Shown piece by piece: positions 1 to 61,363 of a stretch of 61,363 nt of DNA. Under the pieces are notes generated by a model. The model was not told the DNA's origin and did not search any database. It saw nothing but the letters and a program-made list of their open reading frames with translations. The stretch's first letter is position 1. The number at the start of each line of letters is the position of its first letter. Source of the DNA: an uncultured Prevotellaceae bacterium (GTDB lineage Bacteria > Bacteroidota > Bacteroidia > Bacteroidales > Bacteroidaceae); assembly GCA_946186505.1 (NCBI GenBank), contig CAMHNI010000016.1, positions 1 through 61,363 on the forward strand, in the 5' to 3' direction. Both the position numbers and the translations under genes were made by a program.

Positions 1-111
1 TGCCATTCGGTTGAATAAAAACGAACACGAATCTCTCGAATTAAACGAATAATGCCATTCGGTTGATAAGTGCAATTCGTGTTCAAATAATAAACGACGA
101 ATCAAACGAAT
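1..111. repeat. AT-rich repeats upstream of the GxxExxY gene
   Basis: The 14-bp sequence TGCCATTCGGTTGA occurs twice, at 1-14 and 53-66, among several ATTCGTG/CACGAAT words. The same words recur just after the short gene (345-380) and in a hairpin inside the ATP synthase operon (21551-21620), so they appear to belong to a dispersed repeat family. No coding region is seen. Confidence 0.5.
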
Positions 112-345
112 ATGATAGTTTATAAGGATGAGGCGTACAAGATAATGGGAGCTGCATTCAAGGTTTATAATGGCCTTGGTCATGGTTTCCTTGAGGCTGT
201 CTATCAAGAGGCTTTGGAAATTGAATTCCAGAAGCAAGGTGTTCCTTATGAACGTGAGAAAGAACTTAAGATATACTACAAGTTGGGGCTTTTGCTTAAC
301 TTCGGTTGTGCTGACAAACTGGAGTACGAACGGAAAGTTCTGTAA
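112..345 (+). pseudogene. GxxExxY family protein, internally deleted
   Basis: The N-terminal half matches the GxxExxY family (PD-(D/E)XK-like, function unknown), with the name motif at GFLEAVY. Family members are about 120-130 residues; this one is 77. After the KIYYK segment the sequence jumps straight to the C-terminal LLLNFG strand, skipping about 45 residues that normally hold the VEIKAV core strand and the HEAQ helix. The frame is kept, so a short protein could still be made, but it should lack the putative active-site core. It is isolated between repeat tracts with no partner gene. The family assignment is from memory of the consensus; the deletion is inferred from the abrupt junction. 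Confidence 0.7.
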
Positions 346-530
346 TTCGTGATATTTGAGTGATTCGTGTTCAGGAAAGAAGAATTATGGAAGCAATAGG
401 CGGTTAAAGTCTTGATTCCTATACATAAGCAAAGCTTACGAAACTTGAATTAAAATTTAAGTAAACGAAATCATTCATTTAATTTTGAATCAGATTTTCT
501 TTGAATTTTGAATCAGATTTTCTTTTAATA

Positions 531-548
531 TTCTTTGCAAGCAAAGCG
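531..548. repeat. 18-bp repeat, copy 1 (TTCTTTGCAAGCAAAGCG)
   Basis: This 18-mer contains the palindrome CTTTGC-AA-GCAAAG. An identical copy lies 11 kb away at 11617-11634, in the leader of the large helicase gene. Confidence 0.6.
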
Positions 549-1222
549 AGCAGAGCTCGAGCGGAGCGGAGCGACCATGAAAAATCAGTGAGATCCATGG
601 GATGCCTCAGCATCCCCTCTTCCTTTTGTGGTCGGCCTACGGCCTCAAAATCTTAGAAAAATTATATTAAAAAATTTACATAACTGAAATCATATAACCA
701 GGTCACACAGATCGCACGGATCTCACAGATTCCTCTTGTGGTCGGCCTTTCGGCCTCAAAATCTTAGAATAATTATATTTAAAATTTAAGTAACTGATTT
801 CATTCTTAAAACTTTGAATCAGATTTTCTTTTAATTTTGAATCAAATTTTCTCTTAATTTTGAGCGAAGCGACCATGAAGAATCAGTGAGATCCGTGTGA
901 CACCTCAGCATCCCCTCTTTCTTTTGTGGTCGGCCTAGGGGCCTCAAAATTATAGAAAAAATATATTTAAAAATTTAAGTAACTGAAATCATTCATTTGA
1001 TTTTGAATTAGATTTTCTTTAAATTTTGAATCAGATTTTCTTTTAATTTTGAGCGAAGCGACCCAAATAAATCTGTGAGATCAGTGGGATCTGTGTGACA
1101 ATATAATAATCCGCGTGGCAATATAATCATCTGTGAGATCTGTGAGATCTGTGTGACAATATAATCATCCGCATGACAATATAATCATCTGTGAGATCTG
1201 TGTGACCCCGTCCTGCGGACAC

Positions 1223-1247
1223 CCCTCCCCTCAAAGGGAGGGGAGGG
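1223..1247. repeat. Dispersed G/C palindrome, intergenic copy
   Basis: CCCTCCCC (1223-1230) and GGGGAGGG (1240-1247) form an 8-bp stem. It resembles the palindromes at 27701-27717, 27802-27816, 40638-40656, 59971-60000 and 61211-61245. Confidence 0.6.
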
Positions 1248-1317
1248 CCATGCGGCTTGTTCGATGGCGGAAGCGGACGTTTTTAAGTGAACTCAGTAAA
1301 TCTATAATTTAGGTGTT

Positions 1318-1878
1318 ATGACAATCTGTAGCTTTTTTGTTAAAATGAGTTTGATTCCTGCTTATGTGTGGGATCAAATGTGGTGCTGGGCTTGGAAAAG
1401 GGAGATGAAAAGCTGCGGGAAGGGGGTGTACCTGAGACCGATGTCGTCGGATATCAAGGGACTGAGGAATCTCTCTGTGGGTGACGGGACGTCGATACCG
1501 AAAGGGAGCACGTTCTATTGTACGGAGGCGCCGCTGACCATCGGGAGGAAGGTGATCTTCGGTCCGCATCCTACTATAATAACCGGTGACCACCGGATAG
1601 ATATCATCGGCAAGCATATCATCGACGTGACGGTGGAGGAGAAACTGCCGGAGAATGACCTGCCGGTGACCATCGAGGACGGGGTGTGGGTAGGTGCGAA
1701 CGTGACCATCCTGAAAGGGGTGACGATAGGCCGCGGGAGTGTCATCGCTGCCGGTGCGGTGGTGACGAAGTCGTTCCCGCCGTACTCGATCATCGGGGGT
1801 GTTCCGGCGAAACTCATCAGAATGCGGTTTACTGAGGAGGAGATCAAACAGCACGAGAACAGCTTGGGTGAACGTTAA
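1318..1878 (+). CDS. Hexapeptide-repeat acyltransferase (maltose/galactoside O-acetyltransferase-like)
   Basis: A left-handed beta-helix acetyltransferase of 186 residues. Imperfect hexapeptide repeats run through the middle and C-terminal half (LSVGDG, LTIGRK, VTIEDGVWVGANVTILKG, VTIGRGSVIAAGAVV), ending in the usual GGVPAKLIR segment. ITGDHRID carries the His expected to act as general base in the LacA/Maa/NodL group. The family transfers acetyl from acetyl-CoA to sugars or glycan precursors in the cytoplasm; the substrate here cannot be told. ATG codons at 1318 and 1345 are both possible starts. The final codons and the stop lie inside an AACGTT hexamer repeat, so the C-terminus may have been reshaped by repeat DNA. 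A strong terminator follows. The gene stands alone, 10 kb from the glycosyltransferase cluster. Confidence 0.85.
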   Translation: MTICSFFVKMSLIPAYVWDQMWCWAWKREMKSCGKGVYLRPMSSDIKGLRNLSVGDGTSIPKGSTFYCTEAPLTIGRKVIFGPHPTIITGDHRIDIIGKHIIDVTVEEKLPENDLPVTIEDGVWVGANVTILKGVTIGRGSVIAAGAVVTKSFPPYSIIGGVPAKLIRMRFTEEEIKQHENSLGER

Positions 1879-1893
1879 CGTTAACGATAACCT
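1867..1893. repeat. AACGTT-type hexamer repeat at the gene end
   Basis: AACGTT, AACGTT, AACGAT, AACCTA and AACG follow in register. The acyltransferase stop codon (1876-1878) lies within them. The reverse complement resembles the degenerate end of the GTTAAG/GTTAGG array at 58218-58289. Confidence 0.5.
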
Positions 1894-1947
1894 AAACGAG
1901 CGCTCGACCTTGGTCGCTTCGCTTGCGAAGAACCTTTTGACTCTCAC

Positions 1948-2002
1948 AAACGCCGCCGCCCCGCTCCACTCATGTCAAGAGTGGAGCGGGGCGGCGGCGT
2001 TT
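1948..2002 (+). terminator. Very strong hairpin terminator
   Basis: A 24-bp perfect stem (1948-1971 with 1979-2002) surrounds a 7-nt loop. On the plus strand it ends in a T-run (2000-2004). It separates the acyltransferase from the next promoter and can also work, less well, on the minus strand. Confidence 0.85.
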
Positions 2003-2078
2003 TTACGCTATATCTGGGGGCTTTGGCACCGCTCCACTGGCAGGTTCTTGACGTGAAAGACATTTTTTGCGTAAAATA

Positions 2079-2110
2079 TTTGGAGGAGAAATTCTTTTTC
2101 CGTATCTTTG
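2079..2110 (+). promoter_or_regulatory. Bacteroidetes-type promoter
   Basis: TTTG at 2079-2082, a 20-bp spacer and TATCTTTG at 2103-2110 match the TTTG/TAnnTTTG consensus of the Bacteroidetes primary sigma factor. It leads to the ATG at 2132 and rules out an upstream TTG start at 2108, which would overlap the -7 element. Confidence 0.85.
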
Positions 2111-2131
2111 TGGCCAATAAATGGCGAACTA

Positions 2132-4591
2132 ATGAAGCCAACTATAAATCTGCTACTAAGTTTTCTGCTCCTGACGACTTGTACGCTGGCGCAGGCTGCT
2201 GTTGACGAAGAGTACATCTTCCGTACAATAACAGCTGCTGACGGTATTGCCGACAACTCGGCACAGACCATCAAGTGTACGAAGACGGGGCGAATGACGA
2301 TAACGACGATTGGCAACATCAACTTCTACGACGGTGCCAATTTCTCGCACATCAGCACCGCCCGGGAGAAGATTTACAAGCTGGAGGACTACCACGGACA
2401 CTATCACCTGTATTACGACAACAACCACCACCTGTGGCTGAAGAGCAGCAATGGCGTGTCGTGCGTCGATCTGATTACCGAACGCTACATCAGCAATATT
2501 GACAGTATCTTTGGCCTGTATGGTGTCAAAGGCCGGGTTGACGACATGTTCATCGATATCAACGGCGACATCTGGCTGTGCCAGAACGGTTACGTCATCA
2601 CCTCCAAGTACAGGTGGAAGAAGAAGCTCCTGGAGGGCGAGAACCTGCAGGACTTAGAGGTGTTCGACCAGAAGCAGCTCATGCTGTTCTACGGCAACGG
2701 CCAGTTCGTGTGCTACGACGTGAAGACCGGTCACAAGCTCTACCAGAACAGCGTTTACAGTGCCGAGGACTCGAAGAAGTACTACCGCACCGGTGTGCAG
2801 CTGATTAACGGCAGGTTTATCTATATGATACGCAACGGCGAGACAGGGGCGGCCCTGCTCTGCTTGGACACCGACAGCCACCAGTGGAAGGTGGTGATGC
2901 GCTCGGACTATCACCTGAACAACATGGTGGTTCACGACGGCAAGCTCTATATCGCCTCTGAGTGGGGCTATCTCACATACGACCTCCTCACCAGTGAAAT
3001 CAAACATCACAAGGAACTGACACTGAGGAACGGCCATAAGCTGGCCACCGACATCAATGCCATAGAGTTCGACCTGCAGGGCGGCATCTGGTTGGGAACA
3101 GAGCAGCGTGGACTGCTCTACGGTCCCCCACTCCACGCCCCCTTCCAGCTGTATGGCTGGGACATGCCCATCGCGGAAGAGTATGCAACCATGATGGACC
3201 ATCTGAAAGGCATCACCGAGTTCAGGGGAAAGAAAGCCAACGTCATGATGGTTGACAGTCGCCACTGGACATGGGTAGGCACGCCTAACGGGCTGTACCT
3301 GTACATGGCACCCCAGCGGGAGCCGATGGTTTTTACAAGAAGGAACGGACTGCTGAACGGCGTCATCCATGCCATCATCGAGGACGACATGCACAATATC
3401 TGGGTGAGCACCAGCTATGGCATCTGTTGCATACGCATCGTTGCCGACATGGTGAAACAGGTGTTCTGCTTCAGCGACTACGACAACGTGCCCAACGAGA
3501 CCTTCATCAATGCCAAGGCCATGAAGATGGCCGACGGGCTGATAGCCATGCAGGGCATCGACCATATCGTGACCTTCAACCCCAAGAACTTCATGTCGCT
3601 GCTCAACCAGGAACCTTACGAGATGAGACCCAAGCTGACCAAGCTGCTGGTCAACGGCATCGATGTGTCCGCCGGCGACAAGGTGAATGGTGACATCGTG
3701 CTTGATAAGGCCATCACACGCACCAAGGAGATCAACCTGAACTACGACCAGAACTCCATCTCGATGACGTTCTCAGCCCTGAACTTCGCCCGTCCGCTAC
3801 AGACCTACTATCGGGTGCGCATCAAGGAAATCAGCAAGGACTGGGTCGATTACTCCTTCTTCAGCGGCAACGGACTGGTTGACCGAAAGGGACTGCTGCA
3901 CCTGCCCCTGACAGGTCTGCAGCCGGGCAGCTACCACATAGAGCTGCTGGCATCGGTCGTACCGGGAAAATTCGTCGGTGAGCCTTACCTCTGGATAGTC
4001 AATGTGAACGAGCCTTGGTGGCGGATGACGGGCATACTGTTCCTGCTGGGACTCATCATGCTGACGATGGTCATCCTGAACTTCGTGGTATATAACCGAA
4101 ACACACGGTTGAAGATGAAGCGCAACAACGAGGAGGACGACGTCATACGCCGCATCAAGGTCTTCGTTGACCGCTGTGAAAACTGCAACAGCGAACAGCT
4201 GTCGCCCACACAGGAGGAAATCTACGGTACGGACAAGGGTATGCAGATAGAGTTGGACGACGACTTCGTGAAGCTCATGCTGAAGGTCATCCCCTACGTC
4301 CGGGAGCGCAACGGCCGTCCCTTCACCATGCACATGCTGTCACAGGCCACTGACTGTGACCTGCTGGACATCTACGACATGGTATTGGAAAATATCCACA
4401 AGAGTCCGCGTGTGCTGATTCTCACCCAGCGGATAGACAAGGTGGCCACACTGCTCAAGACGACAGAAGACTCGATAGAAGAGATAGCCGACAAGAACGG
4501 TTTCATCTCGCCGAACTATCTCATCTCGAAGTTCTACCACCAGTACCGCATGACCCCGACAGAATACCGGCAGTCGCAAAGGCAGCGGTGA
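2132..4591 (+). CDS. Membrane-tethered sensor regulator: periplasmic propeller, Y_Y_Y domain, one TM helix, AraC HTH
   Basis: The product is 819 residues with a cleavable signal (MKPTINLLLSFLLLTTCTLAQA). A long region of two-component-regulator propeller blades follows (repeated W-L/V-G-T or D-I-W motifs, e.g. GGIWLGTEQRGL, HTWVGTPNGLYL, NIWVSTSYGICC). Next come a Y_Y_Y-like beta domain, one TM helix near residue 635-655 (ILFLLGLIMLTMVILNFVVY), and about 150 cytoplasmic residues ending in an AraC-type DNA-binding domain (SIEEIADKNGF, MTPTEYRQ). The usual HisKA, HATPase and receiver domains of Bacteroidetes hybrid two-component systems are absent, so the signal would pass directly from sensor to DNA-binding domain. 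Such regulators usually sense glycan fragments; the ligand is unknown. The start is set by the promoter spacing and signal peptide. The next gene converges, 5 bp away. Confidence 0.85.
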   Translation: MKPTINLLLSFLLLTTCTLAQAAVDEEYIFRTITAADGIADNSAQTIKCTKTGRMTITTIGNINFYDGANFSHISTAREKIYKLEDYHGHYHLYYDNNHHLWLKSSNGVSCVDLITERYISNIDSIFGLYGVKGRVDDMFIDINGDIWLCQNGYVITSKYRWKKKLLEGENLQDLEVFDQKQLMLFYGNGQFVCYDVKTGHKLYQNSVYSAEDSKKYYRTGVQLINGRFIYMIRNGETGAALLCLDTDSHQWKVVMRSDYHLNNMVVHDGKLYIASEWGYLTYDLLTSEIKHHKELTLRNGHKLATDINAIEFDLQGGIWLGTEQRGLLYGPPLHAPFQLYGWDMPIAEEYATMMDHLKGITEFRGKKANVMMVDSRHWTWVGTPNGLYLYMAPQREPMVFTRRNGLLNGVIHAIIEDDMHNIWVSTSYGICCIRIVADMVKQVFCFSDYDNVPNETFINAKAMKMADGLIAMQGIDHIVTFNPKNFMSLLNQEPYEMRPKLTKLLVNGIDVSAGDKVNGDIVLDKAITRTKEINLNYDQNSISMTFSALNFARPLQTYYRVRIKEISKDWVDYSFFSGNGLVDRKGLLHLPLTGLQPGSYHIELLASVVPGKFVGEPYLWIVNVNEPWWRMTGILFLLGLIMLTMVILNFVVYNRNTRLKMKRNNEEDDVIRRIKVFVDRCENCNSEQLSPTQEEIYGTDKGMQIELDDDFVKLMLKVIPYVRERNGRPFTMHMLSQATDCDLLDIYDMVLENIHKSPRVLILTQRIDKVATLLKTTEDSIEEIADKNGFISPNYLISKFYHQYRMTPTEYRQSQRQR

Positions 4592-4596
4592 CAGGC

Positions 4597-5826
4597 TTAG
4601 CGCAAGACTATCTGCTGGTAAGCCACCAACCGCCACGTACGCCCGGTGACACCCTTGTAATAGACCAGAGCCTGGTATCTGTTCTCCGTCTCAAAGAACG
4701 ACCCCTCTTCGGGCATGACGTGTGTCTGTCCGTCGGCATCACGCAACAGGAGCTGATAAGAGTAGTAACCCTGTTTCTGCAGGATGGAGGCATTATAGCT
4801 CCTGTCACCCTCGTCGTAGTACATGGTGTAGGTGTCGCTATGTCCTGTCGTCCAGTTGCCATCAACGATGACATCAGCGTCATACTGTTCGGCAGGCAAC
4901 AGCTTGTAGTTCACATAGACATAGTCGCACGTGCGGTCGTTCTCGATGTTGTCGCTGTTGCGGATGTAGAAGGCACCGTTGGCATCCTGGTCGTAGATAT
5001 AGTTGCGGCGCGGCGCATTGGCAAAGGGATAGGCCTGGTAGTGACGGCCGTCCCACTCGATGCGGTCGATGCCCATCGTCGGGTGACTCACGTCGAGCAC
5101 CTCGAACTTGTGGTACTCGTTGCCCGCATCGAAGATCAGCTGACGCTGGTGCTCCCATTTCAGTCCCGTGGCGGTGGCATAGCTGGGACGGACGTTGACC
5201 TTGCTGTTGTCCTCGCGTCCGTTCTGCATGACCACCGTCCATATCTGGTTCTCCTCGTCGGTGACGCTCAGGTTTCTGTAATCGACGGTCATGCTCACCT
5301 GCTGGTGGGCAACATTGAAATCGACATCGGTGTTCGTCGTCACGCTCACACCCACGCTCATCAGCGGCTCCACGACATAGAACTCAGCACAGAGCACCTC
5401 CGTTTCCTCGTCGTCCTCGTCATAGACGTGCAGGCGGTAGTTTCCGCTCATCTTCAGACGGCAACGGTCGTTGGGAATCTGCAGCCGGTAATGGGTATAG
5501 AGAACGGTCGTGTTGAGCGAGTTCTCGTAGTCCTCGATGGGACTGCCGTTGAACCCTTCCATCCAGTCGCTCTCGAAGATGTCCTCAGACGTTGACCAGT
5601 CGGCCTCGCAGTGCTCCAGCCGGTAAATATATCTATGGTACCCGTGCGAAAGCTCGTCGAACCCGATGTTCAGCACGTCGTCAGTGCCAAGCCTCATCAC
5701 AGGCAGCGAGAGCCAGTCCTGGTTGACCACCACCTGCAGCGTCTTCACCTGCGGACTGAACACCACACTCCTGGCCGCAGCCGGCAGTGCCAGCATGCCC
5801 AGAAGTCCTATCACAAGTTTTTTCAT
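4597..5826 (-). CDS. DUF5103 family secreted protein (type IX secretion plug-like domain)
   Basis: A 409-residue exported protein with a signal peptide (MKKLVIGLLGMLALPAAARS). Sequence features typical of DUF5103 are the early YRLEHCEADW segment, the WMEGFNG and NTTVLYTHY motifs, and a KMSGNYRLHVYD strand. The family is Bacteroidetes-specific and has been linked by annotation to type IX secretion; whether this genome has that system cannot be judged here. No canonical promoter lies just upstream, and only 38 bp separate it from the Rpn gene on the same strand, so read-through from the promoter at 6857-6888 is plausible. Confidence 0.8.
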   Translation of the reverse strand: MKKLVIGLLGMLALPAAARSVVFSPQVKTLQVVVNQDWLSLPVMRLGTDDVLNIGFDELSHGYHRYIYRLEHCEADWSTSEDIFESDWMEGFNGSPIEDYENSLNTTVLYTHYRLQIPNDRCRLKMSGNYRLHVYDEDDEETEVLCAEFYVVEPLMSVGVSVTTNTDVDFNVAHQQVSMTVDYRNLSVTDEENQIWTVVMQNGREDNSKVNVRPSYATATGLKWEHQRQLIFDAGNEYHKFEVLDVSHPTMGIDRIEWDGRHYQAYPFANAPRRNYIYDQDANGAFYIRNSDNIENDRTCDYVYVNYKLLPAEQYDADVIVDGNWTTGHSDTYTMYYDEGDRSYNASILQKQGYYSYQLLLRDADGQTHVMPEEGSFFETENRYQALVYYKGVTGRTWRLVAYQQIVLR

Positions 5827-5864
5827 TATCCCTGTTGTTCGAAATAATGGTGGAAAAATAGTGT

Positions 5865-6830
5865 TTACAGTGCTTCAATCTGCTTGGCAGTGAGGCCGGT
5901 TACTTGCGAGATGAATGCTGTGTCGGAACCGAGTGACTTCATCTTACGGGCAGTGTCAATATCCTTTTGCTTCAGTTTTGCCTCAGCCTGCTCAGCCTTT
6001 GCCTCAGCCTGCTCCATTTTCGCCTCAGCCTGCTCGGCCTTCACCTTAACCTGCTCCATTTCCGCCTCTACCTGTTCCATTTTGATTTTCCAATCGTACT
6101 CCCAGGTTCTCTGCGTTGACACCCGGTCCCAGAACTTGTCGTAGAAGAACATTTCATCATCGGTGAAGGCGGCACGCTCTACGATTTCAAGCGCCTCACT
6201 CACCTCAGCATTCTCCAGCAGTTCGGTGGGGACTTCACGCGTGTTTTCGTCTATCTCCGTCAGGAAGCGAAGCCAGAGAACCTGCATCTTCTTCTCCGAT
6301 ATCGTCTGTGGCTTAAATTTCGGCAGTTCCACGAAAATGAGGTGGAGGCCCTCAATCACCTTGTCGGTGTATTTGTCGTGAACCAGATGGTAGTAGTGGT
6401 AATAGTCGTCCACGTCACTCATGAAGGTGTCGTTCACAAAGTTCAGCGCATAGACAGGCTGCAGGTTGGCATAGAACATACCCTTGTTCGTCTGGGCCAC
6501 GTAGGCCTTCGAAGCATTCAGCAGGACACGCTTCTTGAACGACTCCGTCCAGGACATCTGCATCTCGACGATGAACTCCCGTTTCTTGTTGTCTTTACAG
6601 CACACATCGACGATGCTGTATTTCTCGACCTCCGTACGGTCTGGAATCTTCTCAGCAGGCCAATATTCGATGCTCTCAATGCACTCGTCGTCCTTCAGCG
6701 GGAGCATGGCGTTAAGCAGGCTGATGACGAGATGCTTATGCATTCCCGACCCTTGGTCGCCTACCCGTTGCCTTTCACCGAATACTTTCTTGAAAGTCAG
6801 GTCGGCTTTCGGGTCCAAGTACTTTCCCAT
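5865..6830 (-). CDS. Rpn-family PD-(D/E)XK nuclease / putative transposase
   Basis: A 321-residue member of the recombination-promoting nuclease family (PD-(D/E)XK family transposase). The N-terminus starts with the typical YLDPKADLTFKKVFGE. Catalytic-type residues are visible as SIVDVCC followed by REFIVEMQM (D...E-x-Q). The C-terminal third is a coiled coil of five heptads of the form AEAKxEQ, encoded by an imperfect 21-bp tandem repeat (about 5971-6083), followed by a short HTH-like tail (DTAFISQVTGLTAKQIEAL). Relatives make DNA breaks that promote RecA-independent recombination, and some act in phage defence. The repeat number is likely to vary between strains. It is the first gene after a perfect promoter. 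Confidence 0.9.
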   Translation of the reverse strand: MGKYLDPKADLTFKKVFGERQRVGDQGSGMHKHLVISLLNAMLPLKDDECIESIEYWPAEKIPDRTEVEKYSIVDVCCKDNKKREFIVEMQMSWTESFKKRVLLNASKAYVAQTNKGMFYANLQPVYALNFVNDTFMSDVDDYYHYYHLVHDKYTDKVIEGLHLIFVELPKFKPQTISEKKMQVLWLRFLTEIDENTREVPTELLENAEVSEALEIVERAAFTDDEMFFYDKFWDRVSTQRTWEYDWKIKMEQVEAEMEQVKVKAEQAEAKMEQAEAKAEQAEAKLKQKDIDTARKMKSLGSDTAFISQVTGLTAKQIEAL

Positions 6831-6856
6831 GGTTGTGTCGTTATGATGTTTGGCTG

Positions 6857-6888
6857 CAAAGTTACGTTATTTTTCCCGTACTTCCAAA
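6857..6888 (-). promoter_or_regulatory. Promoter of the Rpn gene
   Basis: On the minus strand TTTG (6885-6888), a 20-bp spacer and TAACTTTG (6857-6864) match the Bacteroidetes consensus; the ATG follows after about 26 bp. Confidence 0.85.
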
Positions 6889-6908
6889 TTATCTGATGGA
6901 ATTTTTAG

Positions 6909-7085
6909 GTGTGCAGCATTTCCGCATACCCAAGCACTATCATTGCCCATGCCTCCAAGAACCAAGATGAAGCAAAAGTGATGTCTCGAGTTGCTGTTGC
7001 TTCTAAATATGACGTACAAATCCCCAAAGGAGTGTTTATTGTCGGCATGCCTGGATGTGGAAAGTTATTGTGTGCTAAAGCCTGA
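6909..7085 (+). pseudogene. AAA+ ATPase fragment carrying Walker A
   Basis: A stop-free stretch of 58 codons without a start reads through SKYDVQIPKGVFIVGMPGCG and on into KLLCAKA before TGA. The IPKGVFIVGMPGCGK part is a clear Walker A region of an FtsH/Ycf46-type AAA+ ATPase. Nothing of the N-terminal domain, Walker B or sensor motifs remains on either side. The Rpn promoter lies immediately left and the helicase gene ends 2 bp to the right on the other strand, so this is a remnant trapped between two genes. Confidence 0.7.
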
Positions 7086-7086
7086 G

Positions 7087-10000
7087 TTAACTATTCATCG
7101 TGACCAGAGTGCCATTGACCCTGATGACACCTTGCCGTTCGAGGACGGCGAGGAGGGCGTTGACGGTCTCGCTGATCTTAGTGCCGGCACTGGCGAAGCC
7201 GAGTTTGCGGGCAGCGAGGCTGGCAATGCGCTCGCGGGGCAGTGAGAACTCCTCGTTGATGATCTCGCGGATGACGCTGATCATCTCGCGGTCGGGAATC
7301 TCAGCGATGGTGCGCGTCGAGGGTGAGCGGTAGGCATCGTAGGCGTCGGCACTCTGCTGGTCGAGCCACAGGGTGTAGCCGTTGCCATTGAGCAGAGGTT
7401 CCTTGTAGAAGTTGGCGGCGGCCAGCTCAACGGCCTTCTGGATGTTCGTACCGGCGTGGCCGAAGCCGAAGTGACGGGCCAGGAGCTTGCAGAGGTAGTT
7501 GTCGTTGACGGGCTGTTCGACCTTCAGGATGCGGCGGATGGTGTCGCGGTTGTAGGCACGTTCGGGGTTATAGTCCTGCTTGTCGATGCCTGGCGGTGGC
7601 AGCTGGGCTTCCACGTAGGGGCGCTGGTGCTCGTTGCGCACAGTGTCCTCGACGGTCTCCGAGGGCTTGGCACTCTCCACGGAGAAGGCGTAGGCAGGTT
7701 GCGGCGTGTCTGTCTTCACAGGTGCAGGCTGGGCGCTCCCGGCCTGCTTCAGCTCGTCGAGAATCTGGCTGATGACCCGTTCGCGGTTCTCGTACCAGTC
7801 GATGGAATAGACGCGCATCGTGCGCCAGTGGAGCATCTGCAGCACGCTGGGCTGCACAATCTCGCGGTCGCGGGTGGTCTTCGTCTCGAAGTAACTGCGG
7901 CCGTCGCAGAGAATGCCCAGGATGTAGCGGTCAGGATTGTCCTTGGACGACACGGCAATGTCAATTTTGAAGTTCGACCGTCCGACGTAGGGGGTGACGA
8001 TGTAGCCATGCTCGCTGATGGCCTCGCATATCTGCCTGACCATGATATGACCCTGACTGTTGCTGCCATCGCCTGAAGCGCCGGGGACAGGCAACTGGCC
8101 ATGCTCGGCAAACTCCAGGAATCCTTTCAGACCCTCCACACCTTTCGCGTTAGAGCGTTTCAGGTCTATCTGGTTGGAGGTCAGTGTGGAATAGACTATC
8201 ATCTCGTAGCGGGCATGCGACACCGCCACATTCAGGCGCCTTTCGCCGCCGGCATTGTTCAGTGGTCCGAAGTTCATGCTCACCTTGCCGGACTTGTCGG
8301 GACCATAGCCGACGGAGAACAGGATGACATCGCGCTCGTCGCCCTGAACGTTCTCCAAGTTCTTGACGAACAGCGGCTCCTTGCCGCCCAAGGCCACGTC
8401 CTTCAGGTCGGGGTGACGGTCGAGCTCCTCGCTCAGGATGTCCTCGATGAGGTTCTGCTGCACCTTACTGAACGACACGATGCCGATGCTCAACCGCTGC
8501 AGTTCCTTGTCGGCCAGCCGTCTCATCACCTCGTCGGTGATAGCACGCGCCTCCTCAGGATTGCTGCGGGTGCGGCCCTTGTCGTACTCGCCATCGACCT
8601 TCACCATGCGCACCTTCACGTTCTGGTCATCGACCGACGGGAACGTCAGCAGGCGGTTGTCGTAGTACTGCGAGTTGCTGAACGCTATCAGACTCTCGTG
8701 CTTGCTGCGGTAGTGCCAGCTCAGGTAGTACTCGCGCATCGACAGCGTGCGGCAGTCGTCGAGAATGCTCTCCATATCGTCGATGTCGGCCTCGTCCTCA
8801 TCTACCTGCGACGAAGTGAAGAAGCTGGTCGGCGGCATTTGCTTGCTGTCACCGACGACAATGAGCGCCTTGCCACGGGCGATGGCACCGACAGCCTCGC
8901 TGGTGGGCATCTGCGATGCCTCGTCGAAGATGACGAGGTCGAACTTGTCATTGCTGAGATCCAGGAACTGTGCCACTGACAGCGGACTCATCAGCATACA
9001 GGGACAGAGACGGGGCAGCAGCGTGGGAATATTGTCGATGATGGTACGGATGGAGTTGCCCCTGCCGCCATTGGCGATGTTGCGCTTCAAGATGCTCACC
9101 TCCGAACCGTCAGCCGAGGCTGTGGCGGCAGAGGGTATGCGGCTCACCAGACGGCTGTACAGTTCGGCCTTGCTCAACTCCTGGAACCGCCGCGTGTTCT
9201 CCTTGTATTGCTCTATCTGCTGGCGGAAGAGCTGGCCGTTGAACTTACGCAGCTGCTGACTATCGTCGATGGCCGTTGTGACCATCTGGTGGTACATACC
9301 CTTCAGGTAGGCACCGATGGCTGCAGCAGGCGACCTGCCCTCCGTCTCGATCATGGTCACCACCGGTGTCAGTCCGGCAGCGTTCAGTTCGCGCTTCTTA
9401 TCTACCCAGTGGCACCAGTCCCTGACGAGGGCGTAGTTGGCAATCCAGCCGGAGAACCGCTGGGTGCTGTCGGCGTCGATGGCATGGCGTGAGGCTGTCA
9501 GCTGTCCAAGGCGGTCGGCGAGGCTCTCCAGTCGGCTGAACGTTGCCAGCAGACCGTCGGAACAGTCCTTGAAGTCCTGTCTGAACGCTTTCCACCCACC
9601 GGCCATGCTGCCTATGAAGCGTTGCCGGCAGTCACTGTACCGCTCGTCCTTCTTACGGGCATAGCCCGACAACAGACCGTCAACGTCCTCCACTAATGAG
9701 AACAGCTCTTCCACGTTATCGACGGCGATGTTGCCATATTGCCTCAGCTCTTTCTGGAAGCTGCGCTTGGCAAAGAAACGGGGCAGGAACCACTTCGCCT
9801 GTATGTCTTTCCAATGGCGGCGCTCGCTGTCAACATCCATATTGACGATGCCGTTCAGCGGGCACTCAAGCGCCGTGCAGCGGTCTATACAGGCCGATAG
9901 CTGTGCCAGCCACTTCATGTCTTCCTCAGTCGTCAGACTGAAAGACATGACTGTAGCAAAACGTTCCCTCTGCTCATCATATTTCGGCCACAGCGTGATG

Positions 10001-11556
10001 AAGTCGGCAAGCAGCTGTCTGATTTCATCCAGCGTGGCCGTCTTATTGTCGGTAGGTTCCAGACCTGTCAGCGGATGACGGCCAGGGGATCCCACTAAGT
10101 TGACAACGGCTTCGGTGGATTCGACCAGCCCCTTGCACTTCTCTATGAAGGCCACGTTCAGCTGTCCTGCCGGATAGGTGTGACCCTCCAGTTCGTCACT
10201 GTCACTCTGCAGATACTCCGAAATGCAGTCGTAGAGACTCAGCCCGTTGGCACCACGGCTGTGGAGGGCTTCCATATAGTTGATGAGTTCCTGCCGTTCG
10301 GCATACAGCTCGTCAGACGTGCCGCCATAGCCGTCCGGCGACTTCAGCTTCTTGGCATTGAGCACCAGGTCCATCTGTTCCAGGAAGTGTTTCTTGGTCA
10401 CCTTGTTGGAGTGCAGCTCAAGGCAGAAAGGTGCCAGGCCGATCTTCTCTAAACGATTCTGCACCACCGACAGAGCCGCCATCTTCTCAGCCACGAACAG
10501 CACCCGCTTCCCCTGGAACAGGGCATTAGCTATCATGTTGGTGATGGTCTGTGACTTTCCCGTTCCCGGGGGACCGTGCAGGATGAACGACTTGCCACGG
10601 CCCGACTCCACGACAGCCTCCATCTGCGATGAATCGACATCGAGAGGGATGGCGAAGTCCTTGGGCTGGTTCTGCTTGTCAATCTCGCGTGCATCGACGG
10701 TTTCCTCGCCGGCAGCCAGCTCTGCCTGTTTCCCTGTCAGGGCAGCTATCACGGGGTTCTCTTCCAACCGGCCGGCATTGGAGTGGATGTCATTCCACAT
10801 GACGAACTTGTTGAACGAGAAGAGGCCGAGCATCGACTCCTCCAGGACATCCCATCCCTTCTGTTCGATCACGGCACGGCGGACGATGCTGAAAATCAGC
10901 TTCACGTCAACGCCGCTGGCATCCTTGGGCAACTCCTTCAGACTGTCTAACCTGATGTTGAAGTTCTGCTTGAGCAACTCTACCAGCGTGATATTGAGGA
11001 TGATGTCCTCGTCGCGCTTGCGGATGACGTAGCTGTTGCCTGCACGGCGGATGATATCGACGGGCAGCAACAGGATGGGAGCGAAGCGGGGCTGTTCGCT
11101 TTTCTGCGTCTCATACCACTTCAGCATGCCTAACGTCAGGAACAGACTGTTGGCACCGTTCTCTTCCATTGACGTGCGGGCCGTGCGGTAGATGTACTTC
11201 AAGGCGTCCTGCAGTTCATGCTCGGTGAGGTATGACACGATCTTGTTCTCCTGAATCAGTTCCGACACCAGCTGCTGGTGACAGACAGCCTGCTGGGCGG
11301 AGTCGTACAGACCGTGCTGCATAGGTTCAATCTTCGTGCCGGGACTGGGTGTTATCCGGTAGTCCTCACTGTTCTGCAGGTGGTCTTCCAGATGTTCTAT
11401 ACCGAACGAGATAAATGGCACCACCCGCTTGCCAAGTCGGGTGTTCAGCAAGTTGTTGCGCAACGTGAAGTCCAGCAGTTTCCGTTCCCAGATGAGCTGC
11501 TTCGTCATCGTCACGCAAGGCTGGTCGTCAAATATCAGTTTTAGTCTTTCCTCCAT
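7087..11556 (-). CDS. DUF4011 / SF1 helicase / Vsr-like nuclease / DUF3320 protein (Hhe-like antiphage candidate)
   Basis: A 1489-residue multidomain protein. The N-terminal DUF4011 part contains WERKLLDFTLRNNLLNTR. A split superfamily 1 helicase follows: Walker A GPPGTGKSQTITN near residue 330, Walker B DLVIFDEASQMPTSEAVGAI near 870, then GDSKQMPP, SWHYRSKHESLI, VQGDERDVI and NVAVSHARY. A Vsr/MTES_1575-like nuclease fold lies around 1170-1265 (FKIDIAVSSKDNPDRYILGI, DRE..., SIDWYENRE). DUF3320 repeats close the protein. I recall this architecture as the single-gene antiphage system Hhe; it may sense and cut foreign DNA. The start at MEERLKLIF is preferred because the upstream 15 codons are not conserved-looking. 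It has its own promoter and a leader full of repeats, between a pseudogene and a surface-glycan locus. Confidence 0.88.
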   Translation of the reverse strand: MEERLKLIFDDQPCVTMTKQLIWERKLLDFTLRNNLLNTRLGKRVVPFISFGIEHLEDHLQNSEDYRITPSPGTKIEPMQHGLYDSAQQAVCHQQLVSELIQENKIVSYLTEHELQDALKYIYRTARTSMEENGANSLFLTLGMLKWYETQKSEQPRFAPILLLPVDIIRRAGNSYVIRKRDEDIILNITLVELLKQNFNIRLDSLKELPKDASGVDVKLIFSIVRRAVIEQKGWDVLEESMLGLFSFNKFVMWNDIHSNAGRLEENPVIAALTGKQAELAAGEETVDAREIDKQNQPKDFAIPLDVDSSQMEAVVESGRGKSFILHGPPGTGKSQTITNMIANALFQGKRVLFVAEKMAALSVVQNRLEKIGLAPFCLELHSNKVTKKHFLEQMDLVLNAKKLKSPDGYGGTSDELYAERQELINYMEALHSRGANGLSLYDCISEYLQSDSDELEGHTYPAGQLNVAFIEKCKGLVESTEAVVNLVGSPGRHPLTGLEPTDNKTATLDEIRQLLADFITLWPKYDEQRERFATVMSFSLTTEEDMKWLAQLSACIDRCTALECPLNGIVNMDVDSERRHWKDIQAKWFLPRFFAKRSFQKELRQYGNIAVDNVEELFSLVEDVDGLLSGYARKKDERYSDCRQRFIGSMAGGWKAFRQDFKDCSDGLLATFSRLESLADRLGQLTASRHAIDADSTQRFSGWIANYALVRDWCHWVDKKRELNAAGLTPVVTMIETEGRSPAAAIGAYLKGMYHQMVTTAIDDSQQLRKFNGQLFRQQIEQYKENTRRFQELSKAELYSRLVSRIPSAATASADGSEVSILKRNIANGGRGNSIRTIIDNIPTLLPRLCPCMLMSPLSVAQFLDLSNDKFDLVIFDEASQMPTSEAVGAIARGKALIVVGDSKQMPPTSFFTSSQVDEDEADIDDMESILDDCRTLSMREYYLSWHYRSKHESLIAFSNSQYYDNRLLTFPSVDDQNVKVRMVKVDGEYDKGRTRSNPEEARAITDEVMRRLADKELQRLSIGIVSFSKVQQNLIEDILSEELDRHPDLKDVALGGKEPLFVKNLENVQGDERDVILFSVGYGPDKSGKVSMNFGPLNNAGGERRLNVAVSHARYEMIVYSTLTSNQIDLKRSNAKGVEGLKGFLEFAEHGQLPVPGASGDGSNSQGHIMVRQICEAISEHGYIVTPYVGRSNFKIDIAVSSKDNPDRYILGILCDGRSYFETKTTRDREIVQPSVLQMLHWRTMRVYSIDWYENRERVISQILDELKQAGSAQPAPVKTDTPQPAYAFSVESAKPSETVEDTVRNEHQRPYVEAQLPPPGIDKQDYNPERAYNRDTIRRILKVEQPVNDNYLCKLLARHFGFGHAGTNIQKAVELAAANFYKEPLLNGNGYTLWLDQQSADAYDAYRSPSTRTIAEIPDREMISVIREIINEEFSLPRERIASLAARKLGFASAGTKISETVNALLAVLERQGVIRVNGTLVTMNS

Positions 11557-11587
11557 ACTCGTTCCATTTGTTCTTCTATATAAATAA

Positions 11588-11676
11588 GTTACAGACCCCA
11601 CCCCTAACCCCTCCCCTTCTTTGCAAGCAAAGCGTCCCGGAGGGCCGAGCGAAGGGAGTTACAGACCCCACCCCAA
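11588..11676. repeat. Composite repeat in the helicase leader
   Basis: AGTTACAGACCCCACCCC occurs at about 11588-11605 and 11658-11675. Between the copies are an ACCCCTCCCC tract, the 18-bp TTCTTTGCAAGCAAAGCG (11617-11634, identical to 531-548) and a GGAGGGCCGAGCGAAGGGAG segment. It lies inside the predicted 5' untranslated region of the Hhe-like gene. Confidence 0.6.
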
Positions 11677-11702
11677 CTTTCGTGGTTTCGAAATGTTTGC
11701 TG

Positions 11703-11734
11703 CAAAAATACAACAAAAATGCGAACTATCCAAA
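11703..11734 (-). promoter_or_regulatory. Promoter of the Hhe-like gene
   Basis: Minus-strand TTTG (11731-11734), 20-bp spacer, TATTTTTG (11703-11710). The predicted leader is about 140 nt. It lies just past the end of the glycosyltransferase gene, so the helicase is an independent unit. Confidence 0.8.
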
Positions 11735-11755
11735 TATTACTATTTGTTTTTTGCC

Positions 11756-12730
11756 TCAACGGTTCCTGCCAAGCAGACCGCGGAGGGTGAAGTAGAGCCA
11801 CTCCTGCAGGCGGAACAATGTCCAACAGCGACAGGGGCGATAACCGAACTTCGCTGTCGTCGCCACATCCAACAGCGGACGGTCGATGGTAAGCCACACC
11901 CTGTGCAGCTCCTGCAGACCGTAATGACGGTCAGCGGGTGACAGTTCACGGCCGTGGACATGGTAGAACATATAGACATCGACGAGGTTCAGCCAGCGAT
12001 GGTTCTCATAGAGAGCCAGCAGCTTCTCTCCCACCCCAAGCTGCTGCATCTGACGGCGCATGCTCTCATTGGCTTTCAGGTAGTCGAAGCGGCGCACGCT
12101 GACCTGGTGGGTGACCGATGCACTGTGCTGACGGTAGTAGTAGATGCCGCTGCAACGGCGTACCTGGCGCGAGCAGAGATAATGAATGCGCGTGGTGTTG
12201 TCATCGCTGTATGAACGGCAGCTGTCATCGTAGGGATGGGCCTGGTGTATGGCGGCACGCACGCCGTATAGACCATGAATCTGCCAAGTGAGACTCAGAC
12301 GGAAGGCCTCCTGTCCTGTCAGTGTCTCGAAAGATGGCATGGGGTACGGTTCGTCACGGTCAGGGTAGTTCATCACCACATCAAACAGTACGGCATCAGT
12401 GTCGGCATCGAAGGCGTCGTAGAGCTGCTGCAACGCGTCTTCCGACAGCCAGTCATCGGCATCGAGCATACAGACGACCTCACCCTTGGCCTGGCGCAGG
12501 CCGACATTGCGGGCATGGGCCTGTCCGCTGTTCTGCTGCAGGCGGACGACTTCGATGCGCAGGTCGCGCAAGGCGTAGCTGTTGAGGATACGCAGCGAAC
12601 CGTCTGTCGAGGCGTCGTCAATACAGACAACCTGTATGTCGCGCAGTGTCTGTGCCAGCAGCGAGTCAAGACAGCGGGGCAGGAATGCCTCGGCATTATA
12701 GACGGCAACGAGGACGGTGACCTTAGGCAT
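11756..12730 (-). CDS. Glycosyltransferase family 2
   Basis: A 324-residue GT-A fold enzyme starting MPKVTVLVAVYNAEAFLPRC. The nucleotide-sugar binding segment is CIDDASTDGS near residue 37 and the metal-binding motif is MLDADDW near 90. It would transfer a sugar to a surface polysaccharide intermediate at the inner face of the membrane; donor and acceptor are unknown. Its start overlaps the flippase stop by 8 nt, pointing to translational coupling with that gene. The C-terminus is basic and aromatic (EWLYFTLRGLLGRNR), consistent with membrane association. Confidence 0.9.
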   Translation of the reverse strand: MPKVTVLVAVYNAEAFLPRCLDSLLAQTLRDIQVVCIDDASTDGSLRILNSYALRDLRIEVVRLQQNSGQAHARNVGLRQAKGEVVCMLDADDWLSEDALQQLYDAFDADTDAVLFDVVMNYPDRDEPYPMPSFETLTGQEAFRLSLTWQIHGLYGVRAAIHQAHPYDDSCRSYSDDNTTRIHYLCSRQVRRCSGIYYYRQHSASVTHQVSVRRFDYLKANESMRRQMQQLGVGEKLLALYENHRWLNLVDVYMFYHVHGRELSPADRHYGLQELHRVWLTIDRPLLDVATTAKFGYRPCRCWTLFRLQEWLYFTLRGLLGRNR

Positions 12731-14222
12731 GGCGGCGGAAACGGTTTTTCAGCTTGTTGGTGAGCGATGCCCAGAGAGAGGTCTTCTGGTGAAGGATATA
12801 GACGGAGATAAGCAGGCTGACAAGACAGAGCAGTGTGCCCAGCGTCCAGTAGATGAACACGTTGTCGATGAGCGTGACGATATAGACGGCCAGGCCCAGA
12901 GCAAACTGGATGGCAGCATAGTGGAGCACCTGTATCGAGACGCGGTAGTGGAAGCGGAGATAAGCGTAGGCACCCACCAGCAGGATGTCGAACAGATAAC
13001 TGAGAGACAGCGCCACGCCCGTGCCGAAGAGTCCCCAGCGACTGTAGCCGAAGATGATGAGCAGCACCAGCACCACATCATAGACACCCTCCAGCACCAT
13101 GAAGCCCACGGAGTCACCCTTGGCCAGCGTGATATATGACACGGGCAGCGAGACAGCCTTGATATACATAGAGAACACAGCCACCTGGGCCATGCCAACC
13201 ATTGGCAGGAACGCCGGACTGAACAATATGGGTATCAGCAAGGGCAGCGAGACGATGAGCATGGCCAGCATGGGTGAGACGATGAGCAGCGACACCTCTA
13301 TCTGGCGGTTGACGGTGATGTTGGTGGCCGTCACGTCGCTGTTGACAGACGACAGGCGGGGGAAGAAGTCGGTCTCCATGGCCGAGAACACCATGCCGGC
13401 GTAGGTGACGGTGAGCATGAACCCCGCATTATAGAGTCCCACCACATCGAGGTCGCCGCTGCTGACATTGAGATAGGAGCGGATGAGCATCTCGGCACCA
13501 CTGCCCATCACACCCGCCACGACGAAGGCCACACCCAACTTGACCATCTCCATGCCCTCGCCCAGGATGCGGCCTGAGCCGCCCAGACAGAGCGGATAGA
13601 GCCGGTAGGAGTGGCGAATGGTGAGCAGCATCGACGTGAGTGCCATCAGCACGATGACGGGCACGATGCCTGTCTGGTTGAAGAAATAATAGACAGGTAC
13701 GGAGATGACCAGTGCGGCCAGCACGGTGAATATCTGAATGACGGCCAACGACCGCAGCTGGCGGGCACCTTTCAGGATGGCCGTCTCGCCGCCAGTGATG
13801 GCCAGCAGACCGACGGCAGGCGAGAGCAGGATGAAATGCAGCGTGTGGTCACCCCAGGCAAAGGTGTAGTTGCTCAACAGCGGGCCTGCCACTATGCACA
13901 CCAGCATACCGAGCAGGGCTGTCAGCAACGACCAGGCACGCACCACCTTGATGAAATGGCTGATGGCGGCTTCGTCACCGCCCTCGAACAACTCGGAGAC
14001 GTGCTTCACGGCGGAGAACGAGATGCCGAAGTTGGTGGCCTGCGAAATGAAGTTGACAGTGGTATTGAAGAGCGAGGCCAGGCCCATGCCGTTAGGCCCT
14101 AACAGCACGGCTACCAGCTTGTTGCGCACAAGGCTGACCACGATGTTCAGACCCTGTACGCCACCGAAAACACCTGTGTATTTCAATACGTGGCTATAGC
14201 TGTCGGTAGTCTCCTGCTTCAT
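12723..14222 (-). CDS. Polysaccharide flippase (MOP superfamily, Wzx-like)
   Basis: A 499-residue integral membrane protein with about 12-14 hydrophobic helices, beginning MKQETTDSYSHVLKYTGVFG; the GGVQGLNIVVSLVRNKLVAV and LLGPNGMGLASLFNTT segments are typical of O-antigen and lipid-linked oligosaccharide flippases. It should move undecaprenyl-linked glycan units to the periplasmic face for assembly. The start at 14222 is chosen because longer reading would run through the promoter. It is first in a two-gene unit with the GT2 gene and is divergent from three further glycosyltransferases. Confidence 0.9.
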   Translation of the reverse strand: MKQETTDSYSHVLKYTGVFGGVQGLNIVVSLVRNKLVAVLLGPNGMGLASLFNTTVNFISQATNFGISFSAVKHVSELFEGGDEAAISHFIKVVRAWSLLTALLGMLVCIVAGPLLSNYTFAWGDHTLHFILLSPAVGLLAITGGETAILKGARQLRSLAVIQIFTVLAALVISVPVYYFFNQTGIVPVIVLMALTSMLLTIRHSYRLYPLCLGGSGRILGEGMEMVKLGVAFVVAGVMGSGAEMLIRSYLNVSSGDLDVVGLYNAGFMLTVTYAGMVFSAMETDFFPRLSSVNSDVTATNITVNRQIEVSLLIVSPMLAMLIVSLPLLIPILFSPAFLPMVGMAQVAVFSMYIKAVSLPVSYITLAKGDSVGFMVLEGVYDVVLVLLIIFGYSRWGLFGTGVALSLSYLFDILLVGAYAYLRFHYRVSIQVLHYAAIQFALGLAVYIVTLIDNVFIYWTLGTLLCLVSLLISVYILHQKTSLWASLTNKLKNRFRRHA

Positions 14223-14243
14223 GTTTTTTCTATAAATCGAACG

Positions 14244-14275
14244 CAAAATTACGCATTTTATTACGTAATTGCAAA
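14244..14275 (-). promoter_or_regulatory. Promoter of the flippase-GT2 unit
   Basis: Minus-strand TTTG (14272-14275), 20-bp spacer, TAATTTTG (14244-14251). It interleaves with the divergent plus-strand promoter whose -7 is at 14284-14291, so the two polymerases may exclude each other. Confidence 0.85.
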
Positions 14276-14291
14276 TAATTTCGTACTTTTG
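14257..14291 (+). promoter_or_regulatory. Divergent promoter of the glycosyltransferase arm
   Basis: TACTTTTG at 14284-14291 fits the -7 consensus; the -33 element is weak (TTTA near 14257). The GTG start codon at 14296 begins only 4 nt after the -7, predicting a leaderless or almost leaderless mRNA. Confidence 0.65.
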
Positions 14292-14295
14292 TGGC

Positions 14296-15192
14296 GTGAA
14301 ACTGAGCATTGTCATCCCCGTTTATCGTGTAGAAGCCACGCTCGACCGCTGCATCGAGAGTGTGGTGGGACAGTCGTTCGCCGACTTCGAGGTGGTGCTC
14401 GTCGATGACGGCTCGCCAGACCGCTGTCCAGGGAAATGTGACGAATGGGCCGTAAAAGACCGGCGTATCAGCGTCATTCACCAGGCCAACGGCGGACTCA
14501 GTGCCGCCCGCAACGCGGGCATCGCTGCTGCACAGGGTGAGTATATAACCTTTATCGATAGCGACGACTATATTGCTCCGGACACGCTGAAGGAGCTGAT
14601 GCCGCTGATGGAGCAGTGTGACCTGCTGGAATATCCCGTCTGGCAGTACTACGGTTCGCCACGCCAGAAATACTTGAACTTCAAGCACAAGACATACGCC
14701 GACAGCAACGTCTATTGGACCGAGACACAGGCTTACTGCCATACCTACGCCTGGAACAAGATCTACCGACGGCAGCTGTTCGATGGCATCAGGTTTCCCG
14801 AAGGCAAGCTCTTCGAGGATGTCTATACCCTGCCACGGATATTACACCTGCAGCCACGCATCATGACCACCGACCGGGGTACCTATTTCTACTGCGACAA
14901 CAAGCAGGGCATAACGGCCACAGCCAAAGGTGACGAGCTAAGGATGCTACTCGACGCCCATCTGTCATCGGGCATGCCGATGGATGACCAGTACTACCTT
15001 AAAATACTGAACATACAGATGGATGTCTGCGAACTGACAGGTGACGAACCTCGGCTGACAAGACGGTATGTGAAGCCTATAGGCAACATAAAACAAAGAC
15101 TAAAAGCTTTAACACTGAATTTATTGGGTATCAAATTAATATGCAAGATAAACAAGCTTATACATCGCATCAAGAACCCCAGCCGCTCGTGA
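14296..15192 (+). CDS. Glycosyltransferase family 2, leaderless GTG start
   Basis: A 298-residue GT2 enzyme. The protein opens directly with the first GT-A strand (VKLSIVIPVYRVEATLDRCI), followed by VLVDDGSPDRCP and the metal motif FIDSDDYI. The GTG at 14296 is the only start that keeps the first strand, and it lies about where transcription should begin. Usual acceptor-side motifs (WNKIYRRQLF, FEDVYTLPRI) mark the EpsJ/WcaA-like group of capsule and exopolysaccharide transferases. Its last 52 nt overlap the next gene. Confidence 0.9.
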   Translation: MKLSIVIPVYRVEATLDRCIESVVGQSFADFEVVLVDDGSPDRCPGKCDEWAVKDRRISVIHQANGGLSAARNAGIAAAQGEYITFIDSDDYIAPDTLKELMPLMEQCDLLEYPVWQYYGSPRQKYLNFKHKTYADSNVYWTETQAYCHTYAWNKIYRRQLFDGIRFPEGKLFEDVYTLPRILHLQPRIMTTDRGTYFYCDNKQGITATAKGDELRMLLDAHLSSGMPMDDQYYLKILNIQMDVCELTGDEPRLTRRYVKPIGNIKQRLKALTLNLLGIKLICKINKLIHRIKNPSRS

Positions 15193-16136
15193 CCTTTATC
15201 GTCACCTGCTACAACCTGCCTGTCAATATGCTTTGCGAGTGCATCGACAGCATTCTGGCTTTGCCGCTTGGACCTTCCGAACGCGAAATCATCGTCGTGG
15301 ATGACGGCTCGGAAGACAGTCCGATGGACGGCCTGACGAACTACGGCGACGACATGATCTACTTGCGCAAACCGAACGGAGGGGTGAGCACGGCCCGCAA
15401 CATGGGACTGCGGACTGCCAGGGGAAGATACATCCAGTTTGTCGATGGCGACGACCGGCTGATACCTGCCACCTACGGCCATTGCTTAGACATAGTGAGA
15501 AACGGGCAGGCCGATGTCGTGATGTATGACTTCACACACTTGCAGAAAGACTCGGTGACATACGAAGACTGGGAGGCCATGAGCGGCTGCCAGCTGATGA
15601 GGCAGCACAACATCCAGGGAGCGGCCTGTCTCTGTCTGTTCCGGCACGGCATCTTGGGGAAACTCTGCTTCACCCCCGGCATCAGCTACGGCGAGGACGA
15701 GGAGTTCACGCCCCAGCTGCTGCTCAGGGCCGACAGGGTCGTGAGGACAACGGCCAAAGCCTATTTCTACCGACTGCGTGCAACATCGGCCACCGGCAAC
15801 AAGAGTGCTGAAGGCATACAGAGACGGTTGGACGACAACCTGAAGGTCATACGCAGCCTGAACACCACAGTTGACACGCTGCCCACCGACGAACGTCTGG
15901 CCTTGGAGCGGCGCGTGGCCCAGCTGACGATGGACTACATCTATAACACCATCGTACTGACACGTGACAGCAACCAGCTGCATGAACGCATAGAAACACT
16001 GCACAACGAGGGACTGTTCCCCCTACCCGACCGCGACTACACCACAAAGTACAGATGGTTCCGCAAAATGACCAGCACGTCTGCGGGACTGTCCCTGCTG
16101 ATGAAAGTCCTGCCACTGATGAAGAAGGAACGATGA
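15141..16136 (+). CDS. Glycosyltransferase family 2
   Basis: A 331-residue GT2 enzyme. After a short polar N-terminus the core begins at PLVTFIVTCYNLPVNMLCEC. Motifs are IVVDDGSEDSP and FVDGDDRLIP, with PNGGVSTARNMGLRTARGRY between them. The start at 15141 lies 52 nt inside the preceding gene, a long overlap but consistent with coupled translation; alternative later starts would remove the first strand. It ends in the ATGA that starts the next gene. Sugar specificity cannot be read from the sequence. Confidence 0.88.
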   Translation: MQDKQAYTSHQEPQPLVTFIVTCYNLPVNMLCECIDSILALPLGPSEREIIVVDDGSEDSPMDGLTNYGDDMIYLRKPNGGVSTARNMGLRTARGRYIQFVDGDDRLIPATYGHCLDIVRNGQADVVMYDFTHLQKDSVTYEDWEAMSGCQLMRQHNIQGAACLCLFRHGILGKLCFTPGISYGEDEEFTPQLLLRADRVVRTTAKAYFYRLRATSATGNKSAEGIQRRLDDNLKVIRSLNTTVDTLPTDERLALERRVAQLTMDYIYNTIVLTRDSNQLHERIETLHNEGLFPLPDRDYTTKYRWFRKMTSTSAGLSLLMKVLPLMKKER

Positions 16137-17224
16137 AGATATTGCTCTTAGGCGAATACAGCAACGTACACTGGACGCTGGCCGAAGGTCTGCGGCAGTT
16201 AGGTCATGAGGTTACCGTGGCTTCGAACGGCGATTTCTGGAAAGACTATCCACGCGACATCGATTTCGCCCGCAAAACGGGAAAGATCGGCGGCATCTGC
16301 CTGATGGCTAAGATATACGCCCACCTGCCGAAGTTCCGGAACTACGACGTGGTACAGATCATCAACCCCATGTTCTTTGAGTTGCGTGCCGAACGACTGT
16401 TCCCCATCTACCGTTACCTGAGACGCCACAACAAGAAGATGATACTCGGTGCCTTCGGCATGGACTGGTACTGGGTTCACACATGTACTTACGACAAGCC
16501 GCTGAGATACAGCGACTTCAACATAGGCGACCGGGTGCGTACCGACGAGCCTGCACTGAAAGAGCAGCGCGACTGGCTCGGCACGGCGAAGGAACGGCTG
16601 AACCGTATGATTGCCGACGACTGCGACGCTATTGTCACGGGACTCTATGAGTACGATGTCTGCTACCGTCCGCACTTCCCTGAGAAGACCCGTTTCATAC
16701 CCTTCCCCATCAAGATGCCGGAGACATGCAGTACGGAGCAGTGCAAGCGGTCGAAGGTTTCGGTGTTCATCGGCATCAGCAAAGGCCGCAGTCAGTACAA
16801 GGGCACCGACATCATGCTGAAGGCTGCATTGGACATACGCAGCAAGTACGCCCACCGCATGAAACTCAACATTGCCGAGGGGGTGCCCTTTGCCGAATAC
16901 CAGCAGCTGATGGAAGGCTCGGATGCCATTCTCGACCAGCTGTACAGCTATACCCCGTCGATGAACCCGCTGTTGGCCATGTCGAAGGGCATCATCTGCA
17001 TCGGCGGCGGAGAGCCTGAGAACTACGAGATCATTGATGAGCGGGAACTGCGTCCTATCATCAACGTGCAGCCGACCTACGAAAGCGTCTATCACGAACT
17101 TGAACAGCTGGTGCTCCATCCTGAGCGTATCAGTGAACTGAAACGCCAGAGCGTGGAGTATGTCCGCCGCCATCATGAGTATATCAAGGTGGCCCGGCAA
17201 TACGAAAAGTTGTATCTGGAGTAA
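16133..17224 (+). CDS. Glycosyltransferase, GT4-like (GT-B fold)
   Basis: A 363-residue GT-B type enzyme. The N-terminal Rossmann half begins MKILLLGEYSNVHWTLAEGL with RQLGHEVTVAS. The C-terminal half has KGTDIMLKAAL and GSDAILDQLYSYTPSMNPLL, placing the donor-binding Glu/Asp region around residue 260-290, followed by GGGEPENYEII. It starts within the stop of the previous gene (ATGA, 4-nt overlap), completing a three-gene arm. Role: adding a sugar to the same surface glycan. No terminator is obvious downstream. Confidence 0.85.
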   Translation: MKILLLGEYSNVHWTLAEGLRQLGHEVTVASNGDFWKDYPRDIDFARKTGKIGGICLMAKIYAHLPKFRNYDVVQIINPMFFELRAERLFPIYRYLRRHNKKMILGAFGMDWYWVHTCTYDKPLRYSDFNIGDRVRTDEPALKEQRDWLGTAKERLNRMIADDCDAIVTGLYEYDVCYRPHFPEKTRFIPFPIKMPETCSTEQCKRSKVSVFIGISKGRSQYKGTDIMLKAALDIRSKYAHRMKLNIAEGVPFAEYQQLMEGSDAILDQLYSYTPSMNPLLAMSKGIICIGGGEPENYEIIDERELRPIINVQPTYESVYHELEQLVLHPERISELKRQSVEYVRRHHEYIKVARQYEKLYLE

Positions 17225-17357
17225 TGGGTAACAGCTCAGTAGGGGTCATAAAAATAAACAGAGGAACCCCTTGACTCCTAGATAGGCGACTTTCCAACTG
17301 AGTAATAGATTTTATTGGCAGAAAGAAACACATTTTCCTCTGGTACAGATGTTGACG
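17225..17357. other. Intergenic gap between convergent genes
   Basis: No gene is seen. CAGAGGAA near 17260 and TTCCTCTG near 17335 form a long-loop inverted repeat. No convincing terminator or promoter is present. Confidence 0.4.
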
Positions 17358-18896
17358 TCACAACATTTTATGTAGTGTCGGATCGAAGACTCCTGTTATC
17401 GTGACAGGACGTTTCTGGTAGTTCTCCTGGGCGGTGATGGTAACAGTGTCGGCATCGAAGTGCAGGCGGAGACTGACGGAACCCATCCAATCGACGAAGT
17501 GCAGTTTGGCCAGCAGTTCGTCATCCTGCCAGGCATAACAGGCTCCGACATGGAAAGGCGGACGGATGGTGCTGAACTGGTTTTTGACAGCATAGCGGGC
17601 ATTGAGCGGATAGAAATCAACGGCGGAGGTTGCCCAGAACTGATGGCCCATGCGCACCACGCCCTTGACACCGGCTGTATCGGTAATCTCTATCACATCG
17701 TCGGCAACAAACGAGATGGCCGACCAGCCTAACGGATTCCGGTTCAACTTGACAGTCCTTCCCTGATAGTCAGCATAGACCTTGCTGGTCAAGTCACCTT
17801 CTATCAACGGTAACGTATAGACCCTCTGCTGCAACAGCTGGTAATCAGCCGATGGAGCCAGGGGCTGGGACTGCATACCTGCGAAGAGTGTGTTCCATAT
17901 CTGCTTGAACACACCACTGCTGCTGTTTGTCAGACACTGGTTGATAACCACCACGACATCGGCCTTGGGCACCACCATGATATACTGGCCGTAAGCTCCA
18001 GCAGCATAGGCCGCCGTGGGATATGAAGGAATCCACATCTGGTAACCGTAGCTGTCGCCCTTGTTAGGCGACACGACCTGCTTGCTCATCATGGCCTCGA
18101 CCCATCGGGCGGGAATCAGCTGCCGGCTCTGCCACTGTCCGTGCTGCAACAGGAGCTGACCGAACTTCGCCAGCGATTCAGGCTGGATATACAGTCCCCA
18201 GCCGCCAGTATTGATTCCTTCAGGACTCTGCTCCCATTTTACGTCTTGGATATTCATGTGCCTGAACACCTTCTGCTTCAGATAGTCGAGCACCGTTTTG
18301 CCTGTCACCTTCTGAATGATAGCCGACAGCAGATAGGTATCCATAGAGTCATACTGGAACAGTTTGCCTGGGTCGGCCTTCATAGGATGAGCCAGATAGG
18401 CCCGGATCCATGCGAGGCTGTCATTGCGAATCTGAGTGTTGACAACAAACCCCGAGCGCATGGTCAACAGATCCTTAACGGTGATGCCGTTCAGACGCCA
18501 GCTGACGACCGGGGGCAGTTGCTTGGGGAAGAAAGTGACCAGCCGGTCGGTGAGTCTCAGCAGTTTCTCATTGATGGCAATGCCGACGGCGGCAGCCACA
18601 AACGTCTTGGAACAGGAGAACTGGGTGTGCTTGTATTCTGGCCGGAAAGGAGCCGGATACATCTCGCCCACCACCTTACCATGACGCATGACGATCACAC
18701 TGTGAATCTCTGTTTTAGGATAAGCCAGCAACGAGTCGAAGAAGGCGCTGACCTGTGCAGACCTCATCCCCACAGCCTCTGGCGATGTACGGGGCAGATC
18801 GTCCACCTGGGCATGGACAGGCAGCCAGCCCAAAGCGGATAGACAGCATAAAAATTTGGCCATCCGACGAACAGCCAAGTTACACAGGTATTTCAT
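17358..18896 (-). CDS. Secreted serine hydrolase, beta-lactamase/PBP-like fold
   Basis: A 512-residue exported protein (signal about residues 1-29, ending LPVHA). It has class C beta-lactamase-family motifs: nucleophile S-x-x-K in FSCSKTFVAAAVG, the second motif Y-D-S in FQYDSMDTYLLSAIIQKVTG, and a Gly-rich third strand at AGAYGQYIMVVP. A C-terminal beta domain of about 120 residues follows. Such proteins are usually esterases, D-peptidases or amidases rather than true beta-lactamases; the substrate is unknown. The promoter would have to sit on or inside the atp terminator, and none fits the consensus, so expression may depend on partial read-through from the ATP synthase operon. Confidence 0.85.
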   Translation of the reverse strand: MKYLCNLAVRRMAKFLCCLSALGWLPVHAQVDDLPRTSPEAVGMRSAQVSAFFDSLLAYPKTEIHSVIVMRHGKVVGEMYPAPFRPEYKHTQFSCSKTFVAAAVGIAINEKLLRLTDRLVTFFPKQLPPVVSWRLNGITVKDLLTMRSGFVVNTQIRNDSLAWIRAYLAHPMKADPGKLFQYDSMDTYLLSAIIQKVTGKTVLDYLKQKVFRHMNIQDVKWEQSPEGINTGGWGLYIQPESLAKFGQLLLQHGQWQSRQLIPARWVEAMMSKQVVSPNKGDSYGYQMWIPSYPTAAYAAGAYGQYIMVVPKADVVVVINQCLTNSSSGVFKQIWNTLFAGMQSQPLAPSADYQLLQQRVYTLPLIEGDLTSKVYADYQGRTVKLNRNPLGWSAISFVADDVIEITDTAGVKGVVRMGHQFWATSAVDFYPLNARYAVKNQFSTIRPPFHVGACYAWQDDELLAKLHFVDWMGSVSLRLHFDADTVTITAQENYQKRPVTITGVFDPTLHKML

Positions 18897-18907
18897 TTCC
18901 TATTCAT

Positions 18908-18951
18908 AAAAAAAGTGGTTGCAGACGCTCATGAGCATCTGCAACCACTTT
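18908..18951 (-). terminator. Terminator of the ATP synthase operon
   Basis: A 14-bp perfect stem (18912-18925 with 18938-18951) with an inner GCTCATGAGC palindrome, followed on the minus strand by a run of seven T. It lies 7 bp after the atpG stop. Confidence 0.9.
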
Positions 18952-18957
18952 CCTTGG

Positions 18958-19932
18958 TTAGTTGTTGACGGAACCGCCGACGATGTCAAGCAGTTCGTTG
19001 GTGATAGCCTGCTGGCGCGACTTGTTGTACTGCAGGTTCAGCTGACGCAGTAGCTCATCGGCATTGTCGGTAGCCGTCTGCATGGCCACCATGCGGGCGG
19101 CATGCTCGGAGGCGACGCTGTCCAACAGGGCCGTGTAGAGCATCAGGTGGGCCAGCTTCGGGATGAGCTGTGAGAGGACGGTGTCCATGTCGGGCTCGAC
19201 GATGAAGTTGTCGTTCAGCGGCGGCACTTCCTTTCCTTCAGCATCCAACTTCGCTTTCTTCTTGCGGTTCTTCTTCAGGTACTCCTGACTCTCCTTCGTG
19301 GCGGCAATTGAGGTGAGGTCGCGCTCATGGTCGCGCTCCAGTTCCTCCTCGATGTCGATGGGCAGGAAGGTCTTGCGGGTGAGCACCTGCGAGCCGGCGG
19401 ACTTGAAGTGGTGGTAGATAAGCTCCACCTTGTCAACCTGACCGTTGCGGAACTTCTCGCCCAACTCCATCGCGAGGTCTATGCACTGGCGCACGTTGGG
19501 TTTGTCGGCCAGTGCCGAGAACTCGCCCTGCACGCTGTAGCCCAGCTTGTTGGCCTTCTCATAGACCTTGCGGCCTATCGGATAGACCTCGACACCCTCA
19601 ACACCCTGCTCACGGTACTCAGCCACCACCTGCTGCATGCGCTTGATGATGTTGGCATTGAAGCCGCCACAGAGCGACGAGTTGCTGGAGAACACCACCA
19701 AGGCCACACGATGGACGGGACGCTCCTGGTCGTAGATTGTCTGCGAGTCGGCCTCGGCAGCCAGGAACGACTTCAGAATATGCTCCAGCAAGGTCTCGTA
19801 GGGCAGCATGTTTTGTATCGCCACCTGGGCGTGATGCAGCTTAGACGAGGCCACCATCTTCATGGCAGACGTAATCTTGCGCGTGGAGTTGACGGAGGCA
19901 ATGCGGCCTTTAATTTCTTTCAGGCTTGGCAT
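18958..19932 (-). CDS. atpG: ATP synthase F1 gamma subunit
   Basis: The 324-residue central rotor stalk of F1. The N-terminal coiled-coil helix begins MPSLKEIKGRIASVNSTRKI with the conserved TSAMKMVASSKL, and the C-terminal helix ends LQYNKSRQQAITNELLDIVG. It is about 35 residues longer than the E. coli protein because of a charged insert around residues 205-245 (KKNRKKKAKLDAEGKEVPP). It is the last gene of the operon, 6 bp after atpA. Confidence 0.97.
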   Translation of the reverse strand: MPSLKEIKGRIASVNSTRKITSAMKMVASSKLHHAQVAIQNMLPYETLLEHILKSFLAAEADSQTIYDQERPVHRVALVVFSSNSSLCGGFNANIIKRMQQVVAEYREQGVEGVEVYPIGRKVYEKANKLGYSVQGEFSALADKPNVRQCIDLAMELGEKFRNGQVDKVELIYHHFKSAGSQVLTRKTFLPIDIEEELERDHERDLTSIAATKESQEYLKKNRKKKAKLDAEGKEVPPLNDNFIVEPDMDTVLSQLIPKLAHLMLYTALLDSVASEHAARMVAMQTATDNADELLRQLNLQYNKSRQQAITNELLDIVGGSVNN

Positions 19933-19938
19933 AGGCTA

Positions 19939-21525
19939 TCAGGCTTTATAGGTGCCGGCGATGTCGGCCATCACCTGTTCAATCTTTCCTGTCGTAGCGT
20001 CGTCAATCTTACCGGCGGCAAGTGTCTCGATGACCTCAGGAGCCGACGTGCGCAGCTTGTCGAGGAACTGGTCCTGGCACTGGCGCACCTTGTCGATGGG
20101 CACCTGACGCATGAGGCCATGCACACCGCAGTAGAGGATGGCAATCTGCTCGCCGACGGGCATCGGGCTGTACTGCGGCTGAATCAACAGCTGGTTGTTC
20201 TTACGTCCGCGGTCAAGCGTCATCGCTGTCACAGCATCCATATCGGAGGAGAACTTCGAGAAGGCCTCGAGCTCACGATACTGTGCCTGGTCAATCTTCA
20301 GCGTACCAGCCACCTTCTTCATGGACTTGATCTGTGCCGAGCCACCCACACGGGATACGGAGATACCGACGTTGATGGCGGGACGGAAGCCCTGGTTGAA
20401 GAGGTCGCTCTCGAGGAAGATCTGACCGTCGGTGATGGAAATCACGTTCGTGGGGATGTAAGCCGACACGTCGCCAGCCTGCGTCTCGATGATAGGCAGA
20501 GCGGTGAGCGAACCACCACCCTTGACGTGACCCTTCATGCAGGCAGGCAGGTCGTTCATCTTTTCGGCCACCTCCTGCTGTTCGTTCATCTTTGCAGCAC
20601 GCTCAAGGAGACGAGAGTGCAGGTAGAAGACGTCGCCGGGATAAGCCTCACGTCCTGACGGACGGCGCAGAATCAGCGACACCTCACGATAGGCCACAGC
20701 CTGCTTCGACAGGTCGTCATAGACCACCAGTGCGGGCAGACCACGGTCGCGGAAGTACTCGCCGATGGCAGCTCCCGCAAATGGTGCATAGTACTGCATG
20801 GCGGCAGGATCTGCAGCCGTAGCAGCTACCACGATGGTGTAAGGCATGGCGCCGTGCTCCTGCAACGTAGAGACGAGGGCAGCAACGGTCGAGGCCTTCT
20901 GGCCGATGGCCACATAGATACAATAGACAGGCTTGCCTGCCTCATAGAAACTCTTCTGGTTGATGATGGTATCAACGGCGATGGCGGTCTTACCCGTCTG
21001 ACGGTCGCCGATGATGAGCTCGCGCTGTCCGCGACCGATGGGAATCATCGAGTCGATGGCCTTCAGACCGGTCTGCAGCGGCTCCTTCACGGGCTGACGG
21101 TAGATAACGCCAGGAGCCTTGCGGTCCAACGGCATTTCGAAAGCGCCAGTGAGGTCGATGTCACCCTTGCCGTCGATGGCCTGTCCCAGAGGGTTGATGA
21201 CGCGGCCGAGCATGTTGTCGTTGACGCGGATAGAGGCAATGCGCTTGGTGCGCTTCACCACCATACCCTCCTTGATGCCCGACGTAGTGCCCAAGAGCAC
21301 ACAACCGACGTTGTCTTCCTCCAGGTTCATCACGATAGCCATCGTGCCGTTCTCGAACTCTAAAAGCTCGTTGGCCTCGGCGTTGCGCAGACCGTAGATA
21401 CGGGCCACACCGTCGCTGACGGTAAGCACGGTACCCACCTCGTCGAACTTCTCGGCATTGGAGATGCCCTTCAACTGGTCGAGCAGCACCTGACTGACTT
21501 CGCTTGGTTTAATTTTATCTGACAT
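19939..21525 (-). CDS. atpA: ATP synthase F1 alpha subunit
   Basis: The 528-residue non-catalytic nucleotide-binding subunit of F1. N-terminal beta-barrel ([20 protein letters not shown]...), Walker [13 protein letters not shown] near residue 178, and the signature [14 protein letters not shown] near 375, where the arginine finger is expected. The C-terminal helical domain is complete. In the operon it follows atpH after a 98-bp spacer that holds an inverted-repeat element, an unusually long gap for this operon. Confidence 0.98.
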
Positions 21526-21550
21526 ATATTACTACTTCTTTTTCTTTTCT

Positions 21551-21620
21551 ACTACGAATTTCACGAATTACACTAATTGCTGCGCGTGACAATAATTCGT
21601 TAAATTCGTGTAATTCGTAG
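21551..21620. repeat. Hairpin repeat between atpH and atpA
   Basis: Two 28-nt arms (21551-21578 and about 21593-21620) are reverse complements at 23 of 28 positions around a short loop. They are built from ATTCGTG/CACGAAT words like those at the left end of the window. It would fold in the atp mRNA between two essential genes. Confidence 0.65.
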
Positions 21621-21623
21621 TCA

Positions 21624-22160
21624 TTATTTCTTTAGCTGTGTTAGAATAGAGTTGAGCTTGGCCTTCACAGAGGCATCCATACGATACGTGTCATATTCGA
21701 GGATGAAGCCGCCGATGAGGTCGGGGTTTACCTCGGTCTCAAACTCCACAGTTCCATTAGTCTTACTCTCCACCATCTGGCGCATCTTCTGCTCTGTGGC
21801 AGGGCTGACGCGGGCAGCGGTGATGAGACGCCCACGGATGACGTTCTTCTGCTTGCGGTAAAGCGTGACGTACGAATTGGCGATGAACTGCATCACCGGC
21901 TCACGGTCTTCTTTCAGCACAAGGCTGATGAAGGCACGAGTCAAGGCGGTAGGCTCGCCGCCGACAGCCGTCAGCAGCAGCGCCTCCTTCTTGTCCTTCG
22001 AGAGCATCGGATTGTCAATCGTATGCCTGAGCTGCGGCACCTCGACGTAACTCTTTGCCAAGAGCTGCATCTCCTGGTACACAGCGTCCTCCAACTTCTG
22101 GTCGGTGGCACTCTTCAAGAGTGCGCGGGCGTAGCGAACCGATATGACTCCTATATCCAT
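21624..22160 (-). CDS. atpH: ATP synthase F1 delta subunit
   Basis: A 178-residue subunit joining F1 to the peripheral stalk. It begins MDIGVISVRYARALLKSATD, the normal N-terminal helix of AtpH/OSCP, and ends with the conserved PDLIGGFILEYDTYRMDASV and KLNSIL. The position between atpF and atpA is standard. The start is the only one keeping the RYA helix. Confidence 0.97.
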   Translation of the reverse strand: MDIGVISVRYARALLKSATDQKLEDAVYQEMQLLAKSYVEVPQLRHTIDNPMLSKDKKEALLLTAVGGEPTALTRAFISLVLKEDREPVMQFIANSYVTLYRKQKNVIRGRLITAARVSPATEQKMRQMVESKTNGTVEFETEVNPDLIGGFILEYDTYRMDASVKAKLNSILTQLKK

Positions 22161-22199
22161 ACTTCTTCCAATTGAGAATTGATAATTGACAATTGATTA

Positions 22200-22694
22200 T
22201 TACTTAGCAGAGACTTCATCCAGCATACGGTCGATGAGATCCATCTGTGCCTTGTCGTCCTTCAGGTTCTGACGCAGAACCTTCTCGGCAATCTCGACAC
22301 TGAGCGTAGCTACTTGCTTGCGGATGTCGGCAATGGCAGCCTTCTTCTCCTGTTCGATGGCCACGCGGGCATCTTCCAAGAGACGGGCACCCTCCTGACG
22401 GGCCTTGTCCTGGGCTTTCTCTACGATGGCATCGCGGGTCTCGGCAGCCTCTTTCAGTATCTGAGCCTGCTTCTCGCGAGCCTCCTGGAGGATGGATTCA
22501 CCTTCTTTCTGTATATTGGCCAGCCGCTCGTTTGCCTCATGAGCCTTGCGCAGTGAGTCGTCGATGAAAGCCTTGCGCTCTGCCACCATGTTGGTGATGA
22601 CAGGGAAGCCAAACTTCCACAAGATGCCCAGCACCACAAGGAATGTCAGCGACATCCAGAACAGTAAGCCAGTACTCGGAATCAATAAATCCAT
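22200..22694 (-). CDS. atpF: ATP synthase Fo b subunit
   Basis: A 164-residue stator subunit with one N-terminal TM helix (LLFWMSLTFLVVLGILWKFG) followed by a long charged coiled coil (residues about 35-150, rich in EAREKQAQILKEAAE-like heptads). It dimerises to form the peripheral stalk. The spacers on both sides (39 and 50 bp) are short A/T-rich tracts with small direct repeats of TTCACT on the upstream side. Confidence 0.97.
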   Translation of the reverse strand: MDLLIPSTGLLFWMSLTFLVVLGILWKFGFPVITNMVAERKAFIDDSLRKAHEANERLANIQKEGESILQEAREKQAQILKEAAETRDAIVEKAQDKARQEGARLLEDARVAIEQEKKAAIADIRKQVATLSVEIAEKVLRQNLKDDKAQMDLIDRMLDEVSAK

Positions 22695-22744
22695 ACGCTG
22701 TGTGATTTATCACTTTTCACTCTTCACTTTTCACTCTTCACTTC

Positions 22745-23002
<258 letters not shown>

Positions 23003-23038
23003 TTATTATTTAATTATTAATCCTTCTTTGTTTCTTTT

Positions 23039-24094
23039 TTATTCATGTCCTTCGGGCACGGCTCTCGCCATACCGATGAACACAGAGGAGAGCAGGGTGA
23101 ACACCATGGCCTGAATGAAGCATACCAGGCACTCAAGGCACATCATGAAGATGGCCATGATGACGCTGACAGCACTCATGCTGAAGAATACACCTACCGA
23201 CATCGAAGCCACCAGGAAGATAATACACGGCATGGCCACAGCAATGGCATGGCCTGCCATCATGTTGGCAAAAAGTCGGATCATCAACGCAAAGGGCTTG
23301 GTAAAGATACCCACGAACTCGATGACGGGCATCAAGGGCACAGGACATTTCAGCAGGAAAGGTACGTCTGGCCAGAAGATGTCTTTCCAATAGTGCTTGC
23401 TTCCTGAGAACTGTACGACCACAAAGGTGCAGAGTGCCAGGAAGAACGTCACGGCGATGTTACCCGTCACGTTACCTGAACCCGGTGGGAACGGTATCAG
23501 TCCCATCACGTTACAGGTAAAGATGAAGAAGAAGCAGGTGAGCAGGTAGGGCACGTACTTCTCGTAGCCCTTGCCGATGCCCGGCTTGATGATATCTTCT
23601 ACCACGTACATCACCAACATCTCGACGAAGCCGACGAAGCCACCAGGGGCATTGTCAGAAGCCTGGTGCTTCTTGTACCAGCGGGCGCTGAACAGGATGC
23701 AGCAGAGCAGCAATGCCACATTGATGAACATCACGGCAACCGTCTTCGTAATGGAGAGGTCGAGAACGGGAGAACCGTTCTCCACTATCTTGCCTGCATG
23801 GTCGCCCTCAGTGGCGATGGCCAGTCCGTAAGGTCCCTGGCGCAGTCCGTTGGCATCGGCATGATGCTCGAACTGCGACGAGCAGAACACGTGCCAGCCC
23901 GTGGAGCTGTTGACGATGACGGGCAGGGGGATGACGATGCTGTTTTCACCTTCACCCCAGACGTGCCATTCGTGTGAGTCCTTGATATGCTCAAGCACCA
24001 CCTCCTTGGCCGAGAAGTCCTCTGCCTTCGCCGCCGGCACCAGTGCCAAGAGCAACAGGGCCATGCATAGCAGTTTTCTTAATATACAATTCAT
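23039..24094 (-). CDS. atpB: ATP synthase Fo a subunit with N-terminal periplasmic extension
   Basis: A 351-residue subunit forming the ion half-channels against the c ring. The essential Arg is in MIRLFANMMAGH. It is about 80 residues longer than the E. coli protein: a signal-like segment (LLCMALLLLALVPAAKAED) and a soluble region rich in His and Trp come before the first TM helix. This extension is normal in Bacteroidetes. The C-terminal helices end VFIGMARAVPEGHE. Confidence 0.97.
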   Translation of the reverse strand: MNCILRKLLCMALLLLALVPAAKAEDFSAKEVVLEHIKDSHEWHVWGEGENSIVIPLPVIVNSSTGWHVFCSSQFEHHADANGLRQGPYGLAIATEGDHAGKIVENGSPVLDLSITKTVAVMFINVALLLCCILFSARWYKKHQASDNAPGGFVGFVEMLVMYVVEDIIKPGIGKGYEKYVPYLLTCFFFIFTCNVMGLIPFPPGSGNVTGNIAVTFFLALCTFVVVQFSGSKHYWKDIFWPDVPFLLKCPVPLMPVIEFVGIFTKPFALMIRLFANMMAGHAIAVAMPCIIFLVASMSVGVFFSMSAVSVIMAIFMMCLECLVCFIQAMVFTLLSSVFIGMARAVPEGHE

Positions 24095-24110
24095 AATTCA
24101 CAATTCATAA

Positions 24111-24374
24111 TTAGTGTCTCATTGAGAGTGTCACAACCATCGTTATCGCGTACATTATTAATATTATAACAGCGAAGTGAATGGCGTCTTCCCTACTTGG
24201 GGCGAAGAATACGTAGAGTCCGACTACCGTCATGACCAACAGCATACGTATCGTTGCCATTATCAGATAGAAGTGAGGCAGATGTTCGGGCGAGCGGCGC
24301 TTGACCACATCATAGCCTTTCACATAGGCCACACCGAGCAGCAAGAAAAAGAGTAAAGCGAGGAAAATCTTCAA
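24111..24374 (-). CDS. Small membrane protein of the ATP synthase operon
   Basis: An 87-residue protein with three predicted TM segments (IFLALLFFLLLGVAYVKG, MATIRMLLVMTVVGLYVFFA, AVIILIMYAITMVVTL). Its position between atpC and atpB is where Bacteroidetes operons carry a poorly characterised protein that may do the job of AtpI, helping c-ring assembly or magnesium handling. Sequence similarity to AtpI itself is not evident to me. It starts 10 bp after atpC and ends 16 bp before atpB. Confidence 0.85.
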   Translation of the reverse strand: MKIFLALLFFLLLGVAYVKGYDVVKRRSPEHLPHFYLIMATIRMLLVMTVVGLYVFFAPSREDAIHFAVIILIMYAITMVVTLSMRH

Positions 24375-24384
24375 TTCTCAATCT

Positions 24385-24630
24385 TCAATTTTCAATCTCC
24401 TCATCTTTCTCAACACAGAGCGACACTTCGTTCTGCTGTACTGCCACGAATCCTCCGAGGATTTCAAGCTGCTTGCCGTCATACTCCACCACACCTTTCT
24501 GGAGTGTAGAGATGATGGGTGCGTGGTTCGTGAGGATTTCGAAGTTGCCTTGTGTACCAGGCACCTTCACGCTCTCCACTTCACCGGTGAATTCTACCTT
24601 CTCGGGCGAAACTATCTTCAGCGTCAACAT
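24385..24630 (-). CDS. atpC: ATP synthase F1 epsilon subunit, short form
   Basis: An 81-residue protein holding only the N-terminal beta-sandwich that contacts gamma and the c ring (MLTLKIVSPEKVEFTGEVES, GNFEILTNHAPIISTL). The C-terminal two-helix domain that inhibits ATP hydrolysis in E. coli is missing, as is common in Bacteroidetes. It is separated from atpD by 132 bp of unusual repeats, whose first 10-bp unit lies 11 bp before its start codon. Confidence 0.95.
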   Translation of the reverse strand: MLTLKIVSPEKVEFTGEVESVKVPGTQGNFEILTNHAPIISTLQKGVVEYDGKQLEILGGFVAVQQNEVSLCVEKDEEIEN

Positions 24631-24640
24631 AATATTATTA

Positions 24641-24690
24641 TTTGGAGTTATCTGGAGTTAGAGGGAGTTATTGGGAGTTAGAGAGAGTTA
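24641..24690. repeat. Five 10-bp GGAGTTA repeats inside the atp operon
   Basis: NNNGGAGTTA occurs five times in exact 10-bp register (last copy AGAGTTA). In the mRNA these read UAACUCC, immediately before atpC. A hairpin ACAGGCA-TTC-TGCCTGT near 24714-24730 and two opposite-sense copies (CAGGAGTTG, GGAAGTT on the mRNA) lie between them and atpD, allowing alternative long-range pairing. Confidence 0.7.
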
Positions 24691-24762
24691 GCTGACATAT
24701 GTCCATAAACTCCACAGGCAGAATGCCTGTCAACTCCTGTTAACTTCCGTTGACTTCTCATA

Positions 24763-26301
<1,539 letters not shown>

Positions 26302-26396
26302 TTAAAGTTATTATTCGTTTTAGTCTGTAAACTGCCTACAAAGATACAAAAAAAAAGCTAACAAAGAAAAATTTCTGGAAAATATTTCCCAAAAAA

Positions 26397-27164
26397 TCAG
26401 AAAGTCACCTTGCAACGGCAGCACTCAGTGCCGTCAGAAAGGCTATGAGCAGGGGTGTCAGCGGAGTTACGCACTATACGCACACAGTATTCACCGTCAG
26501 CCGTCTGCTGCTTGTAGAGTGACAGGCGGTCGCCCTGATGGGCCTCGGCCACATAGGCCACCTCAAAGCGTTTCAGGCTGTGCTCACGGTACCATGCCAT
26601 GTCCCACAGGTCAAGAACATGCTCAATGTATTTCACGGAGTTGATGTGACCATTAATATCGACATCATTATAATAGGTATCGATAGTTCGTACCAGTTCG
26701 GCTTCATCACCCATTTTCACACGGCCACCCTTGTCGATGGGACATGCCTTATCGTTGACAATCCAGTTACGGATGGCTCCTCCATCGACGGAGAAAATGT
26801 CTGTCGGCTGACGGCTCTCTGTGTCAATCATCGCCCATATGGAGCGCCCGTAGCCATAGATATGGCCGTCATCGCCCACTACGCAGAAATTACGGCTGGT
26901 GAAATAACGCATAGCCGACTCCACCCAAGTCTCCACCTGAAAGCGGCTGTACATCGGTGGCATCTCCGTCATCTCGATGGCCAAACGTGACAGCACCCAC
27001 GACCGCTGTATGCCTAACAGCCGTTTCATTCCGAAACCACGGTCGGTGGAGTGGAAGTCGGCGGCATTGAGCATGTGGTTGCCTAAGTGTCCCATGAACA
27101 GGCGACCGCTGAAGTCGCAGTGGAACGGTTCGGCCATGAACTCGTAGCGTCCCACTTTATCCAT
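26397..27164 (-). CDS. Acyl-ACP thioesterase
   Basis: A 255-residue double hot-dog protein starting MDKVGRYEFMAEPFHCDFSG. The second hot-dog holds the D-x-N-x-H region VDINGHINSVKYIEH used by FatA/FatB-type enzymes to cleave acyl-ACP and release free fatty acids. Bacteroidetes genomes commonly put this gene in the ilv operon after ilvN, which is the case here; the metabolic link to branched-chain synthesis is not established. Its start overlaps the ilvN stop by 8 nt. Confidence 0.88.
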   Translation of the reverse strand: MDKVGRYEFMAEPFHCDFSGRLFMGHLGNHMLNAADFHSTDRGFGMKRLLGIQRSWVLSRLAIEMTEMPPMYSRFQVETWVESAMRYFTSRNFCVVGDDGHIYGYGRSIWAMIDTESRQPTDIFSVDGGAIRNWIVNDKACPIDKGGRVKMGDEAELVRTIDTYYNDVDINGHINSVKYIEHVLDLWDMAWYREHSLKRFEVAYVAEAHQGDRLSLYKQQTADGEYCVRIVRNSADTPAHSLSDGTECCRCKVTF

Positions 27165-27768
27165 GATGGCGCTCCCTTTCTTCCAAGAACTCACTCACCT
27201 GCTCCTGCTTGCCCCGGGTAACGGCAATACGGCCCGAGCGCGTATATTGGAACACGCAGTCAAAGGCATCCAGTGCCCTGTACAGCTCAACGATCTGCTC
27301 CGTCACGCCGTACATCATCACAATGACGTACGTGGGGTTCACCTCGATGATGCTGGCACCGTAGCGTCGTATGGTACGCGATATCTCCGGATTCTCCATC
27401 ACCTTCTCGGTTGACAGCTTGTAGAGTCCCGTCTCTCGGATAAACAACTGGTCGTCGGTGAAGTAGTTGGCCTTCACCACGTCTATCTTCTTCTCTATCT
27501 GGCGCGTTATCTTGATGATCTGGTCTTCGTCGCTCCATGCAGTGATGGTGTACTTGTGTACGCCGGGAATACTCGATGCCGACACGTTCAGGCTCTCGAT
27601 ATTCACCTGACGGCGGGTGAACACAGCTGTAATCTGGTTCAGGATACCGGCCACGTTCTCGGAATAGACCAACAGGGTATAAAGAGAAGGCCCACCCAAG
27701 CCCTCCCGATGGGAGGGATGTTTGGTTACCTTATTCGGTATATTGCTATTCTTATCTTCCATAATCAT
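27157..27768 (-). CDS. ilvN: Acetolactate synthase small (regulatory) subunit, with a repeat-derived insert
   Basis: A 203-residue ACT-domain protein controlling feedback inhibition of acetolactate synthase by branched-chain amino acids. The ACT core begins SLYTLLVYSENVAGILNQIT. Family members start almost at this strand; here residues about 14-28 (TKHPSHREGLGGPS) are encoded by the dispersed G/C palindrome at 27686-27720, an in-frame insertion at the N-terminus. ATG codons at 27768 and 27762 are both possible. It ends with an 8-nt overlap with the thioesterase. Confidence 0.95.
   Translation of the reverse strand: MIMEDKNSNIPNKVTKHPSHREGLGGPSLYTLLVYSENVAGILNQITAVFTRRQVNIESLNVSASSIPGVHKYTITAWSDEDQIIKITRQIEKKIDVVKANYFTDDQLFIRETGLYKLSTEKVMENPEISRTIRRYGASIIEVNPTYVIVMMYGVTEQIVELYRALDAFDCVFQYTRSGRIAVTRGKQEQVSEFLEERERHHG
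27686..27720. repeat. Dispersed G/C palindrome inside ilvN
   Basis: CCCTCCC (27701-27707), GAT, GGGAGGG (27711-27717), with a CCCACCCAAG flank. It is in frame and encodes HPSHREGLGGPS in the IlvN N-terminus. Confidence 0.75.
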
Positions 27769-27797
27769 ACTCTATTTATGCTCTATATGTATCTAAA

Positions 27798-27820
27798 CAC
27801 CCCTCCCTTGGGGAGGCCTC
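27798..27820. repeat. Dispersed G/C palindrome between ilvB and ilvN
   Basis: CCTCCC (27802-27807) and GGGAGG (27811-27816) around TTG. It is a second copy of the same kind of element, 85 bp from the one inside ilvN. Confidence 0.65.
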
Positions 27821-27835
27821 TTGCTCTGGCAAGCG

Positions 27836-29566
27836 TTAAATCTCCAGCATCATGTCATTCACATTCATGCCCGGTGGCGTCATCGGCAGCACGTTGTCCT
27901 CTTCCTTGATGGCACACTCCAGAATGAAGGAGCCATCGGAGCTGAGCATCTTCTCCACAGCGGCAGCCAAATCCTTGCGGTCGGTGACGGCCTGGTAAGG
28001 GATGCCGTAGCCCTGGGCTATCAGCTCGTAGCAGGGGTTCATCATCTTGGTGAACGACTTGCGGCGCATCCAAAACATATCCTGCCACTGGCGCACGTTG
28101 CCTAAGTAGTGGTTGTTCATCAGGATCATCTTCACCGGGGCTTTCTGCTCCATGATGGTACCCAGCTCCTCGATGCACATCTGGAAACCGCCGTCGCCCA
28201 TGAAGCAGCACACCTGACGGCCGGGGGCACCAAAGGTGGCACCGATTGCGGCAGGCATGCCATAACCCATCGTTCCCAGTCCGCCGCTGGTGCAGATGCT
28301 GCGCTTGTGGTGATACTTGAAGTAACGTGTTGCAAACAGCTGATTCTGACCGACATCCGTCACCAGTACAGCATCGTCCTGAGCCTGCTCGGCCACGGCG
28401 TTAACCACCTCGCCCATCAGCAGCGGACCTTCCTTCGGATGGGTGGCTGGTTCGATGACCTTCACCCGTTCTTTCTCATCCAGCTCCTTGAATGAGTCGC
28501 GCCACGCCTGGTGGTTGTTCTCGTTCAGCAGGGCCGTCAGGGCAGGCAGCGACTCCTTGCAGTCGGCCACCACCGCCACGTCGGTCTTCACGTTCTTGTC
28601 TATCTCACTGCGGTCAATGTCGAGGTGAATCACCTTCGCCTGCTTGGCGTAGGTCTTCAGGTTACCCGTCACACGGTCAGAGAATCTCATGCCGATGGCA
28701 ATGAGCACGTCGCACTCCTGTTCCTTCAGGTTCACGGCGTAGTTACCGTGCATGCCCAGCATACCAACGTTCAGCGGGTGGTTGGAGGGCAGTGCGCTCA
28801 GTCCTAACATGGTACGGCCAGCGGGAATGTCGGCTTTCTCAAGAAACGCCTTCAGTTCTTCCTGGGCATTACCCAACTCAACGCCCTGCCCTACCAGTGC
28901 CAAGGGCTTCTTGGCGTTGTTGATCAACTCGGCAGCACGGCTCACGGCCTCCATGTCGAGCTTCGGATAAGGCACGTAGCTGCGGATGAAATCTACTTTC
29001 TTAGGCTCCCAGTCTATCTCCTCCACCTGCGCGTTCTTGGCGAAGTCGAGCACCACAGGACCGGGACGCCCCGTCCGTGCAATGTAGAATGCACGGCTCA
29101 CGGCCCATGCCACATCCTCGGCATGGCGTATCTGGTAGCTCCACTTGGATATCGGTTGCGACACGCCTACGAGATCGACCTCCTGGAAAGCATCAGTACC
29201 CAGGGCCGTAATAGGCACCTGACCTGCAATCACCACTATCGGCGTGGAGTCAAGCATGGCATCGGCGATGCCCGTCAGCGTGTTCGTCACACCAGGACCG
29301 CTGGTCACCAGGGCCACGCCCACCTCGCCTGAGACGCGGGCATAGCCCTCGGCAGCATGGGTGGCACCCTGCTCATGACGCACCAGTATGTGGTCAAAGC
29401 ATTTCTTCTCTCCTCGTGTGTAGTCGAACAGTGCATCATAGACTGGCATGATGCTTCCCCCGGGATAGCCGAAGATGGTCTTCACCCCTTCGGCCTGCAA
29501 CGCCCTCATCAGCGCCTTCGAACCGGTGACCCTGTCCCGCAGTTTGGTTTGCGTACCTTTATCCAT
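27836..29566 (-). CDS. ilvB: Acetolactate synthase large (catalytic) subunit
   Basis: A 576-residue ThDP-dependent enzyme condensing two pyruvates, or pyruvate and 2-oxobutyrate, in valine, leucine and isoleucine synthesis. The catalytic Glu is in VRHEQGATHAAEGYAR; the ThDP/Mg motif is GDGGFQMCIEELGTI...NNHYLG. FAD-domain residues are in the middle third. A -7 element TACCTTTG lies at 29592-29599 (minus strand). The usual neighbours ilvD and ilvC are not in this window. Confidence 0.97.
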   Translation of the reverse strand: MDKGTQTKLRDRVTGSKALMRALQAEGVKTIFGYPGGSIMPVYDALFDYTRGEKKCFDHILVRHEQGATHAAEGYARVSGEVGVALVTSGPGVTNTLTGIADAMLDSTPIVVIAGQVPITALGTDAFQEVDLVGVSQPISKWSYQIRHAEDVAWAVSRAFYIARTGRPGPVVLDFAKNAQVEEIDWEPKKVDFIRSYVPYPKLDMEAVSRAAELINNAKKPLALVGQGVELGNAQEELKAFLEKADIPAGRTMLGLSALPSNHPLNVGMLGMHGNYAVNLKEQECDVLIAIGMRFSDRVTGNLKTYAKQAKVIHLDIDRSEIDKNVKTDVAVVADCKESLPALTALLNENNHQAWRDSFKELDEKERVKVIEPATHPKEGPLLMGEVVNAVAEQAQDDAVLVTDVGQNQLFATRYFKYHHKRSICTSGGLGTMGYGMPAAIGATFGAPGRQVCCFMGDGGFQMCIEELGTIMEQKAPVKMILMNNHYLGNVRQWQDMFWMRRKSFTKMMNPCYELIAQGYGIPYQAVTDRKDLAAAVEKMLSSDGSFILECAIKEEDNVLPMTPPGMNVNDMMLEI

Positions 29567-29663
29567 TTCCTTGTTTTTTTATAATTTCGTGCAAAGGTAC
29601 GGCAAAAACTTCAGAAACGGGCACAATTCACGCTTTTTTTATCTAATTCAGAAAAAATATTTG

Positions 29664-29671
29664 TAACTTTG
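29664..29671 (+). promoter_or_regulatory. -7 element of tex
   Basis: TAACTTTG about 29 bp before the tex ATG; the -33 region is only T-rich (about 29637-29640). Back-to-back with the ilvB -7 at 29592-29599. Confidence 0.6.
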
Positions 29672-29700
29672 CCGACAATTATCAATACACACCAAACCAT

Positions 29701-31848
29701 ATGAACATATTTGCACGACTGATAGCCGAAAGGCTGAACATATCGGAAAGGAATGTCGATGGTACGCTGACCCTTTTGGACGAGGGCTGCACCATACCCT
29801 TTATTGCCCGCTACCGCAAAGAACGGACTGGCGGTCTCGACGAGGTGCAGATTGGTGCCATCAGTGACCAGTACGACCGTCTGAAGGAGATACAGAAACG
29901 TAAGGAAACCATCGTCAAGACCATCACCGACCTTGATAAGATGACACCCGAACTGGAACGCCGTATCAATGACACCTGGGAGGCTGCCGTGCTGGAGGAC
30001 ATTTACCTGCCCTACCGCCCAAAGCGGCGCACACGTGCCCAGGTGGCCCGCGAGCAAGGACTGGAACCGCTGGCGCAACTCCTATTGCTGCAACGCGAGC
30101 GCGACCCAGAAAGGGCTGCCGAACGATTTGTGACAGGCGACGTCGCCGACGTGGAAGCCGCCCTGAAAGGCGCACAGGACATCATTGCCGAACAGGTGAG
30201 CGAGGATGAGCGCAGCCGACAGCAGGTGCGCGGTGCCTTCCGCCGTCAGGCTATTATCAGTTCGAAGGTGGTGAAGGCGAAGGCCGACACCGACGAGGCC
30301 GCCAAGTTCTCGGACTATTTTGACTGGAAAGAACCGCTGAAACGCTGCTCCAGCCACCGCCTGTTAGCCATGCGTCGGGGCGAGGCCGAGGGCATCCTGC
30401 GCATTTCGATATCACCCGATGACGACGAGTGTATAGAGCGGTTGCAACACCACTATGTCTATGGACACACGCCCTGCGGACGACTGGTGGCCGAGGCTGT
30501 GGAGGATGGTTACAAACGGTTGCTGAAACCATCGATTGAGACGGAGTTCAGCAACTTGAGCAAGGAACAGGCTGACGATGAGGCTATCCGTGTTTTTGCC
30601 GAGAACCTGCGCCAGCTGCTATTGTCAGCACCGTTAGGACAGAAGCGCGTCATGGGCATCGACCCGGGGTTCCGCACGGGCTGTAAGGTGGTATGCCTCG
30701 ATGCCCAGGGCAACCTGCTTCACCACGAAGCCATCTTCCCCCACCCACCCGTCAATCACCGCATGCAGGCCACCGTCCACGTCCAACAGATGATAGAGCA
30801 GTACCACATCGAGGCCATCGCCATCGGCAATGGCACCGCCAGCCGGGAGACGCGGGCATTTGTGGAAGACAGCCTCCAAACCCATGAGTCCCAGAAGTCC
30901 AAGAAACCCCAAGTATTCACGGTCTCTGAGGACGGTGCCTCGGTCTATTCTGCCTCGAAGACTGCTCGTGAGGAGTTTCCAGACGAGGATGTCACTGTGC
31001 GTGGTGCCGTCTCGATAGGACGGCGACTGATGGACCCGCTGGCCGAACTGGTGAAAATCGATCCGAAGAGCATAGGTGTTGGACAGTACCAGCATGACGT
31101 GGACCAGACGAAGTTGAAGCAGCAGCTCGACCAGACAGTGATGAGTTGCGTCAATTCGGTGGGTGTCAACCTGAACACTGCCTCGCAGCACCTGCTGCAA
31201 TACGTCAGCGGACTTGGTCCCGCACTGGCCAAGAACATTGTCGATTACCGCCGCGAGAACGGGGCCTTCGGGAGTCGTGCCCAACTGAAGAAGGTACCGA
31301 GGCTCGGACCGTCGGCCTTCGAGCAGTGCGCCGGATTCCTCCGCATACCAGGTGCCAGAAATCCGTTGGACGACTCCGCCGTTCACCCTGAGAGCTACAA
31401 GGTGGTGGAGATGATGGCCAAGGACCAGGGCTGCACCGTTGCCGACCTGATAAATAATAAGGAGAAGCGCGATGCCATCGACCCCAAACGCTATGTCACT
31501 GCAGAGGTGGGGCTCCCTACCCTTTCAGACATCTTGAAGGAACTGGAGAAACCCGGCCGCGACCCGCGTGAACAGATAGAGGAGTTTGAATTTGCCAAAG
31601 GCATAGAGACCGTTGATGACCTCGTCGAAGGCATGGAACTGCCCGGCATCGTGACCAATATCACTAATTTCGGCGCCTTCGTCGATATCGGTGTTCATCA
31701 GGACGGCCTTGTCCACATCTCACAGTTAGCCGACAAATATGTGAAAGACCCCAACATGGTTGTCAAACTGCACCAGCACGTTCGCGTCAGAGTGCTGGAA
31801 ATTGACCGCCGCAGGGGACGCATCTCACTGTCCATGCGGGGACTGTAA
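29701..31848 (+). CDS. tex: Tex family RNA-binding transcription accessory protein
   Basis: A 715-residue Tex protein. Order of domains: N-terminal HTH region (IPFIARYRKERTGGLDEVQI), YqgF/RNase H-like domain (VMGIDPGFRTGCKVVCLD near residue 320), helix-hairpin-helix repeats (LQYVSGLGPALAKNIVDYR; FGSRAQLKKVPRLGPSAFEQ), and a C-terminal S1 domain (VTNITNFGAFVDIGVHQDGL). Tex and Spt6 relatives bind nucleic acid and act with RNA polymerase; the exact bacterial role is unsettled. It converges on dnaB with only 11 bp between stops. Confidence 0.96.
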   Translation: MNIFARLIAERLNISERNVDGTLTLLDEGCTIPFIARYRKERTGGLDEVQIGAISDQYDRLKEIQKRKETIVKTITDLDKMTPELERRINDTWEAAVLEDIYLPYRPKRRTRAQVAREQGLEPLAQLLLLQRERDPERAAERFVTGDVADVEAALKGAQDIIAEQVSEDERSRQQVRGAFRRQAIISSKVVKAKADTDEAAKFSDYFDWKEPLKRCSSHRLLAMRRGEAEGILRISISPDDDECIERLQHHYVYGHTPCGRLVAEAVEDGYKRLLKPSIETEFSNLSKEQADDEAIRVFAENLRQLLLSAPLGQKRVMGIDPGFRTGCKVVCLDAQGNLLHHEAIFPHPPVNHRMQATVHVQQMIEQYHIEAIAIGNGTASRETRAFVEDSLQTHESQKSKKPQVFTVSEDGASVYSASKTAREEFPDEDVTVRGAVSIGRRLMDPLAELVKIDPKSIGVGQYQHDVDQTKLKQQLDQTVMSCVNSVGVNLNTASQHLLQYVSGLGPALAKNIVDYRRENGAFGSRAQLKKVPRLGPSAFEQCAGFLRIPGARNPLDDSAVHPESYKVVEMMAKDQGCTVADLINNKEKRDAIDPKRYVTAEVGLPTLSDILKELEKPGRDPREQIEEFEFAKGIETVDDLVEGMELPGIVTNITNFGAFVDIGVHQDGLVHISQLADKYVKDPNMVVKLHQHVRVRVLEIDRRRGRISLSMRGL

Positions 31849-31859
31849 AGACTATGCTT

Positions 31860-33416
31860 TCAGAAAGGTAGCGGACCGTCTCCAGCGGTCATCATCGGAG
31901 CGCCGTCAAAGGGGTCGCTCTGACCTGGAACGAAGGGAACGGCACTGTCGGCACCGTTGATCTTTGAACCGACAATCTCGCCGCTGACCTCCGTCTGCTT
32001 GCGAGTGCCAAGACGCGAGTCTTCAGGATTCTCGAAACGGGTGTACTCGCCGCGGAAGGTCAAGAGCACGTCACCTGTGGCACCCTTACGGTGTTTGGCA
32101 ATGATAATCTGAGCCATGCCGTGCAGGTCGCGCCCATTGTCATCCTGATAGATGTGATAGTATTCAGGGCGGTGGACAAAGAGCACCATATCGGCATCCT
32201 GCTCGATGGCACCAGACTCTCGTAAGTCGCTTAGCTGAGGCCGTTTACCCTCAAGACCTTCACGTGATTCTACACCACGGTTCAGCTGCGACAAGGCCAG
32301 GATGGGAATATCCAGTTCCTTGGCCAGTCCCTTCAGTGAACGGCTGATAGTCGATACCTCTTCCTGACGAGAAGAAAAACGCATGCCATTGGCGTTCATC
32401 AGCTGCAGGTAGTCAATCATAATGATCTTCACGCCGTGTTCACGTACCAGACGACGGGCCTTGGTGCGCAGTTCAAAGACAGAAAGTCCTGGGGTGTCAT
32501 CAACATAAAGCGGAGCACCAAGCAGCGTGTTCACCCGCTTGTCCAAACGGTCCCACTCGTCAGGATGCAGCTGACCGTTCAGGATTTTCGAGCCCTGTAT
32601 CTCGCAGGCGTTTGATATCAGGCGGTTCACCAACTGTACGTTAGACATCTCAAGCGAGAAGAAGGCAAGAGGCACCTTGTAGTCTGCGGCAATGTTCTTG
32701 GCCATAGACAGGGCGAACGACGTCTTACCCATTGCCGGACGTCCAGCAATAATGACCAGGTCGGAAGCCTGCCAGCCACTGGTGATGTCATCCAGTTTGT
32801 GGTAGCCCGTAGGCACACCCGTCAGGCCGTCCTTGTTCTGTGCCGCCTTGTTGATGACGTCAAGGGCGTTCTTGATGACAGGGTCTATCTGGGTGTAGTC
32901 CTTCTTCATGTTCTTCTGCGACAGCTCGAAGAGCGCACCTTCAGCGTGTTGCATCAATTCGTCAACATCTATGGTCTCATCGAAAGCTTTTGTCTCAACA
33001 TCGCTGGCGAAGGAGATGAGCTGACGGGCAAGGAACTTCTGGGCAATGATGTTGGCATGGTACTCGATGTTGGCCGAAGACGCCACACGTCCTGAGAGTT
33101 CAGCAATATAGACAGGACCGCCAACATCTTCCAGCGTTCCCGACTTCGACAGCTGGTCAGTGACGGTGACGATATCTACAGGCTTCTCTGCCATCGCAAG
33201 GTCACGGATGGCTGCATAGACTTTCTGGTTACGGGGTTCATAGAAACTCTCTGGGTGGAGTATCTCGCACACTACGGAGTAGGCATCCTTGTCAATCATC
33301 AGGGCACCAAGAACGGTCTTCTCAACATCGAGGGCCTGTGGTTGCAGGTGTCCATAGGTGTTATCTACAGGCTGTTGGGTTTTCTTTCGGCGGGTATAAT
33401 TACTTGTTTCGGGCAT
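31860..33416 (-). CDS. dnaB: Replicative DNA helicase
   Basis: A 518-residue hexameric 5'-3' helicase of the replication fork. N-terminal helical domain (PQALDVEKTVLGALMID), linker, then a RecA-like domain with Walker A GRPAMGKTSFALSMAKN near residue 222 and Walker B MIDYLQLMNA near 335. The tail after LTFRGEYTRFENPED is acidic and disordered. No intein is present. A -7 TAATTTTG lies at 33438-33445 (minus) without a good -33. A candidate small RNA ends about 50 bp upstream of that promoter in the same direction. Confidence 0.97.
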   Translation of the reverse strand: MPETSNYTRRKKTQQPVDNTYGHLQPQALDVEKTVLGALMIDKDAYSVVCEILHPESFYEPRNQKVYAAIRDLAMAEKPVDIVTVTDQLSKSGTLEDVGGPVYIAELSGRVASSANIEYHANIIAQKFLARQLISFASDVETKAFDETIDVDELMQHAEGALFELSQKNMKKDYTQIDPVIKNALDVINKAAQNKDGLTGVPTGYHKLDDITSGWQASDLVIIAGRPAMGKTSFALSMAKNIAADYKVPLAFFSLEMSNVQLVNRLISNACEIQGSKILNGQLHPDEWDRLDKRVNTLLGAPLYVDDTPGLSVFELRTKARRLVREHGVKIIMIDYLQLMNANGMRFSSRQEEVSTISRSLKGLAKELDIPILALSQLNRGVESREGLEGKRPQLSDLRESGAIEQDADMVLFVHRPEYYHIYQDDNGRDLHGMAQIIIAKHRKGATGDVLLTFRGEYTRFENPEDSRLGTRKQTEVSGEIVGSKINGADSAVPFVPGQSDPFDGAPMMTAGDGPLPF

Positions 33417-33490
33417 ATTGGATTAGTTTTGGGGCTGCAAAATTACTAAAATATTTTGAAATAAGTGAGCAGTATTTCCAAAAATAAAAA

Positions 33491-33534
33491 GGATAGAAAA
33501 AAAAATGTGGATGGCGCAGGACGCTGCCATCCAC
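33491..33534 (-). terminator. Rho-independent terminator of the candidate small RNA
   Basis: Stem GTGGATGGC with GCCATCCAC (9 bp perfect), then ten consecutive T on the minus strand. Confidence 0.85.
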
Positions 33535-33586
33535 TAACTATATTGATAAGGAGGAATCAGCAATTGCTGATAAAAATAGCTTATCG
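33493..33586 (-). ncRNA. Candidate small RNA (about 90 nt) between rplT and dnaB
   Basis: The predicted transcript starts near 33586 after an exact-consensus promoter. It can fold into GATAAG/CTTATC enclosing the perfect hairpin ATCAGC-AATT-GCTGAT, with unpaired TTCCTCC. It then ends in a 9-bp G/C-rich terminator stem (33526-33534 with 33507-33515) followed by ten T. No reading frame of note is present. The TTCCTCCTT segment resembles the 16S anti-Shine-Dalgarno tail. A cis-acting dnaB leader is the alternative, but the strong terminator argues for a separate RNA. Confidence 0.6.
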
Positions 33587-33590
33587 GAGG

Positions 33591-33622
33591 CAAATTTAGC
33601 TTATAATTCTGAAAGTTGCAAA
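33591..33622 (-). promoter_or_regulatory. Promoter of the candidate small RNA
   Basis: Minus-strand TTTG (33619-33622), 20-bp spacer, TAAATTTG (33591-33598): a full match to the Bacteroidetes consensus in a gene-free interval, after the rplT terminator. Confidence 0.8.
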
Positions 33623-33667
33623 TTTTTTTGTTAGAAATTTACAAATTTAACATTGTGCGCGCATACA

Positions 33668-33711
33668 AAACAAACGGGAGGGAAACTGTGCGTTTCTCTC
33701 CCGTTTTGTTT
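33668..33711 (-). terminator. Terminator of the infC-rpmI-rplT operon
   Basis: A stem of about 15 bp (33672-33686 with 33692-33706, one G-U pair) and a TGTGC loop, flanked by T-rich sequence on both strands, 17 bp after the rplT stop. Confidence 0.85.
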
Positions 33712-33727
33712 ATCTACGAATAGATGT

Positions 33728-34075
33728 TTAGTTCTTCACCTTGTCCACGATGGCCTTGAAAGCCTCGGGGTTGTTCATGGCGAGGTCGGCGAGCACCTTG
33801 CGGTTGATCTCAATACCTGCCTTGGCCAGAGCACCCATCAGCTGGGAATAGCTCATACCGTTCAGGCGTGCAGCAGCGTTGATACGCTGAATCCACAGGC
33901 TGCGGAAAGCACGTTTCTTGTTACGGCGGTCACGATAGGCGTATGTCAGACCCTTCTCCCAAGTGTTCTTGGCTACTGTCCAAACATTCTTGCGGGCTCC
34001 GAAGTAGCCACGGGTGAGCTTCAAAATTCTCTTACGCTTTGCTCTTGATGCAACGTGATTTACTGATCTTGGCAT
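33728..34075 (-). CDS. rplT: Ribosomal protein L20
   Basis: The 115-residue 50S assembly protein ([20 protein letters not shown], then [15 protein letters not shown] and [20 protein letters not shown] core). In many bacteria L20 represses its own operon by binding a leader structure; I cannot identify such a site here. It is third in infC-rpmI-rplT and followed by a strong terminator. Confidence 0.98.
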
Positions 34076-34111
34076 AGTTTCTTACTTCTTTAATGTTCGA
34101 CAATAGGTGAA

Positions 34112-34309
34112 TTAACGGAGACACAACAGGTCACGAACCTGCTTCATGTTTGTCTGGTCAACAAGTGTTGAACCACAAAGATTACGCTTCTGTTTCTTGG
34201 TCTTCTTAGTCAGGATGTGACTGTGATAGGCATGGTGTCTCTTGACCTTACCTGTACCGGTGAACGAGAATCTCTTCTTCGCGCCGGAATTTGTCTTTAC
34301 TTTTGGCAT
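34112..34309 (-). CDS. rpmI: Ribosomal protein L35
   Basis: A 65-residue basic protein starting [20 protein letters not shown] and ending VRDLLCLR, complete for the family. It lies between infC (69-bp gap) and rplT (36-bp gap), the standard operon order. Confidence 0.97.
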
Positions 34310-34378
34310 TGTTTTGTTGTTTAAATTGTTATTAATAGTCGGCAGCTACGCATATACCGGGCGCGCCACCTTTTTCTC

Positions 34379-35080
34379 TTATTCTGTTTCCGTCAGCTTC
34401 TTCAGCGCATCGGCACTGATTTTGGCATTGGCAAGCATCCCTCCGTTGACAGGAATGTCTTCATCAATCTGCAGGGTGCTTTCCTTTGGAGTTTCGCTCT
34501 TCTTCTCATCCACCACGGCTGCCTCGCGGTCCCGTGCCTGCTGGCTCTTTTTCTGCGAACCGGCTTTCTTGGGAGCCAGATAGAGGAACATTTTCTTACC
34601 TTCAAGCGATGGCATCGACTCTACCTTACCAAACTCCTCAAGGTCGTTGGCAAAACGCAACAGCAGAACCTCGCCCTGCTCCTTGAACAGGATGGAGCGA
34701 CCACGGAAGAACACGTATGCGCGTACCTTATTACCTTCTTCCAGGAACTCCTTGGCATGCTTTAACTTGAACTGATAGTCGTGTTCATCAGTCTGAGGGC
34801 CGAATCTGATTTCCTTCACCTCTACCTTCACCTGCTTGGCTTTCATTTCCTTTGCACGCTTCTTCTGCTGATAGAGGAACTTGGAGTAGTCGATGAGACG
34901 ACAGACGGGCGGGTTGGCATTTGGAGAAATCTCCACGAGATCGACCTCCTGCTCACGGGCCATGCTCAATGCTTCGCGGGTGGGTACGACTAGAGAGCCG
35001 TTATCACCAACGATACGAACTTCACGTACGCGTATTTGCTCATTTACGCGGTACTGATTCTTCATTTTGTCATTCTTCAT
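34379..35080 (-). CDS. infC: Translation initiation factor IF-3
   Basis: A 233-residue IF-3 that checks the start codon and initiator tRNA on the 30S subunit. N-domain ([20 protein letters not shown]), linker, then C-domain ([20 protein letters not shown]). The tail after about residue 175 ([20 protein letters not shown]) is an acidic extension not found in E. coli. The ATG at 35080 is chosen from promoter distance, with 35065 as an alternative; unlike E. coli, no AUU start is needed. Confidence 0.96.
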
Positions 35081-35104
35081 CAACACTTTTTTGAAAATCG
35101 GATG

Positions 35105-35135
35105 CAAAGGTACATAAAATCAGCGAATTGGCAAA
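35105..35135 (-). promoter_or_regulatory. Promoter of infC-rpmI-rplT
   Basis: Minus-strand TTTG (35132-35135), 19-bp spacer, TACCTTTG (35105-35112); predicted leader about 18 nt. Confidence 0.85.
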
Positions 35136-35287
35136 ATAAATCTTCAATTATTTTTTCCTTTCCTCTCGTTTTCCCTGCTTTTTTCTTCTGGCGGCTTTTT
35201 ATACCTGATGAAAATGTTAGCTTGAGGTGTCAAAAAGTATCAAAAAACTCTCGACAAAACCGTAGATTTCGGCTCACACCACAATTG

Positions 35288-35310
35288 ACTTATGTTAAGT
35301 GTGCGCACAC
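35288..35310. promoter_or_regulatory. Nested palindromes upstream of the transglycosylase promoter
   Basis: ACTTA-TGT-TAAGT (35288-35300) runs directly into the perfect 12-bp palindrome GTGTGCGCACAC (35299-35310), 25 bp before the -33 element. This is a plausible operator. The rest of the 35113-35335 interval shows no gene. Confidence 0.45.
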
Positions 35311-35335
35311 AGAAAACTTAAAAAAGACAAAAATT

Positions 35336-35367
35336 TTTGGCTAACTGCTTGAATCTTCGTACCTTTG
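35336..35367 (+). promoter_or_regulatory. Promoter of the lytic transglycosylase gene
   Basis: TTTG (35336-35339), 20-bp spacer, TACCTTTG (35360-35367); predicted leader about 58 nt. Confidence 0.85.
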
Positions 35368-35431
35368 CACCGAAATTCTAAAGGATAACGCAGTTTCTCG
35401 TGACGAGAAGGCTGCACTAAAGTATAGAGTT

Positions 35432-35839
35432 ATGAAAAAAATAATTATGATTGTAAGTATGAGCCTGGTGGCCGTAGTGTTGTATGCCAAAAAGCCAACA
35501 GGTTTCAACTGGAATCCAGTGATGGATGCGATTATTCAAGTAGAAAGCGAAGGAAATCCCAACGCCATCAGCGGTAATTCAGTAGGCGCCATGCAGATTA
35601 CTCCGATACTTGTGAAGGATTGCAACGACATCCTGCAACGGAAGAAAAGCAAGAAGCGTTACACACTGGCAGACCGTTACAGCGTGGAGAAATCGAAAGA
35701 GATGTTCCTGCTGATTCAGTCGCATTATAACCCAATGAATAGCATTGAGAAGGCTATTCGTACCTGGAACGGGGGCGTAAACTACAGTGTACGTGCTACA
35801 AACAGGTATTATAAGAAGGTTATGAGCAAAATGAAGTAG
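35432..35839 (+). CDS. Small secreted lytic transglycosylase-like protein
   Basis: A 135-residue exported protein with a signal peptide (MKKIIMIVSMSLVAVVLYA). The lysozyme-like SLT core has the catalytic Glu in IIQVESEGNPNAIS, then SVGAMQITP, and ends with the TWNGG motif that closes the active site. It is close to the minimal size for the fold. It probably cuts peptidoglycan glycan strands in the periplasm. The gene is monocistronic, with its own promoter and terminator and a palindrome upstream that could be an operator. Confidence 0.88.
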   Translation: MKKIIMIVSMSLVAVVLYAKKPTGFNWNPVMDAIIQVESEGNPNAISGNSVGAMQITPILVKDCNDILQRKKSKKRYTLADRYSVEKSKEMFLLIQSHYNPMNSIEKAIRTWNGGVNYSVRATNRYYKKVMSKMK

Positions 35840-35862
35840 AATTCTATTTGCAAGGCTTATAC

Positions 35863-35904
35863 AAACCGGTTGGCAAGACGTAAGTACTTAGCCAACCGGT
35901 TTTT
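35863..35904 (+). terminator. Bidirectional terminator
   Basis: A 12-bp perfect stem AAACCGGTTGGC (35863-35874) with its complement (35891-35902) and TTTTT on the plus strand. It serves the transglycosylase gene and, from the other side, the end of iorB. Confidence 0.9.
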
Positions 35905-35909
35905 CGTGA

Positions 35910-36479
35910 TTACTGTGCTGCCTGTCCCAAGGCCAGCGCCTTGATGTTGGCCTCTACGATAGCCTCGCCCTTGCGTCCGAAAACGCGGCGGATGGCATCC
36001 TCCAACTTACTGTATTCAATTCCGAGTGCCTTCTGGGCTGCACCTAAAAGAATGACATTAGCCGAACGGGGAACGCCGTTGTCCTTTGCCATCTGCTCAA
36101 TGTCGATACTTATGACGTTGGGCAGTTTGGCCAGGTCGCCACGGATAACCTCTATATCGGGATAGTTAGGGATGTTGACAAAGGGTGTGGCCGACGTGAT
36201 GATCCAACCCTCCTTCTTAAGGAAAGGCAGATAGCGCAGGGCTTCCATCGGCTCCATCGAGATGATGACATCGGCACCGCCTCTGGGGATGAGGTCGCTG
36301 GCGATAGGGTCGCTGGAAATACGCAGGTTTGACTGCACATCGCCGCCTCGTTGGCTCATGCCGTGTACCTCGGCCTGTTTGATATAAAGGTTCTCGTTCA
36401 TGGCGGCTTCACCGATAATGGTGGCTATTGAGAGGATTCCCTGTCCTCCCACGCCGCAAAGTATGATGTCTGTCTTCAT
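35910..36479 (-). CDS. iorB: Indolepyruvate:ferredoxin oxidoreductase beta subunit
   Basis: A 189-residue gamma-type domain of the 2-oxoacid:ferredoxin oxidoreductase family (MKTDIILCGVGGQGILSIAT, VHGMSQRGGDVQSNLRIS). Together with IorA it oxidatively decarboxylates aryl pyruvates to aryl-acetyl-CoA, or works in reverse during anaerobic amino-acid synthesis, passing electrons to ferredoxin. It is last in a four-gene unit and 26 bp after iorA. Confidence 0.93.
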   Translation of the reverse strand: MKTDIILCGVGGQGILSIATIIGEAAMNENLYIKQAEVHGMSQRGGDVQSNLRISSDPIASDLIPRGGADVIISMEPMEALRYLPFLKKEGWIITSATPFVNIPNYPDIEVIRGDLAKLPNVISIDIEQMAKDNGVPRSANVILLGAAQKALGIEYSKLEDAIRRVFGRKGEAIVEANIKALALGQAAQ

Positions 36480-36505
36480 GATTTACAATTTGACGATTTG
36501 ACGTT

Positions 36506-38113
36506 TTACGATTTGGCTTGCGCCTTCTTTTGCTTGAGGTGACGCTGTAAGGTCTGCATACACTCACGACGCGGGATGATGACAGACGTTCCTTTATAGT
36601 TTATCTCGTCGCGAATCATCTGCGTAATCTCCGGCATGTTTTTCGGCAGGGGGACAACCACTTTCAGGTGCTCGTCAGAAAGTCCCAAGCCGCGGCAGAT
36701 AGCCTCAAACTTATTGGTACCGGCCGAGTCCTGGCCACCAGTCATACCTGTAGTCAGATTGTCGGAGATAATGACCGTGATGTTGGCATTCTCATTGATG
36801 GCGTCAAGCAATCCTGTCATGCCGCTATGCGTGAAGGTGGAGTCGCCAATAATGGCCACAGCAGGCCACTGACCTGCATCGGCAGCACCCTTTGCCATTG
36901 TGATGGAGGCACCCATGTCAACGCAGGAGTGAATAGCTCGGAATGGAGGCAGGAAGCCTAACGTGTAGCAGCCAATATCGCCGAACACACGTGCGTTGTC
37001 ATATTCTTTCAGCACTTCGTTCAGAGCTGCATAGACATCGCGGTGACCACAACCCTGGCAGAGTGCGGGAGGACGTGGAGCAACGTCGGCACACGGGTCA
37101 TAGCACTGGCCAGTCTCCATGCCGAGGGCCTTCTTTACAATGTCGGGATTCAGCTCACCCGTACGTGGCAGTGTTCCGTCGAGCTTGCCCTTGATATTCT
37201 GACTTTCTCCTACGCCACGCACGATGTCTTCGATGAAAGGCTGTCCCTCCTCGACGATAAGCACCTGCTCGCACTCGCTGAGCATGCGACGCACCAACTT
37301 CTTTGGCAGCGGGTACTGGGAGATCTTCAGTATGGGATATGGACTTCCCTGAGGGAAGCACTCGTTGACGTAGTTGTAGCCGATGCCGCTGGCGATAATG
37401 CCGAGCTGGAGATTCTGTCCTTCCTCGTAGATATTGTATGTAGAGTTGGCAGCATCTTCTTCTAACTGTGCTTGTTGGGCCGTCACATGGTCATTGCGTT
37501 TGCGGGCATTGGCGGGAAGCAACACCCAGTTGGCTGCTACTGCGTTGTAGTTCAGTGGGTTCTCCTGACGCGGTTCGCTCTTTACTTCAACCACCGCACG
37601 GCTATGGGCCATACGGGTGGTGACACGCATCAGCACGGGCAGGCAAACGCGCTCACTATATTCAAAAGCTACGGACATCATGTCGTATGCCTCCTGTTGG
37701 CTGGCAGGCTCAAACGTGGGAATCATGGCAAACTTGCCATAGAACCGCGAGTCCTGCTCATCCTGTGACGAATGCATCGATGGATCGTCGGCAACAAGCA
37801 CAACGACACCACCATTGACTCCCGTCATGCCACTATTGACAAACGGGTCGGCACAGACATTGAGTCCAACATGTTTCATACAAACCATGGCACGCTTGCC
37901 CATGAAAGACATACCAAGAGCGGCCTCCATAGCGGTCTTCTCATTGGTTGACCAGCGGCTGTGAACGCCGCGTTCCTTGGCCAAGGCATTACCCTGAATA
38001 AATTCCGTAATCTCTGTGGACGGCGTGCCAGGATAGGCATAGACGCCGGAGAGTCCAGCATGGAGAGCACCTAATGCGATGGCCTCGTCGCCTAACAATA
38101 ATTTCTTTTCCAT
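36506..38113 (-). CDS. iorA: Indolepyruvate:ferredoxin oxidoreductase alpha subunit, no C-terminal ferredoxin domain
   Basis: A 535-residue subunit with the pyrimidine-binding half (YPGTPSTEITEFI, NEKTAMEAALGMS) and the ThDP half (GDIGCYTLGFLPPF, AIIGDSTFTHSGMTGLLDAI, SDNLTTGMTGGQ). CQGCGHRDVY supplies Cys near the junction. Archaeal and many bacterial IorA proteins end in two 4Fe-4S clusters (CxxCxxCxxxCP twice); here the chain stops after IIPRRECMQTLQRHL with no such motif. Electrons must therefore leave by another route, or a separate ferredoxin partner is used. Confidence 0.93.
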   Translation of the reverse strand: MEKKLLLGDEAIALGALHAGLSGVYAYPGTPSTEITEFIQGNALAKERGVHSRWSTNEKTAMEAALGMSFMGKRAMVCMKHVGLNVCADPFVNSGMTGVNGGVVVLVADDPSMHSSQDEQDSRFYGKFAMIPTFEPASQQEAYDMMSVAFEYSERVCLPVLMRVTTRMAHSRAVVEVKSEPRQENPLNYNAVAANWVLLPANARKRNDHVTAQQAQLEEDAANSTYNIYEEGQNLQLGIIASGIGYNYVNECFPQGSPYPILKISQYPLPKKLVRRMLSECEQVLIVEEGQPFIEDIVRGVGESQNIKGKLDGTLPRTGELNPDIVKKALGMETGQCYDPCADVAPRPPALCQGCGHRDVYAALNEVLKEYDNARVFGDIGCYTLGFLPPFRAIHSCVDMGASITMAKGAADAGQWPAVAIIGDSTFTHSGMTGLLDAINENANITVIISDNLTTGMTGGQDSAGTNKFEAICRGLGLSDEHLKVVVPLPKNMPEITQMIRDEINYKGTSVIIPRRECMQTLQRHLKQKKAQAKS

Positions 38114-38140
38114 TATTTCAGTTCTTCAGTACTTTAATCG

Positions 38141-39127
38141 TTATTGTATTTCCCATCCGATGGCCGAGGCACCAAGTACGGCAGCTGCTGCTCCGTCAAG
38201 TCCGCTGATCATGAACTGTGCCTTGCCTTTGAAAATGTTCATGACATGAGCGTCGTAAGCCTCACGGATAGGCTTCATGATTAGCTCGCCTGCCTTGACC
38301 AAGCCGCCAAAGAATATGAAAGCCTCAGGTGACGAGAAGGCTGCGAAGTCGGCGCAGGCCTCACCCAGCATCTTTCCTGTGAACTGATAGATCTCGTTAG
38401 CCAGTTCATCACCTTTCCCAGCGGCTATCGACACGTCAAGCGAAGTGATGTCCTCAGGTTTTATCTCGCGCAGGATGGAAGGGCGGTCGGTCTTCTCCAA
38501 CAGTTCACGGGCCGTCCTGGCCACACCTGTAGCAGAGCAATAGGCTTCAAGACAACCAGTGCGACCGCAACCGCAACTGCGTCCTTCAGCCCCGCGAACC
38601 ATCGTCACGTGGCCCAATTCACCGGCAAAGCCGTCATGGCCATACAGCAGCTGGCCGTTGACCACGATGCCCGAACCAACGCCTGTTCCCAGTGTTATGA
38701 CAATGAAGTTCTTCATGCCGCGTGCCACGCCATAGACCATCTCACCCAAGGCGGCGGCATTGGCATCGTTGGTCAGTGCCACGGGGATGCCTCCCAAGCG
38801 GTCGCTGAACATCTTGGCCAGCGGCACCACGCAGTCGTGGGCCCACTGCAGGTTAGGTGCAAACTCGATGGTGCCGTTATAATAGTTGCCGTTAGGCGCA
38901 CCAATACCCATGGCCTTGATCTTTTCTATGCCGCCAACCTGCTCGATGATTACCTGCAGGGCCTCGATACATGCATTCACATACTCTTCAGCGGTGTCGT
39001 AGCCGCCAGTCTTGATGGCGGTCGTAGCCTTGATATCGCCACGGGCATCAACGATTCCAAACACAGAGTTTGTCCCTCCTAAATCCAAGCCGATGACATA
39101 CGGCTTTAATAATTGCTGTGCATTCAT
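38141..39127 (-). CDS. ROK family sugar kinase (glucokinase-like)
   Basis: A 328-residue ROK kinase. The phosphate-binding loop is GLDLGGTNSVFGIVD, the catalytic Asp region is LTNDANAAALGE, and the zinc-binding segment is CGCGRTGCLEAY. The length and the absence of an N-terminal HTH mark it as an enzyme rather than an NagC-type repressor. Most likely it phosphorylates glucose with ATP. It sits 28 bp after the coiled-coil gene and 27 bp before iorA in one apparent transcription unit. Confidence 0.92.
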   Translation of the reverse strand: MNAQQLLKPYVIGLDLGGTNSVFGIVDARGDIKATTAIKTGGYDTAEEYVNACIEALQVIIEQVGGIEKIKAMGIGAPNGNYYNGTIEFAPNLQWAHDCVVPLAKMFSDRLGGIPVALTNDANAAALGEMVYGVARGMKNFIVITLGTGVGSGIVVNGQLLYGHDGFAGELGHVTMVRGAEGRSCGCGRTGCLEAYCSATGVARTARELLEKTDRPSILREIKPEDITSLDVSIAAGKGDELANEIYQFTGKMLGEACADFAAFSSPEAFIFFGGLVKAGELIMKPIREAYDAHVMNIFKGKAQFMISGLDGAAAAVLGASAIGWEIQ

Positions 39128-39155
39128 AATAATTTATAGTATTAGTTTACTGCTT

Positions 39156-39629
39156 TTACTTGACTTTCTTGGTTGCTTTGGCAGCCTTCTCCGAGGCTTT
39201 CTCGGCAGCCAGCTTGGCTTTAGCAGCCTTTACCTCCAACTTGGTGTCGCCGGGATTCTTGGCTGATTCCTCGGCAGCATCAGCATATTTCTTCTGAGCC
39301 TTCTCAGCAGCTTTATTGGCCTTGACAGCATTCTGCTGCAGCTTCTCCTTTTTCTTGGCTTCTTTCTCTTTCTTCTTGGCTTCCTTCTCTTTCTTCTTTA
39401 TTTCGGCTTCCTTCTTTTTCTGGGCCTTTTCAGCTTTCTTCTGTGCTTTCTCAGCCTCAGCCTGAGCCTTTTGTGCATCGGCCTCAGACTTCTTCACGGC
39501 ATCTGCTGACTTTTGCTGGGCTTTCATCTCTGCCTGCTGCTCAGGTGTCATCACATCCTGTGCATATACACTTTGCACTCCCATCATCATGGTGACGGCC
39601 AGTGCCATTGTCATAAGGGTTCTTTTCAT
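39156..39629 (-). CDS. Exported Ala/Lys/Glu-rich coiled-coil protein
   Basis: A 157-residue protein with a clear signal peptide (MKRTLMTMALAVTMMMGVQSVYAQD). The mature part is almost pure A/K/E/Q and should be one long charged helix (EKAQKKAEKAQKKKEAEIKK and similar). No enzymatic domain is seen. Such proteins resemble histone H1-like or TolA-like rods, but composition alone does not identify a family. A -7 TACCTTTG lies at 39663-39670 on the minus strand. It is first in the unit leading to the ROK kinase and iorAB. Confidence 0.8.
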   Translation of the reverse strand: MKRTLMTMALAVTMMMGVQSVYAQDVMTPEQQAEMKAQQKSADAVKKSEADAQKAQAEAEKAQKKAEKAQKKKEAEIKKKEKEAKKKEKEAKKKEKLQQNAVKANKAAEKAQKKYADAAEESAKNPGDTKLEVKAAKAKLAAEKASEKAAKATKKVK

Positions 39630-39725
39630 ATTCTTTTCTGTTTTTAGTTGTTTTGAACGATGCAAAGGTACGAATTATTTTTCTATTACGACATAGATTA
39701 ACAGGAATTAATAGTCAGCCTCAGC

Positions 39726-41540
39726 TCACGGACATAATTCTGACAGTTCAAGCCATCTTAGCGACATTTCGTCCAGTTCATCCTTTAGTACGGGGAGTCG
39801 CTTCGATTTTTCCGTCAGCTCATCGATGGAGAGCGTGCCGCTGCAGAGAGCATCCTCTATCTGCCGCTGCTCTGTTTCAAGAGCCTCAATCTCAGCGGTT
39901 AGCTGCTCAAACTCCCGTTTTTCCTTGTAAGACATACGTCGGCGGGTATCATTGTGATAGTCTTTCTTAGACTCGGTGTCAGTACTGTTTTTGGAAGGTA
40001 CGGCAGCTTTGGGTTGTAGCGTCTGCCATTCCCGATACTGCGTGTAGTTTCCAGGAAAGTCCTTGATGACGCCATCACCCTGGAACACCAGGAGGTGATC
40101 TACAATCTTGTCCATGAAATAGCGGTCGTGACTGACGACGATAACGCAGCCGGGGAAGTCCTGCAGATACTCCTCGAGGATTTGCAGTGTCACGATGTCG
40201 AGGTCGTTGGTTGGCTCGTCGAGTACGAGGAAGTTGGGGTTCTTCATCAGTACCGTGCAGAGGTACAGCTTGCGGCGCTCACCGCCCGAGAGTTTATAGA
40301 CGTAGTTGTGCTGCTGTTCGGGCGTAAAGAGGAAGTACTGTAGCAGTTGCGAGGCCGTAAAGTGCTTGCCGCCCCCCATGTCAATGTATTCGGCAATATC
40401 TTTTACAACATCAATAACTTTTTGGTTCTCATCGAATTGCAGACCCTCCTGCGAGAAATACCCGAAGGTGACGGTATCGCCGATATCGAACTTGCCTGAG
40501 TCGGCAGGCACCATGCCGAGCAGCATCTTGATAAATGTTGACTTGCCCGTACCGTTGTTACCCACGATGCCCATCTTCTCGAACCGCGAGAAGTTGTAGT
40601 AGAAGTCACGAAGGATGACAAGAGACCCTCCACCAACCTCTCCCTGCGAGGGAGAGATGTCAAATGACTTCGACACGTACTGGCACTCAAAAATTTTCGA
40701 GCCAATATAGACGTTGCGCGACTTCAGACGCACCTGCCGCTCTTCGATGCGCTGCTTGGCCACACGTTCCAGTTCGTAGAAGGCATCCTCGCGTGATTTG
40801 GCCTTGTGGCCGCGTGCCTGTGGCATGCGACGCATCCACTCCAGTTCCGTGCGATAGAGGTTGTTGGCACGCATAATCTCAGCCCGCTTGTTGTCGATGC
40901 GCTCCTGACGCTTCTCCAGATAGTAGCTGTAGTTGCCGCGGTAGGTGTAGATGGTGCGGTCGTCGAGTTCGAGGATGACGGAGCAGACGCGGTCGAGGAA
41001 GAAACGGTCGTGGGTCACCATCAGAAGCGTCTTGTTGCCCCGTGCCAGGAACCCTTCGAGCCACTCTATCATTTCAAGGTCAAGGTGGTTGGTAGGCTCG
41101 TCGAGTATCAGGAAGTCAGGTTCGGTAATCAACACGTTGGCCAGTGCCACACGCTTCTGCTGGCCACCTGAGAGCTGTCCCATCGGCTGTTGCAGGTCTC
41201 GAATCTTCAGTTTCGTCAGTATCTGTTTGGCCTTCAACACTTTCTCCGGGTCGCCCTCGTGATTGAAGCAGGCATCGAGCACACTTTCCTGAGGGTCGAA
41301 CACTGGCGATTGCTCCAGCATACCCACACGGATGTCGCGGCGGTAAATGATGTCGCCCGAGTCACAGCCCTCCTTGCCTGTCAGGATGGAGAGCAACGTC
41401 GATTTGCCTGTGCCGTTTTTGGCTATCAATCCCACCTTCTGACCTTCAGCCACCGAAAAGACGATATCTTCGAACAAAACCAGCGAACCAAACGACTTCG
41501 ACAGGTGTTGTACGTCTAAATACGGAGTGTCCTTAGCCAT
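39726..41540 (-). CDS. ABC-F ATPase (Uup-like), with a repeat-derived insert
   Basis: A 604-residue protein with two ABC domains and no membrane segment. Domain 1: [37 protein letters not shown]. Domain 2: [37 protein letters not shown] coiled-coil tail (residues about 525-590) follows, as in Uup, which acts on ribosomes or DNA rather than in transport. Just after the second domain's first strand, [11 protein letters not shown] is encoded by a dispersed palindrome (40623-40656) in frame. It starts 8 nt inside engB. Confidence 0.93.
40623..40656. repeat. Dispersed G/C palindrome inside the ABC-F gene
   Basis: CTCTCCCT (40638-40645), GCG, AGGGAGAG (40649-40656) with an ACCCTCCACC flank. It is in frame and encodes [11 protein letters not shown] near the start of ABC domain 2. 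Confidence 0.75.
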
Positions 41541-42141
41541 TCTCTTTCAGCGATTTGTTGATGCTGTCAATATAGTCAAGTACCTCTTCCCTACCCTGAC
41601 GCTTCTCTGCGCTTGTAATATAATAAGGTGGCAATTCTTCCCACGTCTCCAACAGTTTTTTCTTGTATGCCTCGACGTTCTGAGCCACCTTGTTTGCCGT
41701 CAGCTTGTCGGCCTTGGTGAAGACGATGGCAAAAGGCACCGATGACTGCCCGAGCCATTCAATGAACTCCAGGTCAATCTTTTGCGGTTCCAGACGCACA
41801 TCGACCAGTACGAACACGTTGACTAACTGCTCGCGCTGCAGGATGTAGCCACGAATCATCTGGTCGAGTCTCGCCACCTCCTTCTTAGACCGCTTGGCAA
41901 AACCGTAGCCGGGCAGATCGACCAGATACCACTCCTTATTGATGATGAAGTGGTTGATCAGCAACGTCTTGCCCGGTGTCTGCGAGGTCTTAGCCAGCCG
42001 TTTGTGGTTGGTCAGCATGTTGATAAGGCTCGACTTGCCCACGTTGGAGCGTCCGATAAAAGCGTACTCAGGCTTCGTGTCTTGAGGACACATGCCCACG
42101 GAAGGAGCACTCAGAGTGAATTCTGCAGTCTTGATTTCCAT
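41533..42141 (-). CDS. engB: Ribosome biogenesis GTPase EngB/YsxC
   Basis: A 202-residue GTPase for 50S assembly. G1 [12 protein letters not shown]3 [11 protein letters not shown]4 FTKADKL, and the C-terminal [15 protein letters not shown] region with G5. It has full length and an ordinary start. A -7 TACCTTTG on the minus strand (42162-42169) lies opposite the rho promoter. The stop region overlaps the ABC-F start by 8 nt. Confidence 0.96.
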
Positions 42142-42188
42142 TTGTTCCTGTATTTTCGGTGCAAAGGTACGAAAAAGATTCGAAATAG

Positions 42189-42220
42189 TTTGGCTGTTTC
42201 AGAAATAATCACTACCTTTG
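42189..42220 (+). promoter_or_regulatory. Promoter of rho
   Basis: TTTG (42189-42192), 20-bp spacer, TACCTTTG (42213-42220); the predicted leader of about 84 nt could be a site for autoregulation by Rho. Confidence 0.85.
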
Positions 42221-42309
42221 CACACGATTTTCCAAATCAGCGTTTCCAATCGAGAAGCGTTTTCACCTATTTTCTTATATCCAACAACGACATTTATACG
42301 CATATTGTT

Positions 42310-44256
42310 ATGTTTACCAAAGAACAACTTGAACAGATGGAGATACCCCAGCTGATGGGAATCGCCGGAGATCTTGGCATCAAGGTGAGCCAGGACGAAC
42401 AGCTTGAAAACGTGATTTACGCCATACTTGACAAAGCAGCCGAGCAGAGTGCGTCGGATGAAAATACTACCAAACGCAAGCGTACCCGCATAGCCAAAAA
42501 GGATAGCGACCGCGTCTATACCGTCAATGGCAAGGATGGCGAGAACTACGATGTGAAGAGCCGTGGCAAGAAGACCGCCGAGACTCCGTCGCTTTTCAAT
42601 GATGCGCCTGTCACTCCCACGGAGTCTGCCCCCGCCGCTGAAGAGGCACCGGCGGCTGAGGAGCAACCAGTAAAGCCCGCACCCAAAAAACGCGGCCGTA
42701 AGTCAAAGGCCGAGCTAGCTGCCATTGCGGCTGCCGAAGCTGCAAAAGCCCAGGCTGAGGCCGTTAAAGAAGGAGGAGAAGCAGAGCAGGAGCAAGAACA
42801 ACAGCCTACTACAGAGGATGCCATACCCGAAGCCGTTGATTTCACTGAACCCGAGACTGATGACTCCACATCCGCTGAAATGCTGGAACAGCTGCAGGAG
42901 CATATGGCCAAGCATAACATGGAAGAGGCTCAGTCAAAAGACAATCCGGAAGGCGTTTGGGAGGGAGACCCCAACGACGGTACCGATTTCATTATCGTCG
43001 AGGACCTGCCCATCGAGGACCAAGGAGCCATCCCCACGCTTGACATGTTTGACCGTCCCGTGGTACAACCCATACCTGAGGTGCAGCCCATCCAGCGCCA
43101 ACAGTCTGGCGGTTCCCAGGACAAGTACGACTTCAGCGACTTCATCTCCGGCAACGGTGTGCTCGAAATCCTGCAGGACGGCGGCTACGGATTCCTCCGT
43201 TCATCAGACTACAACTATCTGTCCTCGCCCGATGACATCTATGTCTCGCCGCAGCAGATCAAGAAATGGAGTCTGAAGACGGGCGACGTCGTGGAGTGTA
43301 CTGTCCGTCCGCCCCATGACAACGAGAAATATTTCGCCCTGTCGGACATCACCTCCATCAACGGCCGCAACCCGAACGAGGTACGCGACCGCGTGTCGTT
43401 CGAGCACCTGACACCGCTGTTCCCCGATGAAAAATTCAAGCTCTGCGGCGACCCGCAGACCACCAACCCCTCAGTACGCATCGTCGATCTCTTCTCGCCC
43501 ATCGGCAAGGGACAGCGTGCGCTCATCGTGGCTCAGCCAAAGACAGGTAAGACGATTCTCATGAAGGACATCGCCAACGCCATCGCCGCCAACCATCCCG
43601 AGGCTTACATTATGATGCTGCTCATCGACGAGCGTCCTGAAGAGGTCACCGACATGGCCCGCACAGTCGATGCCGAGGTCATCGCCTCTACCTTCGACGA
43701 GCCTGCCGACCGTCACGTCAAGATTGCCGGCATCGTCCTCGAGAAGGCCAAGCGCATGGTGGAGTGCGGCCACGATGTCGTCATCTTCCTCGACTCCATC
43801 ACCCGTCTGGCACGTGCCTACAACACGGTGGCTCCGGCCTCCGGCAAGGTGCTCACCGGTGGTGTCGATGCCAACGCCCTGCAGAAGCCTAAACGTTTCT
43901 TCGGTGCTGCACGTAACATTGAGGGAGGCGGTTCACTCACCATTATTGCCACAGCACTCGTCGATACCGGTTCCAAGATGGACGAAGTCATCTTCGAGGA
44001 ATTCAAGGGTACAGGTAACTCTGAGATACAGCTGAACCGCTCGCTCAGCAACAAGCGCATCTTCCCGGCCATCGACCTCGTACAGTCATCGACACGCCGC
44101 GACGATTTGCTGCAGGACACCACCACACTCAACCGCATGTGGATAGCACGCAAGTTCATCGCCGAGATGAATCCTGTCGAAGCTATGAACACCATCCGCG
44201 ACCGGCTCATCCAAAGCCGTTCCAACGAAGAGTTTCTTCTGTCTATGAACGGTTGA
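42310..44256 (+). CDS. rho: Transcription termination factor Rho with a long inserted acidic/Ala-rich region
   Basis: A 648-residue hexameric RNA translocase. The N-terminal helix bundle ([20 protein letters not shown]) is separated from the RNA-binding cold-shock-like domain (about 280-375: [14 protein letters not shown]) by some 220 residues of low-complexity acidic and alanine-rich sequence, a hallmark of Bacteroidetes Rho. The ATPase has Walker [15 protein letters not shown] near 408 and [11 protein letters not shown]. The start follows a promoter 84 nt upstream. The 3' end overlaps the convergent nucleotidyltransferase by 14 nt. Confidence 0.97.
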
Positions 44257-44989
44257 CGGATTTCACGAACTCTTCCGCCTTATCCAAGGAGTCCAGCTTG
44301 CCGACGTCTATCAGTCGCAAGTCTTTGGACTCCTTTCCTATGAATGCATATTGATGACAGTATTTCAGGTAGAAGTCGATGATGCCGAACCGCTCTGGCA
44401 TCTCGGCAAACAACGGGAACACATGGGGGCACAGCACATGTATGCCCGAAAAGGCCAGCTGCCTGAGACCGGTTATGTCAAGACCTTTGTAGGGACTTCT
44501 CACCTCGCCCGTCTCCACGTTCGTCCAACCGTCCAGTATATACTCTTCGTCAAACAGCAGGTAGCGCTTCGTCGTACGACGACTGACCAGCAGCAGCGCA
44601 TCTGTGGCCGACAGCAAGGCATCGTCGTAAAGCTCCTTCAAGTCAGTGTTACTCAGGATGTCCACATTGTGAATCAGTATCGGTGACGACGGGTCGAACA
44701 GCGGCAGTGCCTTCCTGATACCTCCGCCAGTTTCAAGCAGGCAAGCTGTTTCGTCCGATATGCGGATGTCTATGTCGAAACTGCCCTGCTCTTCTATATA
44801 GCGCGTGATTTGGTCTGCAAAATGATGGACGTTTACGACGATGCGTTCAAAGCCCGATGCCTTCAGCTTCGTCACAACGTGCCACAACAATGGCTGTCCC
44901 CCTACCCTTACTAGTGCCTTGGGCATGGTGTCGGTCAGCGGTTTCAGGCGGGTACCCAGACCTGCCGCAAAAATCATTGCCTGTCTCAT
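44243..44989 (-). CDS. NDP-sugar nucleotidyltransferase (mannose-1-phosphate guanylyltransferase / MurNAc-1-P uridylyltransferase type)
   Basis: A 248-residue GT-A fold pyrophosphorylase. The nucleotide loop is [20 protein letters not shown], the metal Asp is in IHNVDILS, and SGIHVL and [12 protein letters not shown] follow. Short single-domain members of this group include MurU (UDP-MurNAc salvage) and GMP-forming enzymes; which one this is cannot be settled by eye. A -7 TATCTTTG lies at 45020-45027 on the minus strand. The gene is alone and ends inside the rho coding region. Confidence 0.88.
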
Positions 44990-45137
44990 ATCTCCAATGT
45001 GTTTCTACTTTCGAGGGGGCAAAGATAATACAAAAAAACGAAAGAGCCTCATAATACGACATTTTTAACGAATGGCGCAACGAAAAGAAAAATAATAAAT
45101 AATTGTTAAAAACAGAACAACTTTGAGATTTTTTTTG

Positions 45138-45145
45138 TACCTTTG
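45138..45145 (+). promoter_or_regulatory. -7 element of rpoD
   Basis: TACCTTTG about 77 bp before the rpoD ATG, with no good TTTG at the standard spacing. Divergent from the nucleotidyltransferase -7 at 45020-45027. Confidence 0.6.
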
Positions 45146-45221
45146 CAGCGCTTTAAGGGTATATTTTACATACAGACTTGATTTTCAAGTAGTTGAACGA
45201 AAAGATTTAAGGGTAATTAAG

Positions 45222-46094
45222 ATGAGACAACTAAAGATTCAGAAGAGTATCACCAACCGTTCGAGTGAGGCTCTGGACAAGTATCTGGTAGAAATTGGTC
45301 GTGCACCGCTGATCAGTATTGATGAGGAGATTGAGCTGGCACAGAAAATCCGCAAGGGCGGTCCTGAGGGCGAACGTGCCAAGGACAAGCTTGTAACAGC
45401 CAATCTGCGTTTCGTTGTCAGTGTGGCCAAACAGTACCAGCACCAGGGTCTGACGCTTACCGACCTCATCGACGAGGGAAATATCGGCCTGATTAAGGCT
45501 GCCCAGAAGTTTGATGAGACACGCGGCTTCAAATTCATCTCTTATGCTGTTTGGTGGATTCGTCAGTCTATTCTTCAAGCCATTGCCGAGCAGAGCCGTA
45601 TTGTGCGCCTGCCGCTGAATCAGGTTGGTTCTCTGAATAAGATTAATCACGAGATCAATAAGTTTGAGCAGGAGAACCAGCGTCACCCCTCTGTTCAGGA
45701 ACTGGCCGAAGCCACGTCTATTGACGAGGAGAAGATTGGCCAGTCCATGATGGCCGACGGTCACCATGTATCCATCGATGCTCCTTTCCAGGATGGTGAA
45801 GACAACTGCATGCTTGACGTGATGGCTTCAGGCGATGACTCACGCACCGACCGTCAGGTTGACCATGAGTCAATGGCTCAGGAACTGAACTCCGTGCTGA
45901 ATAAAGTACTGAAAGAGCGTGAGATTACTATTATCCGCGAGTGCTTCGGCATCGGCTGCCATGAGAAAGGTCTTGAGGAGATCGGCGACCAGCTTGGGCT
46001 GACCCGTGAGCGTGTCCGCCAAATTCGTGAGAAAAGCATTGCCAAGCTGCGCGATTCGGGTAATGCAAAAATTCTGATGAAGTATTTGGGCTGA
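45222..46094 (+). CDS. rpoD: Primary sigma factor (RpoD type, no region 1.1)
   Basis: A 290-residue group 1 sigma factor of the Bacteroidetes kind. Region 1.2 (SEALDKYLVEIGRAPLIS), region 2 with the -7-reading helix (GLIKAAQKFDETRGFKFISY, WWIRQSILQAIAEQSR), region 3, and region 4.2 (LEEIGDQLGLTRERVRQI). Region 1.1 and the non-conserved insert of E. coli RpoD are missing. This factor is expected to read the TTTG/TAnnTTTG promoters seen throughout the window. The start matches the Bacteroidetes family N-terminus MRQLKIQKSIT. Confidence 0.97.
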   Translation: MRQLKIQKSITNRSSEALDKYLVEIGRAPLISIDEEIELAQKIRKGGPEGERAKDKLVTANLRFVVSVAKQYQHQGLTLTDLIDEGNIGLIKAAQKFDETRGFKFISYAVWWIRQSILQAIAEQSRIVRLPLNQVGSLNKINHEINKFEQENQRHPSVQELAEATSIDEEKIGQSMMADGHHVSIDAPFQDGEDNCMLDVMASGDDSRTDRQVDHESMAQELNSVLNKVLKEREITIIRECFGIGCHEKGLEEIGDQLGLTRERVRQIREKSIAKLRDSGNAKILMKYLG

Positions 46095-46098
46095 AAAT

Positions 46099-46129
46099 TT
46101 TGCGGCGTCAAAGTTTCTTTGTAATTTTG
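46099..46129 (+). promoter_or_regulatory. Promoter of a leaderless mRNA
   Basis: TTTG (46099-46102), 19-bp spacer, TAATTTTG (46122-46129). The GTG start codon at 46135 begins 5 nt after the -7 element, where transcription itself should begin. Confidence 0.85.
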
Positions 46130-46134
46130 CCGTC

Positions 46135-48168
46135 GTGAAATGCCATCAACTGATAACCGCCATCGTGCTGGGCATACTCACGGGTATGCCCAGCACTGTG
46201 TTTTCTGCGAGTCGTGCAGACTCGCTCATCTTGGAACGTATGTTCAGCTACCGGCGTAACTTCACCCCGAACGACGTCTATGGCTTCACCAGCAATGTTT
46301 ATATCAAGAGCAACATCAACGTCTGGCGACGTAACCCTACGCTGTGGCTCATACCTACGATGTACTCCATTGCCGACGGCAACCGCTACCTCGTCTCCGA
46401 GTCGTACAACAAGATCTATTTCAACGACGTTGACAACTACGAAGCACAAAGACAGGTATGCTACAGTACGATACGCCATAACCGCCGTGCCATGCCTACG
46501 GTGGTGGAATTTATGACCCCTGACATCTACGACGTGAGTTTGTACAAGGACCATGTGCTGTCACCTTTTAACCGCCACAACCGCCGTTACTACCAGTACC
46601 ACGTGCTGCCCAGCATCAACAACAACGTCATCATTGAGTTCAAGCCCCGCCTGCCCTCCAACACCCAGTTAGTGTCGGGCGAGGCCCATGTCTATGTCCC
46701 TACCGGCCGCATCATCAAGGCCATCTTCAGGGGAGAATTCGACATGATACGTTTCCGCACGGAGACGGTGCAGGGCGACGAGGGGGCACGCTCCCTGCTG
46801 CCCAAGGAGTGCAGGACGAACGTGGTGTTCAAGTTCATGGGCAACCAGATATATTCCACGTATGATGCCATTTATGACTGTCCCGTCGACTTGCCCGACT
46901 CGTTGAAAGACGTCTTCGACCTGGCGCTGATGGACTCTGTACGCCCTATCCCGCTGACAGCCCAGGAGAGGCATGTGCTCAACGAATATGCCGAGCGCCA
47001 CAAGCCTGACACAACCGAGGTCGTGGACACCATGCCCCGGAAGTTCAACTTCGTGAAGGACGTGTTGCAGGATGCCATCGGCGACAACCTTGTCACCAGC
47101 ATCCGTTACGAGTCTGAACACGCCTACATGAAGCTCTGGCCAATACTCAACCCCCAGTACGTCAGCTACAGCAGCCGTCACGGTCTGGCCTACAAGTTGA
47201 AGTTCGGTGCCCGCTACCATTTCAACGCCCACCGCTTCTTCGAGTTTTACCCGTGGGTCGGTTATAACTTCAAGTACAGGAAACCGTACTTCACCCTGCC
47301 CCTCTACTTCAACTACAACCCCAAGCGCAACGGTCAGGTCCAGGTCATCTATGGCAACGGCAACCGTATCGGTAACAGCTATATCCTGGACGACATCAAG
47401 CATGAACACGGTGACACGCTCCACATCGATGACAAGCAACTCGACTTCTTCGACGACGACTACCTCACGATCAGCAACAACGTGGTAGCCTACGACTGGC
47501 TTGAGATAACCTCGGGTCTCACCTACCATCACCGTGTGGCCTACAACCCGGAGGAGATGGCGCGTTTCGGCAAGCCACAGGTGTTCAACAGCTTTGCGCC
47601 GATGCTTTCGCTGAAGCTACGCCCCTGGCGCCGTGGTCCCGTGCTGTCGGTCGATTACGAGCGGGGCATCAAGGGCGTGCTGGACTCCGACATCGACTAC
47701 GAGCGCTGGGAGTTCGACAGCTCCATCAAGTACGACATGAAGCCGCTGCGCAAGATCAATGCCAAGGTGGGAGTCGGCTTCTACAGCCGTAAAAAGAATA
47801 GCTACTTCGTTGACTATAATCATTTCCGTGACAACAAGTTGCCCGAGGGATGGGACGACGACTGGACGGGCAACTTCCAGCTGCTTCAAAGTCGGCTGTA
47901 CAACGAGTCCGACTACTATGCCCGTGCCAATTTCAGCTACGAGTCGCAGTTCCTCTTCATGTCCTGGCTGCCGCTGCTGGGCCACTATATGGAGAAGGAG
48001 CGTTTCTATCTGAGTGCCCTCAGCATCGCCCACACCCGTCCATACTATGAGATCGGCTACGGACTCACCACACGGTTGGTGTCACTCGGCTTCTTCGCCA
48101 GTTTCCTCAACACCGAGTTCCAAGACTTCGGATGTAAATTCACCTTTGAACTGTTCAGACGATGGTAA
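46135..48168 (+). CDS. DUF5686-type outer-membrane beta-barrel protein, leaderless GTG start
   Basis: A 677-residue exported protein. The GTG start gives a proper signal peptide (KCHQLITAIVLGILTGMPST); the next ATG (residue 18) would lose it. The C-terminal half is rich in alternating aromatic strands (GARYHFNAHRFFEFYPWVGY, RFYLSALSIAHTRPYYEIGY) and ends in FTFELFRRW, with the terminal aromatic of outer-membrane barrels. I place it in the DUF5686 family, whose function is unknown, from overall layout and length. It overlaps the following helicase gene by 7 nt, an odd coupling of an envelope gene with DNA repair. Confidence 0.8.
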   Translation: MKCHQLITAIVLGILTGMPSTVFSASRADSLILERMFSYRRNFTPNDVYGFTSNVYIKSNINVWRRNPTLWLIPTMYSIADGNRYLVSESYNKIYFNDVDNYEAQRQVCYSTIRHNRRAMPTVVEFMTPDIYDVSLYKDHVLSPFNRHNRRYYQYHVLPSINNNVIIEFKPRLPSNTQLVSGEAHVYVPTGRIIKAIFRGEFDMIRFRTETVQGDEGARSLLPKECRTNVVFKFMGNQIYSTYDAIYDCPVDLPDSLKDVFDLALMDSVRPIPLTAQERHVLNEYAERHKPDTTEVVDTMPRKFNFVKDVLQDAIGDNLVTSIRYESEHAYMKLWPILNPQYVSYSSRHGLAYKLKFGARYHFNAHRFFEFYPWVGYNFKYRKPYFTLPLYFNYNPKRNGQVQVIYGNGNRIGNSYILDDIKHEHGDTLHIDDKQLDFFDDDYLTISNNVVAYDWLEITSGLTYHHRVAYNPEEMARFGKPQVFNSFAPMLSLKLRPWRRGPVLSVDYERGIKGVLDSDIDYERWEFDSSIKYDMKPLRKINAKVGVGFYSRKKNSYFVDYNHFRDNKLPEGWDDDWTGNFQLLQSRLYNESDYYARANFSYESQFLFMSWLPLLGHYMEKERFYLSALSIAHTRPYYEIGYGLTTRLVSLGFFASFLNTEFQDFGCKFTFELFRRW

Positions 48169-51100
48169 AACCACTCACCGTATATAAGGCATCTGCAGGC
48201 AGCGGTAAGACGTTTGCCCTGGCTGTGCAATACATCAAGCTCGTGGTGCGCAACCCGCAGTCGTACCGCAACATCCTCGCCGTCACCTTCACCAACAAGG
48301 CGACGGAAGAGATGAAGACACGCATCCTCAGCCAGCTCTACGGCATCTGGAAGATGCAAGACCACCCTAATGACTTCCCTGAGTCCAAGCCTTATATGGC
48401 CGAGGTGTGCCGCCTCCTCGACGCCTCGCCGCAGTTTGTCAGCCAGCGGGCAGGCATGGCACTGAGCCTGCTGCTCCACAACTACAACCACTTCCGGGTG
48501 ATGACCATTGACACGTTCTTCCAGAGCGTCATGCGCAACATGGCCCGTGAGCTTGACCTGACGGCCAACCTGCGTATCGGCCTGAACGACTCACAGGTAG
48601 AGGAGCTGGCCGTTGACCAGATGATAGACGACCTGAAGACCACCGACCTGATGCTGCAGTGGATTATGAAGTACATCATGGAGAATATCCAGGACGACCG
48701 CTCCTGGAACATCATAGGCCAGATCAAGCAGTTCGGCAAGACCATTTTCCGTGACTACTACAAGGACATCAGCAAGCAACTGAACGAGCGGGTGATGCAA
48801 GAGGATTTCTTCGAACAATATACCCGTACATTGCGCGAACTGCGCAACGCTGCCAAGGAACGCATGCTTATCATCGCCGAATCGTTCTTCGACATCTTAG
48901 AGGGCGAGGGGCTGACCTGCGAAGACCTGGCCAACAAGCGCCGGGGCATTGCCAGCTTCTTCTTCAAGCTGAAGGAAGGAACGTTCGACGAGAGCATCGA
49001 GACTGCGACGGTAGCCAACTGCCTGGAAGACCCTGCGAAGTGGTATGCCAAGAACCATGAGCGCCGCGAGCTTATCCATGCACTGGCCGAAGGTCCGCTG
49101 GGCGACATCCTGCGCACCGCCGTCAAGGAGCGTCCCCGTCAGTGGCGGCTTTACCAGAGTGCCACGCTCACCCTGCGCCACCTGAACCAGGTACGCCTGC
49201 TGAGTAGTATTGAAAATAAGGTACGTGCGTTGAACGACGAGGCCAACCGCTTTCTGTTAAGCGACACACAGAAGCTGTTGGGAACACTTATCGGTGAAAA
49301 TGACTCACCGTTCATCTTCGAGAAGATAGGCACCCAGCTCGACCACATCATGATAGACGAGTTCCAGGACACCTCGACCGTCCAGTGGCAGAACTTCCGC
49401 GTGCTGCTCTTAGAGACCATGAGCCATCACGACAGCGAGAACCTCATTGTGGGCGATGTCAAGCAGAGCATCTACCGCTGGCGCAGCGGCGACTGGCGGC
49501 TGCTGAACGACATCGAACGTCAGTTCCATGCTGACCAGATTAATACACAGCCGCTGAAAGTCAACCGCCGTTCCGACCGTAACATCATCGAGTTCAACAA
49601 CGCCTTCTTCACCGAGGCTGCCCGCTTGGAATACGAACGGCTGAAAGACCAGAACGGTGCCGACCAGCTGAAACGGGCCTACGCCGAGGTGGCTCAGGAA
49701 ATTCCTGCTGACAAGCCGACCACAGGTCTCGTTCATGTTGAGCTGCTGCCGGCCGACGACTATCAGCAACAGACGTTGGACTGTATCGTTAATACGGTCA
49801 GACAACTCCGTAAGCGCGGCATCTCGCAGGGGAAGATGGCCATACTGGTGCGTGTCAACAGTTACATCCCGCTGATTGCCAACCACTTCGCTGCCAACTA
49901 CCCTGAAGTGAGCATCGTCAGCGATGAGGCTTTCCGCTTGGATGCCTCACAGCCCGTGAACATCATCGTCAACGCCCTGCGGCTGTTGGCACGGCCTGAT
50001 GACCACATTGCCCGTGCCTTCCTTGAAAAGACCGTCGGCTATTCTGACGTCAAGACAGAGGATAATGGATTCTCCCTCTACGAACTGGTGGAACGGCTGT
50101 TTGCCAACCTGCACCTCGACCGTTTCGACGACCAGAGTGCATACGTCTGCGCCTTCTTCGACCTGCTGCGACAGTACACAACCGAGAATGTGGCCACCCT
50201 TGGTGACTTCCTCAGGAGATGGGATGACGAGTTTGCCGCGAAGACCATCCAGAGCGACGTGACCGATGGCATACGCATCATCAGCATACACAAATCGAAG
50301 GGACTGGAGTTCGACCACGTTATCCTGCCTTTCTGCGACTGGCAACTGGAGAAGACGGGCAACGTTCTATGGTGCCAGCCTGGCGAAGTGCCCTTCAACG
50401 ACCTGCCCCTTGCTCCCATTGACTACAGCCAGAAAGGCATGATGGGCACCATCTACGAAGCTGACTACCACCATGAACACCTGCAGAACGTAGTTGACAA
50501 CCTGAACCTGCTCTACGTGGCCTTTACTCGTGCCCGTAGCAGCCTCTACGCTTTCGGACGCCGCAATGCCAGAAGTTCACGGTCGGACATCATCGAGAGC
50601 GCACTCCCGGCCCTCCAGGGTACGCTCAGCGGGGCGGAAGACAAGGAGCAGCCTCTCGTCTATGAATACGGCACGCCCTCAACACCAGCTTCCGTCCACC
50701 ACGACAGCCCCTCCAAGAATCCCTTCCTCCTGCCATCGACACCTGTACGTGTTGACGTTACAACCCACGATGTGAACGCCGAGTTCCGACAGAGCAACCA
50801 GAGCCGTGACTTCATCAGCGGCGACGACGAGGAGGGTGATATAACCTACATTCAGCTGGGCAGCATCCTGCACCGCGTCTTCTCCACCATCCGCACGTCA
50901 TCCGACATCGCCCGCGCCCTGCAGCAGTTGGAGCAGGAAGGCATCCTCTACGACGACCAACTGACGCTCGACCGCATTACCACCATGCTCCGCAAGCGGT
51001 TGGAGCACCCCAAGGTGGCCGATTGGTTCTCGGGCCGGTGGACGCTCTACAACGAGTGTACCATCCTCAGCACCGATGGCGACGGCCGTGTCATAGAGCG

Positions 51101-51287
51101 CCGCCCCGACCGCGTGATGACCGACGGCCAAGAGTGGATTGTCGTCGATTTCAAGTTCGGCCGTCCCCGTGAAGAGTATATGGCCCAGGTCCGCGAGTAC
51201 ATGCAGCTGCTGCAGTCGATGGGTCATCGGAACATCCACGGCTACCTGTGGTTCGTCTATTCCAACAAGATTGAAGAAGTAGTATGA
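48162..51287 (+). CDS. AddA-like UvrD/RecB-type helicase-nuclease
   Basis: A 1041-residue SF1A helicase. Walker A YKASAGSGKTFALAVQY at residues 8-20, motif Ia AVTFTNKATEEMKTRI, Walker B DEFQDTSTVQWQNF near 402, motif III VGDVKQSIYRWRSGD, motif V ISIHKSKGLEFDHVIL, motif VI LYVAFTRARSSLY. The C-terminus carries a RecB-like nuclease domain with ERRPDRVMTDGQEWIVVDFK and QVREYMQLLQ. With the next gene it should form an AddAB/RexAB-type enzyme that processes double-strand ends for RecA. Translation is coupled to the DUF5686 gene before and, by ATGA, to the AddB-like gene after. Confidence 0.93.
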   Translation: MVKPLTVYKASAGSGKTFALAVQYIKLVVRNPQSYRNILAVTFTNKATEEMKTRILSQLYGIWKMQDHPNDFPESKPYMAEVCRLLDASPQFVSQRAGMALSLLLHNYNHFRVMTIDTFFQSVMRNMARELDLTANLRIGLNDSQVEELAVDQMIDDLKTTDLMLQWIMKYIMENIQDDRSWNIIGQIKQFGKTIFRDYYKDISKQLNERVMQEDFFEQYTRTLRELRNAAKERMLIIAESFFDILEGEGLTCEDLANKRRGIASFFFKLKEGTFDESIETATVANCLEDPAKWYAKNHERRELIHALAEGPLGDILRTAVKERPRQWRLYQSATLTLRHLNQVRLLSSIENKVRALNDEANRFLLSDTQKLLGTLIGENDSPFIFEKIGTQLDHIMIDEFQDTSTVQWQNFRVLLLETMSHHDSENLIVGDVKQSIYRWRSGDWRLLNDIERQFHADQINTQPLKVNRRSDRNIIEFNNAFFTEAARLEYERLKDQNGADQLKRAYAEVAQEIPADKPTTGLVHVELLPADDYQQQTLDCIVNTVRQLRKRGISQGKMAILVRVNSYIPLIANHFAANYPEVSIVSDEAFRLDASQPVNIIVNALRLLARPDDHIARAFLEKTVGYSDVKTEDNGFSLYELVERLFANLHLDRFDDQSAYVCAFFDLLRQYTTENVATLGDFLRRWDDEFAAKTIQSDVTDGIRIISIHKSKGLEFDHVILPFCDWQLEKTGNVLWCQPGEVPFNDLPLAPIDYSQKGMMGTIYEADYHHEHLQNVVDNLNLLYVAFTRARSSLYAFGRRNARSSRSDIIESALPALQGTLSGAEDKEQPLVYEYGTPSTPASVHHDSPSKNPFLLPSTPVRVDVTTHDVNAEFRQSNQSRDFISGDDEEGDITYIQLGSILHRVFSTIRTSSDIARALQQLEQEGILYDDQLTLDRITTMLRKRLEHPKVADWFSGRWTLYNECTILSTDGDGRVIERRPDRVMTDGQEWIVVDFKFGRPREEYMAQVREYMQLLQSMGHRNIHGYLWFVYSNKIEEVV

Positions 51288-53881
51288 AGTCATTCCTCGA
51301 ATATGTTGCTGAAGACATACTCAGCAAGTACGGCACCGACCTCACCCGCACGGCCGTCGTCTTCCCCAACAAGCGTGCGTCGCTGTTTCTCAATGAAGTG
51401 CTGGCCCGTAAGGCCGGACGTCCCCTGTGGTCACCGGCCTACATCACCATCAGCGACCTCTTCCGCCGTCACTCCACACTGCAGGTAGCCGACCCCGTCA
51501 AACTTGTCTGCGACCTGTTCCGTGTCTATACGTCGGTCACCGGCTTTGACGAGAGCCTCGACCATTTCTATGGCTGGGGACAATTGCTCGTCACCGACTT
51601 CGACGACATCGACAAGCACCTGGTTCACGCCAACAAGCTGTTTGCCAACCTCCGCGACATCCGCGAGTTCGACGATGTCAGCTATCTCAGCGACGAGCAG
51701 CGGGCCATCATCCGCAAGTTCTTTGCCAACTTCAGCGACGACCACAACACGTTGCTCAAGGAAAGGTTCCTCAGACTGTGGTCGCGCATGGGCGACATCT
51801 ATCAGGCCTTCAACCAGCTGCTTTCCCGACAGGGACTGGCATACGAAGGTGCCCTCTACCGCCAGGTGGCCGAAGACGACCGTCTGACGTTCGATTACGA
51901 CCGCTACATCTTTGTCGGCTTCAACCTGCTGCAGCCCGTTGAGCAGCGGCTCTTTGGCCGTCTGAAGTTCGAGAACAAAGCCCACTTTTACTGGGACTAC
52001 GACCACTACTACCAGCACTTAGAGGCCGGGCACTTCATAGCTCAGTACCTCAGCGAATACCCCAACGAACTGCCAGCAGACGATGACATATACTGCAACT
52101 TCCAGCGCCCGAAGAGCATCAGCCTCATGGCCGCACCCACCGAGGACATACAGGCACGCTACGTCAGCCAGTGGCTCACACCTGAGCGCATCGCCGCCGG
52201 ACGACGCACGGCCATCGTTCTCTGCAACGAGTCGCTGCTGCCCACCGTCATCCACTGTCTGCCCGACACCGTCAGCAGCGTCAACATCACCACCGGCTAT
52301 CCCTTGCAACAGACAGCCGTCGGCTCTCTTGTCCAGCGTCTAATGAAAGACCATACGCTCGACGAGGTCATCGCCAAAGTCACGGAATTAGCACGGCAGC
52401 AGTCTGACCGTGAAGACCCGCTCACTGCCGAGTCGCTCTTCCGGGCCTACACCCTGCTGAACCGCCTGAAAAGTCTCATCGACAGCGGCGACCTCATGCC
52501 TCAGCCGTCGCTTCTCTGCTCGCTCGTCAGCCAGCTCATCCAGCAGACCACCGTCCCCTTCCACGGCGAGCCCGCCGTGGGTCTGCAGGTCATGGGCGTG
52601 CTCGAAACCCGTAACCTCGACTTCGACCACCTGCTGCTGCTATCCACCAACGAGGGCAACCTGCCCCGCGGACTCACAGACTCGTCGTTCATTCCCTATT
52701 CGCTGCGCCTTGCCTTCGGACTGACCACCGCCGACCACAAGGCCGCCATCTTTGCTTACCACTTCTACCGTCTGCTGAGCCGGGCCGCCGATGTAACCAT
52801 TGCCTACACCAACGCCACTACCGAAGGACAGGCCTCAGAGATGAGCCGCTTCCTGCTACAGCTGATGGTCGAGGACAGCCACCACGTCATCGCCCGCCAT
52901 ACTCTGCAAGCCGGACAAGCGGCACACCTCCGCCATCCCCGTCCAGTCGAAAAGACACCAGCGGTGCTTGACACACTGCGCCGCCGGTTCTCCAGCTCCA
53001 TCCTCTCGCCCACTGCCGTCAACCGTTACATGCGCTGCCCCCTGCAGTTCTACTACTGCTACGTCGAGGGACTGCGCGAGCCTGACGACACCGAGGACGG
53101 CATCATTGACAACCGCATCTTCGGCAACATCTTCCATAACGCCGCCCAGATACTCTACGAACGGCTCAAGCAAAAAAGTCCGCGTATCCTCGCCTCCGAT
53201 CTGGAAGCCCTGCTCAAGACCAAGGTTGACATTGAGCGTGCCGTTGACCAGGCCTTCAGCGACGAGTTCAAGGGAAACGCCCCTACCGGTGGTATGGCCA
53301 TCATCAACCGCGAGGTCATCATACACTATCTGCGACAGCTTGTCGAGGTTGACCGCCGCCTGGCCCCCTTCACCATCCTCGACTTGGAGTGCGACGTCAC
53401 TCAGCAACTGCCTGTCCCCGCGTTAGGCATCACCGCCACCATCGGCGGACGTGTTGACCGCCTGGATTGTATCATCGACGGCGGCAGCGAGCTGATACGC
53501 GTCATCGATTACAAGACCGGAGGCTCCTACATGAAATACCTGAAGACCGTTGACGACATCTTCGATGACAGTCAGCTGCGCAACCACAGCGACTACTACC
53601 TGCAGACCATGCTCTACGCCCGCATCATCCGCCAGCAACAGCCGGTGCCTGTCGTACCCGCCCTGCTGTTTATCCAGCATGCCGCCACCGACAACTACAA
53701 TCCCGTTCTCAAGCTCGGCGGTGAGTATATAAAAGATGTGGCTACCGATGACGGTAACCACTTCGTAAGTTTACTGATAGATAAGGTACACGAGATGTTC
53801 GACCCCTCACAGCCCTTCATGCCTACTGCCGATACCAACCGCTGTCACTCCTGTCCTTACGCCCAGTTCTGCGGATTGTAA
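51284..53881 (+). CDS. AddB-like PD-(D/E)XK nuclease subunit with iron-staple cysteines
   Basis: An 865-residue AddB/RexB-like protein. The N-terminal helicase-like half has no functional Walker A (VVFPNKRASLFLNEVLARK). The C-terminal nuclease has RVDRLDCIIDGGSELIRVID followed by YKTGG and QTMLYARII. A Cys near residue 583 (NRYMRCPLQFYYCY) and a C-x2-C-x5-C near the end (CHSCPYAQFC) match the four-cysteine Fe-S staple of AddB. Start codon ATG lies within the previous stop (ATGA). Confidence 0.92.
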   Translation: MKSFLEYVAEDILSKYGTDLTRTAVVFPNKRASLFLNEVLARKAGRPLWSPAYITISDLFRRHSTLQVADPVKLVCDLFRVYTSVTGFDESLDHFYGWGQLLVTDFDDIDKHLVHANKLFANLRDIREFDDVSYLSDEQRAIIRKFFANFSDDHNTLLKERFLRLWSRMGDIYQAFNQLLSRQGLAYEGALYRQVAEDDRLTFDYDRYIFVGFNLLQPVEQRLFGRLKFENKAHFYWDYDHYYQHLEAGHFIAQYLSEYPNELPADDDIYCNFQRPKSISLMAAPTEDIQARYVSQWLTPERIAAGRRTAIVLCNESLLPTVIHCLPDTVSSVNITTGYPLQQTAVGSLVQRLMKDHTLDEVIAKVTELARQQSDREDPLTAESLFRAYTLLNRLKSLIDSGDLMPQPSLLCSLVSQLIQQTTVPFHGEPAVGLQVMGVLETRNLDFDHLLLLSTNEGNLPRGLTDSSFIPYSLRLAFGLTTADHKAAIFAYHFYRLLSRAADVTIAYTNATTEGQASEMSRFLLQLMVEDSHHVIARHTLQAGQAAHLRHPRPVEKTPAVLDTLRRRFSSSILSPTAVNRYMRCPLQFYYCYVEGLREPDDTEDGIIDNRIFGNIFHNAAQILYERLKQKSPRILASDLEALLKTKVDIERAVDQAFSDEFKGNAPTGGMAIINREVIIHYLRQLVEVDRRLAPFTILDLECDVTQQLPVPALGITATIGGRVDRLDCIIDGGSELIRVIDYKTGGSYMKYLKTVDDIFDDSQLRNHSDYYLQTMLYARIIRQQQPVPVVPALLFIQHAATDNYNPVLKLGGEYIKDVATDDGNHFVSLLIDKVHEMFDPSQPFMPTADTNRCHSCPYAQFCGL

Positions 53882-53893
53882 GCTATCGGGGTA

Positions 53894-54829
53894 TCAGTCG
53901 GGTATCAGGAAGTTGATGACCTCCTGCTCTATATTCACACGGTAAGCGCCCACAGGAGTCTTCATCAGGCGTCCGTCAATGCCTACCAGCGCCCGTTTCG
54001 CCTCATCGATATGGATTTCCGTCGTTCTGAACGGATGTACGTTCCTGTGGTTCAGAAACCGTCCTGTAACCAGCAGCCACAGTCCCTCCACCAGTTGCAC
54101 CATCTCAGGGTGATAGACCACCGAGACGTCAAGCATGCCGTTGTAGGGCACGGCGTTGGGCGTCTGTCCGTATCCGGGGCCTGAGCCTATGCAGACAGTC
54201 ATCACCTTACGGTCTATGACATCGCTGTTGATGCGCAGCTTCATCTTGTACTCCATGCGGTGAAAGAGCATGACAAAGAGCGATGATAGGAACGACAGCG
54301 TACGCGACCCAAAGAGCCGGCGCGTCTGGCGGCGCAGGTTCATGATGTCGGCCGTCATGCCGATATTCAGGCAGTTCAGGAAGTAGCGATGGCACTTCTC
54401 CCCGTTCTTGTTCGTATAGCGTATGCAGCCCAGATCTATCTTGCGCACCCGGCGCTTGCAGAGCCAGTCGATGGTCTGGCCTATATGGTCCTCGTCGAAG
54501 CCCCAGAAGCGGGCGAAGTCGTTCATCACGCCGTTGGGAATGACACCTAAGGCTATCTGCTCGCGCACCTGTTTCTCCTCCTTCATCAGACAGTTCACGG
54601 CATCGTTCAGGGCCGAGTCGCCACCGGCTATGACGATGGTCTTGTAGCCGTTGTTGATGAGCATCGTTATCAGCCGCTCTACCGAGTCGCTCGATTCGCT
54701 CTGCACCATGTCATAGCTGACGCCGTGCTCCTTCAGCGCCGCCTCAATTTTATCCCAGCGTTTCCGCTTGTTGCCGATTCCCGTTCGGGGGCAATACAGC
54801 ACGCCCCACGTAGTCTTTTCTACTGCCAT
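53894..54829 (-). CDS. Diacylglycerol/lipid kinase family protein
   Basis: A 311-residue YegS/DgkB-like protein. The family glycine motif GGDGT appears as IVIAGGDSALNDAVN, so the third Gly is Ser and the Thr is Ala. The second conserved segment is VIPNGVMNDFARFWGF, where most members have TGNDFAR. The C-terminal beta domain contains IGSGPGYGQTPNAVPYNGML. It is predicted to phosphorylate a lipid on the cytoplasmic membrane face. The altered motif makes activity less certain. It starts 10 nt inside miaA. Confidence 0.85.
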   Translation of the reverse strand: MAVEKTTWGVLYCPRTGIGNKRKRWDKIEAALKEHGVSYDMVQSESSDSVERLITMLINNGYKTIVIAGGDSALNDAVNCLMKEEKQVREQIALGVIPNGVMNDFARFWGFDEDHIGQTIDWLCKRRVRKIDLGCIRYTNKNGEKCHRYFLNCLNIGMTADIMNLRRQTRRLFGSRTLSFLSSLFVMLFHRMEYKMKLRINSDVIDRKVMTVCIGSGPGYGQTPNAVPYNGMLDVSVVYHPEMVQLVEGLWLLVTGRFLNHRNVHPFRTTEIHIDEAKRALVGIDGRLMKTPVGAYRVNIEQEVINFLIPD

Positions 54830-55755
54830 AGTTCCAAAATCCTTTTTATCTTCTCTTCCATAGGGAGTGTCGCGTCTATCCAGTTGATGGTGAACCCGCG
54901 CCGTTCCATGCCGCGGAACCAGGTCATCTGCCGTTTGGCAAACTGGTGGATGGCAATCTCCAGACGGCTGAACATCTCGTCGTACGACAACCGTCCTACG
55001 ATGTATTCCGTCACAAACTTGTACTCCAGTCCGTAGTAGATGAGGTCTTCTTCAGCAATGCCCTCGTCTATCAGTCCGCGTACCTCGTCAATCATGCCCC
55101 CGTCAAGGCGGTCCTTCAGTCGTTTCGTGATTTTCCGCCGCCGCAGTTCGCGGTCTATGTCAACGCCGATGATCAGCGAGTCCACCGGCGGCAGCTCCCG
55201 ACGGGGCAGCGGATGCTCCAGGTTGTAGGTCTCTATCTCGATGGCACGGATGGCACGCTGACACGAATCCACGTCCGTTTTGTTGTGCATGTTCGACCCC
55301 GTCCTGGCTTTCAGCTCAGTGAGCATCAGCGTCAGCTCCTCCAGCGTCCTTCCCTCCAGCTGCCGTCGCAACTCCGGGTTCTGAGGCACCGGCGACAGCT
55401 GGTAGCCCTTCAGCACAGCCTCAATGTAAAGTCCCGTTCCACCGCAGAGTATGGGCAGCACACCCCGGTGCCTGATATCCTGATAGGCATCGAAGAAGTC
55501 CTGCTGGTACTGGAACAGATTGTATTTCGTGCCCGGCTCACAGATGTCTATCAGGTGATAGGGCACCCCGCCGTAGTCCTCCAGGTCCTTGCCCGTCCCG
55601 ATGTCCATCCGCCGATATACCTGACGCGAGTCAGCAGAGATAATCTCACCCCCGCAACCGCCGTCAGGCAGCGGTTGCAGCGCACGGGCCAGTGCAGCCG
55701 CCAGCGGTGTCTTGCCGCTGGCCGTAGGGCCGAGTATGGTAATCATCTTCTGCAT
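54820..55755 (-). CDS. miaA: tRNA dimethylallyltransferase
   Basis: A 311-residue enzyme adding a dimethylallyl group to A37 of tRNAs reading UNN codons. P-loop ITILGPTASGKTPLAAALAR, DSRQVYRRMDIGTGKD, DICEPG, GGTGLYIEAVLKG, and the C-terminal IHQFAKRQMTWFRGM. The start is taken at MQKMITILGP (55755), with 55746 as the alternative; further upstream the reading runs through a promoter. A -7 TATCTTTG lies at 55780-55787 (minus strand) with CTTGG near 55807-55811 as the -33. It overlaps the lipid kinase start by 10 nt. Confidence 0.96.
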   Translation of the reverse strand: MQKMITILGPTASGKTPLAAALARALQPLPDGGCGGEIISADSRQVYRRMDIGTGKDLEDYGGVPYHLIDICEPGTKYNLFQYQQDFFDAYQDIRHRGVLPILCGGTGLYIEAVLKGYQLSPVPQNPELRRQLEGRTLEELTLMLTELKARTGSNMHNKTDVDSCQRAIRAIEIETYNLEHPLPRRELPPVDSLIIGVDIDRELRRRKITKRLKDRLDGGMIDEVRGLIDEGIAEEDLIYYGLEYKFVTEYIVGRLSYDEMFSRLEIAIHQFAKRQMTWFRGMERRGFTINWIDATLPMEEKIKRILELWQ

Positions 55756-55820
55756 TCCTTTCTTAGGTTTTCGCCGCCGCAAAGATAGCAAGAAAAATCC
55801 GAACTGCCAAGGAATTCGGA

Positions 55821-55988
55821 TTATTTCTCGTTTAGGGGGTGTTCGTTCCCCGGATGGCAATACATGTCAACAACATCGCTCTCCAAGTCTGGCACATACT
55901 GCATCACGCCACGATACAGTGTCCAGTGCAGATGTACAAAGTCGTCCATGTCATGTCGGCACATCACCTTGCGAACTTCTACTATCAT
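55821..55988 (-). pseudogene. N-terminal fragment of a GNAT-type acetyltransferase
   Basis: A 55-residue reading frame beginning MIVEVRKVMCRHDMDDFVHL and containing HWTLYRGVMQYVPDLESD. This matches the start of a roughly 380-residue GNAT family found widely in Bacteroidetes (pattern F-x-H/F-x-LY-K/R-G-x-x-x-WVPPL-x-SD). It stops after HPGNEHPLNEK, where the full family would go on. No continuation is found downstream, where the miaA promoter begins. It reads in the same direction as the tolC remnant and miaA. It is probably a degraded gene, though a stable short product is not excluded. Confidence 0.55.
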
Positions 55989-56001
55989 CGTACTTTATAT
56001 G

Positions 56002-56280
56002 TTATTCTCCAATTGACTGACGGTATTCAAGAATCTTGTTTTGCAGTTCAGCATAGGCATCGGTACGTTTGTCGAGAGTCTGCTGATAGAGCAGCTGGGC
56101 TTCGAGTAGGTCACTCATGTTGGTGGTACCAGCACGGTAGTAATCACGGTGCAGGCGAAGGTTTTCTTCTGCCTGTTCGATGCTTTGCTGAGCAAGTTGG
56201 AGTTGTTGCTGAGATTCAATGACGCTGTTCCAGGCATTCTGCATACGGATTTGGAGCAGTTTGGAATTTGTCTTACCCTG
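56002..56280 (-). pseudogene. C-terminal fragment of a TolC-family outer membrane efflux protein, cut by an IS
   Basis: About 93 codons are open from the IS border to the stop: SKLLQIRMQNAWNSVIESQQ, then the typical TolC segment RDYYRAGTTNMSDLLEAQLL and YAELQNKILEYRQSIGE. A full TolC-like protein is about 420-480 residues, so roughly four fifths is missing. The missing N-terminal part is not found on the far side of the IS, which suggests a deletion or recombination next to the insertion. The internal ATG at 56244 could give an 80-residue peptide of doubtful use. Confidence 0.8.
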
Positions 56281-56309
56281 GAAAAAGTTGACTCATAGAA
56301 GTCAACAAA

Positions 56310-56705
56310 ATGAAGTATTATCGAACAGAAAAACAAAGACTTTATTACGACAAAGTGATAGCGCTTTATCGTGACAAGCACATGGGAAGAAAGAGTATAG
56401 AGAAAATAATTCCCGTGTCAAATTGGACTATTTCAGAATGGATTCGTAACTTTGTAGCCGAAAACCCAAGTTACAAGAGTGCGCGTATGAAACAGGCAGA
56501 AGAAAGACGGAAGAAGAAGGCTGTATTAGAGTCTGTCGCTTCTCCCATGCCCAGTGACATGAATTCGCTGAAGGCAGAAGTGGCTCGTCTGCGTACGGCT
56601 CTTAAGGAGGAATCTATTCGTGCCGACCTCTACGATGAGATGATAAATGTTGCAGAGGAGCAGTTCAAGATTCCCATCCGAAAAAAAGCTGGCACCAAGC
56701 AGTGA
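56310..56705 (+). CDS. IS3-type transposase OrfA (HTH)
   Basis: A 131-residue protein with an HTH at residues about 20-50 (KVIALYRDKHMGRKSIEKII, NWTISEWI) and a leucine-zipper-like helix near 85-110 (NSLKAEVARLRTALKEESIR). It binds the element ends. Seven A residues at 56681-56687 (frame CGA AAA AAA G) form a -1 slippery site 15 bp before the stop. The -1 frame is open from there into orfB, so the active transposase is probably an OrfAB fusion, as in other IS3 members. Confidence 0.9.
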   Translation: MKYYRTEKQRLYYDKVIALYRDKHMGRKSIEKIIPVSNWTISEWIRNFVAENPSYKSARMKQAEERRKKKAVLESVASPMPSDMNSLKAEVARLRTALKEESIRADLYDEMINVAEEQFKIPIRKKAGTKQ

Positions 56706-57709
56706 CGAGTCTGCATGCACTGGACCCTCAGAAGTATACGATAGAGGGCCAGTGCAGACTGCTTGGTGTATCGAAGCAGGCTTATTTCAAGAGAGACGAG
56801 GATGCCTTGATGAGAAAGCTGGCCCAGGAGGAGTTCGCGCTGAACTACATCCTTGAAATCCGCAAGAAGGATCCAGGCCTTGGGGGCGAGAAACTGTGGA
56901 AGATGTACAAGCGCGACTTCACAGGCAACAAGCCAATGGGGCGTGACCGGTTTGAGGCGCTTGTAGACAGATATGGCCTGAAGGTCAGGAAGCGGGTGCG
57001 CAAGCCTCGCACGACAGACTCCACGCATGGTCTGCCGGTCTGCCCGAACCTCATCAAGGACTTCATCCCAACGGCTCCCAACCAGCTGTGGGTGAGCGAC
57101 ATTACCTATATCGAAATATGGCTGGACGCCACCCGCTACTGCTTCTGCTTCCTGTCCATGATACTGGATGCGTATACAGAGGAGATAGTCGGCTGGAGCG
57201 TAGGTCCGACCCTCGATACGGAATACCCGCTACGCTCCCTCGAGACGGCCCTGGAGCGTATCAAGGACATCCCCAAGGAGCAACGGACGCTTATACATCA
57301 TTCTGACCGCGGCGTGCAGTATGCCAGCAAACGCTATGTGGAGCTGCTGACGCAGCACGGCATCCGTATCAGCATGACCGAGGACGGGAACCCCAAGGAG
57401 AACCCGCAGGCCGAGCGCATCAACAACACGATGAAGAACGAACTGCTCAAGGACAAGCGCTTCAGGGCACTTGATGAGGTAATTGCAGCAATTACCATGG
57501 CCGTCAGATTCTACAACGAAGAGCGCATGCATATGAGTATCGACATGATGACACCAAGGGAGGCGGCCAACTGTACAGGCGAGCTGAGGAAACATTGGAG
57601 AAGCCTCAGACAGGAGCACATCAAGGCAAGGCGAGCCGAGACTCAGGCAGAAGAGGCGACGGTACCAATGCCGCAGCCTGCCGTTATCCCACTGGCCCAG
57701 AGTGTTTAA
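56702..57709 (+). CDS. IS3-type transposase OrfB (rve integrase core)
   Basis: A 335-residue DDE transposase domain, read from a GTG overlapping the orfA stop (GTGA) or, more likely, by -1 frameshift from orfA. An HTH_21-like part (LNYILEIRKKDPGLGGEKLW) precedes the catalytic core: D in QLWVSDITYIE near 131, D in LIHHSDRGVQYAS near 200, E in NPQAERINNTMKNEL near 236, matching DD(35)E spacing. The C-terminal tail is Ala/Glu/Pro rich. The catalytic triad is intact and no stops are present, so the copy may be active. Confidence 0.93.
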   Translation: MTSLHALDPQKYTIEGQCRLLGVSKQAYFKRDEDALMRKLAQEEFALNYILEIRKKDPGLGGEKLWKMYKRDFTGNKPMGRDRFEALVDRYGLKVRKRVRKPRTTDSTHGLPVCPNLIKDFIPTAPNQLWVSDITYIEIWLDATRYCFCFLSMILDAYTEEIVGWSVGPTLDTEYPLRSLETALERIKDIPKEQRTLIHHSDRGVQYASKRYVELLTQHGIRISMTEDGNPKENPQAERINNTMKNELLKDKRFRALDEVIAAITMAVRFYNEERMHMSIDMMTPREAANCTGELRKHWRSLRQEHIKARRAETQAEEATVPMPQPAVIPLAQSV

Positions 57710-57757
57710 CAGCAGGGAGGAGAAAAGTAAATCATCAACAACTTAAAACGTAGCAAT

Positions 57758-57964
57758 ATGAAGAAAAGTAATTATCAGCTGATAAAACAGCAACTGGAGA
57801 TTATCAAGGAGATAGAGGAACTCTATTTTCCTGCAATGTCAAAAGGCGGGGATCCCGTGATTGACGGCAAGACTTTCAGAGAGGCCATCTTCGACCAGGC
57901 AAACGTCCTTTTCATCTATTTGGAAGAGGTGCTTGAAGATGAAGAAGACCATCTGGTGGATTAG
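57758..57964 (+). CDS. Small acidic protein of unknown function next to the IS
   Basis: A 68-residue protein (MKKSNYQLIKQQLEIIKEIE, then LYFPAMSKGGDPVIDGKTFR) ending in an acidic tail EEVLEDEEDHLVD. It should form two or three helices. I do not recognise a family. It lies 48 bp after orfB on the same strand and before the GTCAAC array, so it may be a passenger or accessory gene of the IS. No consensus promoter is seen in front of it. Confidence 0.55.
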   Translation: MKKSNYQLIKQQLEIIKEIEELYFPAMSKGGDPVIDGKTFREAIFDQANVLFIYLEEVLEDEEDHLVD

Positions 57965-57971
57965 CAATCCC

Positions 57972-58195
57972 GTCAAGCAATTACAGGGTATGCAAGAAGA
58001 AATAACGGATTCTCCTTGCATAATCCCTGGAAATTGTTTACTTTTGCACCCTGTCAACTAAGAATAGGGTTAATGACTAAGCCGTCAACCCATAGCAGGG
58101 TTATAAGGTGAGAGTCAACATAAAAAAGTTTTAACGTTTAACCGAGTCAACCTATCTAAGGGTTAAGCAAAAAAGGTAGTCAACCTAAATCAGGG
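57972..58195 (+). repeat. Array of GTCAAC-N7-AGGG motifs
   Basis: Motif starts lie at 57972 (GTCAAG), 58053, 58084, 58114 (degenerate second half), 58146 and 58179; the last five are 31, 30, 32 and 33 bp apart, about three helical turns. Most continue AGGGTTA. AAC(C) and GGGTT can pair, giving each unit a small hairpin. The same 17-bp motif, inverted, forms the IS left end at 56276-56292. Confidence 0.75.
58015..58046 (+). promoter_or_regulatory. Putative promoter reading into the GTCAAC array
   Basis: CTTG (58015-58018; one mismatch to TTTG), 20-bp spacer, TACTTTTG (58039-58046). Transcription would begin about at the first array unit (58053). Confidence 0.55.
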
Positions 58196-58217
58196 AACTA
58201 CAGGCATAATGTTTAAA

Positions 58218-58289
58218 GTTAAGGTTAAGGTTAGGGTTAAGGTTAGGGTTAGGGTTAAGGTTAAGTTTAACGTCAACGTTATCGTTCTT
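58218..58289 (+). repeat. Telomere-like hexamer array GTTAAG/GTTAGG
   Basis: Eight in-register hexamers (58218-58265) mix GTTAAG and GTTAGG, followed by degenerate TTTAAC, GTCAAC, GTTATC and GTTCTT. It contains GGGTTA words. A minus-strand -7 element (TACCTTTG, 58299-58306) points into it without a good -33. The K-V/R-V dipeptide frame it creates is not treated as a gene. Confidence 0.75.
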
Positions 58290-58342
58290 AAGACAATGCA
58301 AAGGTACGACATCCGGCGGGGGCGCTGTCGGTTTCCGTCAGT

Positions 58343-58525
58343 TTACTCCACGTCTATGCAGAATTTTGCAGAAAGAAATTTGATGATGTTCGGCGGAAGC
58401 AGCTTTGCCGTTGGTTCCATGCCCATCGCCTCCAGCTCGCGCCTATAGGGTTCACACCATCTGTTCAGCGTCCTGACGCTGACGCCAGCACAGTCTGCTA
58501 ATTGTTGCTTGGTCATTGCTTTCAT
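58343..58525 (-). CDS. DUF4248-type HTH protein
   Basis: A 60-residue DNA-binding protein (MKAMTKQQLADCAGVSVRTL, NRWCEPYRRELEAMGM, then LPPNIIKFLSAKFCID). It looks like the DUF4248 family found in Bacteroidales accessory regions next to VapE/VirE-type genes, as here. The recognition helix is VSVRTLNRWC, AlpA/MerR-like. It may regulate the island or serve as an excision or replication factor; neither is shown. The start is MKAMTKQ (58525) or M4. Confidence 0.75.
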   Translation of the reverse strand: MKAMTKQQLADCAGVSVRTLNRWCEPYRRELEAMGMEPTAKLLPPNIIKFLSAKFCIDVE

Positions 58526-58764
58526 ACTTACTATTTATATTTTAAAAAAAACTGAGGGATCTGTGAGATCTGTGTGACACGTTTGACGCCGCCATTCGGG
58601 GCGTTTGGAGCCTCCAAACGGGGTGAATGGCGCCGCTATTCGGGTGGTTTGGGGCCGCTATTCTCTGGTGACGGATGACGGATGACAGTAGAAATTATAA
58701 AAGTTATTGCGTACCGTGTGCACGCGCGGTACGCGTAGCCTTCCCCGAATCCGTCCGTCACCCG
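58526..58764. repeat. Nested inverted repeats between the VapE and DUF4248 genes
   Basis: CTGTGAGATCTGTGTGAC (58561-58578) is identical to copies at 1140 and 1189. A two-part palindrome follows: GCCATTC/GAATGGC (58591-58597, 58625-58631) around CGTTTGGAG-C-CTCCAAACG (58602-58620). CGGATGACGGATGAC (58672-58686) pairs with GTCATCCGTCATCCG (58764-58778), which reaches into the VapE stop. GCGTACCG and CGGTACGC pair near 58711-58735. No gene is seen. Confidence 0.7.
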
Positions 58765-60057
58765 TCATCCGTCATCCGCCATCGCACGCAGCCGCGACTT
58801 GATCTCCTCCGCCGTCCGCTGCACGACGATATAGCCGCGCGAGGTCTTCGTGCGCCTGAACTCGAACCCTAAGGTCGTGAAGGCACGGCCCAGGCGGACG
58901 GCATTGATCTGGTGAACCATATTCCCGCTGACTATCTGCATGGCACGGCTCACTGGCATGAACTCGCCACCCTCCACGCCGACGGGCGGACGGAAGTAGA
59001 CGTCGACCAGCTCCTCCTCCAGCCGCGGCGTCTCAAACTGGCGGTTGTGCACCGCCAGCCTGAGGATCTCCTCGCGCGAGAACCAGAAGCGGAAGCCCTC
59101 GCGGTAGAGCGCATACGCCTGGGCATAGACGCCCTCGTAGTCGAAGGGCACCTCGCGCGGCGAGGTAATGCTCTCCACCTCGAACGGCAGCCAGCGGCGG
59201 TTGCCCGTCGGGTCGCTGAGGAACTGCACGTTGTTGCCCGTGCCGCAGAACGAGGCGATGTGCTTGCGGTGCTCGTGGAAGTGGGCGTAGGCCGCCCGCT
59301 CGTCTATCGACGGCATCGTCACCGCCGCCTTCAGCTGGTTCAGCTCCGACGGTCGCATCGTGTCCAGCTCCTCGCAGCACACCAACCCGTACTGCGCCAA
59401 CGTCAGCAGGTCGTCGCGCCCCATCCTCTGGGCGTTCGTCTTCGTGTAGAAATACGTGCGAAGCTCAGGCGGCAGCAGGTAGTTGAACCACGTCGTCTTG
59501 TACGACCCCTGCTCGCCTATCAGCACCAGGATGACGTTGTTCACCACCGAGTCGTCCACCCAGCCCGCCACCATGCCCACCAGCCACTTCCTGAAGTACT
59601 CCGCAAACAGCAGCTGTTCCTCGACGCCGCCCCTGACGTTCACCGATACCGACATCGCCAGGATATGGTCCTCGCCGTTCCACGGAGGCAGGTGGTCCAG
59701 GTAGAAGCGGAACGGATGGAACTCAGGCACGAAGTCCGACTCTATGACGCGGTACATGTCCTGCACCCGCACCGTCTTCGTCGCCGACAGCTCCGCCCAC
59801 AGCGAATTGACGATGCGGTCGCTGATGGGCTGCCAGTTGTCTGTATCGGGGATGCGGAACTCCACTCGCCCCGTTATCACGTTGTGCCTGAGCAGCACCC
59901 GGTCCATCAGGAAGTTCTGGATGTCCTCCACCGTGGCATACACCTCCTGCCACGGCTTCTTATGCTCAGATTCCCCACCCCTCTTAGGGGCGGGGTGGCC
60001 TTTGGCCGGGGCGGGGTGCTTCTTCTCTGCATTTCCCTCTTTCTTCTTCATAGACAA
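58765..60057 (-). CDS. VapE/VirE-family P-loop ATPase, with a repeat-derived N-terminal insert
   Basis: A 430-residue protein of the virulence-associated E group. Walker A is IGEQGSYKTTWFNYL near residue 185, Walker B-like LVCCEELDTM, then FCGTGNNVQFLSDPTGNRRW and LPFEV, typical of the family, which resembles SF3-type replicative helicases of phages and islands. Residues about 11-30 (AEKKHPAPAKGHPAPKRGGE) come from the dispersed palindrome at 59971-60008. The last codons (DDG, stop) lie in an inverted repeat. The minus-strand promoter is at 60072-60103. With DUF4248 it marks a mobile-island remnant. Confidence 0.88.
   Translation of the reverse strand: MSMKKKEGNAEKKHPAPAKGHPAPKRGGESEHKKPWQEVYATVEDIQNFLMDRVLLRHNVITGRVEFRIPDTDNWQPISDRIVNSLWAELSATKTVRVQDMYRVIESDFVPEFHPFRFYLDHLPPWNGEDHILAMSVSVNVRGGVEEQLLFAEYFRKWLVGMVAGWVDDSVVNNVILVLIGEQGSYKTTWFNYLLPPELRTYFYTKTNAQRMGRDDLLTLAQYGLVCCEELDTMRPSELNQLKAAVTMPSIDERAAYAHFHEHRKHIASFCGTGNNVQFLSDPTGNRRWLPFEVESITSPREVPFDYEGVYAQAYALYREGFRFWFSREEILRLAVHNRQFETPRLEEELVDVYFRPPVGVEGGEFMPVSRAMQIVSGNMVHQINAVRLGRAFTTLGFEFRRTKTSRGYIVVQRTAEEIKSRLRAMADDG
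59971..60008. repeat. Dispersed G/C palindrome inside the VapE-like gene
   Basis: CCCCT/AGGGG core with GGGGCGGGGT tails. Its first 14 bp (TTCCCCACCCCTCT) are identical to the copy at 61209-61222. It is in frame, encoding part of HPAPAKGHPAPKRGG. Confidence 0.75.
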
Positions 60058-60071
60058 TAAGAATTTGCATA

Positions 60072-60103
60072 CAAAGTTACGAAATCCTCGGGGGCTTTAC
60101 AAG
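60072..60103 (-). promoter_or_regulatory. Promoter of the VapE-like gene
   Basis: Minus-strand CTTG (60100-60103; one mismatch), 20-bp spacer, TAACTTTG (60072-60079); the ATG follows after about 14 bp. Confidence 0.75.
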
Positions 60104-60168
60104 GTTTTTACCGCTGGGTTAAGCCCTGGGTTAAGAATCCGAGCCTGAGTAAAAACGTGAGTAATAAA

Positions 60169-60200
60169 TTTGGCCTTTTAGTGATATTTTCGTATCTTTG
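60169..60200 (+). promoter_or_regulatory. Promoter of the 145-codon gene
   Basis: TTTG (60169-60172), 20-bp spacer, TATCTTTG (60193-60200). The ATG at 60209 begins 8 nt after the -7, leaving a leader of about 0-4 nt. Confidence 0.85.
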
Positions 60201-60208
60201 CATCCGAA

Positions 60209-60646
60209 ATGGCAAAACGAACATTAGAAGACTTTTACAAAGAAAGTAAGCGTATTAGAGAAGAAGTCCTGCAACAAGCGGAACTTCTGAAAGGGTGTCC
60301 TTTACGCTTTATTATCACCAATGAAATTACAATGCGGGTGGAGATTACCAAAACAGACCTAAAGACCATTGTAAGCAAGAACTTGGGCGATGACAAGTTT
60401 AATGCCATTAAGAATGCACTGGCGAAAGACATTCCTGGATATCTCGCAAAAGCCACCTACTTGGGATGGAGAACCGTTGCTGAAGGAAAGCATTTTGAAA
60501 GTGCCTACTTTGCCTATTTCAGTCGTGAGTTGGGTTGCCGCACCATCCTTTGTATGCGCCGAATGACAGATGGTGACATCTACAAACCATACGCCATTAT
60601 CAATGACCACACATTTGCTGAAGCAGAGAATGAACTAAGGGAATAA
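60209..60646 (+). CDS. Protein of unknown function (145 residues), nearly leaderless
   Basis: I do not recognise this family. The product is soluble, mixed alpha/beta, without a signal or membrane segment. The N-terminal helix is charged (KRTLEDFYKESKRIREEVLQ), followed by a strand pair CPLRFIITNEITMRVEITKT, a K-rich helical middle (LGDDKFNAIKNALAKDIPGY) and a C-terminal part with LGCRTILCMRRMTDGDIYKP. It has a perfect promoter of its own and almost no leader. It faces a convergent promoter driving a repeat-containing RNA that would stop at its 3' border. The setting, next to a VapE-type island, suits a defence or toxin-type accessory gene, but this is only a guess. Confidence 0.7.
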   Translation: MAKRTLEDFYKESKRIREEVLQQAELLKGCPLRFIITNEITMRVEITKTDLKTIVSKNLGDDKFNAIKNALAKDIPGYLAKATYLGWRTVAEGKHFESAYFAYFSRELGCRTILCMRRMTDGDIYKPYAIINDHTFAEAENELRE

Positions 60647-60791
60647 ATAACTCCGTCTTAACAAGTCGCTTGCCGATACAAACGGGGCTCTTGCCTTAGA
60701 CGGAGCTTGGAGAGTGTACACATTAGCAAGTCGCTTGCCGATACAAACGGGGCTCTTGCCCTATGGTTACACTTTGTCTCTATTCACTTTG
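60645..60791 (-). ncRNA. Candidate structured RNA with two 34-nt double-hairpin repeats
   Basis: A minus-strand transcript from a consensus promoter (60798-60829) would carry two identical 34-nt repeats (60727-60760 and 60662-60695) separated by 31 nt. Each repeat folds into GGC-AAGA-GCC and CAAG-CGA-CTTG hairpins; copy 1 extends these to GGGC/GCCC and GCAAG/CTTGC. The second repeat is enclosed by CTCCGTCT/AGACGGAG (60698-60705 with 60651-60658), followed by TTATTTATT, a possible terminator. No coding potential of note. The same hairpins could form in the 3' UTR of the facing gene, but the promoter favours the minus strand. Confidence 0.55.
60662..60760. repeat. Two identical 34-bp direct repeats
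   Basis: CAAGTCGCTTGCCGATACAA followed by ACGGGGCTCTTGCC, at 60662-60695 and 60727-60760, with a 31-bp spacer. Two copies only, and no cas gene nearby. Confidence 0.9.
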
Positions 60792-60797
60792 ATGATG

Positions 60798-60829
60798 CAA
60801 AGATAAGTATAAATTCCGGAAAAACCAAA
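60798..60829 (-). promoter_or_regulatory. Promoter of the candidate repeat RNA
   Basis: Minus-strand TTTG (60826-60829), 20-bp spacer, TATCTTTG (60798-60805). No coding region lies downstream in this direction before the end of the convergent gene. Confidence 0.8.
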
Positions 60830-60851
60830 TTTTCAAGAAGAAAAAACGTAT

Positions 60852-61363
60852 TCACAACTCATTTTCCTCTAAAATCTCACGGAATCGCCGGGCTATGGTC
60901 ACCATACGGTCGAATGGTCTGCGCGTCTTTGAGGTCTGCATATCGAAAGCCCATTCATCAAAAGGCCTTACGAAATCCGTTTGACTAATCTGCTTCACCG
61001 AGTCCTTCTTATATGGCTTGTTCACCTCCTCGGGCATCACCCGCCGGATGAAGGTGTCGAAGCCGTCGAAGTCGGAGTCGCGGCAGTAGCCCTTGTCCAC
61101 CAGAATGCGGTACACCGCCTGCCAGTGACTTTGCTGGCAGAACAGCGGCCCGTCGCCCAGTCGCTCTACCATCAACAACGTAATACACCGTCGCATCCGC
61201 TCCTCTTGTTCCCCACCCCTCTGAGGGTCGGGGTTAGGGGCGGGGTAAGCCTCCGGCTCCAACACAATCTGGATTCTGACACCAAGGTTCTTCGGGCCTG
61301 GTGCAGCTGCTCAAGCAGACGGTTGATGAATCCGAGGGCATCCTCGTTGTTATCGAAATTCAT
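60852..61363 (-). pseudogene. Frameshifted hypothetical gene at the window edge
   Basis: Translation from the ATG at the right edge gives MNFDNNEDALGFINRLLEQL, then HQA, and soon runs into repeat-derived sequence and a stop. The -1 frame continues naturally from NLGVRIQIVLEPEA through CITLLMVERLGDGPLFCQQS to RRFREILEENEL. Restoring one base in the GCCCG tract near 61294-61298 would join them into about 165 residues. The middle holds a repeat-coded YPAPNPDPQRGG. The C-terminal part is a soluble, helical domain I cannot name. It sits upstream of the VapE island on the same strand. A sequencing error is possible. Confidence 0.55.
61209..61250. repeat. Dispersed G/C palindrome inside the right-edge gene
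   Basis: TTCCCCACCCCTCT...AGGGGCGGGGT, closely related to the copy at 59971-60008. It encodes AYPAPNPDPQRGGE in the continuing frame. Confidence 0.7.

Follow-up and report, generated by a model that had tools for sequence, protein, structure and literature searches.

A structured RNA convergent with the gene for a predicted ribonuclease: a possible RNA antitoxin in Prevotella-type bacteria

The window, a stretch of 61,363 nucleotides from an uncultured Prevotellaceae bacterium, carries a pair of convergent genes (Table 1). The initial annotation described a repeat-built RNA on the minus strand and found no reading frame of note. Within the interval it covered this is correct, but a conserved plus-strand open reading frame for a protein of 145 amino acids (pI 8.4), here called p145, ends at its very edge, at position 60646, where the end of the frame meets the tail end of the RNA. 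The partner gene had been overlooked, and together with the RNA it makes up a convergent module of two genes. The neighbors of the pair in the window are p137 (60852 to 61265) and vapE (58765 to 60057), both on the minus strand. A near-palindrome rich in G and C, CCCCACCCCTCT.AGGG..GGGGT, is present at 59973 to 59996, in vapE, and again at 61211 to 61234, in the p137 region, where shuffled sequences give an expectation of 0; it seemingly falls within coding sequence. Two overlapping open reading frames at 56310 to 57709 resemble, by eye, an IS3-type transposase pair.

Table 1. Parts of the convergent module, with positions in the window
Feature	Position	Strand	Basis
p145, predicted BECR-like ribonuclease toxin, 145 aa	60209..60646	+	ORF
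p145 promoter motif TTTG-N20-TATCTTTG, 8 bases before ATG	60169..60200	+	read from sequence
RNA promoter motif TTTG-N20-TATCTTTG	60798..60829	-	read from sequence
Predicted antitoxin RNA	60637..60793	-	ends inferred: promoter box and U-rich tail
Unit 1 hairpin, core copy 60723-60763	60714..60772	-	repeat, fold, covariation
Unit 2 hairpin, core copy 60658-60698, covarying outer stem	60649..60707	-	repeat, fold, covariation
U-rich tail, overlaps p145 stop codon 60644-60646	60637..60648	-	read from sequence

Most of the elements first described for the RNA are indeed present. The tandem repeat consists of two 41-nucleotide copies that are 95% alike, lie 65 nucleotides apart from start to start, and share an identical 34-nucleotide core. 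The annotated 8-bp stem, AGACGGAG with CUCCGUCU, extends to 10 bp with its flanking pairs (60649 to 60658 with 60698 to 60707), and the stem is followed by the U-rich tail UUAUUUAUU. The U runs are longer at other loci than in the window. A simple terminator scan, whose loop limit of 8 bases excludes the window hairpin, gave no match at the window RNA. The minus strand folds at -49.8 kcal/mol, beating 200 of 200 shuffles (z of -3.64), while the plus-strand fold is weaker and is equaled by 7 of 200 shuffles (z of -2.11).

The small hairpins drawn earlier within each repeat (GGC-AAGA-GCC and CAAG-CGA-CUUG) did not withstand comparison. None of their 14 pairs shows a compensatory change, their pairing (74.3%) does not exceed that of shuffled columns (74.4%), and covariation thus rules them out as the conserved fold. 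In the supported fold, CAAG pairs with a CUUG across the whole unit. This structure was scored in an alignment, A3, of 36 of the 40 two-unit RNAs, leaving out two shortened RNAs (L012 and L065) and two with a shortened unit 1 (L008 and L050). Thirty-two pairs were scored, all of them nested, without the outer stem of unit 1, which does not align between clades. Pairing is found in 92.8% of cells, and 15 of the 32 pairs change on both sides, in 113 cells. The covariation score of 0.293, against 0.173 for shuffled columns, was reached by 0 of 500 shuffles; slid versions of the structure scored at most 0.142, a comparison that favors the proposed structure to the extent that it was drawn from the A3 sequences themselves. 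A measure of further standard pair types in A3 did not rise above shuffles (30 versus 30.7). The middle stem occurs as CAAG/CUUG, UAAG/CUUA, UGAG/CUCA, and UGGG/CCCA and the apical stem as CCG/CGG, CCAG/CUGG, and CCGG/CCGG. Among the A3 cells, 65 are G-U and 3 are A-C; with the two most G-U-rich pairs left out, the counts are 27 and 3. This excess of G-U over A-C indicates that the selected strand is the minus strand.

A covariance search had been proposed as a check, and the homologous RNAs do show compensatory changes in the supported fold. The model, R1, matches 60645 to 60780 at 139.9 bits, the window being among the sequences from which it was built. The repeat number had been expected to vary, but it scarcely does: 40 of 46 distinct RNA segments have two units, spaced 62 to 67 nucleotides apart in 39 of the 40 and 51 nucleotides apart in the other (L012), and the 6 single-unit segments all adjoin missing, partial, or broken copies of the protein gene. 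Searches with the RNA found little elsewhere. There were no matches at the gathering threshold to Rfam 15 families in the window, the nearest match close to the RNA being snoU30 on the plus strand with an E value of 3.5, and no tRNA or tmRNA was found. The 34-nucleotide core had 0 matches in viral contigs, and the RNA region had 0 matches in phages. The one plasmid match to the RNA region consists of 37 bases within a Cetobacterium AraC gene and was taken as chance. The window's own genome has the element once, plus a second, weak match limited to 41 bases of the query's 5' end. A sequence search matched 98 of 200 genomes of the genus, mostly through short chance matches at the query ends; counted with the model, 23 of the 200 have the two-unit RNA.

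The promoter annotated on the minus strand is exact, with TTTG at 60826 to 60829, 20 intervening nucleotides, and TATCTTTG at 60798 to 60805. It fits the Bacteroides consensus given in PMC7366714, with TTTG at -33 and TAnnTTTG at -7. Matching in at least 9 of its 10 letters, the motif stands at near-constant spacing upstream of the RNA in 36 of 46 homologous segments, where shuffles lead one to expect 2.0, and among the ten segments without it, L002 has one farther upstream by eye. The covariation, the strand bias, and the promoter motif together strongly support a structured tandem-repeat RNA with its own promoter motif, as the initial annotation had proposed. p145 has a promoter-like box of its own, found by a relaxed pattern no more than 30 nucleotides from the ATG in 29 of 32 loci, a count that leaves out L099. 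The -7 box in the window (60193 to 60209 region) stops 8 bases short of the ATG, with gaps of 2 to 8 at several other loci, and the p145 mRNA would therefore be nearly leaderless. Both promoters of the module are predicted to be active.

The RNA and the protein gene are tightly linked. In a tblastn search of 18 loci (L001 to L018), 15 had p145, whole or in part, in convergent orientation to the RNA. We collected 53 distinct copies of p145, of which a script called 34 intact; one of these, L094, was then moved to the broken class because it encodes a 96-amino-acid protein with an internal deletion, while L065 was counted as intact despite an altered C terminus. An adjacent convergent RNA is present at all 33 intact copies, in 30 cases with two units and in 3 as a diverged one-unit form, here called type B. 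The RNA is also kept by 16 of the 20 broken or partial copies (Fisher P of 0.017 for intact versus broken). In each of the four broken copies without RNA (L044, L051, L097, and L101), the gene end on the side of the RNA is missing, and two of these copies break off close to the edge of a contig. All intact copies first fetched by the RNA search were found again by the protein search. Among 200 genomes of the genus, p145 is found in 23, the two-unit RNA in 23, and both in 18, with 2.6 expected. Four of the 5 protein-only genomes (G006, G007, G066, and G155) carry type B, and G073 has a gene fragment only. There are likewise 5 RNA-only genomes. Among these are L007, with a complete two-unit RNA at 1501 to 1636 and no p145 found in its 3.1 kb, and L014, which retains a p145 remnant of 22 residues. 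RNAs that persist beside broken genes, and the orphan in L007, agree with what one would expect of an antidote. The close association with a single protein family speaks against a main role as a sponge or in regulation in trans, an idea raised initially.

Type B RNAs are carried by L046, L048, and L056, with p145 proteins about 54 to 59% identical to that of the window, and by a further relative, L099. They too are convergent with the gene, and each has a small hairpin on the 5' side, a single unit, and a long run of U. Two p145 fragments, L053 and L057, also have a type B RNA. Two type B sequences that were folded gave z values of -4.48 and -4.08, four of six type B RNAs have a promoter motif score of 9 or 10, and in L099 both sides of the outer stem differ from those of the rest. 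A second correspondence concerns the two-unit RNAs. The internal loop of unit 2 comes in two types, and in 30 of 30 loci the type tracks p145 residue 105, which is S/N or D. The switch requires one change on the protein tree (28 rows) and two on the RNA tree, since in L055 and L075 a foreign unit 1 precedes a unit 2 that belongs to the clade of the locus itself. These are chimeric RNAs, with unit 1 from one lineage and unit 2, like the protein, from another. The apical loops of units 1 and 2 are identical in 25 of 30 loci. The match between loop and residue 105 fits cognate RNA-protein pairs, but it represents a single event under close linkage.

The p145 protein has 871 relatives in the database searched and is under purifying selection, judging by dN/dS values of 0.05 to 0.11 in the 5 of 10 pairs for which they could be computed. 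Its one Pfam match is a weak one to LPD3 (PF18798), with an E value of 0.001 and 19.7 bits against a curated cutoff of 27. The same weak match appears in 20 of 21 family members at E values of 1 or less, with a best value of 1.2e-5, and precomputed annotation assigns the domain to 5 of the 137 relatives listed. Abi_2 is absent from the Pfam matches of the 21 members at that threshold. Searches of PADLOC, NCBIfam, and the sequences in the PDB gave no match to p145, the best PHROGs match (E value of 0.077) is an entry of unknown function, and no occurrence in viral contigs was confirmed. The AlphaFold model of p145 is globular and of high confidence. For two AlphaFold models of p145, BECR-fold RNase toxins (colicin D, HigB, and RelE) rank first in structure comparisons, with modest Z scores of 5.4 at most; a Foldseek search of the PDB gave no match at an E value of 0.001 or less. 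ToxN-type structures are absent among the matches listed for the two models, an absence that excludes nothing. The usual BECR active-site His does not occur in helices 6 to 26 or 62 to 73 of the window protein, and the invariant residues H95, R106, R117, K126, and Y128 lie outside those helices. On the strength of these models, p145 is predicted to be a toxic RNase with a BECR-like fold.

The pair also moves as a cassette, as far as genomic placement tells. The pair is flanked by p137 and vapE in the window, in L018 (on the same contig as L074), in L076, and, by eye, in L090, while L136 lacks the pair and has 143 bases between its matches to p137 and vapE. p137 and vapE were rejected as partners, being present at only L001 and L018 of loci L001 to L018, with different flanks elsewhere. 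Ten hand-chosen flanking open reading frames comprise a FokI-like enzyme, an EcoRI-type methylase, an AbiEii-like ATPase, one transposase, four housekeeping genes, and two without a match. Degraded single-unit RNAs lie near genes that resemble, by eye, an MNT/HEPN pair in L011 (1836 to 2484) and a HigBA-like pair in L014 (508 to 1177), and these look as if placed in toxin-antitoxin gene hotspots. Searches at the family and phylum levels gave 3 of 251 and 1 of 296 genomes, the latter being the window's own. Of 39 named loci, 14 have a ruminant in the title and 19 more come from "RUG" genomes, which we take to be from the rumen. The carriers are Prevotella-type bacteria, and many come from the guts of ruminants.

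Taken at slightly better than even confidence, the RNA likely is an antitoxin that would bind and silence p145, a predicted BECR-fold ribonuclease toxin. We favor this reading because the RNA is present at all intact p145 copies and kept beside broken ones, because a covarying minus-strand fold and promoter motifs are paired convergently with a protein under selection, because the type B clade repeats the same plan with a different convergent RNA, because the loop type of unit 2 agrees with the protein clade at all 30 loci, and because BECR-type toxins rank first in both structure comparisons. There are also precedents in the ToxIN-type RNAs and in AbiF with its two-motif RNA, as far as these are described in the sources cited below. 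The two opposed promoters would give rise to a p145 mRNA and a minus-strand RNA. By analogy with known BECR toxins, p145 would cleave RNA, either tRNA or ribosome-bound mRNA. Each hairpin unit may form one binding site, such that two toxin molecules would be held per transcript, and the toxin would be set free when the supply of RNA stops, through phage takeover or loss of the cassette. A narrower proposal, which we put forward tentatively and at somewhat less than even confidence, is that this constitutes a new RNA-antitoxin architecture, in which a colicin-D/RelE-like RNase is held by a two-site RNA decoy encoded on the opposite strand, with its own promoter and with 3' ends that meet.

A different use of the same layout would be a type I-like antisense one, in which the RNA pairs with the 3' portion of the mRNA for p145 and lowers p145 expression; the mRNA may run through the RNA gene, and the hairpins would serve stability and first contact. 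The convergent genes with meeting 3' ends, like those of Fst/RNAII, agree with it, and a simple scan found no terminator-like site for p145 on the plus strand. Full overlap, however, needs neither compensatory changes nor conserved loops, and a 145-amino-acid protein with a high-confidence globular model is no small hydrophobic peptide. Base pairing between the RNA and the 5' portion of that mRNA did not go beyond shuffles at 8 of 9 loci and is borderline in the window itself, where 4 of 100 shuffles were as strong; these shuffles rule out antisense pairing to the mRNA start as the main mode, the window being borderline. We consider the antisense reading unlikely.

All intact genes examined have an RNA partner, and this would also be seen if p145 were part of another RNA-protein machine, binding or processing the RNA as a cofactor, activator, or guide, for example in defense. 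Three of the 10 hand-chosen flanking frames are restriction-modification or Abi-like, the fold match of p145 is modest, and the canonical His is absent, all of which would suit such a machine. The persistence of RNAs beside broken genes, the complete RNA without p145 in L007, and the lead of BECR-type toxins in both structure comparisons argue against it, and we regard it as improbable. The hairpins could, finally, act as a terminator or stabilizer at the 3' end of the p145 mRNA, or as single-stranded DNA sites for movement of the cassette. The cassette does move, as the p137/vapE loci with and without the pair attest, and the plus strand is also able to fold (z of -2.11). Yet the bias of 65 G-U to 3 A-C cells marks a minus-strand RNA, and the promoter motif stands at near-constant spacing upstream of it, making such a DNA or mRNA element very unlikely.

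If the antitoxin reading is true, the module would provide an RNA antitoxin for a BECR-fold toxin, of which we found none described, and RNA antitoxins would extend to an RNase-toxin fold that is among the most widespread. It would also give a first function to a stand-alone LPD3-like domain. Few toxin folds are known to have a protein-binding RNA antitoxin, and in the descriptions consulted the RNA precedes the toxin gene; searches that require repeats upstream of a toxin would thus miss systems such as this compact one, with its many protein relatives. No paper on such a module was found in the open-access literature, a comparison that left out the motifs of PMC8040213, which treats structured RNAs of human microbiomes.

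Several known systems share features with the module. Fst/RNAII, a type I system, has convergent genes whose 3' ends meet (PMC8167048), as here, but it combines a small membrane peptide toxin with antisense pairing. The type I pattern of a small hydrophobic toxin repressed by antisense RNA does not fit the module, whose protein has 145 amino acids and a globular model. The BECR-fold RNase toxins colicin D, HigB, and RelE resemble the p145 models in structure, but in the structures listed their inhibitors are protein antitoxins or immunity proteins rather than an RNA. The phage LPD3 domain is described from large polyvalent proteins, whereas p145 stands alone. AvcID, termed type III in PMC10511110, has an RNA antitoxin for a non-ToxN toxin, though that toxin is a deoxycytidylate deaminase. 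The AbiF RNA of Clostridioides difficile (RCd22), as reported in PMC12373285, has motifs of 33 and 35 nucleotides, is uncleaved between them, and is tightly bound by the toxic protein, and it is like the present RNA in having two structured motifs; there, however, the RNA comes before the gene, and the protein belongs to the Abi_2 family, to which p145 has no match. The initial annotation had pointed to type III antitoxins, and these are indeed the closest known kind, although the hairpins it drew are not conserved and it overlooked the partner gene. As in ToxIN, CptIN, TenpIN, and AbiQ, a small predicted RNase lies beside a repeat-built structured RNA, and the repeat core of 34 to 41 nucleotides in the window is in the same size range as the 34 to 36 nucleotides given for ToxIN-type antitoxins. 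The module thus has a tandem-repeat RNA beside a protein gene, with one unit in three intact loci. The type III systems described in PMC8167048 and PMC5086642 have one promoter, with the antitoxin upstream on the same strand and a terminator between the genes. The window RNA, in contrast, is on the opposite strand, convergent, and preceded by a promoter motif separate from that of p145; its scored pairs, all nested, make up two hairpin units, a scoring to which a pseudoknot like that of type III antitoxins would be invisible, and p145 has no sequence match to the ToxN-type families. A single promoter with the RNA first on the same strand, the defining type III layout, is thus not what the module has, and it is therefore not filed as a type III member. 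The module is likely an RNA-protein toxin-antitoxin-like system with a type III mode of action, outside the described type III families.
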